DNA of 34,269 bases. Source: Verrucomicrobiaceae bacterium (GTDB lineage: Bacteria > Verrucomicrobiota > Verrucomicrobiia > Chthoniobacterales > JAATET01). The notes beneath the pieces are model-generated. The model did not search any database, was not told the origin of the DNA, and worked only from the letters and a program-made list of their open reading frames with translations. How positions within the stretch are numbered: position 1 is the stretch's first letter; every line of letters starts with the position of its first letter. The stretch covers positions 1 through 34,269 of the forward strand of contig JAIYAZ010000106.1 in assembly GCA_027488755.1 (NCBI GenBank), given 5' to 3'. Made by a program: the position numbers and the translations under genes. Below are positions 1 to 34,269 of this stretch, piece after piece.

Positions 1-449
1 AGCGTGGCGACGTTGGCCTGCGTGGCTTCGTGCAGCCACATCTTGCCGTTCATCGCGGGGGCGATGAGCAGCGGGGCGCGCGTGGCGAGCGCGATCGACG
101 TGAGCGCGTCGTCGGCGAGGCCGTGCGCGAGCTTCGCGAGGACGTTGGCGGTGGCGGGCGCGACGAGGAGAAGCAGCGCGCGGTCGGCGAGCTCGATGTG
201 GCCGGGATGCCAGCTCTGCTTTTCGTCGAACACGGAGGTCGTCACGGGCCGGCGCGAGAGCGTTTGGAAGGTGAGCGGCGTGACGAACTCGGTCGCGCTG
301 CGCGTCATCACCACGCGCACGTCGAAGCCGCGTTTGGTGAGCCGGCTGGTGAGGTCGGCGGCCTTGTAGGCGGCGATGGAGCCGCACACGCCGAGGACGA
401 TGGTCGGCGGATTTTCGATTTTCGAATTTGGATTTTCGATTGGGTCCAT
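1..449 (-). CDS. coaBC: CoaBC, phosphopantothenoylcysteine decarboxylase/synthetase (N-terminal part, cut by window edge)
   Basis: This is the bifunctional coenzyme A enzyme that joins cysteine to 4'-phosphopantothenate (CoaB) and then decarboxylates the product (CoaC, an FMN flavoprotein). Only about 149 residues of the CoaC half are visible. The minus-strand translation shows the flavoprotein pattern: a beta strand IVLGVCGSIAAYKAADL at about residues 18-34, then LLLVAPATANVLAKLAHGLADD, and then LLIAPAMNGKMW with the conserved PAMN motif. The ATG at 447-449 lies 12 bases after the gmk stop, so gmk and coaBC look co-transcribed. The first residues (IENPNSKIENPP) are encoded by a heptamer repeat (411-445), which is unusual. 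rpoZ, often found between gmk and coaBC, is absent. The C-terminal synthetase half lies outside the window. Confidence 0.93.
   Translation of the reverse strand, partial: MDPIENPNSKIENPPTIVLGVCGSIAAYKAADLTSRLTKRGFDVRVVMTRSATEFVTPLTFQTLSRRPVTTSVFDEKQSWHPGHIELADRALLLLVAPATANVLAKLAHGLADDALTSIALATRAPLLIAPAMNGKMWLHEATQANVAT
411..445. repeat. Heptamer repeat tract (ATTTTSG)n inside the coaBC 5' end
   Basis: Five consecutive 7-bp units can be read on the plus strand: ATTTTCG, ATTTTCG, AATTTGG, ATTTTCG, ATTGGGT. The tract is AT-rich against a GC-rich background. It falls just after the coaBC start codon, so it is translated on the minus strand into asparagine/lysine/proline-rich residues that the enzyme does not need. 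The same heptamer (ATTTTGG) recurs at the nagZ/nadD border (21455-21489). Confidence 0.85.
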
Positions 450-461
450 GGGGGCGGGCCC

Positions 462-1091
462 TCAGGCCTCGGCGCGCAACTGCATTCTGCGACTAAGGTA
501 GCGTTCGGCGCGCATGACGGCGCGGAATTTTTCGATGTCCTCTTCCGTCGAGCCGCTGATGAGGGTGTAGCGGTAGTTGCGCCAGTGCTGCATCTCGGCG
601 GCGGCGTTGGTGATGCGGGTCTCGATCTGCTCGGCGGTTTCGGTGCCGCGGCGGGTGAGGCGGCGGCGGAGTTCGTCGAGGCTGGGGGGCATGATGAAGA
701 CGTCGGCGAGCGCGTTCTGGATGAAGGGGTCGTCGCAGGCGCGGATGGTGGCGGCGCCCTGTGTGTCGATGTCGATGAGGACGTCGACGCCTTTGCGCAG
801 GTGGTCGGTGACGGTTTGTTTGAGCGTGCCGTAGCGGCGGCCGTGGACGTTGGCGTGCTCGAGGAATTCGCCGTTGGCGATGCGGGCGACGAAGTCCTCC
901 TCGGTGAGGAAGTAATAATCCTCGCCGTGGACTTCGCCGGGGCGCGGGGTGCGCGTGGTGCACGAGACCGAGTAGACGAAGTCGGGCTTGTGGCGGAGCG
1001 AGGTGGTGAGGGTGGTCTTGCCGGCGCCGGAGGGCGCGGAGAGGACGAAGAGGATGCCGGTGCGGCTGAAAGCGGAGGCGTTATTCGACAT
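462..1091 (-). CDS. gmk: Guanylate kinase
   Basis: It phosphorylates GMP to GDP with ATP in the cytoplasm, an essential step of guanine nucleotide synthesis. The 209-residue protein has the family's usual length. The P-loop SAPSGAGKTT is at residues 18-27. The GMP-binding segment SCTTRTPRPGEVHGEDYYF follows at 43-61, and the DIDTQGA strand and an arginine-rich lid come after it. The start codon overlaps the last 11 bases of yicC, and the stop is 12 bases before coaBC, so the order yicC-gmk-coaBC suggests one operon with coupled translation. There is no Shine-Dalgarno before the ATG. The yicC-gmk pairing is common in bacteria. Confidence 0.97.
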   Translation of the reverse strand: MSNNASAFSRTGILFVLSAPSGAGKTTLTTSLRHKPDFVYSVSCTTRTPRPGEVHGEDYYFLTEEDFVARIANGEFLEHANVHGRRYGTLKQTVTDHLRKGVDVLIDIDTQGAATIRACDDPFIQNALADVFIMPPSLDELRRRLTRRGTETAEQIETRITNAAAEMQHWRNYRYTLISGSTEEDIEKFRAVMRAERYLSRRMQLRAEA

Positions 1092-1947
1092 TGAGAATCT
1101 GTTCGCGGATCTTATCGAGTTCCACCTTGGAGGCGACCACCAATCGCGTGAGCGCGGAGTCCCCGGCCTTCGAGCCGAGGGTGTTGAGCTCGCGGTAGAT
1201 TTCCTGGGTGAGGAATTCCAGGGCGCGACCGCCGGGCTCGGCGGCGTGGAGTTTTTCCTCGAACTGCGCGAAGTGGCTGTCGAGGCGGGTGAGTTCCTCG
1301 GAGACGTCGCAGCGTTCGGCGAAGAGCGCGATTTCGGTGACGAGGCGCGTGTCGTCGAGCGGGAGGTCGAGGGCGGCGCGGGCGAGGCGGGCGCGGAGTT
1401 CCTCGCGGTAGCGGGTGACGACTTCGGGTGCGAGGCGGGCGGCCTCGGTGCGGGCGGCGCGCAGCGTGGCGAGGCGGGCGGCGAGGTCGCGGCGGAGGGC
1501 CTCGCCTTCGCGGGCGCGCATGGTGGCGAGGGCGTCGAGCGCGGCGTCGAGCGCGGTGAGGATGAGGGGTTCCCAATCCACGCGGGCGGGCGGCGCGGGG
1601 CGGACGATGCCGGGGATGGCGAGGAGGGTGTTCACGTCGACCGCGCCGGGGAGGGCGAGTTCGTGCTGGAGCGCGCGGAGGTCGGCGAGCACCTGGCGGG
1701 CGAGCTCGTGGTCGATCTCGGCGCCGCCGCCGGTCTCCGCACCGCCGAGGGTGATGGCGACGTTCACGCGGCCGCGGGCGACGCGGCGGGCGATGCGGTC
1801 GCGCAGCGGGGCCTCGAGCGCGGCGAGATCGCGCGGGAGCTGGCAGGCGACTTCGAGGCCCTTGCGGTTGACAGAGGTGCATTCGACGACGCACTGGAGC
1901 CCCTGCGCGGTGGCTTCGCCGCGGCCGTAGCCGGTCATGCTGTTCAT
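1081..1947 (-). CDS. yicC: YicC family endoribonuclease
   Basis: This family (YicC_N followed by the DUF1732 C-terminal domain) includes E. coli YicC, reported as an endoribonuclease acting on small RNAs. The 288-residue protein begins with the hallmark MNSMTGYGRGEA. It carries VNRKGLEV near residue 27 and RRVARGRVNV near residue 54. It ends with the very conserved tail ELNTLGSKAGD followed by KVELDKIREQILNVE. Its stop overlaps the gmk start by 11 bases. A good promoter (TTGCGC, 18 bp, TATTCT) ends only 7 bases before the ATG, so the mRNA may be leaderless and this promoter probably drives yicC-gmk-coaBC. The family assignment is firm; the RNase role here is inferred from the family. Confidence 0.95.
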   Translation of the reverse strand: MNSMTGYGRGEATAQGLQCVVECTSVNRKGLEVACQLPRDLAALEAPLRDRIARRVARGRVNVAITLGGAETGGGAEIDHELARQVLADLRALQHELALPGAVDVNTLLAIPGIVRPAPPARVDWEPLILTALDAALDALATMRAREGEALRRDLAARLATLRAARTEAARLAPEVVTRYREELRARLARAALDLPLDDTRLVTEIALFAERCDVSEELTRLDSHFAQFEEKLHAAEPGGRALEFLTQEIYRELNTLGSKAGDSALTRLVVASKVELDKIREQILNVE

Positions 1948-1954
1948 GGGGGGA

Positions 1955-1984
1955 AGAATAGAGGACGAGGGGGGGCTCGCGCAA
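1955..1984 (-). promoter_or_regulatory. Predicted yicC promoter, leaderless geometry
   Basis: On the minus strand, -35 TTGCGC (1979-1984) and -10 TATTCT (1955-1960) are 18 bp apart. Only 7 bases separate the -10 box from the yicC ATG, so transcription should begin at or next to the start codon. Confidence 0.6.
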
Positions 1985-2022
1985 CGGTCGCGGAGGACGC
2001 GAAGGGATTTCCGGCGGGAGCT

Positions 2023-2721
2023 TTATTCCCGGTCGAGCCAGAGGGCCTGGCGGAAGCAGAAGCGGCGGGCGTGGCCGAAGTTTTGCCAGCCGGCGGCGCG
2101 GGCGAGGGCGGCGAATTCCGCGAACGAAAAGGCGCGCCGCACCGAGAGGCGGGCGTCGGTCACGGTCATGGGCTCGCGCATCCACGTGGCGGTGAGGAGG
2201 TCGACGCCGAGCGTGCCGGCGGCGCAGCGGCGGAGGTCGCTCACGAGGACGTGGCGGCGGGCGAGTTGGGCGAGGTGGCAGAGGAGGGCGGCGGCGTCCT
2301 CAGTGGAGAAATGGTGCAGCGCGAGGGAGCAGAGCACGACGTCCCACGTTTCGCCGGTGCCGAAGGTGCGGATGTCGCCGGCGTGGTAGCGAATGTTCGG
2401 GTGGGCGGCGGAGAGGCGACGCGCGATGGCGAGGGTGGAGGTCTGCTGGTCGACGGCGTCGATTTCCACGGCGACGCCGGCGCGGGCGGCCCAGGTGGCG
2501 ATGACGCGTGGGAGGTCGCCCGAGCCCGTGGCGAGATCGAGGATGCGCCAGGGTTGGGCGCTGGGGTGCAGGCGGGCGGCGAGGTGGCGGCGCACAAGCG
2601 CGTGGCTGCCGAAGAAGCGGTTAAGCGTGACGAGATTTTCGAGGTCACGCTCGAGGGCGGGCGAGACGGGTTGCTCGACGTCCATGCACTCGCGGACGGC
2701 GGGATCGAAAAGGCGGGGCAT
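2023..2721 (-). CDS. Class I SAM-dependent methyltransferase, substrate unknown
   Basis: The 232-residue protein has a Rossmann-type methyltransferase core. Motif I is ILDLATGSGDLP at residues 60-71, the acidic ribose-binding position follows in the strand IDAVDQQ (88-93), and HAGDIRTF marks motif II/III. The strand VVLCSLALHHF resembles the post-motif of UbiE/Methyltransf_25 proteins. An N-terminal helical region of about 55 residues precedes the core. It lies 48 bases downstream of pgeF on the same strand, separated by a heptamer/hairpin tract, and 75 bases upstream of yicC. The small-molecule type of methyltransferase is inferred from the fold; the acceptor cannot be told from the sequence or the neighbours. 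Confidence 0.85.
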   Translation of the reverse strand: MPRLFDPAVRECMDVEQPVSPALERDLENLVTLNRFFGSHALVRRHLAARLHPSAQPWRILDLATGSGDLPRVIATWAARAGVAVEIDAVDQQTSTLAIARRLSAAHPNIRYHAGDIRTFGTGETWDVVLCSLALHHFSTEDAAALLCHLAQLARRHVLVSDLRRCAAGTLGVDLLTATWMREPMTVTDARLSVRRAFSFAEFAALARAAGWQNFGHARRFCFRQALWLDRE

Positions 2722-2724
2722 TTT

Positions 2725-2787
2725 GGGAGAGGGGAGATCGGAGTTGGGAGATGGAAGACGGGCAATCTTCTAGCTCCCATCTTCCAA
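2725..2787. repeat. Heptamer-periodic tract with inverted symmetry between pgeF and the methyltransferase
   Basis: Nine 7-bp units follow one another: GGGAGAG, GGGAGAT, CGGAGTT, GGGAGAT, GGAAGAC, GGGCAAT, CTTCTAG, CTCCCAT, CTTCCAA. The first half is purine-rich and the second pyrimidine-rich. As a result GGGAG (2746-2750) can pair with CTCCC (2774-2778), and GAAGA (2754-2758) with TCTTC (2766-2770). The tract covers the last codons and stop of pgeF and the leader of the methyltransferase gene. Confidence 0.75.
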
Positions 2788-3453
2788 CTTCGCGCAGCTC
2801 AGCATGAGCAGCGCGAGCATGCGGCCGGTGTGGCCGCGTTCGCGGCGGTAGGAGTAGTAGCGGTCGGGATCGCTCGCGGTGCAGGTGCCGGCGTCGTGGT
2901 AGTGGCCGACGCCGAGGGCGCGGGCCTGCGCGGCGAGGGTGGCGGCGAAGTCGACCTCGTAGAACGGCGGGCGGATGCACGGGCTCACGACGACGACGAG
3001 ATCGGCGGGCACGCTGCCGTGCCGGGCGTGGAGGCATTCCACGCCGCGGGCGAGGATGTTGGCCTCGGTGCCCTTGCGGCCGGAGTGGAGCAGGGCGATG
3101 GCGCGGCGAACGGGGTCCACGACGTAAATGGCGGCGCAATCGGCGACGTAGATGCCGAGGGTGAGCCCGGGCGTGTCGGTGGCGAGGCCGTCCGCGCCGG
3201 GGGCGATCACCGGGCCGGTGACGGCGGTGACGAGGCTGCCATGGATTTGCTCGGCGAGGGCGGGGGCGGCGAAGCCGAGGTCGTTGAGGAGGCGGGCGTG
3301 GACGGGGCGGAGGCGATCGAGGGCCTCGGCGCGTTCGACGTCGACGGCGACGCCCGGCACGCGCGTGAGAAACGCCGCCCGCACGCCGGGCAGGGCATCC
3401 AGTGCGGGGAAAGTTTCGACCGGCAGCGCGGCTTCGGGCATGCCGTCACGCAT
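2770..3453 (-). CDS. pgeF: PgeF/YfiH family protein (laccase-domain, peptidoglycan editing factor)
   Basis: The family binds a metal at a Cys-His-His site. E. coli PgeF removes wrongly incorporated peptidoglycan precursors, and other members act on purine nucleosides. From the ATG at 3451-3453 the protein is 227 residues. His71 (in QIHG), Cys106 (in ADCAA) and His123 (in LLHSG) fall where the family's metal ligands are expected. The usual HAGWRG motif reads HSGRKG here (123-128). The end shows the family pattern YYSYRRERGHTGRMLALL. The open frame runs further upstream into the divergent symporter gene, but nothing there looks like the family, so I place the start at 3453; 3441 is an alternative. 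The last codons lie in a heptamer tract. Confidence 0.9.
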   Translation of the reverse strand: MRDGMPEAALPVETFPALDALPGVRAAFLTRVPGVAVDVERAEALDRLRPVHARLLNDLGFAAPALAEQIHGSLVTAVTGPVIAPGADGLATDTPGLTLGIYVADCAAIYVVDPVRRAIALLHSGRKGTEANILARGVECLHARHGSVPADLVVVVSPCIRPPFYEVDFAATLAAQARALGVGHYHDAGTCTASDPDRYYSYRRERGHTGRMLALLMLSCAKLEDGS

Positions 3454-3682
3454 AGGCGGCCGCGCCGCGCGGCTCCAGCGGATTTCACGAACGGGCGAGC
3501 ACGGGAAGCAAGCGGGCGACGCGCGGGGAGGGGAGCTGCGCCGCACCGGGAACGGCTCCCCGCCGAGGCCGGGTTGATGGCGATGGATGGGTTGAACTCC
3601 CGGCCCTAAAGCCCCACGCTGTCCCGCACCGCCCGCCGGCCCGCGCCCGCCGGGCGGATCGACGACCCGGCCCGCCCCCTTC

Positions 3683-5101
3683 ATGTCCGCGCCATCCTCC
3701 CCGCCGTCTTCCGACAAGGTCCCCGCCAAGGAAAAGCTCGCCTACGGCGTCGGGCAGATTTCCGGCAGCCTGCACAACACCGTGGACGAGCGCTTCATGA
3801 GCCCGATTTTCGTTCTCCATCTCGGCGTTTCTCCCGGCCTCATTGGGATCTTCAACCTCATCTGGCGGCTCTGGGACGCCGTCACCGACGTGCTCATGGG
3901 CTGGATCAGCGACAACACCCGCACGCGCTGGGGCCGTCGCCGTCCCTACATGCTTCTCGGCGCCATCCTCGTCGCCTTCTGGATGCCCGTGATCTGGCTC
4001 TTCGGCCGCAACTGGGACCTGCCGACCATCATCATCTGGATGTTTGTCTGCCAGCTCCTGCTCTACCTTTTCTCCACGATCTGGAACATCCCCTACCAGT
4101 CGATGCTGCTCGAGATCACCCCCGACAGCACGGAGCGGACGAGCGTGGCCGCCTGGCGGTCCTACATCGCGGCTCCCATCGGCCTCGGCGCCGCCTGGCT
4201 CTGGTATTTCGCGCAGCACCCCATGTTTCACGGCCCCGACGGCCAGCCCGACATCATCAACGGCGCGTTCTGGCTCACCATCGTCCTGTCCGTCCTCGTC
4301 CTGGTCTGCGGGGTCATCCCCGCCTTCTTCTGCCGCGAGCGCTACTACGCCCAGGCCCAGCACCAGAAGGCCATCCCCCTGCGCGAGGAAATTCGCCTCA
4401 CGCTCACCAACCGTCCGTTTCTCCTGCTCGTGCTGCTCACCTTCCTTTTCTACATGGGCAGCCACCTCAAGGCCGGCCTCGCCTTTTACACGAAGGTCTT
4501 TTACGTCTGCGGCGGCGACGAGAACCTCGCCGCAAAAATCGCCGGCATCGAAGGCACCCTCTACGTCTTCGCCAGCATCCTCGGAGTGCCCATTTTCCAA
4601 TGGCTGGCCAAACGCCACGGCAAACGCGCCAGCCTCGCCGCCGTCATGGCCGTGACGTTTTTTGGCAGCCTCTCGACCTGGTTCACCTACCTCCCCGAGC
4701 ATCCCTACCTCTCCATCTTCAGCACGCTGCTGCTGGCCCCGGCGACTTCGGGCATCTGGGTCCTCCTGCCCTCGCTCACCGGCGACGTCGTCGACCACGA
4801 CGAACTCCGCACCGGCGAACGCCGCGAAGGCTCTTTCGCGAGCACGTTTTCGTGGACGTTTAAGCTCACCGCCTCGCTGGCCGTTGGCTTTTCCGGTTTG
4901 CTCGTCGTCTGGGTCGGTTACGACGCCTCGACGAAAGCCATTCCGCCCATGGAAGTCATCGACCGCATGCGCTGGCTGCTCATCCTCATTCCCGCGCTCT
5001 TCATCGGCCCGGCCATCTGGCTCGCCGCGCGCTTCCCGCTCACCACCGCCCGCATCGCCGAAAATCGCGCCCTCCTCGAAGCCCGCCGCGGCGCGGCCTG
5101 A
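3683..5101 (+). CDS. GPH-family sugar:cation symporter (MFS)
   Basis: The 472-residue membrane protein belongs to the glycoside-pentoside-hexuronide transporters (TC 2.A.2, MFS_2), which import sugars or glycosides with H+ or Na+. Residues 18-30 (KLAYGVGQISGSL) match the family's first helix. WDAVTDVLMGWISDNT (64-79) with RWGRRRP (82-88) is the signature loop between helices 2 and 3. GDVVDHDELRTGERREGSF in the C-terminal half is the second family signature. About 12 hydrophobic segments can be read. It is divergent from pgeF across 229 bp in which I see no further gene and no convincing promoter. No sugar hydrolase is adjacent, so the substrate is unknown. Confidence 0.92.
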   Translation: MSAPSSPPSSDKVPAKEKLAYGVGQISGSLHNTVDERFMSPIFVLHLGVSPGLIGIFNLIWRLWDAVTDVLMGWISDNTRTRWGRRRPYMLLGAILVAFWMPVIWLFGRNWDLPTIIIWMFVCQLLLYLFSTIWNIPYQSMLLEITPDSTERTSVAAWRSYIAAPIGLGAAWLWYFAQHPMFHGPDGQPDIINGAFWLTIVLSVLVLVCGVIPAFFCRERYYAQAQHQKAIPLREEIRLTLTNRPFLLLVLLTFLFYMGSHLKAGLAFYTKVFYVCGGDENLAAKIAGIEGTLYVFASILGVPIFQWLAKRHGKRASLAAVMAVTFFGSLSTWFTYLPEHPYLSIFSTLLLAPATSGIWVLLPSLTGDVVDHDELRTGERREGSFASTFSWTFKLTASLAVGFSGLLVVWVGYDASTKAIPPMEVIDRMRWLLILIPALFIGPAIWLAARFPLTTARIAENRALLEARRGAA

Positions 5102-5118
5102 TTCGCGCCTGCGCGGGC
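5081..5118. terminator. Possible hairpin between convergent symporter and tolC genes
   Basis: GCCCGC (5081-5086) and GGCGCG (5090-5095) can pair with CGCGCC (5104-5109) and GCGGGC (5113-5118), leaving a 3-base internal loop. There is no T-run on either strand, so it would be a weak or factor-dependent terminator. It spans the symporter stop codon and almost reaches the tolC stop. Confidence 0.3.
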
Positions 5119-5120
5119 GG

Positions 5121-7166
5121 CTAGAAGATGCCGAGGAATTTTTTCCGGGGCTTCGGGGTGGGCTCGGGGGCGGCTTTGGTGGCTTTGGCGACTTTCGGGT
5201 TGCCCGCGGGCTGGTAGGGGATGGGGGCGTTCGCGGCGAGGCCGGAGATGGGGTCCTGCTGGCGGAGCTTGCCGGGGAGGACGGGCTGGGGCGCGGTGGG
5301 GTTCGTGACCTTGGCGAATTTGGTGCGTTCGCGGGGCTTGAGCGGGTCGTCGAAGATTTCCTCGTATTGGGCGTCGAGGGAGAGGGCGAGGTCGTATTGG
5401 GCGAGGGCGGCGAGGTAGTCGTAGCGGGCCTGGAGGACGGTGGTCTGCGACTCGAGGAGCTGGACCTGGGCGTTCAGGACGTCGAGCTGGGTGCCGGCGC
5501 CGGCGTCGAGGCGTTCCTGCGCGAGGCGGAGGGCTTCGGTGGCCTGGACGACGCTGGCTTCCTGGCTGGTGAGGGTTTGCTCGGCGGTCTGGAGGTTGGA
5601 GATGGCCTGCTGGACGTTGAAGATGACCTGGCGGACGGCGGCATCGTAGTTGATGACGGCCTGTTTGAGCTGGGCGCGGGCCTGGGAGACGTTGCCGGCG
5701 GTGGCGAAGCCGTCGAAGATGGCCCAGCTGCCCTGGAAGCCGTAGGTCCAGCCCTGGGTGACCTGGCCGAGGTCCTGGAAGGCCTGGTTGTTTTGCCAGG
5801 TGTAGCTGGCGGTGGCGGAGACGCTGGGGAGGTAGCCGGCGAACTGGACTTTGACGTTTTCGGAGTTCGACAGGATGGCCTGGCGCTGGGCTTTGAGGAC
5901 GGGGCTGCGCTGGATGGCGACGCGGATGGATTCGTCGGGGTTGAAGGTGCGGGGCTGGTAGGGGAGGGTGCCGACGACGTTGAAGGGGACTTCGCTGGGG
6001 CGGGTGACCTTGTAGTCCATGCCGAGGGTCTGGACGAGCTGGTATTGGGAGATGCGGAGGTTGTTGAGGGCGCTGATGACGGCGGGCTGCTGGTTGGCGA
6101 CGGCGACCTGGGCCTGGAGGACGTTAAAGCGGGGGACGGTGCCGGCTTCGTAGCGGGATTGCTGGTCCTGGAGTTGCTGCTGGAGGAGGGTGAGGGATTG
6201 CTGCTGGGCGACGACGAGGGCGCGGTTGAGGATGACCTGGTAGAAGGCGGTTTTTACGTCGGCGATGGTTTGGTCGATGGTCTGGCGGAGACTGAAGTAG
6301 GCGGCGTCTTCGACGAAGCGGGCGGCCTTGATGCCGGCGATGACGGCGCCGCCGTTGTAGATGAGCTGGCTGGCCTGGAAGCCGACGTTCCATTGCTGGG
6401 GGTTCACGTAGGGGGAGCCGCCGCCGCTGAAGTCGAGGGGGACGATGCTGCCGTCGGGGAGGGGGATGTTGAGGGTGCTGCCGCCGGAGGAGGGGCTTTT
6501 CGGGTCGGTGAGGCTCGTCTGCTGCTGGGTGAAGCCGGCGACGGCGTTGATCTGCGGGAGGGCCTGCGCGGCGATGGTGATGAGCTGGCCGCGGGTGAGG
6601 CGGATTTGTTCGACGGCGTTGAGGATGTCGGGGTTTTTGGTGAGGGCGGTGCGGATGGCGTCGTCGAGGGAGAGGTCGGGGACGGCGGGGTTGCGCTGGC
6701 TTTTGGCGAAGGCCTGGATTTGGGCGATGGCCTGTTCGTTGAGTTTTTTGATGGTGGCCTTGCTGGGGGTGACGTCCTCGGGGTCGCGCTTGATGTCGGC
6801 GGCGGGGAGGGGGGCGGGGCCGGGGTTGGCGAGGGAGGGGTCGAGGTCGGGCTCGGGGAGGCCGGGGACGGGCGCGAGGGTGGGGTTGAGCGTGCTGTCG
6901 GTGAGGTTCGCCGAGTAGGTGCTGGCCGAGGCGTTGCCGGCGGGGGTGGCGGTGGCCCCGGGGAGGGTGGCGGTATAGGTGGCCGCGGGGGTGGCGTCGG
7001 GCGTCGCCGTGGGTGTGGCGAGGGCCTGGGCGGCCGGGAGGAGCTGCGGGGCGGCCGGGGCGGCCGGAGCGGGGGAGGGCGCGGGTTGCCCGTGGAGGGC
7101 GGTGGCGAGGGCGAGCGGGAGGAGGAGGACCGAGGCGGCGCGGGTGAGCTGCGGGCGGAGCATCAT
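5121..7166 (-). CDS. TolC-family outer membrane efflux protein with long N-terminal linker
   Basis: This is an outer-membrane channel of the OEP/TolC family (two OEP repeats), which exports compounds with an inner-membrane pump and a periplasmic adaptor. From the ATG at 7164-7166 it has 681 residues. A signal peptide ends near AALHGQ-like residues 22-27. Residues 28-135 are a Pro/Ala/Thr-rich low-complexity linker, and the OEP fold starts near LSLDDAIRTALTKNPD (166-180). Coiled-coil stretches such as QLLQQQLQDQQSRYEAGTV and a second copy with RLAQERLDAGAGTQLDVL mark the two repeats. The ATG overlaps the marR stop (ATGA), so the two are translationally coupled and tolC is probably the MarR target. 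No pump or adaptor gene is adjacent. The linker is unusually long for the family. Confidence 0.93.
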   Translation of the reverse strand: MMLRPQLTRAASVLLLPLALATALHGQPAPSPAPAAPAAPQLLPAAQALATPTATPDATPAATYTATLPGATATPAGNASASTYSANLTDSTLNPTLAPVPGLPEPDLDPSLANPGPAPLPAADIKRDPEDVTPSKATIKKLNEQAIAQIQAFAKSQRNPAVPDLSLDDAIRTALTKNPDILNAVEQIRLTRGQLITIAAQALPQINAVAGFTQQQTSLTDPKSPSSGGSTLNIPLPDGSIVPLDFSGGGSPYVNPQQWNVGFQASQLIYNGGAVIAGIKAARFVEDAAYFSLRQTIDQTIADVKTAFYQVILNRALVVAQQQSLTLLQQQLQDQQSRYEAGTVPRFNVLQAQVAVANQQPAVISALNNLRISQYQLVQTLGMDYKVTRPSEVPFNVVGTLPYQPRTFNPDESIRVAIQRSPVLKAQRQAILSNSENVKVQFAGYLPSVSATASYTWQNNQAFQDLGQVTQGWTYGFQGSWAIFDGFATAGNVSQARAQLKQAVINYDAAVRQVIFNVQQAISNLQTAEQTLTSQEASVVQATEALRLAQERLDAGAGTQLDVLNAQVQLLESQTTVLQARYDYLAALAQYDLALSLDAQYEEIFDDPLKPRERTKFAKVTNPTAPQPVLPGKLRQQDPISGLAANAPIPYQPAGNPKVAKATKAAPEPTPKPRKKFLGIF

Positions 7167-7666
7167 AGGAGAGGGGTGGCCGGTTCTTCGGTGACGGTGA
7201 GGGGCAGGGGTGGCTGGGCCTGGCAGAAGGCGAAGATTTTTTCGTAGATCTGGAGCCACATGTGTTGTTCGTCGACGCGGAGAGTGCGCATGACCTTGGA
7301 GAGATTCTCGGTCATGTCGAGGCGGATTTCTGAAACGAAGTCGGTGCCTTTGGGGTTGATGCGGACGAGGACTTTGCGGCGGTCGTGGGGGTCGGTGGTG
7401 CGGCTGACGTAGTCGAGGCGTTCGAGGCGGTCAACGAGGCCGGTGGCGGCGGCGGTGGTGTGGCCCATGCGCTCGGCGATTTCCGTCATGCTGAGGGACT
7501 CGTGGGCGCAGATGTGGGTGAGGAGAAAGAACTGGACGAAGGAGACTTCGCCCTCGGCCAGGGTGGCGGAGAGGCTGGTGATGAAGCAGCGCTGGAGGGC
7601 GAGGATGATGTCCGCGAGCCGGCCGATCGCGTCGGAGCTGAGGGCGAGTTCGTCGGATGTCGGCAC
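7163..7666 (-). CDS. MarR family transcriptional regulator
   Basis: The 167-residue protein has the winged-helix layout of MarR repressors. A helical N-terminus is followed by LSMTEIAERMGHTTAAATGLVDRLERLDYVSR as the helix-turn-helix (about residues 58-89). The wing is TDPHDRRKVLVRINPKG, containing the DxRxx pattern typical of the family, and C-terminal dimer helices follow. The start is GTG at 7664-7666. Its stop overlaps the tolC start by 4 bases, so it probably controls the marR-tolC operon in response to a small toxic molecule. Three related elements (GTTGACCCC, TTTAACCCC, GTTAACC) lie upstream and may be its operator. The ligand is unknown. Confidence 0.93.
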   Translation of the reverse strand: MPTSDELALSSDAIGRLADIILALQRCFITSLSATLAEGEVSFVQFFLLTHICAHESLSMTEIAERMGHTTAAATGLVDRLERLDYVSRTTDPHDRRKVLVRINPKGTDFVSEIRLDMTENLSKVMRTLRVDEQHMWLQIYEKIFAFCQAQPPLPLTVTEEPATPLL

Positions 7667-7670
7667 GGGG

Positions 7671-7723
7671 ATTTTATTTGAGACGGCCGAAGGTTAACTG
7701 GGGTTAAATCCCGGGGTCAACTG
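7671..7723 (-). promoter_or_regulatory. marR promoter and candidate MarR operator
   Basis: On the minus strand a -10-like TAAAAT (7671-7676) lies 4 bases before the GTG start, with TTAACC about 15 bp upstream as a possible -35. Three similar elements, GTTGACCCC, TTTAACCCC and GTTAACC, lie at 13- and 10-bp intervals within 7692-7722 and overlap the -35. That placement fits autorepression, but the elements are short and the call is inference. Confidence 0.4.
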
Positions 7724-7750
7724 CCCGGATGAGGATTCGGCGCGAGGGCT

Positions 7751-8647
7751 TTACGGCGTGGGGGAGTAGATGCGGTCGCCGACCTGGGGGTTGCCGCTGA
7801 CGATGTCGGCGAGGAAGAACGGGGGATTGCGGTCGGCGGAGGCGCGGAGGACGCCGGTCTCGGAGTCGTTGCCGACGGAGTGGATGGCGGTGCCGGGGGC
7901 GAGGGTGAGGGAGCTGGTGGCGTCGACGAGGACGTAGCCGTCGGCGGCGTTGACGAGGCGGATGGTGCCGATCCACGCGGGCGGAGTGGCGGCGGGGGGC
8001 TGTTCGCGCCTGGGGAAGATGAGGTGCCAGCAGCGGGCAAAGAAACCTTCCTTGGGGGCGGCGGGGGCGGGGACCGCGGCGGGGGTGGCGGCGTTTTTCT
8101 TGGGGAAGAAGCGCTCCCAGGTGCGGACGAGGAGATTCGGGCCGGGGGTGGGCTTGGGCGCGGCCGTGTCGGTCACGGCGGCGGGTGTGGGGGAGGCGGT
8201 CGCGGCGGCGGTTGCGGGAGTTGGGCTCGGCGCGGGGGATTTTTTCGGGAAGAGGCGCTGCCAGGCTTGGGCGATGGGGTTGGCGCCGGGGGTGGGTTTG
8301 GGTTTGGGCGTGGCGGAGGGTTTCGGGGAGGGCGAGGCGGTGGGGCTCGGCGAGGCGCTGGCGTTGACGTCCTCGACGCGGGCGGTGGCGCGGTAGCGGG
8401 CGGTGGGCGTGGGGGACGCGGCGGGGGTGGCGGTGGGCTTTGGCGTGGCCTTGGGTTTCGGGGTGGCCTTGGGTTTGGGCGTGGGCGTCGGCTTCGGGGT
8501 GGGTTTTGGTTTGGGCGTGGGTTTGGGTTTGGCGGCGGCGGTCGCGGCGTTTTTTTTCCACGCGGCGCAGCCTCCGAGGAGCAGAGGGGCGGCCAGCAGG
8601 GCGGCGATCAGGAGGAGGAGGGAAAGCGGGGAGCGGAGGGCGCGCAT
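7751..8647 (-). CDS. Putative lipoprotein with Lys-Pro-Thr linker and three WxxxFP(K/R)(K/R) repeats
   Basis: I do not recognise a named family. From the ATG at 8645-8647 the protein has 298 residues. An N-terminal hydrophobic segment ends at LLLGGC (Cys27), a plausible lipobox. Residues 34-120 are almost only Lys, Pro, Thr and Ala, like a wall- or periplasm-spanning linker. Three short motifs follow: WQRLFPKK (129-136), WERFFPKK (177-184) and WHLIFPRR (207-214). The C-terminal domain (225-294) has a beta-rich pattern, with GTIRLVNAADGYVLVD, then GVLRAS and GNPQVGDRIY. It has its own leaderless-type promoter and is 84 bases upstream of marR on the same strand. The linker probably reaches across or binds peptidoglycan; this is inference. 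Confidence 0.8.
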   Translation of the reverse strand: MRALRSPLSLLLLIAALLAAPLLLGGCAAWKKNAATAAAKPKPTPKPKPTPKPTPTPKPKATPKPKATPKPTATPAASPTPTARYRATARVEDVNASASPSPTASPSPKPSATPKPKPTPGANPIAQAWQRLFPKKSPAPSPTPATAAATASPTPAAVTDTAAPKPTPGPNLLVRTWERFFPKKNAATPAAVPAPAAPKEGFFARCWHLIFPRREQPPAATPPAWIGTIRLVNAADGYVLVDATSSLTLAPGTAIHSVGNDSETGVLRASADRNPPFFLADIVSGNPQVGDRIYSPTP

Positions 8648-8654
8648 CGCGGGC

Positions 8655-8684
8655 ACGATAGAAAAGCGGAGGCGTTGGTGGCAA
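8655..8684 (-). promoter_or_regulatory. Predicted lipoprotein promoter, leaderless geometry
   Basis: On the minus strand -35 TTGCCA (8679-8684) and -10 TATCGT (8655-8660) are 18 bp apart, and the ATG follows after 7 bases. This is the same spacing as at yicC, and it supports the start at 8647. Confidence 0.55.
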
Positions 8685-8731
8685 GCGGGCGGCGACGGAT
8701 TTTGTTTGCAACCGGGCCGGGGATGCGGGGT

Positions 8732-8740
8732 TGTTATAGG
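8732..8740 (+). promoter_or_regulatory. Extended -10 element directly before the 8745 gene
   Basis: TGTTATAGG reads as an extended -10 (TG-N-TATAGG), with 4 bases between it and the ATG at 8745. No good -35 is seen at normal spacing; TTGCAA (8706-8711) is too far away. Confidence 0.4.
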
Positions 8741-8744
8741 CGTT

Positions 8745-9119
8745 ATGAAACTCATCCCTTCCTTCCTCCGTTTTTCCGTTCTTGGCTGCGCCGCCCTCGC
8801 GGTGAGCGTCGCGCCGCTCGTGCAGGCGCAGGCTCCGGCCGGCAATCAGACCAAGATTGCCCAGCGCATTGACAAGATGAAGCAGGAGCTCGGTCTGAGC
8901 GCGGATCAGGTCAGCAAGATCGAGGCGATCTACGCGGACCACAAGGCGGTCATTGACCCGATCTTCGCGGACAAGTCGCTCACGCCCGAGCAGAAGCGCG
9001 AGAAGGCCAAGGGCGCGATGCAGGACACGAAGAAGAAGGTCGACGCGGTGCTGACGCCCGACCAGCTCGCGAAGTGGAAGGCGCTGCGCAAGGAGCAGAA
9101 GGGCGCGGCGAAGCCGTAG
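8745..9119 (+). CDS. Small secreted LTxxQ/Spy-like protein
   Basis: The 124-residue protein has a signal peptide (MKLIPSFLRFSVLGCAALAVSVAPLVQAQA), with predicted cleavage near residue 30. The mature part is a charged helical domain. It has two related segments, LGLSADQVSKIEAIYADHK and LTPEQKREKAKGAMQDTKKK, then LTPDQLAKWKALRKEQK. Paired L(T/S)xxQ motifs are typical of the LTXXQ/Spy-CpxP type of periplasmic proteins, some of which act as chaperones. The gene is divergent from the lipoprotein gene and convergent with rlmH. An extended -10 lies 4 bases before the ATG, so it may be leaderless. A periplasmic chaperone role is inferred only from the motif and length. Confidence 0.82.
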   Translation: MKLIPSFLRFSVLGCAALAVSVAPLVQAQAPAGNQTKIAQRIDKMKQELGLSADQVSKIEAIYADHKAVIDPIFADKSLTPEQKREKAKGAMQDTKKKVDAVLTPDQLAKWKALRKEQKGAAKP

Positions 9120-9158
9120 TCCCGCGAGAGCCCATTTCTCCGGCGGGGGACCGATCAC

Positions 9159-9599
9159 TCATTCCCGGTGATACGGCGTCCCCCGCAGGATGGAATACGC
9201 GCGGTAGATCTGCTCCAACACCACGACGAGCGCGAGTTCGTGCTGGAGGGTGAGCGAGCTGAGGGAAATCACGCGGTCCGCCTGGGCCCGCGTTTCCGGA
9301 GTATGCCCGTCGGCGCCTCCGATGAGGACGGCCACGCGGCGCGTGGAGCGTTGTTCGAGCTGATCAATCATGCGCGCAAACTCCGCGCTCGTCAGGGACT
9401 CGCCGCGTTCATCGAGCAGGAGGCGGTGGCAGCCCGCGGTGCGTTCCAGCAGGGCGTGGCCTTCCTCGGCGGCAGAGCCCGCGCGGAGGGCGGCGGTTTC
9501 GATGGGCGTGAAGCGCGCGGCGCGGGCGAGGTAGTCCTCGGTGGCGAGGCGGGCGTGGGCGAGCCGGGGCTTGCCGATGGTGGCGATCAACCACTTCAT
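9159..9599 (-). CDS. rlmH: RlmH, 23S rRNA (pseudouridine1915-N3)-methyltransferase
   Basis: This SPOUT-class enzyme methylates pseudouridine 1915 in helix 69 of 23S rRNA within the assembled 70S ribosome. The 146-residue protein has the family's usual length. LLLDERGESLTSAEFA is near residues 60-75. The SAM-binding knot is marked by VLIGGADG (91-98), SLSSLTLQHE (112-121) and VLEQIYRAYSI (127-137), and the end is PYHRE (142-146). It is convergent with the secreted-protein gene and divergent from rplM across 77 bp. All hallmark motifs are present, so the call is secure. Confidence 0.97.
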   Translation of the reverse strand: MKWLIATIGKPRLAHARLATEDYLARAARFTPIETAALRAGSAAEEGHALLERTAGCHRLLLDERGESLTSAEFARMIDQLEQRSTRRVAVLIGGADGHTPETRAQADRVISLSSLTLQHELALVVVLEQIYRAYSILRGTPYHRE

Positions 9600-9633
9600 G
9601 CGGGGCGCGGATGGAAATTTGTTGAATTGGGGT

Positions 9634-9662
9634 TTGACATCCCCCGGGGGAGGTGGTGTCTT
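9634..9662 (+). promoter_or_regulatory. Predicted rplM-rpsI promoter
   Basis: A consensus -35 TTGACA (9634-9639) is followed after 17 bp by TGTCTT (9657-9662), a weak -10. The spacer holds a perfect 12-base palindrome, TCCCCCGGGGGA (9640-9651). With this promoter the leader before the rplM ATG (9677) would be only about 8 bases. Confidence 0.5.
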
Positions 9663-9676
9663 TTTGACCCTTTTCC

Positions 9677-10105
9677 ATGAAGACCTTTTCGGCCAAAGCA
9701 GAAGACGTAAAACGCGACTGGTGGGTGATTGACGCCAAGGACCAGTTGCTCGGGCATGTCGCCGTTAAAGCTGCGACGCTCCTGCGCGGCAAGCACAAGG
9801 CGATTTTCACGAACCACGTGGACACCGGCGACTTTGTCGTCGTGATCAACGCCGACCAGGTTCGCATCGGCGGCAAGAAGGAAGTGCAGAAGACCTACAT
9901 GAGCTTCTCGGGATTTGTGGGCGGCCACAAATCGGAAACCTTCCGCGCCCGTCGTGAGCGTCGTCCGGAGTTGCTCATTGAACGCGCGGTGAAGGGCATG
10001 ATCATGCACAACGCCCTCGGTTCCACCACCTACCGCAAGCTCAAGGTTTACAGCGGCTCCGAGCACCCGCACGAAGCCCAGAACCCCAAGGCGGTCGCCC
10101 TTTAA
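9677..10105 (+). CDS. rplM: 50S ribosomal protein L13
   Basis: L13 is an early-assembling protein of the large ribosomal subunit. The 142-residue protein shows the family pattern: WWVIDAKDQLLGHVAVKAATLLRGKHK near residues 15-41, GDFVVVINADQVRIGGKK, then RPELLIERAVKGMIMHN and the C-terminal LKVYSGSEHPHEAQNP. rpsI follows after 14 bases, the widely conserved rplM-rpsI arrangement. There is no Shine-Dalgarno; the start follows a pyrimidine stretch. A consensus -35 lies in the short upstream gap. Confidence 0.98.
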   Translation: MKTFSAKAEDVKRDWWVIDAKDQLLGHVAVKAATLLRGKHKAIFTNHVDTGDFVVVINADQVRIGGKKEVQKTYMSFSGFVGGHKSETFRARRERRPELLIERAVKGMIMHNALGSTTYRKLKVYSGSEHPHEAQNPKAVAL

Positions 10106-10119
10106 TTTTTCTCTCACCC

Positions 10120-10509
10120 ATGTCCACCGAATACTCCGCCACCGGACGTCGCAAGGAATCCGTCGCCAAAATCTGGGCGACGGCCGGCTCCGGCTCCATC
10201 CGCGTCAACGAACGCGATTTCACCGATTACTTCCCCACGCTCTCGCTGCAGAATGACATTCTGCGTCCGCTGGAGCTGGCGAACAGCGTCCACGCCTACG
10301 ATTTCCGCGTCAGCACCAACGGCGGCGGCGTTCACGGCCAGGCCGGCGCGCTTCGCCTCGCGATCAGCCGCGTGCTCATTGAGATCAATCCGGAGCTCCG
10401 CCCAGTCCTGAAAAAGGAAGGCCTGCTCACGCGTGATCCCCGCATGAAGGAGCGCAAGAAGCCCGGCCAGCCCGGTGCCCGCAAGCGCTTCCAGTTCTCC
10501 AAGCGCTAA
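10120..10509 (+). CDS. rpsI: 30S ribosomal protein S9
   Basis: S9 belongs to the head of the small subunit, and its C-terminal tail reaches the P-site tRNA. The 129-residue protein begins YSATGRRKESVAKIWATAGSG and has GGGVHGQAGALRLAISRVL in the middle. It ends RMKERKKPGQPGARKRFQFSKR, with the invariant SKR terminus intact. It is 14 bases after rplM, and a strong intrinsic terminator lies about 20 bases after its stop, so rplM-rpsI form a two-gene transcription unit. Confidence 0.98.
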   Translation: MSTEYSATGRRKESVAKIWATAGSGSIRVNERDFTDYFPTLSLQNDILRPLELANSVHAYDFRVSTNGGGVHGQAGALRLAISRVLIEINPELRPVLKKEGLLTRDPRMKERKKPGQPGARKRFQFSKR

Positions 10510-10527
10510 ACCCTTTCCCTCCCGAGG

Positions 10528-10566
10528 AAAAAAGGCCGTCTGTCCGCAAGGGCAGTCGGCCTTTTT
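10528..10566 (+). terminator. Rho-independent terminator after rpsI
   Basis: An A-run precedes the stem GGCCG-T-CTGTCC, a GCAA tetraloop and GGGCAG-T-CGGCC, followed by TTTTT (10562-10566). The flanking A- and T-runs extend the stem, and the shape is classic. Confidence 0.92.
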
Positions 10567-10618
10567 CGTGCGGCGGCCGGGGGCGCGGCGGTCCCCGGAA
10601 AGGCCCATGCGCCGTTCC

Positions 10619-10647
10619 TTGCGTGCCTCCCGGCCAGACCCTACATT
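10619..10647 (+). promoter_or_regulatory. Predicted FmdB-like gene promoter, leaderless geometry
   Basis: -35 TTGCGT (10619-10624) and -10 TACATT (10642-10647) are 17 bp apart, and the ATG at 10655 follows after 7 bases. It lies directly after the rpsI terminator, so the FmdB-MFS pair starts a new unit. Confidence 0.6.
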
Positions 10648-10654
10648 TCCCGCC

Positions 10655-10873
10655 ATGCCCACGTATGTGTATGAAACCGTCGGCCGCCCGCGGCGCCGCT
10701 ACGAGATCAAGCAGAGCATGAAGGACGACGCGCTGCGCGTGCACCCCGAGACGGGCGAGGAGATTCGCCGCGTGATCACGGGCGGCTTCGGCTACATGGG
10801 CAAGAGCCGCGGGGAAGCGCCGGCGCCGGCCTCGCATGGGTGCGGCTCGGGGGCCTGCGGCTGCCACCACTAG
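10655..10873 (+). CDS. FmdB-like small protein that has lost the zinc-ribbon cysteines
   Basis: The 72-residue protein follows the FmdB/CxxC_CXXC_SSSS family outline. It has MPTYVYE at the start, then RRYEIKQSMKDDALRVHPETG (14-34) and IRRVITGGFGYMGKS (37-51). In the usual family the Y-x-C-xx-CG and CPxCG motifs bind zinc; here the matching positions read YETVGRP and HPETGE, with no cysteine. Instead three cysteines and three histidines are gathered in the tail HGCGSGACGCHH (61-72). The stop codon is immediately followed by the ATG of an MFS exporter, so the two are co-transcribed. The function of FmdB-like proteins is poorly known; a metal-handling tail is inference. Confidence 0.8.
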   Translation: MPTYVYETVGRPRRRYEIKQSMKDDALRVHPETGEEIRRVITGGFGYMGKSRGEAPAPASHGCGSGACGCHH

Positions 10874-12100
10874 ATGGCCGACAAGCGCGGGCAGCTTGGG
10901 ATTATTTTTCTCACGATCCTGATCGACATGATCGGGTTCGGGATCGTGATTCCCGTGCTGCCGATCTACGCGGAGAGTTTTGGCGCGACGGCGTGGCAGA
11001 ACGGCCTGCTCGTTGCTTCGTTTTCGTTCGCGCAATTTCTCGCCGCGCCGCTGTGGGGGCGGCTTTCCGACCGGATCGGGCGCCGGCCGGTGCTGCTGGT
11101 GAGCGTGCTGGCGACGGCGGTGGGCTTTCTGCTGATGGGGCTGGCGGATTCGCTGGTGCTGCTTTTTGTGGCGCGGATTCTGGCCGGCGTGGCGGGGGGC
11201 AATATCGGCACCGCGCAGGCCTACGTGGCGGACATTTCCACGCGGGAGGAGCGGGCGAAGGCGATGGGGCTGCTCGGGGCGGCGTTTGGCCTGGGGTTTG
11301 TTTTTGGGCCGGCGATTGGCGGTGTGGTGAGCGCGTTCTTCGGGCTGCATGCGCCGTTTCTGCTGGCGGCGGTGATGGCGCTGGGCAACGCGGGTCTGAT
11401 CGCGCTGCTCCTGCCGGAAAGCCTGCCGGTGGAGCGGCGGGGGGGCGGGGAGCGCGAGTCGGTGTTTGAGGTTTTTCGCCACGCGGATGGCCGCGTCTAC
11501 GCACTGGCGACGGCGACGTATTTCTGCCTGATCGCGGGGTTCTCGATGATGACGACGATTTACGCGCTGTTTCTGCTGCACCGCTTCGGGCTCGATGCGC
11601 TGCACACGGGTGGCATGCTGGCGATGGTCGGGCTGATCGGGGCGTTCATTCAGGGCGGGTTGATCGGGCGGCTCGTGCGCCGCTTTGGCGAGGCGCGGCT
11701 GGCGACGGCCGGCGCGCTGGTGCTGACCGCGGGGCTGTTCGCGCTCCCGCTGGTGGTTGGCTTGGGCACGCTGGTGCTGGCGAGCGCGGTGGTCGCCATC
11801 GGCAACAGCCTGCTCATGCCGACGCTCTCGGGCATCGCGTCGCGCAGCGTGTCGGAGGACTGGCAGGGCCGCGCGCTGGGGCTGTTGCAGAGCGCCGGGT
11901 CCCTCGCGCGCTGGATCGGGCCGGCGCTGGCGGGCTGGCTGCTGACGTTTGATCTCGGGCGGCCGATCGAGGACTATGCGCGCTCGCCCCTTTGGGCCGG
12001 GGCGGCGCTGGTCGGGGTGTCCGTGCTTTTCACGCTCGCGCTGCCGCGCCGAATGGGCGGAGACGCGGCGGTGTCCGCGCCGGCGAACGACGCGGTTTAG
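10874..12100 (+). CDS. TetA-like MFS drug exporter (DHA1 family)
   Basis: The 408-residue protein has about 12 transmembrane helices and the proton-driven drug efflux signatures. IDMIGFGIVIPVLPIYAESFG is in helix 1, GRLSDRIGRRPVLL is the motif A loop at about residues 62-75, and GxxxGPxxGG-like FVFGPAIGG (motif C, antiporter type) is in helix 5. It starts directly after the stop of the FmdB-like gene with no spacing. Its stop overlaps the stop of the convergent gene by 4 bases. The resemblance is to TetA/Bcr-type exporters. The real substrate cannot be told, and a link to tetracycline should not be assumed. Confidence 0.9.
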   Translation: MADKRGQLGIIFLTILIDMIGFGIVIPVLPIYAESFGATAWQNGLLVASFSFAQFLAAPLWGRLSDRIGRRPVLLVSVLATAVGFLLMGLADSLVLLFVARILAGVAGGNIGTAQAYVADISTREERAKAMGLLGAAFGLGFVFGPAIGGVVSAFFGLHAPFLLAAVMALGNAGLIALLLPESLPVERRGGGERESVFEVFRHADGRVYALATATYFCLIAGFSMMTTIYALFLLHRFGLDALHTGGMLAMVGLIGAFIQGGLIGRLVRRFGEARLATAGALVLTAGLFALPLVVGLGTLVLASAVVAIGNSLLMPTLSGIASRSVSEDWQGRALGLLQSAGSLARWIGPALAGWLLTFDLGRPIEDYARSPLWAGAALVGVSVLFTLALPRRMGGDAAVSAPANDAV

Positions 12101-13443
12101 CGCTTCGGGGCCGCGGGGCGGCTCAGGGCCTGGCCGGGGATGGTGGCGAGGTAGACGCCCTGGGACCGATCGGTGAACATGGCCTTTAGGGCGAGTCGTT
12201 CGCCGATGAGGCATTCGCTGGCGATCTCGAAGGTGAGGACCTGCTTGCCTTCCACGGGCTGGCGATTGTCTGCGAGAAGAAAGAGGGCATCGGAGTCGGG
12301 CCGGTAGAGGAACACGCCGACAAAGCGGCCTGCGCCGGCCTGGAAGATGATCTCGCGGTCGATGATGGTGGGATAGATTGCGAATTGGGTGAACGTGTTT
12401 TCGAAGAGGCCGGACAGGCCGGTGGTGGTGTCGGCGATGACGCGGGGCGTCGATTCGTTCGCGGGCATCCAGTAAATTCCCGAGAAGGATTTTCCGCGGG
12501 CGACGAAGGTGATGAGGCCGTTGCGAATCGGGGCGCTGTGGATGCTGGTGAAGGCTTCGCCGGGCAGGCCGGGCACGGGTGTGTTCCAATCGACCACGCG
12601 GCGGAGGGAGGCGAGGGTGGGGGCGGGGAGTTTTCCCGCGGCGTCCTTGACCCACGCGTAGATGCCGCGATTCGGGGTGTTGGTCCCGTGGGGATCGTCG
12701 ACGCGCGCGGCGCGAAAGGCGATCTCACCGAGGTTGTTCCAGTTCTGCGGCGAGAAGTAGCGGAACGTCGCGCCGTCCCCGTCCGGGATGGCCTGGCCGG
12801 CATGCACGAGCACGGTGTGGGTGCGGGCGACCACATCGTAGAGGGCGAGGAGCGGCCCGGCGGCGGTGGTCGCGGTGTAGACGATCTTTGTGCCGCTGTA
12901 GGAGGCGTAGTCGACGCCGGTAAGCACGCCGGTTTCGACGTTGGTTTCGCCGGTGCGGGCGATGGTTTCGAGGGTGCCTTTGCGCCAGAGGTAGATGCCC
13001 TGGCGGTTGTCGGTGGAGGCGGCGTTGAAGACAAAGTCGGAAAGATTGTCGCCCATGTGCAGGCCGAGAATCGAAATGAAGCGGGCGTCGGTGGTGCCCG
13101 GAACGATGGTCTCCCGGCCGGACACGAGCGCGAGCAGCCTGCCATCAGCCGCCGAGGAACGGTAGATGCCGAGGTGGTCACCCTTGGTTTGGCCGATCAA
13201 GGGATCGTCCGCGATGAAGGTGACGTTGAGTTCCGCGTCCACGTAGGGGTAGCGGAAATTCGTGAACGGGATGCGGGTGGAAAGCGGCTGAAGGGTGGAG
13301 GAAAGCGGCACCGTGGTGGTGTCCGCGACCACCTCGTCAATCCGCCCCTTCGTGTCCACCCAGGTCTCCGCGGCAACCGCTGAAAAAAACCCTCCGCCCA
13401 GCAGCAGCGCGCCGGCCATGATCCCACCCGCAAGTTTTTTCAC
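12097..13443 (-). CDS. Secreted repeat protein of unknown function (GIY repeats, propeller-like)
   Basis: I do not recognise a named function. With the GTG start at 13441-13443 the protein has 448 residues and begins KKLAGGIMAGALLLGGGFFSAVAA, a normal Sec signal peptide. A longer frame reaches an ATG at 13477-13479, which would add 12 residues including SRRGFAS. The mature part has loose repeats of about 55-75 residues, each with GIY or similar followed by a short strand and a Gly-rich turn: HLGIYRSS, QGIYLWRKG, LALYDVVA, RGIYAWVKD, SGIYWMPAN, VGVFLYRPD and GVYLAT. This suggests a beta-propeller-like extracellular domain, like the large repeat proteins common in planctomycetes and verrucomicrobia. 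It converges on the MFS gene with overlapping stops. Confidence 0.8.
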   Translation of the reverse strand: MKKLAGGIMAGALLLGGGFFSAVAAETWVDTKGRIDEVVADTTTVPLSSTLQPLSTRIPFTNFRYPYVDAELNVTFIADDPLIGQTKGDHLGIYRSSAADGRLLALVSGRETIVPGTTDARFISILGLHMGDNLSDFVFNAASTDNRQGIYLWRKGTLETIARTGETNVETGVLTGVDYASYSGTKIVYTATTAAGPLLALYDVVARTHTVLVHAGQAIPDGDGATFRYFSPQNWNNLGEIAFRAARVDDPHGTNTPNRGIYAWVKDAAGKLPAPTLASLRRVVDWNTPVPGLPGEAFTSIHSAPIRNGLITFVARGKSFSGIYWMPANESTPRVIADTTTGLSGLFENTFTQFAIYPTIIDREIIFQAGAGRFVGVFLYRPDSDALFLLADNRQPVEGKQVLTFEIASECLIGERLALKAMFTDRSQGVYLATIPGQALSRPAAPKR

Positions 13444-13450
13444 GGAGGCA

Positions 13451-13479
13451 AAACTTGCAAATCCCCGCCGGGAACGCAA
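13451..13479 (-). promoter_or_regulatory. Possible promoter supporting the GTG start at 13443
   Basis: On the minus strand TTGCGT (13474-13479), 17 bp, AAGTTT (13451-13456) and then 7 bases lead to GTG. The geometry matches the other leaderless-type promoters in the window, but the -10 sequence is poor. Confidence 0.35.
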
Positions 13480-13559
13480 CGCGCGACTCGGGAAATCGTC
13501 ACGCGGATTTTGACATTGCCAGCTTGCGGGGCGTCCCTAGCATGCACCGGGCCGCTCCC

Positions 13560-14525
13560 ATGTTCCGACCCGCTCCCGAATTGAAAATTTTCACGGGCAA
13601 CGCGCATCGCCAGCTCGCGTTAGCCATCGCCAACTATCTCGGCGTTCCTCTCGGGGACGCGTCGGTCGCGTCGTTTCCCGACGGCGAAACCTACGTCAAG
13701 ATCAACGAGAACATCCGCGGTCGCGACGTTTACATCGTCCAGCCGACGTGCCCGCCCACGAATCAGAACCTCATGGAGCTGCTGATTCTTGTGGACGCCG
13801 CCCGCCGCGCGAGCGCGGATCGCATCACGGCGGTGATCCCGTTTTTTGGCTACGCCCGCCAGGACCGCAAGGATCAGCCGCGCGTGCCCATCACCGCGAA
13901 GCTTGTGGCGAATCTCCTCGTCGCCGCGGGCGTGCAGCGCGTGCTGACGATGGACCTCCACGCGCAGCAGTTGCAGGGGTTCTTTGACATCCCCGTCGAC
14001 CACCTTTACGCGCTGCCGGTGCTGATGAATTATCTGAACACGCGCGACCTGGGGAAACTCGTCGTTGTCTCGCCCGACGTGGGCGGCGTCAAGATGGCCT
14101 CGGCCTACGCCACCGCGCTCGGCGCCCGTCTCGCCATCGTGGTGAAGAAGCGGAAATCCGCCACGGAGACCGAGGCCTCGCACGTGATCGGTGACGTTTA
14201 CGGCCAGAATGTGCTCATCGTCGACGACCTCACCGAGACCGCCGGCACCATCACCAACGCGGCCGCCATTCTCAAAGATCGCGGGGCGCAGGAGATTTAT
14301 GCTGGCATTTCCCACGCGGTGCTGACAGATTTGGCGGTTGAGCGATTAAAGAACTCTTCCATCAAGGAATTGATCACCACGGACAGCACGCCGGTTCATT
14401 CGGGTGCCGCCGGTTGCGTCAAAGTGCTGTCAGTTGCCGAGCTACTGGGCGAAGGCATTAAACGCATCCACGACGACGAGTCGGTGACGTCGCTCTTTGA
14501 ACTGAAGAAAAAATCCGAAAACTAA
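13560..14525 (+). CDS. prs: Ribose-phosphate pyrophosphokinase (PRPP synthetase)
   Basis: It makes PRPP from ribose 5-phosphate and ATP, the precursor for nucleotides, histidine and NAD. With the ATG at 13560 the protein has 321 residues, normal for class I enzymes, and begins just before the family N-terminus LKIFTGNAHRQLA. FFGYARQDRK (95-104) is the flexible loop, MDLHAQQ (131-137) the ATP/metal site, and VLIVDDLTETAGT (218-230) the ribose-phosphate binding signature. An ATG at 13542 would add six residues. TTGACA at 13510-13515 is a good -35 but no clear -10 follows. rplY begins 7 bases after the stop, the conserved prs-rplY-pth order. Confidence 0.96.
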   Translation: MFRPAPELKIFTGNAHRQLALAIANYLGVPLGDASVASFPDGETYVKINENIRGRDVYIVQPTCPPTNQNLMELLILVDAARRASADRITAVIPFFGYARQDRKDQPRVPITAKLVANLLVAAGVQRVLTMDLHAQQLQGFFDIPVDHLYALPVLMNYLNTRDLGKLVVVSPDVGGVKMASAYATALGARLAIVVKKRKSATETEASHVIGDVYGQNVLIVDDLTETAGTITNAAAILKDRGAQEIYAGISHAVLTDLAVERLKNSSIKELITTDSTPVHSGAAGCVKVLSVAELLGEGIKRIHDDESVTSLFELKKKSEN

Positions 14526-14532
14526 TCCCGTT

Positions 14533-15183
14533 ATGGCCAAGCAAGTTAAACTCTCCGCCCGTCCCCGTTCCGAGGCCGGCCGCAACGCCGTCAAGCAGGT
14601 CCGCGCCCGTGGCGCCGTGCCCGCCGTGATCTATGGCGTCCACGATCAGCCCGCGAACCTCGAAGTGGACCTCAAGGCCATTCAGACCGTTCTCTCCCAC
14701 GCGGCCAGCGAGCACGTGCTCGTGGAGCTGGAAATCAACGACGGCGGCAAGTCCACGAACAAACTTTCCCTCATCCAGGAAGTGCAGCACCACCCCGTGC
14801 GCGGCGAGATTCTCCACGTGGATTTCCACGCCGTTTCCGCCACCGAGACGATCACCTCGGAAGTGCCGGTTGAGCCCGTCGGCGAAGCCGTCGGCGTGAA
14901 GACCCACGGCGGTCTGCTCCAGCAGCAGGTGCGCACGATCGAGATCGAGTGCCTCCCGCAGAACCTTCCCGAGCTCGTCACGGTGGACGTAAGCGCGCTG
15001 AACATCGGCGACTCCCTCCACATCAAGGACATCACCCTTCCCGCCGGCGTCACCGCCGTGGCCGATGGCGACATCACCGTCTTCAGCGTCTCCGAGCCGA
15101 ACGTCGCCGAGGAGCCCGCCGCCACCGCGGCTGCGCCCGAGGTCATCAAGGAGAAAAAAGCCGAGGCCCCCGAGGCCAAGTAA
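14533..15183 (+). CDS. rplY: 50S ribosomal protein L25/general stress protein Ctc
   Basis: The 216-residue protein is the long, two-domain form of L25 (TL5/Ctc type) that binds 5S rRNA. The N-terminal domain has LSARPRSEAGRNAVKQVRARGAVPAVIYG (about 7-35) and VQHHPVRGEILHVDFHAVS (about 82-100). The C-terminal beta domain follows with VPVEPVGEAVGVKTHGGLLQQQVRTIEIECLP and ends in an Ala/Glu/Lys-rich tail. It lies between prs and pth, as in many bacteria. No Shine-Dalgarno precedes the ATG. Confidence 0.96.
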   Translation: MAKQVKLSARPRSEAGRNAVKQVRARGAVPAVIYGVHDQPANLEVDLKAIQTVLSHAASEHVLVELEINDGGKSTNKLSLIQEVQHHPVRGEILHVDFHAVSATETITSEVPVEPVGEAVGVKTHGGLLQQQVRTIEIECLPQNLPELVTVDVSALNIGDSLHIKDITLPAGVTAVADGDITVFSVSEPNVAEEPAATAAAPEVIKEKKAEAPEAK

Positions 15184-15199
15184 CCGGCGCCCTGCGCCC

Positions 15200-15790
15200 A
15201 TGGAGACCGCCCGCTTTCGCCTTGTGGCCGGGCTGGGGAATCCGGGCCGGGACTATGACCGCACCCGCCACAACGTCGGCTTCCTCGTCGCGGACGCGCT
15301 CGCGCGTCGAGCGGCGGTCCGCTTCGGCCACGAGCCCAAGTGGAATGCCGACGTGGCCCGCGCGGGGGATGTGACCCTCATGAAACCCATGACGTTCATG
15401 AACCTCAGCGGCGAGTCGGTCGGAGATTTCTCCCGCTTCCACAAGCTGACCCCCGGGCAGGCGCTCATCGTCCTCGACGACATGGCGCTCCCGCTCGGCC
15501 GGCTGCGGCTCCGTCAACGCGGCAGCGCGGGCGGGCACAACGGCCTGGCCTCCGTGCTTGTCCACCTCGGCACCGAAGGCGTGCCCCGGCTTCGCGTCGG
15601 CATTGGCGCCGCTGCCGGCAGCCGCTCAATCGTCGGTCACGTGCTGGGAAAATTTTCTCCCGACGAACAGCCTGGCCTCGAATGCGCGATTGATCGCGCG
15701 GCCGATGCCGTTGAATATGCGCAGACCCACGGATTCGAGGCTGCCATGAACCGCTTTAATCCCAACGAACCATCCACCACCCAATCATGA
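15200..15790 (+). CDS. pth: Peptidyl-tRNA hydrolase
   Basis: It cleaves peptidyl-tRNA released by drop-off so that the tRNA can be reused. From the ATG at 15200 the protein has 196 residues. LVAGLGNPGRDYDRTRHNVGFLVAD (about 8-32) contains the asparagine and histidine of the active site. MKPMTFMNLSGESVGDF follows near residues 61-77, then VLDDMALPLGRLRLRQRGSAGGHNGL with the catalytic Asp and the GGHNG loop. The open frame runs further upstream inside rplY but has no family similarity there. The stop overlaps the rpsF start in an ATGA, which points to translational coupling. Confidence 0.96.
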   Translation: METARFRLVAGLGNPGRDYDRTRHNVGFLVADALARRAAVRFGHEPKWNADVARAGDVTLMKPMTFMNLSGESVGDFSRFHKLTPGQALIVLDDMALPLGRLRLRQRGSAGGHNGLASVLVHLGTEGVPRLRVGIGAAAGSRSIVGHVLGKFSPDEQPGLECAIDRAADAVEYAQTHGFEAAMNRFNPNEPSTTQS

Positions 15791-16095
15791 GCAAAAAACG
15801 CTACGAAGCCCTCATCGTGCTGAACACGCGCGGCAAGGAAGACAACGCCAAGGAAATCATCGAACGCCTCGAAAAGGACTTTGCCGGACTCGGCATAGTC
15901 GTCGAGCAGACGCAGCGCCTCGACCGCCGCGACTTCGCCTACGAGCACAACCACCTCAAGAGCGGTTACTACGTGAACTTCCTCATTGAGGCTGAGCCCA
16001 CGGCGCTGGAGACCCTGCGCGGCAAGCTCAAGCTCGACACGGACGTCACGCTCCAGAACTACATCGTCCTGCCGCCCGCCAAGGCGGCGGCTTAA
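15787..16095 (+). CDS. rpsF: 30S ribosomal protein S6
   Basis: S6 is a platform protein of the small subunit that pairs with S18. The 102-residue protein shows the ferredoxin-like S6 pattern: RYEALIVLNTRGKEDNAKEIIERLEKDF, then RLDRRDFAYEHNHLKSGYYVNFLIEAEP and TLRGKLKLDTDVTLQNYIVL. It starts inside the pth stop codon (ATGA overlap), and ssb follows 43 bases later. rpsR and rplI, which often follow rpsF-ssb, are not here. Confidence 0.97.
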   Translation: MSKKRYEALIVLNTRGKEDNAKEIIERLEKDFAGLGIVVEQTQRLDRRDFAYEHNHLKSGYYVNFLIEAEPTALETLRGKLKLDTDVTLQNYIVLPPAKAAA

Positions 16096-16138
16096 CCCGC
16101 TCCGCAACCCTTCACCGGCGAACCCGCCCCCGCACCCC

Positions 16139-16612
16139 ATGGCCAACGTCAACAAAGTCATCCTCATCGGCAACGTCACCCGTGACCCCGAGATCAAATA
16201 CACGCCGAAGGGCACGGCGGTGACCGAAGTCGGCCTTGCCATCAACCGCTTCATCCCCGCCAGCGATGGCCAGGAGAAGCGGGAGGAGACGACGTTTATC
16301 GACGTCACGCTCTGGGGCCGCCAGGCCGAGGTCGCCGGCGAATACGCCAAGAAGGGCCGTCCGCTTTACATCGAGGGCCGGCTCCAGCTCGACAGCTGGG
16401 AGGACAAGCAGACGGGCCAGAAGCGCAGCAAGCTGCGGGTTGTCGGCGAAAATCTCCAGCTCCTCGGCGGTCGCGAAGGCGGCGGCGGGGGTGGCGGTTC
16501 CCGCGGCGGTGGCGATTACGAGGATGCGGCCCCGGCGCGTCCCGCCGCGCGTCCGAGCGCGCCTTCCCGGCCCGCTGCGTCGGAGCCGGAGGATGACGAC
16601 ATTCCGTTTTAA
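16139..16612 (+). CDS. ssb: Single-stranded DNA-binding protein
   Basis: It coats single-stranded DNA in replication, recombination and repair. From the ATG at 16139 it has 157 residues. The OB-fold domain starts MANVNKVILIGNVTRDPEIKY, continues through TFIDVTLWGRQAEVAGEYAKKGRPLYIEGRLQ, and ends near residue 112 (ENLQLLGGR). A Gly-rich stretch (about 114-125) and a Pro/Ala/Arg linker follow. The acidic tip is EPEDDDIPF, the conserved docking peptide for partner proteins. It closes the prs operon; tandem hairpins, the second a strong terminator, follow. Confidence 0.97.
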   Translation: MANVNKVILIGNVTRDPEIKYTPKGTAVTEVGLAINRFIPASDGQEKREETTFIDVTLWGRQAEVAGEYAKKGRPLYIEGRLQLDSWEDKQTGQKRSKLRVVGENLQLLGGREGGGGGGGSRGGGDYEDAAPARPAARPSAPSRPAASEPEDDDIPF

Positions 16613-16663
16613 CGGAGCGGGAATGGGACGCGGGCTGCGCCACGTCCCTACCAGGAATTGATT

Positions 16664-16692
16664 GGGACGGCCTGCGGGCCGTCCCTTTTTTT
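16664..16692 (+). terminator. Rho-independent terminator after ssb
   Basis: A perfect 9-bp stem GGGACGGCC/GGCCGTCCC with a TGCG loop is followed by seven T (16686-16692). It ends the prs-ssb operon, and its T-run overlaps the stop codon of the convergent hydrolase gene. A weaker hairpin with GGGACG/CGTCCC arms lies just upstream (16625-16648). Confidence 0.93.
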
Positions 16693-17494
16693 ACGCCTCG
16701 GCGACGACGGGGTTCGTGAGTTCGCCGATGCCGTCGATGGAGATCGTGACGGTGTCGCCGGGCTGCAGCCAGCGCGGCGGCGTGCGGGCCATGCCGACGC
16801 CGGAGGGCGTGCCCGTGAGGATGACGGTGCCGGGATGCAGCGTGGTGCTGCCGCTGAGGAATTCAATGAGCGCGGGCACGTCGAAGATGAGGTCGGAGAC
16901 GGAACCGTCCTGCAGCGTTTCGCCGTTTACAAGGGTGCGCACGCGGAGCGCGGCGGGGTCGGGAATTTCGTCCGGGGTGACCAGCCAGGGGCCGAGCGGG
17001 CAGAAGGTGTCGAACGTCTTGCCACGGCACCACTGGCTGCCGCCGAAATCCTTCTGCCAGTCGCGGGCGCTCACGTCGTTCGCGCAGGTGTAACCGAGCA
17101 CGTGGTCGAGGGCCTGCTCGCGGGACACGTTTTTGGCGGTGCGGCCGATGATGACGGCGAGCTCGGCCTCGTAGTCCACGGCGTGGCTCGCGAGGTGCGT
17201 GGGCAGCACGATGGGTGCGCCGGGGTCCTGGGCGGCGCCGGGTTGCTTCATGAACAGCACGGGGTGCGTGGGGATTTTCGCGCCGGTTTCGAGGGCGTGC
17301 TGCCGGTAATTGAGACCGATGCAGAGGATGGCGGTGGGCGCGACGGGGGTGAGCAGGCGGGCGATTTCCGCCGGCTCGGTCGTGACCTCGAAGGCGCCGA
17401 AGATGTCGCCGCGAATCCGGAGGGCCGGGCCGCCGGGCGGCTGCGCCGCATGGGCGATGCGGCCGGAGGCGTCGGCGTAGCGGAGGATTTTCAT
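16691..17494 (-). CDS. Fumarylacetoacetate hydrolase family protein
   Basis: The 267-residue protein belongs to the FAH superfamily, which includes acylpyruvases, oxaloacetate tautomerases/decarboxylases and hydroxyhepta-dienedioate isomerases. The C-terminal domain has AILCIGLNYRQHALETG (about 55-71). The metal site is in DYEAELAVIIGRTAKNV (about 107-123), with conserved Asp and two Glu. GYTCANDVSARDWQ, SQWCRGKTFDTFCPLGPWL and TGTPSGVGMAR complete the motifs. It is 15 bases after ppc on the same strand and probably co-transcribed. Since PEP carboxylase makes oxaloacetate, a role on enol-oxaloacetate or a related keto acid is possible; this is inference. Confidence 0.9.
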   Translation of the reverse strand: MKILRYADASGRIAHAAQPPGGPALRIRGDIFGAFEVTTEPAEIARLLTPVAPTAILCIGLNYRQHALETGAKIPTHPVLFMKQPGAAQDPGAPIVLPTHLASHAVDYEAELAVIIGRTAKNVSREQALDHVLGYTCANDVSARDWQKDFGGSQWCRGKTFDTFCPLGPWLVTPDEIPDPAALRVRTLVNGETLQDGSVSDLIFDVPALIEFLSGSTTLHPGTVILTGTPSGVGMARTPPRWLQPGDTVTISIDGIGELTNPVVAEA

Positions 17495-17509
17495 GCCGGG
17501 GCGGGGCGG

Positions 17510-20305
<2,796 letters not shown>

Positions 20306-20358
20306 TGTGGGTCGTAAGTTAGAGCGAAGCTCGTGCCAGTCGGCAACAGGGATTTCGC

Positions 20359-21456
20359 CTAATACAACTCAACCGGGGAGCGCTTGCCGTCCTCGGGGCT
20401 GCGTTGCCGGGCGGCTTCCTCTCCGAGGGTGGAGACGCGGAGGTCCCAGACCTGCGCATCGAGGGCGCGGTGGGCGGCTTCGCTGAATGCGGTGGGCGGC
20501 GCCATGGTGGCCTTGAAGGCGGCGACGCGGGCGAGGGCGGGGTCGAGCGCGGCGGCGGGGAGGTGCTGGATGGCGGCGAGGGCTTCGGCGGCCATTTCGA
20601 CGCGGTGGCAGATCATGAGGAGATCGTTGCCGGCGGCGAGGGCGAGGCGCATGGTTTCGGCGAAGCCGTAGTGGTTGAGGATGGCGCCCATGTCGAGGTC
20701 GTCGGTCATGACGAGGCGGTCGCCGAAGCCGAGGTCGCGGCGGAGGAGGTCGGTAATGATGGCGGGGGCGAGGGAGGCGGGCAGGCCGCTGGCGTCGAGG
20801 CCGTCGATGACGATGTGGCCGATCATCATGCTGTCGACGCGGTCGGCGAAGGCGCGGAAGACGGCGAGTTCGGTGGCGTCCATCTCGGCGCGAGAGCGGG
20901 CGAGGCGGGGGAGTTCGTGGTGGGGGTCGAGGCCGGCGTGGGTGTAGCCAGGGAAGTGTTTGCCGCAGGAGAGGACACCGGTGGCGCGGAGGGCGTCGTT
21001 GAACGCGCCGGCCTTTTCGATGACTTCGGCGACGGACTGGCCGTAGCAGCGGCCGCGCAGGGAGTTGTCGGCTTCGTCGTCGAAGCTGATGTCGAGGACG
21101 GGGCAGAGGTCGAGGTTGAAGCCGAAGAGGCGGAGGAGTTCGCCGGTGACGCGGCCGTGGTCGCGGATGAGGCCGAGGTCGCCGCGCTGGCGGAGCTGCT
21201 GGGCGTTGGGCGGCTCGTGGCCGAGGAGTTTGAGGCGGGAGACGCGGCCGCCCTCCTGGTCGATGGTGATGATGGGCTCGACGTCGGAGAGGTCGCGGAG
21301 GTCGTCGATGAGCCGGCGGAGCTGGGGGGCGGTCTGGATGTTGCGGCCGAAGAGGATGTAGCCGCCGGGCTGGATGGCGCGGAAGCGGGCGGCGGTGGCG
21401 GCGTCGAGCGTGGGGCCGGGGACGCCGACGAGAAGGAGCTGGCCGGGGTGGGTCAT
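20359..21456 (-). CDS. nagZ: Glycoside hydrolase family 3, NagZ-type beta-N-acetylhexosaminidase
   Basis: NagZ-type enzymes release N-acetylglucosamine from peptidoglycan fragments during cell-wall recycling. From the ATG at 21454-21456 the protein has 365 residues. IDQEGGRVSRL (65-75) and GKHFPGYTHAGLDPHHELP (165-183) carry the family pattern, including KHFPG and the His of the D-x-H motif. VMTDDLDMGAI (249-259) holds the aspartate nucleophile. The frame continues 12 residues upstream (ending QNPKSK), but these are encoded by a heptamer repeat and overlap the nadD start, so I reject them. No signal peptide is seen, consistent with cytoplasmic recycling. ppc follows on the same strand. Confidence 0.9.
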   Translation of the reverse strand: MTHPGQLLLVGVPGPTLDAATAARFRAIQPGGYILFGRNIQTAPQLRRLIDDLRDLSDVEPIITIDQEGGRVSRLKLLGHEPPNAQQLRQRGDLGLIRDHGRVTGELLRLFGFNLDLCPVLDISFDDEADNSLRGRCYGQSVAEVIEKAGAFNDALRATGVLSCGKHFPGYTHAGLDPHHELPRLARSRAEMDATELAVFRAFADRVDSMMIGHIVIDGLDASGLPASLAPAIITDLLRRDLGFGDRLVMTDDLDMGAILNHYGFAETMRLALAAGNDLLMICHRVEMAAEALAAIQHLPAAALDPALARVAAFKATMAPPTAFSEAAHRALDAQVWDLRVSTLGEEAARQRSPEDGKRSPVELY

Positions 21457-21489
21457 TTTGGATTTTGGATTTTGGAACGTGGATTGATT
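21455..21489. repeat. Heptamer repeat tract between divergent nagZ and nadD
   Basis: Three perfect ATTTTGG units (21455-21475) are followed by the degenerate units AACGTGG and ATTGATT. The tract fills nearly the whole 35-bp space between the two start codons. The nagZ ATG is formed by the first unit. The same heptamer family occurs at 411-445. Confidence 0.85.
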
Positions 21490-21491
21490 CA

Positions 21492-22067
21492 ATGCGGGGC
21501 GTGGCGCGTAGAACAGGTCTTTTTGGCGGGAGCTTCGATCCGATTCATAACGGGCATCTGATCCTTGCCCGGGAGGCGCGGGAGCGGCTGGGGCTGGACC
21601 GCGTGATCTTTATTCCGGCGCGGATTTCCCCGCACAAGCTGGACCGCAATCCGGCCCCGGCGGAACTGCGGCTGGCGATGGTGCGGGCGGCGATCGCGGG
21701 GGAGGCGGGCTTTGAGTGCGACGATCTGGAAGTGCGTCGGGAGGGGCCGTCCTATGCGATCGAGACGGTGCGCGAGCTGCGGGGGCGCTTTCCGGAGGAC
21801 GAGTTCCTTTACTTCATCGGCGAGGATAATCTGGCGAAGCTGTCGACGTGGGCGGAGATCGACGCGCTGCGGAGGATGGTGCAGTTCGTGGTGCTGGATC
21901 GCGACGCGGGCGGACCGGACGAGAATTTTCCGCGCATTTGCCGCCAGGTTGAGGTGAGTTCCACCGAGGTGCGCAATCGCGTTGCGCGCGGGCAAAGCAT
22001 TCGGTATTTACTGCCGGAAGCGGCATGCGACATTATTTATCGAAACGGGCTGTATCGGCATGAGTAA
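21492..22067 (+). CDS. nadD: Nicotinate-nucleotide adenylyltransferase
   Basis: It adenylates nicotinate mononucleotide in NAD synthesis. From the ATG at 21492 the protein has 191 residues. GLFGGSFDPIHNGHL (9-23) is the nucleotidyltransferase signature with the HxGH-type histidines. IPARISPHK follows near residue 41, FLYFIGEDNLAKLSTW near 100-115, and VSSTEVRNRVARGQSIRYLLP marks the ISSTxIR motif at the end. rsfS begins inside the last 8 bases of this gene, the common nadD-rsfS pairing. The upstream frame (nine residues) lies in the heptamer repeat and is not counted. Confidence 0.95.
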   Translation: MRGVARRTGLFGGSFDPIHNGHLILAREARERLGLDRVIFIPARISPHKLDRNPAPAELRLAMVRAAIAGEAGFECDDLEVRREGPSYAIETVRELRGRFPEDEFLYFIGEDNLAKLSTWAEIDALRRMVQFVVLDRDAGGPDENFPRICRQVEVSSTEVRNRVARGQSIRYLLPEAACDIIYRNGLYRHE

Positions 22068-22461
22068 GGCCGCGAAATCCAAGGAAGAGCGCCTCGAAGA
22101 ATCCCACCGGCTCGCGCTGGCCTGCGCGGAGGCCGCGGCGGACCGCAAGGCGGAGGACATCCAGATCATCGACCTGCGGGGCATTTCGGACTTCACCGAT
22201 TTTTTCGTGGTGTGCAGCGGCACGTCGGATCCGCAGCTGAAGGCGATTGCCTCGGCGATCCGCACGCGGGTGCGGGATGACTTCGGCCGCGGCGCGTTCA
22301 GCGAGGACGGCGCGCCCACGAGTCGGTGGGTGGTCATCGATTTTGCGCAGGTGATTGTGCATGTCTTCCACCACGAGGCGCGTTCGTTCTACCTGCTGGA
22401 GGATCTTTGGGGCGACGCGCCGCGTCTGCCGTTTGATCCGGAGGCCGGGGCGGCGAAGTAA
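22060..22461 (+). CDS. rsfS: Ribosome silencing factor RsfS
   Basis: RsfS binds ribosomal protein L14 and blocks subunit joining when nutrients run low. From the ATG at 22060, overlapping the end of nadD by 8 bases, it has 133 residues. The family pattern is complete: AEDIQIIDLRGISDFTDFFVVCSGTSDPQLKAIA at about 34-67, then RWVVIDFAQVIVHVFHHEARSFYLLEDLWGDAPRLP near the end. A longer upstream frame lies within nadD and is not supported. Confidence 0.95.
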   Translation: MSKAAKSKEERLEESHRLALACAEAAADRKAEDIQIIDLRGISDFTDFFVVCSGTSDPQLKAIASAIRTRVRDDFGRGAFSEDGAPTSRWVVIDFAQVIVHVFHHEARSFYLLEDLWGDAPRLPFDPEAGAAK

Positions 22462-22477
22462 CCGCGCGGGGCGCGCC

Positions 22478-22663
22478 ATGGACATCGTCGAGGAGATCGA
22501 GATCGAGTGTCCGCAGTGCGGGGAGATTTTCACCATCGAAGTGGAGACGACGCAGCCGCGGCTGGATTTGATCGAGGATTGCGCGGTGTGCTGCCGTCCG
22601 ATGACGATTCTCGTGGAGAGCGAGCCGGGCGCGGTGGTGGCGGTGAGGGTGACCGCGGCGTGA
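22478..22663 (+). CDS. CPXCG motif small zinc protein
   Basis: The 61-residue protein matches the CPXCG cysteine-rich family. CPQCGE has Cys11 and Cys14, and EDCAVCCRPM has Cys35, Cys38 and Cys39, a likely zinc site. Family members are small cytoplasmic proteins with no firmly known role. It starts 16 bases after rsfS and is probably part of the nadD-rsfS unit. The short length is normal for the family. Confidence 0.85.
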   Translation: MDIVEEIEIECPQCGEIFTIEVETTQPRLDLIEDCAVCCRPMTILVESEPGAVVAVRVTAA

Positions 22664-22667
22664 CCAC

Positions 22668-22696
22668 TTGCATGGCCGCGGAAGTTGGATTAACGG
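22668..22696 (+). promoter_or_regulatory. Possible promoter for the SirB1-type gene
   Basis: TTGCAT (22668-22673), 17 bp, and TAACGG (22691-22696) lie 10 bases before the ATG at 22707. The -10 is weak, so this is a low-confidence call. Confidence 0.3.
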
Positions 22697-22706
22697 TCTA
22701 GCAGCA

Positions 22707-23540
22707 ATGTTGGTCGGCCAAAGAAACGCAATCGCCCGGCTGCTCCAGGACAACGACCCGGACACGGTGCGTCTCGTCAAGGAGCAGCTCGCTGCGGCCG
22801 GCGACGAGGCCCGCATCGAGCTGGCTTCGCTCGTGCAATACGAGGATGAGCAGGTGTCGCGGCACGCGCGCGAGGTGCTCAACCTCATCGCCGACCGCGA
22901 GGCGGAGGATGAGTTCACGCTGCTCTGCCACCTGTATGGCGATCACCACGATCTGGAGCGGGCCAATTGGATGCTCGCCCGCGCGCTGCTGCCCGGCGTG
23001 GATTTCACGCCGCTCGAGGCGAAGGTAAACGCGTGGGGGCGTCAGTTTCTGCTGAAGGGCAGCGGGGCGGTTTCCAGCCGGGAGCGCGTGATGCTGCTGG
23101 CGAATTTCATGGCGGGCGAGCTGGGTTTCCGCGGGAACACCGAGGACTACTATTCCGAGCGCAACTGCCTGCTGCCCTGCGTGATTGAGACGCGCATGGG
23201 CATCCCGATCACGCTCACGCTGCTTTACATGATGGTGGCGGCGCGGGCGGGCATGAGCGTCGAGGGCGTGAACCTGCCCGGGCACTTCATTGCGCGGCAT
23301 GGCGACATCTTTTTTGACCCCTTTCACCGCGGTCGCATTCTTACGAAGTCGGATTGCGTCGCCATTCTCGCCAAGCAGAACCTGAGCCTGCAAAAGTCGC
23401 ACCTCGCCGACGCCTCCGCCCGGCAGGTGCTTGTGCGCGTGCTGGCGAATCTGCTCTACGTCTACGACCTCCACAAGGACACCGCGAACCACGGGCGCGT
23501 GAACGCCTGGATCCGCGCGCTCACCGCGGAACGCGGCTGA
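22707..23540 (+). CDS. SirB1 family transglutaminase-fold protein
   Basis: The protein (277 residues from the ATG at 22707) has a helical N-terminus of about 95 residues with HEAT-like character (QDNDPDTVRLVKEQLAAAGDEARIEL). The transglutaminase-like core 2 (SirB1) domain follows. Typical pieces are TEDYYSERNCLLPCVIETRMGIPITLTLLYMMVAARAG, then VEGVNLPGHFIARHGDIFFDPFHRGRIL, where the GVNLPGHF motif is characteristic. A C-terminal helical part ends it. The molecular role of SirB1 proteins is not settled. cinA follows 51 bases later on the same strand. Confidence 0.88.
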   Translation: MLVGQRNAIARLLQDNDPDTVRLVKEQLAAAGDEARIELASLVQYEDEQVSRHAREVLNLIADREAEDEFTLLCHLYGDHHDLERANWMLARALLPGVDFTPLEAKVNAWGRQFLLKGSGAVSSRERVMLLANFMAGELGFRGNTEDYYSERNCLLPCVIETRMGIPITLTLLYMMVAARAGMSVEGVNLPGHFIARHGDIFFDPFHRGRILTKSDCVAILAKQNLSLQKSHLADASARQVLVRVLANLLYVYDLHKDTANHGRVNAWIRALTAERG

Positions 23541-23591
23541 AGATCCGGCGCAACCGATCCGCGCCCCGCAACGTTTCCTTTCGACCGTCTC

Positions 23592-24833
23592 GTGAACGTC
23601 GAAGTCCTCAACACCGGCACCGAGCTGCTCCTCGGCAGCGTCGTCAACACCCACGCCGCCTGGCTCGGCCGGCAGCTTTTTCCGCTCGGCCTGCGCCTCA
23701 CGCGGCAGACCACCGTGCCGGATGGTGCGGCCATCCGCGACGCGCTGCTGGAGGCCTTCCCGCGCTGCGACGTGCTGCTCGTCACCGGCGGACTGGGGCC
23801 CACGACGGACGACATCACCCGCGAGCTGGTCGCGGAGTTGCTGGCGCGTCCGCTCCACGCAGACGCGGAGGTGCTGCGGGCCATCGAGGAACGGTGCGCG
23901 CGGCGGCGGTTTCCGTTTCAGGAGCGCATGCGTCGCCAGACGATGGTGCCCGCCGGGGCGACCGTGCTGCCGAACGCGCACGGCACCGCGCCCGGGCTTT
24001 ACCTGCCGCCGGTGAGCACGCCCTCGGAGCGCACGCCGCACTTGTTTTTGCTGCCGGGGCCGCCCCGGGAGTTGCAGCCGATGTTTGAGGCCTCGGTGAT
24101 CCCGGTGCTGCGTGAGCTCACGGGCTCGCTTGCGGCGGTGGCGTGCCGCGTCTTTCGCTGCGTGGGCATCGGCGAGTCGCTCGTGGAATCGCGCATCGGC
24201 GAACGCCTGAGCGCGCGGCCCGGGCTGGAGGTCGGCTACTGCGCGCGGCCCAATGAGGTTGACCTGCGGTTGATCGGACCGGTTGCGTTGCTCGACGAAA
24301 TCGAGCCCGAGGTGCGCGCGGAGCTCGCGGAATTCATCGTCTCCGACGACGGAGCGTCCCTTGAGGCCGTGGTCGTGAATCGCCTGCTTGCCCTTGGCCG
24401 CAGCGTGGCGACGGCGGAATCCTGCACCGGCGGCCTGCTCGCGCATCGGCTGACCAACGTGCCGGGTGCCTCCGGGGTGTTTGCCGCGGGGTGGGTGACC
24501 TACGCGAACGAGGTGAAGACCGCCCAGCTCGGCGTGCCGGCGGAGTTTTTTGCCGACCACGGGGCGGTGAGCGAGCCGGTGGTCCGGGCCATGGCCGAGG
24601 GGGCCCGCGAGCGGGCGGGGGCGGACTTCGCGCTGGCGACGACTGGCATTGCGGGCCCGGGCGGCGGTTCGCCGGAGAAACCCGTGGGCACCGTGTGGCT
24701 GGCCCTCGCCGAGCGTGGGGCGGAGACGCAAGCGTGGAGCGAATTTTTTCCGACTTCGCGCGAGACGTTCAAGGATCTCGCAACCCAGGCCGCGCTGAAT
24801 GCGCTGCGTCGACGGTTGGGCCCGACGGCTTGA
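23592..24833 (+). CDS. cinA: CinA, competence/damage-inducible and NMN deamidase-type protein
   Basis: The 413-residue protein has both CinA domains. The N-terminal molybdopterin-binding-like (COG1058) domain has NTGTELLLGSVVNTHA (7-22) and VTGGLGPTTDD (64-74); in some species this part is an ADP-ribose pyrophosphatase. The C-terminal domain (about 255-405) is the nicotinamide-nucleotide amidohydrolase (PncC) type. It has TAESCTGGLLAHRLT, where Ser277 is the likely active residue, and TTGIAGPGGGSPEKPVGTVW. It starts with GTG at 23592, with no Shine-Dalgarno. Only 2 bases separate its stop from the stop of the convergent PAS gene. A role in recycling NAD by-products fits the nearby nadD. Confidence 0.94.
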   Translation: MNVEVLNTGTELLLGSVVNTHAAWLGRQLFPLGLRLTRQTTVPDGAAIRDALLEAFPRCDVLLVTGGLGPTTDDITRELVAELLARPLHADAEVLRAIEERCARRRFPFQERMRRQTMVPAGATVLPNAHGTAPGLYLPPVSTPSERTPHLFLLPGPPRELQPMFEASVIPVLRELTGSLAAVACRVFRCVGIGESLVESRIGERLSARPGLEVGYCARPNEVDLRLIGPVALLDEIEPEVRAELAEFIVSDDGASLEAVVVNRLLALGRSVATAESCTGGLLAHRLTNVPGASGVFAAGWVTYANEVKTAQLGVPAEFFADHGAVSEPVVRAMAEGARERAGADFALATTGIAGPGGGSPEKPVGTVWLALAERGAETQAWSEFFPTSRETFKDLATQAALNALRRRLGPTA

Positions 24834-24835
24834 GC

Positions 24836-25378
24836 CTAGGCTGCGGCGAGCTTGCGCTCGACGGCCTGGAATCCGGTCACGCTGAGGTCCGCGCCGAGGA
24901 TGGGCGTGACGGAAATGTGCACGTGATAGGGCGAGCCGTCCTTGTGGTAGTTGACCATGTCGACCTCGCAGGCCGAGCCGGTGCGAATGGTTTCGCGCAG
25001 CGCGATGACGCCGGAGGGATCGGTGGCCGGCCCCTGAAGGACGTGGCCGGGCTTGCGGCCGAGCAGCTCCGGCAGGGTGTAGCCGCAGAGGCCAGTGAAG
25101 GCGGGGTTGATAGTCTGGATGTGCCCCCAGCGGTCGGTGGTGACGCGGGCGGGTTCCGCGGCGATGCGGGCGAGCAGGCCGTCGCGCACGGAGGCCGCCG
25201 GGCGGGAGATCGGCGTCACGCTGAGGGCGAGGTTCGCGAGGGCGTCGGAAAGCTCGTGCGAGACGCGGAGCAACTCGGGTCGGGCCGCGGCTTCGCGTTC
25301 AAATTCCGCCGCTTCCTCCGCGTTGAGCAGACCGAGGGCGTGGAGGCACGCGCGTTCTTCCGATTGATCTTCCAGCAT
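24836..25378 (-). CDS. Putative anti-sigma-like N-terminal domain fused to a PAS domain
   Basis: From the ATG at 25376-25378 the protein has 180 residues. Residues 1-75 read like the cytoplasmic anti-sigma domain of RskA-type proteins: SEERACLHALGLLNAEEAAEFEREAAARPEL, then LSDALANLALSVTP and a segment with LLARIAAEP. The Cys/His zinc residues seen in ZAS domains are absent. Residues 77-175 are a PAS domain: GHIQTINPAFTGLCGYTLPELLGRKPGHVLQGPATDP, then NYHKDGSPYHVHISVTPI. The LOV cysteine is not there. No transmembrane segment is visible, and no sigma factor is adjacent. It is divergent from hslO over 39 bp. The start at 25378 is chosen because a promoter (TTGATC, 16 bp, TACACT) ends 8 bases before it; 25384 is possible. 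Confidence 0.75.
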   Translation of the reverse strand: MLEDQSEERACLHALGLLNAEEAAEFEREAAARPELLRVSHELSDALANLALSVTPISRPAASVRDGLLARIAAEPARVTTDRWGHIQTINPAFTGLCGYTLPELLGRKPGHVLQGPATDPSGVIALRETIRTGSACEVDMVNYHKDGSPYHVHISVTPILGADLSVTGFQAVERKLAAA

Positions 25379-25386
25379 GACCATGC

Positions 25387-25414
25387 AGTGTATGGATTCC
25401 AACCGGAGGATCAA
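25387..25414 (-). promoter_or_regulatory. Predicted promoter of the PAS-fusion gene, leaderless geometry
   Basis: On the minus strand -35 TTGATC (25409-25414) and -10 TACACT (25387-25392) are 16 bp apart; ATG 25378 follows after 8 bases. The promoter overlaps the hslO ribosome-binding site on the other strand. Confidence 0.55.
25405..25410 (+). promoter_or_regulatory. Strong Shine-Dalgarno deciding the hslO start
   Basis: GGAGGA lies 7 bases before GTG at 25418. It is the only near-perfect Shine-Dalgarno at a start codon that I find in the window, and it points to the GTG rather than the in-frame ATG at 25433. Confidence 0.7.
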
Positions 25415-25417
25415 CAC

Positions 25418-26218
25418 GTGAGCGAAGAGAAGATGATCGATGACCGTCACGCCGAAGTGCGGACTTACTTTGTGCGGGGCCGCAATGCCCTGGTGGCCCG
25501 CGCCGATCTCGCGAGCATCTACATCGACTATCATCTTCATGTTGCGGATTACGGTTTGGGGGTGACGCCGGATGCGGCGGATTTTGCAAAACAGGCGTTG
25601 GCGGCCATGACGCTGCATTGTGCCGCCCGCCCGCGCAACGAGCGGGTGGCGTGGACGGTGAATTTCCAGAATCCCTTGCTCAATGTGTTTGTGGCCGGCG
25701 ACAGCCCGCTTGGCACGGTGGTCGCAAGAACCTTTACGGAGAACGTCAAACCCGGGACGCAGAATCTTTTTTACGCCGACGTGATCAAGGGCGACGCCGC
25801 CCCGCGCCGCAGCGTGGTCGATTTTCCCGACGGCAGTTTTTTTGCGGCTGCCGAGCGTTACTACGCCCACAGCGAGCAGCGGCCGGGGCGGTTCTTCCAT
25901 TTCGGCGGGGACGAATTTGTGCTCGTGGCCGCGCAGCCCGACTGCGATGTGCCCTGGCTTGAGGCGCTGGACGAGGCGGCCATCCGCGCCCTCGACCAGA
26001 CCGAGCAGCTTTCCCTCCTCGAGCAGCGGCAATACCGCTTTGAATGCGGCTGCACGCATGAGCGCATGATGCGCGTGCTTCTCGGGCCGTTCCGCCAGGA
26101 TGCCGAGGCGCTCTTCGAGGGCGACGAAGTCCTCCGCATGAGCTGCCCGCGCTGCGGCGCGCGCCACGCGATCACCCGCGAATCCCTCGAGGCCTACGAC
26201 CGCGCCCAGACGGCGTGA
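25418..26218 (+). CDS. hslO: Hsp33 family redox-regulated chaperone
   Basis: Hsp33 is a cytoplasmic holdase switched on by oxidative unfolding of a zinc-bound C-terminal domain. From the GTG at 25418 the protein has 266 residues. The redox switch is clear: Cys210-Gly-Cys212, 30 residues, then Cys243-Pro-Arg-Cys246, within the family range for CXC-X(27-32)-CXXC. The N-terminal domain is divergent but keeps VRTYFVRGRNALVARADL and RYYAHSEQRPGRFF, which matches the SEQ-P motif. After the linker come CTHERMMRVLLGPF and ITRESLE. Start choice rests on the Shine-Dalgarno. It is divergent from the anti-sigma-like/PAS gene, and a CHAD gene follows 40 bases later. Confidence 0.88.
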   Translation: MSEEKMIDDRHAEVRTYFVRGRNALVARADLASIYIDYHLHVADYGLGVTPDAADFAKQALAAMTLHCAARPRNERVAWTVNFQNPLLNVFVAGDSPLGTVVARTFTENVKPGTQNLFYADVIKGDAAPRRSVVDFPDGSFFAAAERYYAHSEQRPGRFFHFGGDEFVLVAAQPDCDVPWLEALDEAAIRALDQTEQLSLLEQRQYRFECGCTHERMMRVLLGPFRQDAEALFEGDEVLRMSCPRCGARHAITRESLEAYDRAQTA

Positions 26219-26258
26219 CGTTGGCTTTTTCCGCCCGGAGGGGCGATGGTTAGCCGGT

Positions 26259-26999
26259 ATGAAGGCGGCGCGGGAATCAGAGCCCGGGTTTGAGCGGGAG
26301 ATCGGCGCGGAGTTGCGCCGGCTCGTGCGGGTCGTCCGGCGCGAGGTCGCGGCCCTGCCGGAGGACACCGAGGCCCGGATTCACGCCATTCGCACGGGGA
26401 TGAAGCGCGCCCGGGCCTGGCTGCGACTCCGGCCGGGAAAAGCCTCCCGGGCTCCGTTGGACGCCGCGATGCGGCAGTTGAAAGACGTCTTCGCCGCTCC
26501 GCGCGACGCGCTGGTGAGGACGCGGGCACGCGAGCGCTGGCTCGGCCGGAAGCCCGCGGCGGGGGCAACGCTACCGTTGCCGGCGGCCATTTCGCGGCAG
26601 GCGGAAGCCCTCGCGGAGCGCGTGGACGCCGGGGTTCGCGCGCTGGACTGGCCGGCGCCGGACCGCGCCGCGCTGCTCCGGCGCTGGGAGGAGGAATGCC
26701 GCCGCGAGCAACGCGCGGCCCGGCGCGCGGCCCGGGACGGGGGAGCGCGGAGATTTCACCGCTGGCGGGCCCGGGCAAAGGTGCTGGCCTACCAGGGCGA
26801 ACTGCTCTCGCCGCTCGCCGGGCGGGTGTCGCGGGAGACGAAGCGGGCGCATCGCCTCGGCGTTTGCCTCGGGCATGAGCATGATTTGACCCTGCTGCTC
26901 GCACGCCGCTCGGGGTTGACGAAAAAGCAACGGCGCCGCCTGCGCCGCGAGCGCGCGCTTTGGCGGGAGTGCGCCCTGCGGCTGCGGCGGCGGGATTGA
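26259..26999 (+). CDS. CHAD domain protein (polyphosphate-binding type)
   Basis: CHAD is a helical domain with conserved His and many Lys/Arg that binds inorganic polyphosphate in several bacteria. The 246-residue protein is very basic. IHAIRTGMKRARAWLRL (41-57) and FHRWRARAKVLAYQ (166-179) are the two matching halves with conserved histidines, and LGHEHDL (204-210) is the third motif. There is no CYTH domain, so it is a stand-alone CHAD protein. It lies between hslO and superoxide dismutase; since polyphosphate itself can act as a chaperone under oxidative stress, a stress cluster is possible, but that is inference. Confidence 0.88.
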   Translation: MKAARESEPGFEREIGAELRRLVRVVRREVAALPEDTEARIHAIRTGMKRARAWLRLRPGKASRAPLDAAMRQLKDVFAAPRDALVRTRARERWLGRKPAAGATLPLPAAISRQAEALAERVDAGVRALDWPAPDRAALLRRWEEECRREQRAARRAARDGGARRFHRWRARAKVLAYQGELLSPLAGRVSRETKRAHRLGVCLGHEHDLTLLLARRSGLTKKQRRRLRRERALWRECALRLRRRD

Positions 27000-27022
27000 G
27001 CGCGGGGGCGCGAATTCGGCGC

Positions 27023-27051
27023 TTGGATCAGGGGATCGTCAGGTTTAGGTT
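27023..27051 (+). promoter_or_regulatory. Possible superoxide dismutase promoter
   Basis: TTGGAT (27023-27028), 17 bp, TAGGTT (27046-27051), leaving a leader of about 15 bases before the ATG at 27073. No Shine-Dalgarno lies in this leader; it contains an A-run instead. Confidence 0.4.
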
Positions 27052-27072
27052 CAGCGCGAACCCAAAAAAACC

Positions 27073-27699
27073 ATGGCCTACGAACTTCCTGCTCTCCCGT
27101 ATCCGACGAACGCGCTCGAGCCGCACATCGACACCAAGACGATGGAGATCCACCACGGCAAGCACCACCAGGCTTACGTGACGAACCTCAACAAGGCCCT
27201 CGAAGCCCATCCCGAGCTCCAGGGCCTGGAGATCGAGAAGCTCATCGCCGACCTTTCGCTCGTCCCCGACGCGATCCGCGGCCCGGTGCGCAACAACGGC
27301 GGCGGTCACGCCAACCACAGCTTTTTCTGGACGCTGCTCAGTCCGAACGGCGGCGGCGAACCCACCGGGGAACTCGGTGACGCGATCACCGCGAAGTTCG
27401 GCAGCTTTGCCGACTTCAAGACGAAGTTCGAAGCCGCCGGCGTTGGCCGTTTCGGCAGCGGCTGGGCCTGGCTTGTGGTGACCCCGGCCGGCCTGGAAAT
27501 CGTCTCCACGGCGAACCAGGACACCCCGCTCATGGGCAAGGCCGTGGCCGGTTGCGAGGGCACGCCGATCCTCGGCGTGGACGTCTGGGAGCACGCCTAC
27601 TACCTCAACTACCAGAATCGCCGCCCAGACTACCTCAAGGCCGTCTGGAACGTGATCGACTGGAACAAGGTCGCCGCGCTCTACGCCGCCGCGAAGTAA
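27073..27699 (+). CDS. sodA: Superoxide dismutase, Fe/Mn family (Mn-type features)
   Basis: It converts superoxide to oxygen and hydrogen peroxide. The 208-residue protein has the metal ligands His27 (in EIHHGKHH), His82 (in [11 protein letters not shown]), Asp170 and His174 (in DVWEHAYYL). Gln149 in ANQDTPLM sits where Mn enzymes carry the outer-sphere glutamine, so a manganese or cambialistic enzyme is more likely than a pure iron enzyme. There is no signal peptide, so it is cytoplasmic. A strong terminator follows, and the gene is probably monocistronic. Confidence 0.96.
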
Positions 27700-27730
27700 G
27701 CCGCTGATTTCGGCGGATTCGATTTCCGCG

Positions 27731-27769
27731 AAGGGCGGGCCCCGAAATGGGTCCGCCCTTTTTGTTTTT
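27731..27769 (+). terminator. Rho-independent terminator after superoxide dismutase
   Basis: The stem AAGGGCGGGCCC pairs with GGGTCCGCCCTT (one G-T pair) around a short CGAAAT loop, and is followed by a T-rich run interrupted by one G (27759-27769). Confidence 0.9.
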
Positions 27770-27772
27770 GGA

Positions 27773-27802
27773 CCACGGATGGGCACAGATGGCCACGGAT
27801 GG
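27773..27802. repeat. Three tandem 10-bp repeats CCACGGATGG
   Basis: The units are CCACGGATGG, GCACAGATGG and CCACGGATGG, directly after the sod terminator. Similar short CCACGGAT/CACAGATG tracts are a known sort of intergenic repeat in several bacterial genomes; I see only this copy here. Confidence 0.75.
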
Positions 27803-27815
27803 CGGGCGTTGCCCG

Positions 27816-28232
27816 CTAATCGGCCGGGTCGGGGAAGAGTTCGGTGGTGGGGCGTCGGCGGGCGGGGCGGGAGGTTTGGCCGGGGCCCGGCGCGGGGGCG
27901 GGGTGTTCGATGCGGCGGAGGATTTCGTCGAAGCCGAGGGTGCGGGCGTGGGCGAGGATTTGGTTGAGCGCGACGGCGGAGTCGGGGTGGCGCTGGAGGT
28001 GGAGGCGCAAGCTTTCCACGGGAGCCCGGGTGTCCACGGCGGCGAGGTCCTCGGGGGTGACCTTGAGGACGCGGGCCAGGGCGGGGAGGAGTCCCTTGGA
28101 GGGGCGGCGGTTGCCGGCTTCGACGTCGGACCAATAGGCCACGGATTTCAAGCCGAGCGCTTCGGCCACCTGGCGTTGCGTGAGCTTCTGGCGCAGACGT
28201 TGCTCCCGAACGAATTCTCCAAAGGTAGGCAT
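27816..28232 (-). CDS. XRE-family helix-turn-helix regulator
   Basis: From the ATG at 28230-28232 the protein has 138 residues. Residues 5-62 are a Cro/C1-type HTH: FVREQRLRQKLTQRQVAEALGLKSVAYWSDVEAGNRRPS, then LLPALARVLKVTPEDL. The rest is a helical stretch (ESLRLHLQRHPDSAVALNQILAHARTLGFDEIL) and a Pro/Arg tail that may be disordered. It has a near-leaderless promoter (TTGCAT, 16 bp, GATACT) overlapping an imperfect palindrome, which suggests autoregulation. It is divergent from the unknown gene at 28431, whose promoter shares the same 11-mer. Its other targets are unknown. Confidence 0.85.
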   Translation of the reverse strand: MPTFGEFVREQRLRQKLTQRQVAEALGLKSVAYWSDVEAGNRRPSKGLLPALARVLKVTPEDLAAVDTRAPVESLRLHLQRHPDSAVALNQILAHARTLGFDEILRRIEHPAPAPGPGQTSRPARRRPTTELFPDPAD

Positions 28233-28239
28233 GGTCTCG

Positions 28240-28269
28240 CAAGTATCGCAGTTGTTGCGAGATATGCAA
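28240..28269 (-). promoter_or_regulatory. XRE gene promoter overlapping a candidate operator
   Basis: On the minus strand -35 TTGCAT (28264-28269), 16 bp, -10 GATACT (28242-28247), then 9 bases to the ATG. The same stretch holds an imperfect palindrome with arms TATCGCA and TGCGAGATA around GTTGT. Confidence 0.5.
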
Positions 28270-28338
28270 GGTGGGATGCGCACACTGGGGCGACGGGGTG
28301 AAGGGCGGCGTTCTGGGGTATGGAGAGAAGCGGGAAAT

Positions 28339-28378
28339 TTGCGGGGTTCGCGGGGGTTGCGATACTTGGAAGATATCG
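28339..28378 (+). promoter_or_regulatory. Candidate promoter/operator for the 28431 gene
   Basis: TTGCGG (28339-28344), 16 bp, GATACT (28361-28366). The 11-mer TGCGATACTTG (28358-28368) is the same as the one at the XRE promoter on the opposite strand. It lies in a CGATA-N9-TATCG palindrome (28360-28378). Confidence 0.4.
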
Positions 28379-28430
28379 ATGGGGGGTCGAAGGCTTGCGC
28401 GGGTGGGGGTGGGGAGGGTATGGGCAGGGG

Positions 28431-28859
28431 ATGATTTCGGCGCGGCGGGAGTTTTTGGAGGCGTTTCTCGGGGCCCTGGGGGCGGCCGAGATTGTGGCGT
28501 GGTGCGAGCGGGAGTCCGAGGTGTCGGGCACGTTGCGGTTGGCGGAGGATGCGGAGGTGCTCGACCTGTCCGGGGACGAGGAGGGGGAGTTGGTGGATTT
28601 TGCCTGGCGGCGGCGGGAGGAGGACGCGCCGTCGCTGCTGACGTTCCGCCTCGCGGACGTGCTGCGGCGGTATCAGCTGGTGGAGATTGACCGGATGCGG
28701 GTGTCGCGGGGGACATTGCGGACGATTCTGGAGCAGGATTTTGACGAGCCGGTGGGCGCGGGGGAGTTCGACGCGGCGTTGGATGCGCTGCTGGAGATTG
28801 AGGTGGGGATTCGCGAGGGGGGCGAGGAGATGGGGGAAACGTTTGCGCTGCGGGAGTGA
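28431..28859 (+). CDS. Acidic protein of unknown function, divergent from the XRE regulator
   Basis: I do not recognise this protein. From the ATG at 28431 it has 142 residues, is strongly acidic in the middle and C-terminal parts, and has no signal peptide or membrane segment. It reads as mixed helix with short strands: REFLEAFLGALGAAEIVAWCE, then LRLAEDAEVLDLSGDEEGELVDFAWRRR, FRLADVLRRYQLVEIDRMRVSRG and a helical end. Codons end in G more often than in most neighbouring genes. A possible promoter about 60 bases upstream shares an 11-mer with the XRE promoter. The open frame extends to 28320, but that part is Gly/Trp-rich and crosses the promoter, so I leave it out. Confidence 0.6.
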   Translation: MISARREFLEAFLGALGAAEIVAWCERESEVSGTLRLAEDAEVLDLSGDEEGELVDFAWRRREEDAPSLLTFRLADVLRRYQLVEIDRMRVSRGTLRTILEQDFDEPVGAGEFDAALDALLEIEVGIREGGEEMGETFALRE

Positions 28860-28943
28860 CGCGGGGGAAATGGCGGGACGAGGAAAAGGGGAAAACCGGG
28901 AGGGGCGGCGGGGCGTTTCTTTTTTGGGCGGAATGCCGGGTTT

Positions 28944-29720
28944 ATGAGGTTCGACGGTTACATTGGGGTGGATTATTCGGGGGCCGCGACGGCGAATGCG
29001 CGGCTGGCGGCGTTGCGGGTTTACCGGGCGCGGCCGGGGGACGGGGAGCCGGAGGAGGTGCGCGCACCAGGCGGGCGGAACTGGACGCGGCAGGAACTTG
29101 CGGCCTGGCTGACGGAGACGCTGGGCGGGGAGGAGCGGTGGCTGGTGGGGGTGGATCATGGGTTTTCGTTTCCGCGGGCGTATTTTGAGGCGCATGGGCT
29201 GGCGGGGGATTGGCCGGGGTTTTTGGAGGATTTTTGCGCGCATTGGCCGACGGATGCGCTGGGGGTGACGGTGCGCGACGTGCGGCAGGGCGTGGCGGGG
29301 GCGGCGAGCCGGCGCGGGGGGCGGGCGGATTGGCTGCGGTTGACCGAGCGCTGGGTGCCGGGGGCGAAGTCGGTGTTTTTGTTCGACGTGAACGGGCAGG
29401 TGGCGACCTCCACGCATTCGGGGTTGCCGTGGCTGGCGCGGTTGCGGCGCGCGCTGGGGGCGCGGGGATTTTTCTGGCCGTTTGATGGCTGGGAGCCGGC
29501 GGCGGGGGCCTCGCTGGTGGCGGAGGTTTATCCGTCGCTGTGGATGCGGCGCTATGCGACGGCGGGGCGCGACGGGGATCAACACGCGGCGTATGCGGTG
29601 GCGGCGGCGCTGCGGCGGGCGGATGGGGATGGCTCGCTGGCGCGGTGGCTGGCGCCGCCGTTGACGCCGGCGGAGCGGGCGCAGGCCGCGGTGGAGGGCT
29701 GGATTCTCGGCGTGGGGTGA
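28944..29720 (+). CDS. DUF429-like protein, predicted RNase H-fold nuclease
   Basis: The 258-residue protein has the layout of the DUF429 (predicted RNase H-like nuclease) family. GVDYSGAA (8-15) is the first strand with an Asp, GVDHGFSFP (69-77) the second acidic strand, EVYPSLWMRR (194-203) the third, and DQHAAYAVAAALRRADGDGSL (212-232) the last. The end is AVEGWILGVG, with the family's EGWI(L)GV ending. The acidic residues could form a metal site, but activity is not proven for the family. It follows the unknown gene at 28431 by 84 bases, and its codons are unusually G-ending. Its stop is 3 bases from the convergent hydrolase stop. Confidence 0.82.
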   Translation: MRFDGYIGVDYSGAATANARLAALRVYRARPGDGEPEEVRAPGGRNWTRQELAAWLTETLGGEERWLVGVDHGFSFPRAYFEAHGLAGDWPGFLEDFCAHWPTDALGVTVRDVRQGVAGAASRRGGRADWLRLTERWVPGAKSVFLFDVNGQVATSTHSGLPWLARLRRALGARGFFWPFDGWEPAAGASLVAEVYPSLWMRRYATAGRDGDQHAAYAVAAALRRADGDGSLARWLAPPLTPAERAQAAVEGWILGVG

Positions 29721-29723
29721 CCG

Positions 29724-30467
29724 CTAGGGGGCGGGGATGGGGCGGGCGTTTTCCAGGAAGCCCTGGATGCGCGCGAGGAGGGGCGGCCAGGCGGCTTCGG
29801 GGAGGTCGAAGTCGTGGTCGGCGTCGATCCAGTCGAGTTCGGTGGCGGGGGCGAGCGGGTAGCGGCCGGCGGACTCCTGGCCGCCGTAGGGGTCGCGGGT
29901 GCCCTGGAGGATCAGAAAGGGCGTTCGCAGGGTAGGCAGGTGGGCGGTGCGGGCGGGGTTCGGGCCTTCGGCGGGGTTTTCGAAGGGGTAGCTGAGGCAG
30001 ACGAGGGAGCGGACGCGGGAGTCGTCGGCGACGAGCGAGGCGACGCGGCCGCCGGCGGAGCGGGCGATGATGTGGATTTCGCGGTCGGGGCCGAGGTGCT
30101 GGAGGAGGGCGCGCAGGGCGGCGGTGCGGTGCGGGATGCCCTCGAGGTGCCGCCGGTGCGCGGGCAGGAAGTGGGCCCAGCGGGTGGGGCGGGCGAGGAG
30201 GAGCAGGCTTTTGAGGGCGGCGCGAACCGGGCCGCGGAAGCGGTGGATCCAGGGGGGATCGATGAGTCGGCCGGTCTCGGCGATGCGGGCTTCGTAGCGG
30301 GCGACGGTGTAGCCGTGGGCTTGGAAGTGGCGGGCGAGGCGGGCGGCGAGCGGGTCGTCGCGGCGGAAGTTGTCGCGGCAGACGAGGAGGATCCAGCGCG
30401 GGCCGTGCTCGGGGCCTTCGAGCTCCAGGTGACCGCCGCCGAGGATGAGAAGGGGGACTTTGCGCAC
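29724..30467 (-). CDS. KANL3/Tex30-like alpha/beta hydrolase
   Basis: The 247-residue protein begins with GTG at 30465-30467. The nucleophile elbow is IIARSAGGRVASLVA (Ser137), followed by VCLSYPFENPAEGPNPARTAHLPTL, which is typical of the Tex30/KANL3 group. LILQGTRDPYGG gives the acid (Asp192) and DADHDFDLP the histidine (His218), so the catalytic triad is complete. No signal peptide is seen. It converges on the DUF429-like gene and is divergent from dapL. The substrate of this group in bacteria is unknown. Confidence 0.85.
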   Translation of the reverse strand: MRKVPLLILGGGHLELEGPEHGPRWILLVCRDNFRRDDPLAARLARHFQAHGYTVARYEARIAETGRLIDPPWIHRFRGPVRAALKSLLLLARPTRWAHFLPAHRRHLEGIPHRTAALRALLQHLGPDREIHIIARSAGGRVASLVADDSRVRSLVCLSYPFENPAEGPNPARTAHLPTLRTPFLILQGTRDPYGGQESAGRYPLAPATELDWIDADHDFDLPEAAWPPLLARIQGFLENARPIPAP

Positions 30468-30536
30468 GGCCGAGTTGAGAAGTCTTATGGCGGTGGTGGC
30501 ATTTTGCGGGCAAGGCGAAAGCGCGGGCGGTCCACG

Positions 30537-30566
30537 CCGGGGCTTTTCAAGCCCGGAAAATCGGGC
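30537..30566 (+). promoter_or_regulatory. Overlapping alternative hairpins in the dapL leader
   Basis: CCGGGGCTT (30537-30545) can pair with AAGCCCGG (30549-30556), with one bulged G. GCCCG (30551-30555) can instead pair with CGGGC (30562-30566). The two share the GCCCG segment, so they exclude each other. This lies 20 bases before the dapL ATG. Confidence 0.35.
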
Positions 30567-30586
30567 AATCTTGGTCTCTTTTCACC

Positions 30587-31825
30587 ATGGCACAGCTCAA
30601 CTCGAATTACCTCAAGCTCAAGGCCGGCTATTTGTTTCCCGAAATCGCCCGGCGCGTGAAGGCCTTCACCGACGCGAACCCCGAGGCGGCCAAGCGGCTC
30701 ATCCGCTGCGGAATTGGCGACGTGACGGAGCCGTTGCCCGAGGCGGTGCGTGCGGCGATGCACCGCGCGATCGACGAAATGGGCACGCGCGAGGGGTTCC
30801 ACGGCTACGGGCCGGAGCAGGGTTACGAGTTCCTGCGCCGCGCCATCGCGGAGCATGACTACCGCGCCCACGGGCTCGACGTGGCCGACGACGAGGTGTT
30901 TGTTTCCGACGGCTCGAAGTGCGACTGCGGCAACATCCTCGACATCTTCGGGGCGGGGAACCGCATTGCGGTGATGGATCCGGTGTATCCGGTCTACGTG
31001 GATACGAACGTGATGGCCGGCCACACGACCGAGGCCGATGAGACGGGCCGCTACGGCGGGCTCGTTTACCTCGAGTGCAACGCGGCGAATGGCTTCGTGC
31101 CGGCGATTCCCGACGAGCCGGTGGACATCGTTTACCTCTGCTACCCGAACAACCCGACGGGCGCCGCCGCGACGCGCGCGCAGCTCGAGGCGTGGGTGGC
31201 CTACGCGCTCAAGCACGAGGCGATCCTGCTCTTCGACGCGGCGTATGAGGCCTACATCCAGGATGCGGACGTGCCGCATTCGATCTACGAGATTCCCGGG
31301 GCGCGGCAGTGCGCGATCGAGTTCCGCAGCTTTTCGAAGAATGGCGGGTTCACCGGCACGCGCTGCGCGTTCACGATTGTGCCGAAGGACCTTCTCGCGA
31401 AGACGGACACGGGCGAGCGCCGGCCGCTGCATCCGCTCTGGAACCGGCGGTTCAGCACGAAGTTCAACGGCGTGAGCTACATCACGCAGCGGGGAGCGGA
31501 GGCGCTGTATTCGCCCGAGGGCCGGGCGCAGGTCGCCGCGCTGGTGGAGCTTTACATGGGCAATGCCGCCATCCTCCGCGCGGCGGCGGCGGAGTGCGGG
31601 CTCTCGGTGTTCGGCGGAACGAACGCGCCTTACATCTGGGTGCGCGGGCCGCAGGGGCGCACGAGCTGGGAGCTGTTCGACGTGGTGCTGAACGAGGCGA
31701 ACGTGGTGATTACGCCTGGCAGCGGCTTCGGCCTCGCGGGCGAAGGGTATTTCCGCATCTCGGCGTTCAACAGTCGCGCGAACGTGGAGGAAGTGGCGCG
31801 CCGCTTCAAGGCGTTGAGCTGGTAG
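30587..31825 (+). CDS. dapL: LL-diaminopimelate aminotransferase
   Basis: DapL turns tetrahydrodipicolinate directly into LL-diaminopimelate with glutamate as donor, a short route to lysine and peptidoglycan found in plants, chlamydiae and other PVC bacteria. The 412-residue protein is a class I/II PLP aminotransferase. [17 protein letters not shown] (38-54), [20 protein letters not shown] (73-92) and [12 protein letters not shown] (105-116) match the family. CYPNNPTGA is at 185-193 and FDAAYEAY at 216-223. Lys251 in [12 protein letters not shown] binds PLP. Its end overlaps the convergent membrane-fusion gene by 20 bases. No Shine-Dalgarno is seen; overlapping hairpins lie just upstream. Confidence 0.97.
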
Positions 31826-32726
31826 CGGGCGTCGGCGCGGAGTCGATGAAGAGATCCATCTGCTGGCCGACGTAGATTTGCGCGTCGGCCGGCCGCGGGA
31901 AGCGGTAGATGATCTGGAGCACGCGGGTGTCCACGCGCTCGGCCCCGCTGCCGGTGAGGCTGCGCTTTGGGACGACGTAGGGTTCGATGCGCACGAACTC
32001 GAGCGGGATGCTGCGGCTGGCGTCTCCCTTGATGAAGCCGACGGCGCGGGCTCCGGCGCGGATGCGGGGGGCGACCTGTTCGTCAACGTCGGCGCGAACC
32101 TGGACTTCCTCGATGTTGCCGAGGATGACGGGGGGATCGGTGGCGGCGGGGGTGAGGTATTCGCCGGCGCGGGTGTTGAGTTGGAGGACGGTGCCGGCGG
32201 AGGGAGCGCGCACGGTGAGGCGCTCGATGAGCAGCTGAATCTCGTCGGCGCGGGCTTCGGCGGCGGCGAGTTGGGCGGTGGCGATGGCGGTTTCGTTGCG
32301 GGCGTTCTCGACTTCCTGCGCGGTGGCGACGGAGGCGCGGTCAAGGCGTTCCATGCGGCGGAGGCGATCGGTGCAGTCCTCGAGTTGGGCGCGGCGGACG
32401 CGGATCTCGGCCTGCTGGGCGGGGAGTTGGGCGCGGAGTTCGCTGGAATCGAGGGCGAAGAGCGGGGTGCCGGGTTGGACGGCATCCCAGACTTTCACAA
32501 AGACCTGCGTGACAAGGCCGGGCTGCGGGGTGCCGATGCGGATGTTTTCGTGGCGGGACTCGATGATGCCGGTGGCGCCGATGCCGGTGGGGAAGGGTTT
32601 GCGGGGGGGCGGGATGGGAACGGTGGGGGTGGGTTTGGCGGCGTTGACGCGGGCGACGATGAGGCCGGCGAAGAGGAAACCGAGGAGGGCGAGAAGGATG
32701 GTGGCGGCGGGCAGGCGGTTTTTCAT
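31806..32726 (-). CDS. HlyD/DevB-type membrane fusion protein of an ABC exporter
   Basis: The periplasmic adaptor joins an inner-membrane ABC exporter to an outer-membrane channel. From the ATG at 32724-32726 it has 306 residues. One N-terminal membrane anchor ([20 protein letters not shown]) is followed by a Pro-rich spacer and a lipoyl half, [39 protein letters not shown] coiled-coil hairpin follows ([20 protein letters not shown] to [14 protein letters not shown]), then the returning lipoyl half, [12 protein letters not shown], and a beta-barrel with [15 protein letters not shown]. It overlaps the ATPase stop (ATGA). No TolC gene is next to it; the channel at 5121-7166 is a possible partner, which is only a guess. 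Confidence 0.9.
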
Positions 32727-33451
32727 GGGGTGTCCAGGGCGGGGTGGGCGGCGGCGATTTCGGCGCGGGAGTTGAGCATGCGGAGGATGCGGCCATCCTC
32801 CATTTCGGCCATGCGGTCGGCGTAGCCGTAGATGCGGGGGTCGTGGGTGACGACGATGACGGTGCGAGGCCGGGCGTTGGCGGGGGGGCGCAGGAGTTCC
32901 ATGATTTGGTGGCCGGTGCGCGAATCGAGGGCGGAGGAGGGTTCGTCGCAGATGAGAAGGGGCGGCTCGTGGACGAGGGCGCGGGCGATGGCGACGCGTT
33001 GCTGCTGGCCGCCGGAGAGGCGGTGGGGGCGCTCGCGGAGGAAGTCGGCGAGCCCGACGGCGGCGAGTTGCTCCCGGGCGCGGTCGTGCGCGACGCGGCG
33101 GGAGGTTCCCTGGATGAGCAGGGGCACGGCGACGTTTTGCGTGATGTCGAGGGTGGGGATGAGGTTGAACTGCTGGAAGACGAAGCCGATGTTTTGGGCG
33201 CGGAAGCGGGTGAGGTGGGGATCGAGGGTGCGGTCGAGCCGGGTGCCGAGCACTTCGATGCGGCCGGTGTCGGCGGTGAGGGTGCCGCAGAGGATGGAGA
33301 GCAGGGTGGTCTTGCCGCAGCCGGAGGGGCCGACGAGGAAGAGGATCTCGCGGGCGCGGGCCTCGAAGTGGACGTCGCGGAGCACGGGGGTGGACGTCGC
33401 GCCGCTGGGGAAGGACTTGTGGACGTTTTCGAGTTGGACGGTGGGATTCAT
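32723..33451 (-). CDS. ABC exporter ATPase (DevA/LolD/MacB type)
   Basis: The 242-residue protein powers the exporter. The Walker A is GPSGCGKTT (41-49), the Q-loop region is GFVFQQFNLIPTL (89-101), the signature is LSGGQQQR (145-152), the Walker B is LLICDEP (165-171), and the switch His203 is in VVTHDPR. The FNLIPTLDITQNV stretch is typical of the MacB/LolD/DevA group. Both its ends overlap neighbours by 4 bases (ATGA), with the permease before and the adaptor after, so the three are tightly coupled. Confidence 0.95.
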   Translation of the reverse strand: MNPTVQLENVHKSFPSGATSTPVLRDVHFEARAREILFLVGPSGCGKTTLLSILCGTLTADTGRIEVLGTRLDRTLDPHLTRFRAQNIGFVFQQFNLIPTLDITQNVAVPLLIQGTSRRVAHDRAREQLAAVGLADFLRERPHRLSGGQQQRVAIARALVHEPPLLICDEPSSALDSRTGHQIMELLRPPANARPRTVIVVTHDPRIYGYADRMAEMEDGRILRMLNSRAEIAAAHPALDTP

Positions 33452-34269
33452 CCGCGGAAGACCATGGCGGGTTCAAGGGCGGCGATCCGGCGGATGCCGA
33501 GGATGGCGGCGAGCGCGCTGATGGCGAGAATGGCGGCAAGGGCGATGAGCGGCACGGGCCAGAGGAGGAGGAGCGGAGCGCGGCCGGCGGGTAGCAGGGA
33601 GAAGGTGACGCTGATGAGGCCCATGCCGATGCCGTAGCCGACGAGGCCAACGAATCCGGCCTGGAGCAGGATGAGTCGGGCGAGCCGGGAGGACTCGGCG
33701 CCCATGGCGCGGAGGGCGCCGAAGTAGCGGCTGTTTTCCAGGACGTAGGCGTAGAAGGTCTGCCCGGTGATGACCGTGCCGACGAGGAATCCGATGGTCA
33801 CGATGATGCCGACAACGAAGGGGATGGGGCTGTTTTTGAGCATCCAGAGGACGGTGGTGCCGATGAATTCCTGCTCGGTGCGGGCGCTGAGGCCGGTCTC
33901 GGCGGTGATGCGGTCGGCGAGTTCGCGGGGACTCAGCCCGGCGTCGGGTTGCACGAGCACGTAGCTGAGCATTTTGCGCTGGTTGGCGGCGTATTGGACG
34001 GCGCGGTCGTAGGTGGTGAAGACGTAGGAGCCGCCACCCATGGTGGGAGCGGCCTGGCAGATGCCGACGACGCGGGCCGTGCGGTCGTTCATCTCGAAGG
34101 TGTCGCCGACCTTGAGGGGATGGGCGGGATCGCGGGCGAGGAGGACTTTGCTGTTGAGTTCGTCGATGATGACGCTGTCGGCTTCGCGGAGGTCGGTGAT
34201 GGTGCCCTCGAGAAAGGTGGTGGGGGCCCCGGTGAACGTGGTGGCGTCGAGGCCGACGAGGGTGACGCC
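33448..34269 (-). CDS. ABC exporter permease, DevC/MacB type (C-terminal part, cut by window edge)
   Basis: About 273 residues are visible, and the frame continues past the right edge. The first part (VGLDATTFTG to ARVVGIC) is the end of a MacB-like periplasmic domain, with DSVIIDEL and VGDTFEMND. Three C-terminal membrane helices follow: FVVGIIVTIGFLVGTVITGQ, LILLQAGFVGLVGYGIGMGL and LIALAAILAISALAAILGI. GALRAMGAESSRLARLIL is the FtsX-family cytoplasmic coupling segment. The stop overlaps the ATPase start (ATGA). Order and sequences resemble DevC of DevBCA glycolipid exporters; the cargo here is unknown. The N-terminal helix lies outside the window. Confidence 0.9.
   Translation of the reverse strand, partial: GVTLVGLDATTFTGAPTTFLEGTITDLREADSVIIDELNSKVLLARDPAHPLKVGDTFEMNDRTARVVGICQAAPTMGGGSYVFTTYDRAVQYAANQRKMLSYVLVQPDAGLSPRELADRITAETGLSARTEQEFIGTTVLWMLKNSPIPFVVGIIVTIGFLVGTVITGQTFYAYVLENSRYFGALRAMGAESSRLARLILLQAGFVGLVGYGIGMGLISVTFSLLPAGRAPLLLLWPVPLIALAAILAISALAAILGIRRIAALEPAMVFRG

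Follow-up and report, generated by a model that had tools for sequence, protein, structure and literature searches.

A predicted soluble class I anti-sigma factor with a LOV-like PAS domain in Verrucomicrobiota and its probable SigK-like ECF sigma partner

RESULTS

The ASD-PAS gene and its neighbors

The window, i.e., the whole stretch of 34,269 nucleotides analyzed here, is contig C153 of genome G000, a member of genus g1 (members examined: G000, G001, G002, and G003). The sequence-only reading had placed an anti-sigma-like domain fused to PAS, divergent from Hsp33, in the interval from 24836 to 26218. This interval spans two genes, the anti-sigma domain (ASD)-PAS gene being confined to its first part and hslO occupying the second. 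The features discussed below are as follows.

23592 to 24833, plus strand: cinA, convergent neighbor, which directly precedes hslO in G002
24836 to 25378, minus strand: ASD-PAS gene, 180 aa (coding 24839 to 25378, stop 24836 to 24838, ATG at 25378), from the open reading frame, the domain matches, and the G001 ortholog
24839 to 25153, minus strand: LOV-like PAS domain, residues 76 to 180 (PAS_9; nearest solved relatives are LOV domains)
24968 to 24970, minus strand: codon of Cys137, a residue found in 24 of the 27 aligned homologs
25085 to 25087, minus strand: codon of Cys98, a residue shared by all 27 aligned homologs
25154 to 25378, minus strand: predicted class I anti-sigma domain, residues 1 to 75 (NCBIfam, AlphaFold, Foldseek/VIA, and alignment with RskA- and ChrR-type N-termini)
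Residues 4 to 14, 20 to 32, 34 to 54, and 62 to 73 (the last to 73/74): helices of this domain predicted by AlphaFold
25408 to 25413, minus strand: TGATCC, candidate -35 element of the ASD-PAS gene, at -35 from the ATG
25418 to 26218, plus strand: hslO (Hsp33), divergent neighbor with a GTG start at 25418, from its HSP33 match; judged a bystander

The ASD-PAS gene is a real and conserved gene, as G001 carries an ortholog at the same site with ASD and PAS 60% identical to those of the window. Its stop lies two bases from the end of cinA, and its ATG at 25378 faces the GTG of hslO at 25418 across the divergent 39-bp gap that had been read at the outset. The window HslO is a genuine Hsp33, with a match to PF01430 (HSP33; E = 3.1e-12) and the zinc cysteines C-x-C (CGC) and C-x2-C (CPRC) in its translation. 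A CHAD-domain gene follows hslO (window positions 26259 to 26999), and G002 has a counterpart, 33% identical, at the same place.

hslO looks like a bystander

Proteins of the HslO (Hsp33) family are redox chaperones, and the sequence-only reading had proposed that ASD-PAS and hslO together form a redox-sensing unit. In its favor, G001 keeps the order cinA, ASD-PAS, hslO (HslO 75% identical), the 39-bp divergent arrangement, and a block of the intergenic region strongly conserved with the window. However, cinA runs straight into hslO in G002, with ASD-PAS cleanly absent between them (HslO 74% identical), and hslO of G003 lies in a different context, so that conservation of the gene pair in close relatives held for G001 and failed for G002 and G003, the arrangement being kept in two of the four genus members examined (the window genome and G001). 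Moreover, hslO had no match in any of the 56 named homolog loci, and among the 40 fetched homolog regions (27 with an ASD-PAS or short PAS gene and 13 fetched for ASD-only matches), it was found in that of G001 only. The gene lies in other contexts in G003, G008, G009, G033, and G041 and was not found in G016 and G030, both of which carry ASD-PAS; G033, from another family, has its PAS gene close to cinA, separated from it by a single gene, and hslO is not found at this place. We rejected the functional unit on this synteny and consider it highly improbable; a local insertion or loss accounts best for the pairing, and hslO looks like a bystander.

Residues 1 to 75 resemble class I anti-sigma domains

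Residues 1 to 75 matched the NCBIfam anti-sigma models NF052375 (6.3e-7) and PRK13920 (4.1e-6), both below the curated cut-offs, and a Pfam search of the same residues returned no family. Aligned with RskA-type N-termini of the same order, the window ASD shares as much as 42% identity with an RskA domain. Used alone as a PDB query, it retrieved nothing useful; a profile of 22 ASDs (11 ASD-PAS, 10 RskA-type, and 1 cupin-type) placed RslA (3.8e-6) and RskA (2.1e-5) as the top two among all PDB chains, and a profile from the ASD-PAS rows alone still ranked RslA (0.0017) and RskA (0.28) first, weakly. The AlphaFold models of the full protein (mean pLDDT, 93.4; pTM, 0.65) and of the ASD alone (mean pLDDT, 90.2) both show the four helices of class I ASDs, a three-helix bundle followed by helix 4. 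Ranks 1 to 12 of 36 in a Foldseek search of the PDB were class I anti-sigma chains only (RslA, RskA, RsiW, and ChrR), with individually weak E values (0.48 to 3.0), and VIA run on the ASD gave Z scores of 5.6 for RslA, 5.5 for RsiW, and 5.2 for RskA, modest for a helical bundle; VIA on the full-length model tested the PAS part only. Altogether, both the sequence and the predicted fold assign residues 1 to 75 to the class I anti-sigma domains. The likeness to the sigma-binding N-terminus of RskA that was first suggested for this protein is borne out by the NCBIfam matches, the PDB profiles, the four-helix model, and the Foldseek ranks, the profile searches having returned an anti-sigma relation.

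As had also been noticed, zinc ligands and a membrane helix are missing: the protein has no Hx3Cx2C zinc motif, its cysteines being at 11, 98, and 137 only, and its most hydrophobic 19-mer reaches 1.22 versus 2.14 in the RskA of the same genome. That RskA carries RskA_C (PF10099, 6e-18), which the ASD-PAS protein does not have, and in place of a C-terminal cupin there is the PAS domain. Proteins matching the ASD only are RskA-type and lie beside ECF sigma genes, one of them in the window genome, where the sigma gene at G000:C152 has an RskA of its own. Within the same order, this kind of ASD occurs in front of a membrane helix with RskA_C, a ChrR-like cupin, or PAS; the cupin form occurs in the window's own genus, where G003 has a ChrR-like ASD-cupin protein of 196 aa beside an ECF sigma gene (L149:6680-7270). 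According to PMC7406223, ~44% of class I domains lack the zinc motif, ~35% are soluble, and ~72% of the soluble ones carry the motif, and a soluble zinc-less protein is therefore of a minority type.

The PAS domain is LOV-like but lacks the photo-active cysteine

PAS_9 spans residues 84 to 171 (E = 9e-14). The nearest solved PAS relatives are LOV domains, with 7.4e-27 to a LOV variant of Chloroflexus aggregans in a PDB sequence search and, for the PAS part in VIA, a Z score of 19.4 and an rmsd of 1.1 Å over 104 residues against a LOV1 domain; the cofactor-free PAS domains of EAG/ERG channels scored 18.7 in VIA. As the sequence-only reading had stated, the LOV cysteine is absent: the window has GRKPG (GRKPGHVLQG) where LOV domains have GRNC (GXNCRFLQ), and none of the 27 aligned homologs has a cysteine at this place, the L053 row (GRKPCSFLQG) having one two places further on. 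The LOV rows of the comparison carry a Cys-to-Ala change, and the cysteine itself is visible in a LOV-type domain of the window's own genome. This domain (L264; G000:C12:5249-5557) lies in a 900-aa frame and has the photo-active cysteine motif GRNCNLLQG.

Compared to LOV domains, LQG, Gln115, Arg128, and Asn143 are kept, Val153 replaces Asn, and Glu174 replaces Gln; the best-scoring solved PAS relative is itself a Gln-to-Glu variant. We take Gln115, Arg128, Asn143, Val153, and Glu174 to occupy flavin-contact positions, some of which would thus be retained and others altered, judging from the alignment. The protein has cysteines of its own, Cys98 and Cys137, and none of the 11 further PAS_9 matches in this genome has a cysteine where Cys98 stands. 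The conservation given above for both cysteines comes from alignment A1 (27 homologs), the search for which was not selected for cysteine; the named-collection alignment A4 overstates it because its scan patterns contained cysteine.

A SigK-like ECF sigma factor is the probable partner

No sigma factor gene adjoins ASD-PAS in the window, as first reported; in other genomes, homologs do adjoin one. Seven regions have an ECF sigma gene tail-to-tail with ASD-PAS, and the named genomes show this tail-to-tail arrangement in 11 of 56 loci, 5 of which are the same contigs as fetched regions, leaving 13 distinct loci. The sigmas of the seven regions are 56 to 60% identical to a SigK-like ECF sigma of the window genome (G000:C55:47261-47830; PRK09646 at 2.7e-50, below its cut-off), which is unlinked to ASD-PAS, on a different contig. 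This C55 sigma gene is preceded by an SDR-like gene and followed by a large glycosyltransferase gene, with no anti-sigma gene beside it. In a quick tree with long branches flagged, 12 ASD-PAS-adjacent sigmas group as a single clade (SH-aLRT 99), which is nested in a 41-row clade (SH-aLRT 92) together with the C55 sigma.

Among 97 relatives, 27 have both ASD-PAS and the sigma, 1 has ASD-PAS only, 11 have the sigma only, and 58 have neither (Fisher 4e-14, with kinship ignored, related genomes not being independent). The sigma was counted at E values of at most 1e-59 (best excluded match, 4.3e-51; G015 sigma, 3.0e-60); for stand-alone ASD-PAS or short PAS, the limit was 1e-15, and frames of at least 900 aa, read as multi-domain sensor proteins, were left out. 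These thresholds were chosen after the gaps were seen. The forms of G005 and G014 are short and diverged. The genome with ASD-PAS and no sigma (G039) is 82% complete. Seven of the 11 sigma-only genomes belong to family f12, in which an RskA-type gene lies beside the sigma in all three regions fetched; the others are G015, G022, and G045 (one genus) and G086, in whose sigma regions ASD-PAS was not found. Five genera vary (g1, g15, g6, g19, and g5), all in step for both genes, the two g5 genomes without both being only 70 and 74% complete. In g1, both genes are missing from G002 (84% complete) and G003 with flanks intact: these genomes keep hemL and the glycosyltransferase gene (87% identical) with no sigma match at this site, the two genes lying 43 bases apart in G003.

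The window genome has 11 Sigma70_r2 matches, and ASD-PAS could instead be the anti-sigma factor of another ECF sigma, its co-occurrence with the C55 sigma being due to shared ancestry. Opitutaceae would fit such a reading, as they carry ASD-PAS and their nearest sigma homolog has its own RskA-type neighbor. In a class-wide sample of 286 genomes, the Opitutaceae-like family f24, which we infer from named matches to be Opitutaceae, has full-length ASD-PAS in five genomes, sigma homologs at ~1e-44, and an RskA-type match beside the sigma in all five of these ASD-PAS-bearing genomes; we therefore did not extend the sigma/ASD-PAS pairing to Opitutaceae. However, the 13 distinct loci with adjacent genes and a single sigma clade, the concordant presence or absence inside the five genera, and the sigma missing from the intact hemL-glycosyltransferase site of G003 and not found there in G002 argue against another sigma, which we regard as unlikely. 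The unlinked C55 sigma is the probable partner of the ASD-PAS protein.

Short homologs in family f7

In family f7, helices 1 to 3 are gone, and the last ASD helix and PAS are kept, most proteins being 133 to 157 aa long (short homologs at L033 to L035, L037, L039, L040, L042 to L044, L046, L052, and L053). Thirteen of 15 f7 genomes nevertheless have both ASD-PAS and the sigma, and the other two have neither. These proteins give some ground to the view that the ASD no longer inhibits the sigma, the protein contacting sigma2 via helix 4 only and serving as a positive regulator, a decoy, or an adaptor. Against this view, the window protein and 15 of the 27 aligned homologs keep the whole ASD, which fits the dual interface given for class I ASDs in PMC7406223, with helix 1 contacting sigma4 and helix 4 contacting sigma2. 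We see little chance for such an adaptor role, somewhat less even than for another sigma, and retain anti-sigma function as the preferred reading. Some of the f7 short homologs adjoin a siroheme-synthase-like gene. Tandem pairs of ASD-PAS genes occur in G016 and G052 (L036:6114-7451 and L041:3518-4897).

A promoter-like motif upstream of ASD-PAS genes

GYATCC (or a close variant)-N16-CGT was found upstream of 31 of 70 ASD-PAS genes versus 30 of 1,418 control starts, the 70 including some near duplicates and the 31 including a match of the window at -197. This strict match was discounted, as it lies opposite the hslO coding sequence. The motif precedes 12 of the 13 distinct sigma-adjacent ASD-PAS genes (at -63 to -78), all four ASD-PAS genes of g28 and g24 (at -35 or -36), and, at -55 to -58, all five Verrucomicrobiaceae- or Prosthecobacter-titled loci without adjacent sigma; it is missing from most Opitutaceae ASD-PAS genes. 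In the window, the spacing of TGATCC from the start equals that of GCATCC in the f7 orthologs, with no CGT 16 bases after it, so that only the -35 half of the motif is there. The sequence-only reading had a promoter overlapping the hslO ribosome-binding site; TGATCC does overlap the Shine-Dalgarno region of hslO (GGAGGATCA), and its promoter role is putative. The ECF-type promoter on most sigma-adjacent ASD-PAS genes suggests feedback. The motif was found upstream of none of the 12 ASD-PAS-adjacent sigma genes sampled, and we therefore do not claim autoregulation of the sigma.

Genome wide, GYATCC-N16-CGTA occurs at 17 sites in G008, 19 in G065, and 4 in G071, versus 2, 2, and 0 for the reversed control, and of the four sites in G071, two lie upstream of the two ASD-PAS genes of that genome. 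Loci were available for 30 of the 40 sites, and many of these 30 lie inside genes or without a sensible gene behind. One site lies 24 bases before the start of a lipocalin gene in G008, and G065 has the same site (L284/L285), while three g28 genomes have a variant with a 17-base spacer before a lipocalin gene. The motif is absent at the lipocalin genes L287, L288, and L293 and at L294 and L297 of the window genome. The lipocalin gene is a possible second target of the sigma and should be taken as a lead only. In two genomes, the sigma/ASD-PAS genes have a photolyase gene and genes for a cyclase-like protein and an FAD amine oxidase in their vicinity (L057:3423-5428 and L071:4140-5150), a neighborhood reminiscent of photo-oxidative stress clusters; no strict motif site was found at the photolyase and amine-oxidase genes near these pairs.

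DISCUSSION

A soluble, PAS-controlled anti-sigma protein, as the sequence-only reading had envisaged, is well supported by the sequence, the predicted fold, the sigma adjacency, and the co-occurrence. Our best explanation, with a probability of roughly 0.75, is that the ASD-PAS protein is a cytoplasmic class I anti-sigma factor whose N-terminal domain would retain the SigK-like C55 ECF sigma until a signal reaches its PAS sensor. It builds on homology, predicted fold, synteny, co-occurrence, and promoter-like sites, from which we infer binding, inhibition, release, and the nature of the signal. Several observations fit it less well: ASD-PAS and the sigma lie on different contigs in the window genome; G015, G022, G045, and G086 keep the sigma without detected ASD-PAS, and G039 is the reverse; the nearest sigma of Opitutaceae has its own RskA-type neighbor; f7 proteins are devoid of helices 1 to 3; and the window promoter is a -35 half only, with ASD-PAS-adjacent sigma genes lacking the motif.

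We propose a model in which a LOV-derived PAS sensor takes the place that the membrane and periplasmic regions have in an RskA-type protein. Without signal, the four-helix ASD would bind sigma2 and sigma4 of the C55 sigma and thereby keep it inactive. The PAS domain would read a signal from the cytoplasm, be it a bound ligand, the redox state, or an oxidant that attacks the conserved cysteines, and the complex would then weaken and release the sigma. In relatives, the sigma would probably transcribe the ASD-PAS gene itself, resulting in a negative feedback loop. A more ambitious hypothesis, which we advance tentatively and would not expect to hold in full, is a widespread verrucomicrobial one-protein switch, in which a LOV-derived PAS domain, devoid of the photo-cysteine but equipped with a new pair of conserved cysteines, senses an intracellular oxidative or light-derived signal and gates a SigK-like ECF sigma; in f7, where the ASD has shrunk to one helix, the sensor may have taken over sigma binding.

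Most of the studied ECF anti-sigma factors read their signals via the membrane or via zinc. With a soluble anti-sigma factor that bears PAS, ECF control would respond directly to cues from the cytoplasm (redox, ligand, or light), and ASD-PAS would provide a partner for orphan-looking sigma genes. A single bacterial order that combines the same kind of ASD with membrane, cupin, or PAS sensors would also offer a natural parts kit. Our literature search found no PAS-bearing anti-sigma factor of ECF sigmas, a tentative result as subscription papers and supplements lay outside the search; the whole word "PAS" is absent from the main text of PMC8103513.

By sequence and predicted fold, the ASD-PAS protein is a member of the class I anti-sigma factors and is neither RskA, ChrR, nor a LOV photoreceptor; it would work like ChrR in plan and like RskA in its anti-sigma domain. 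With RskA-type proteins (SigK-RskA; PDB 4nqw), it shares a four-helix N-terminal ASD without zinc ligands, alignable with RskA N-termini of the same order, and a SigK-like sigma as probable partner, but it has PAS in place of a membrane helix and RskA_C, and its partner is not encoded next to it in the window genome. With ChrR (ECF11 SigE-ChrR; PDB 2q1z; features compared as given in PMC6852236), it shares the soluble two-domain plan of an ASD and a C-terminal sensor, whereas it has no zinc site, PAS instead of the cupin, and a sigma of a different subfamily. Finally, with LOV and LOV-like PAS domains (CagFbFP and YtvA), it shares the fold (Z of ~19; rmsd, 1.1 Å) as well as LQG, Arg128, and Asn143, and it differs from them by the missing photo-active cysteine, by Val153 and Glu174, and by its own invariant Cys98 and conserved Cys137.
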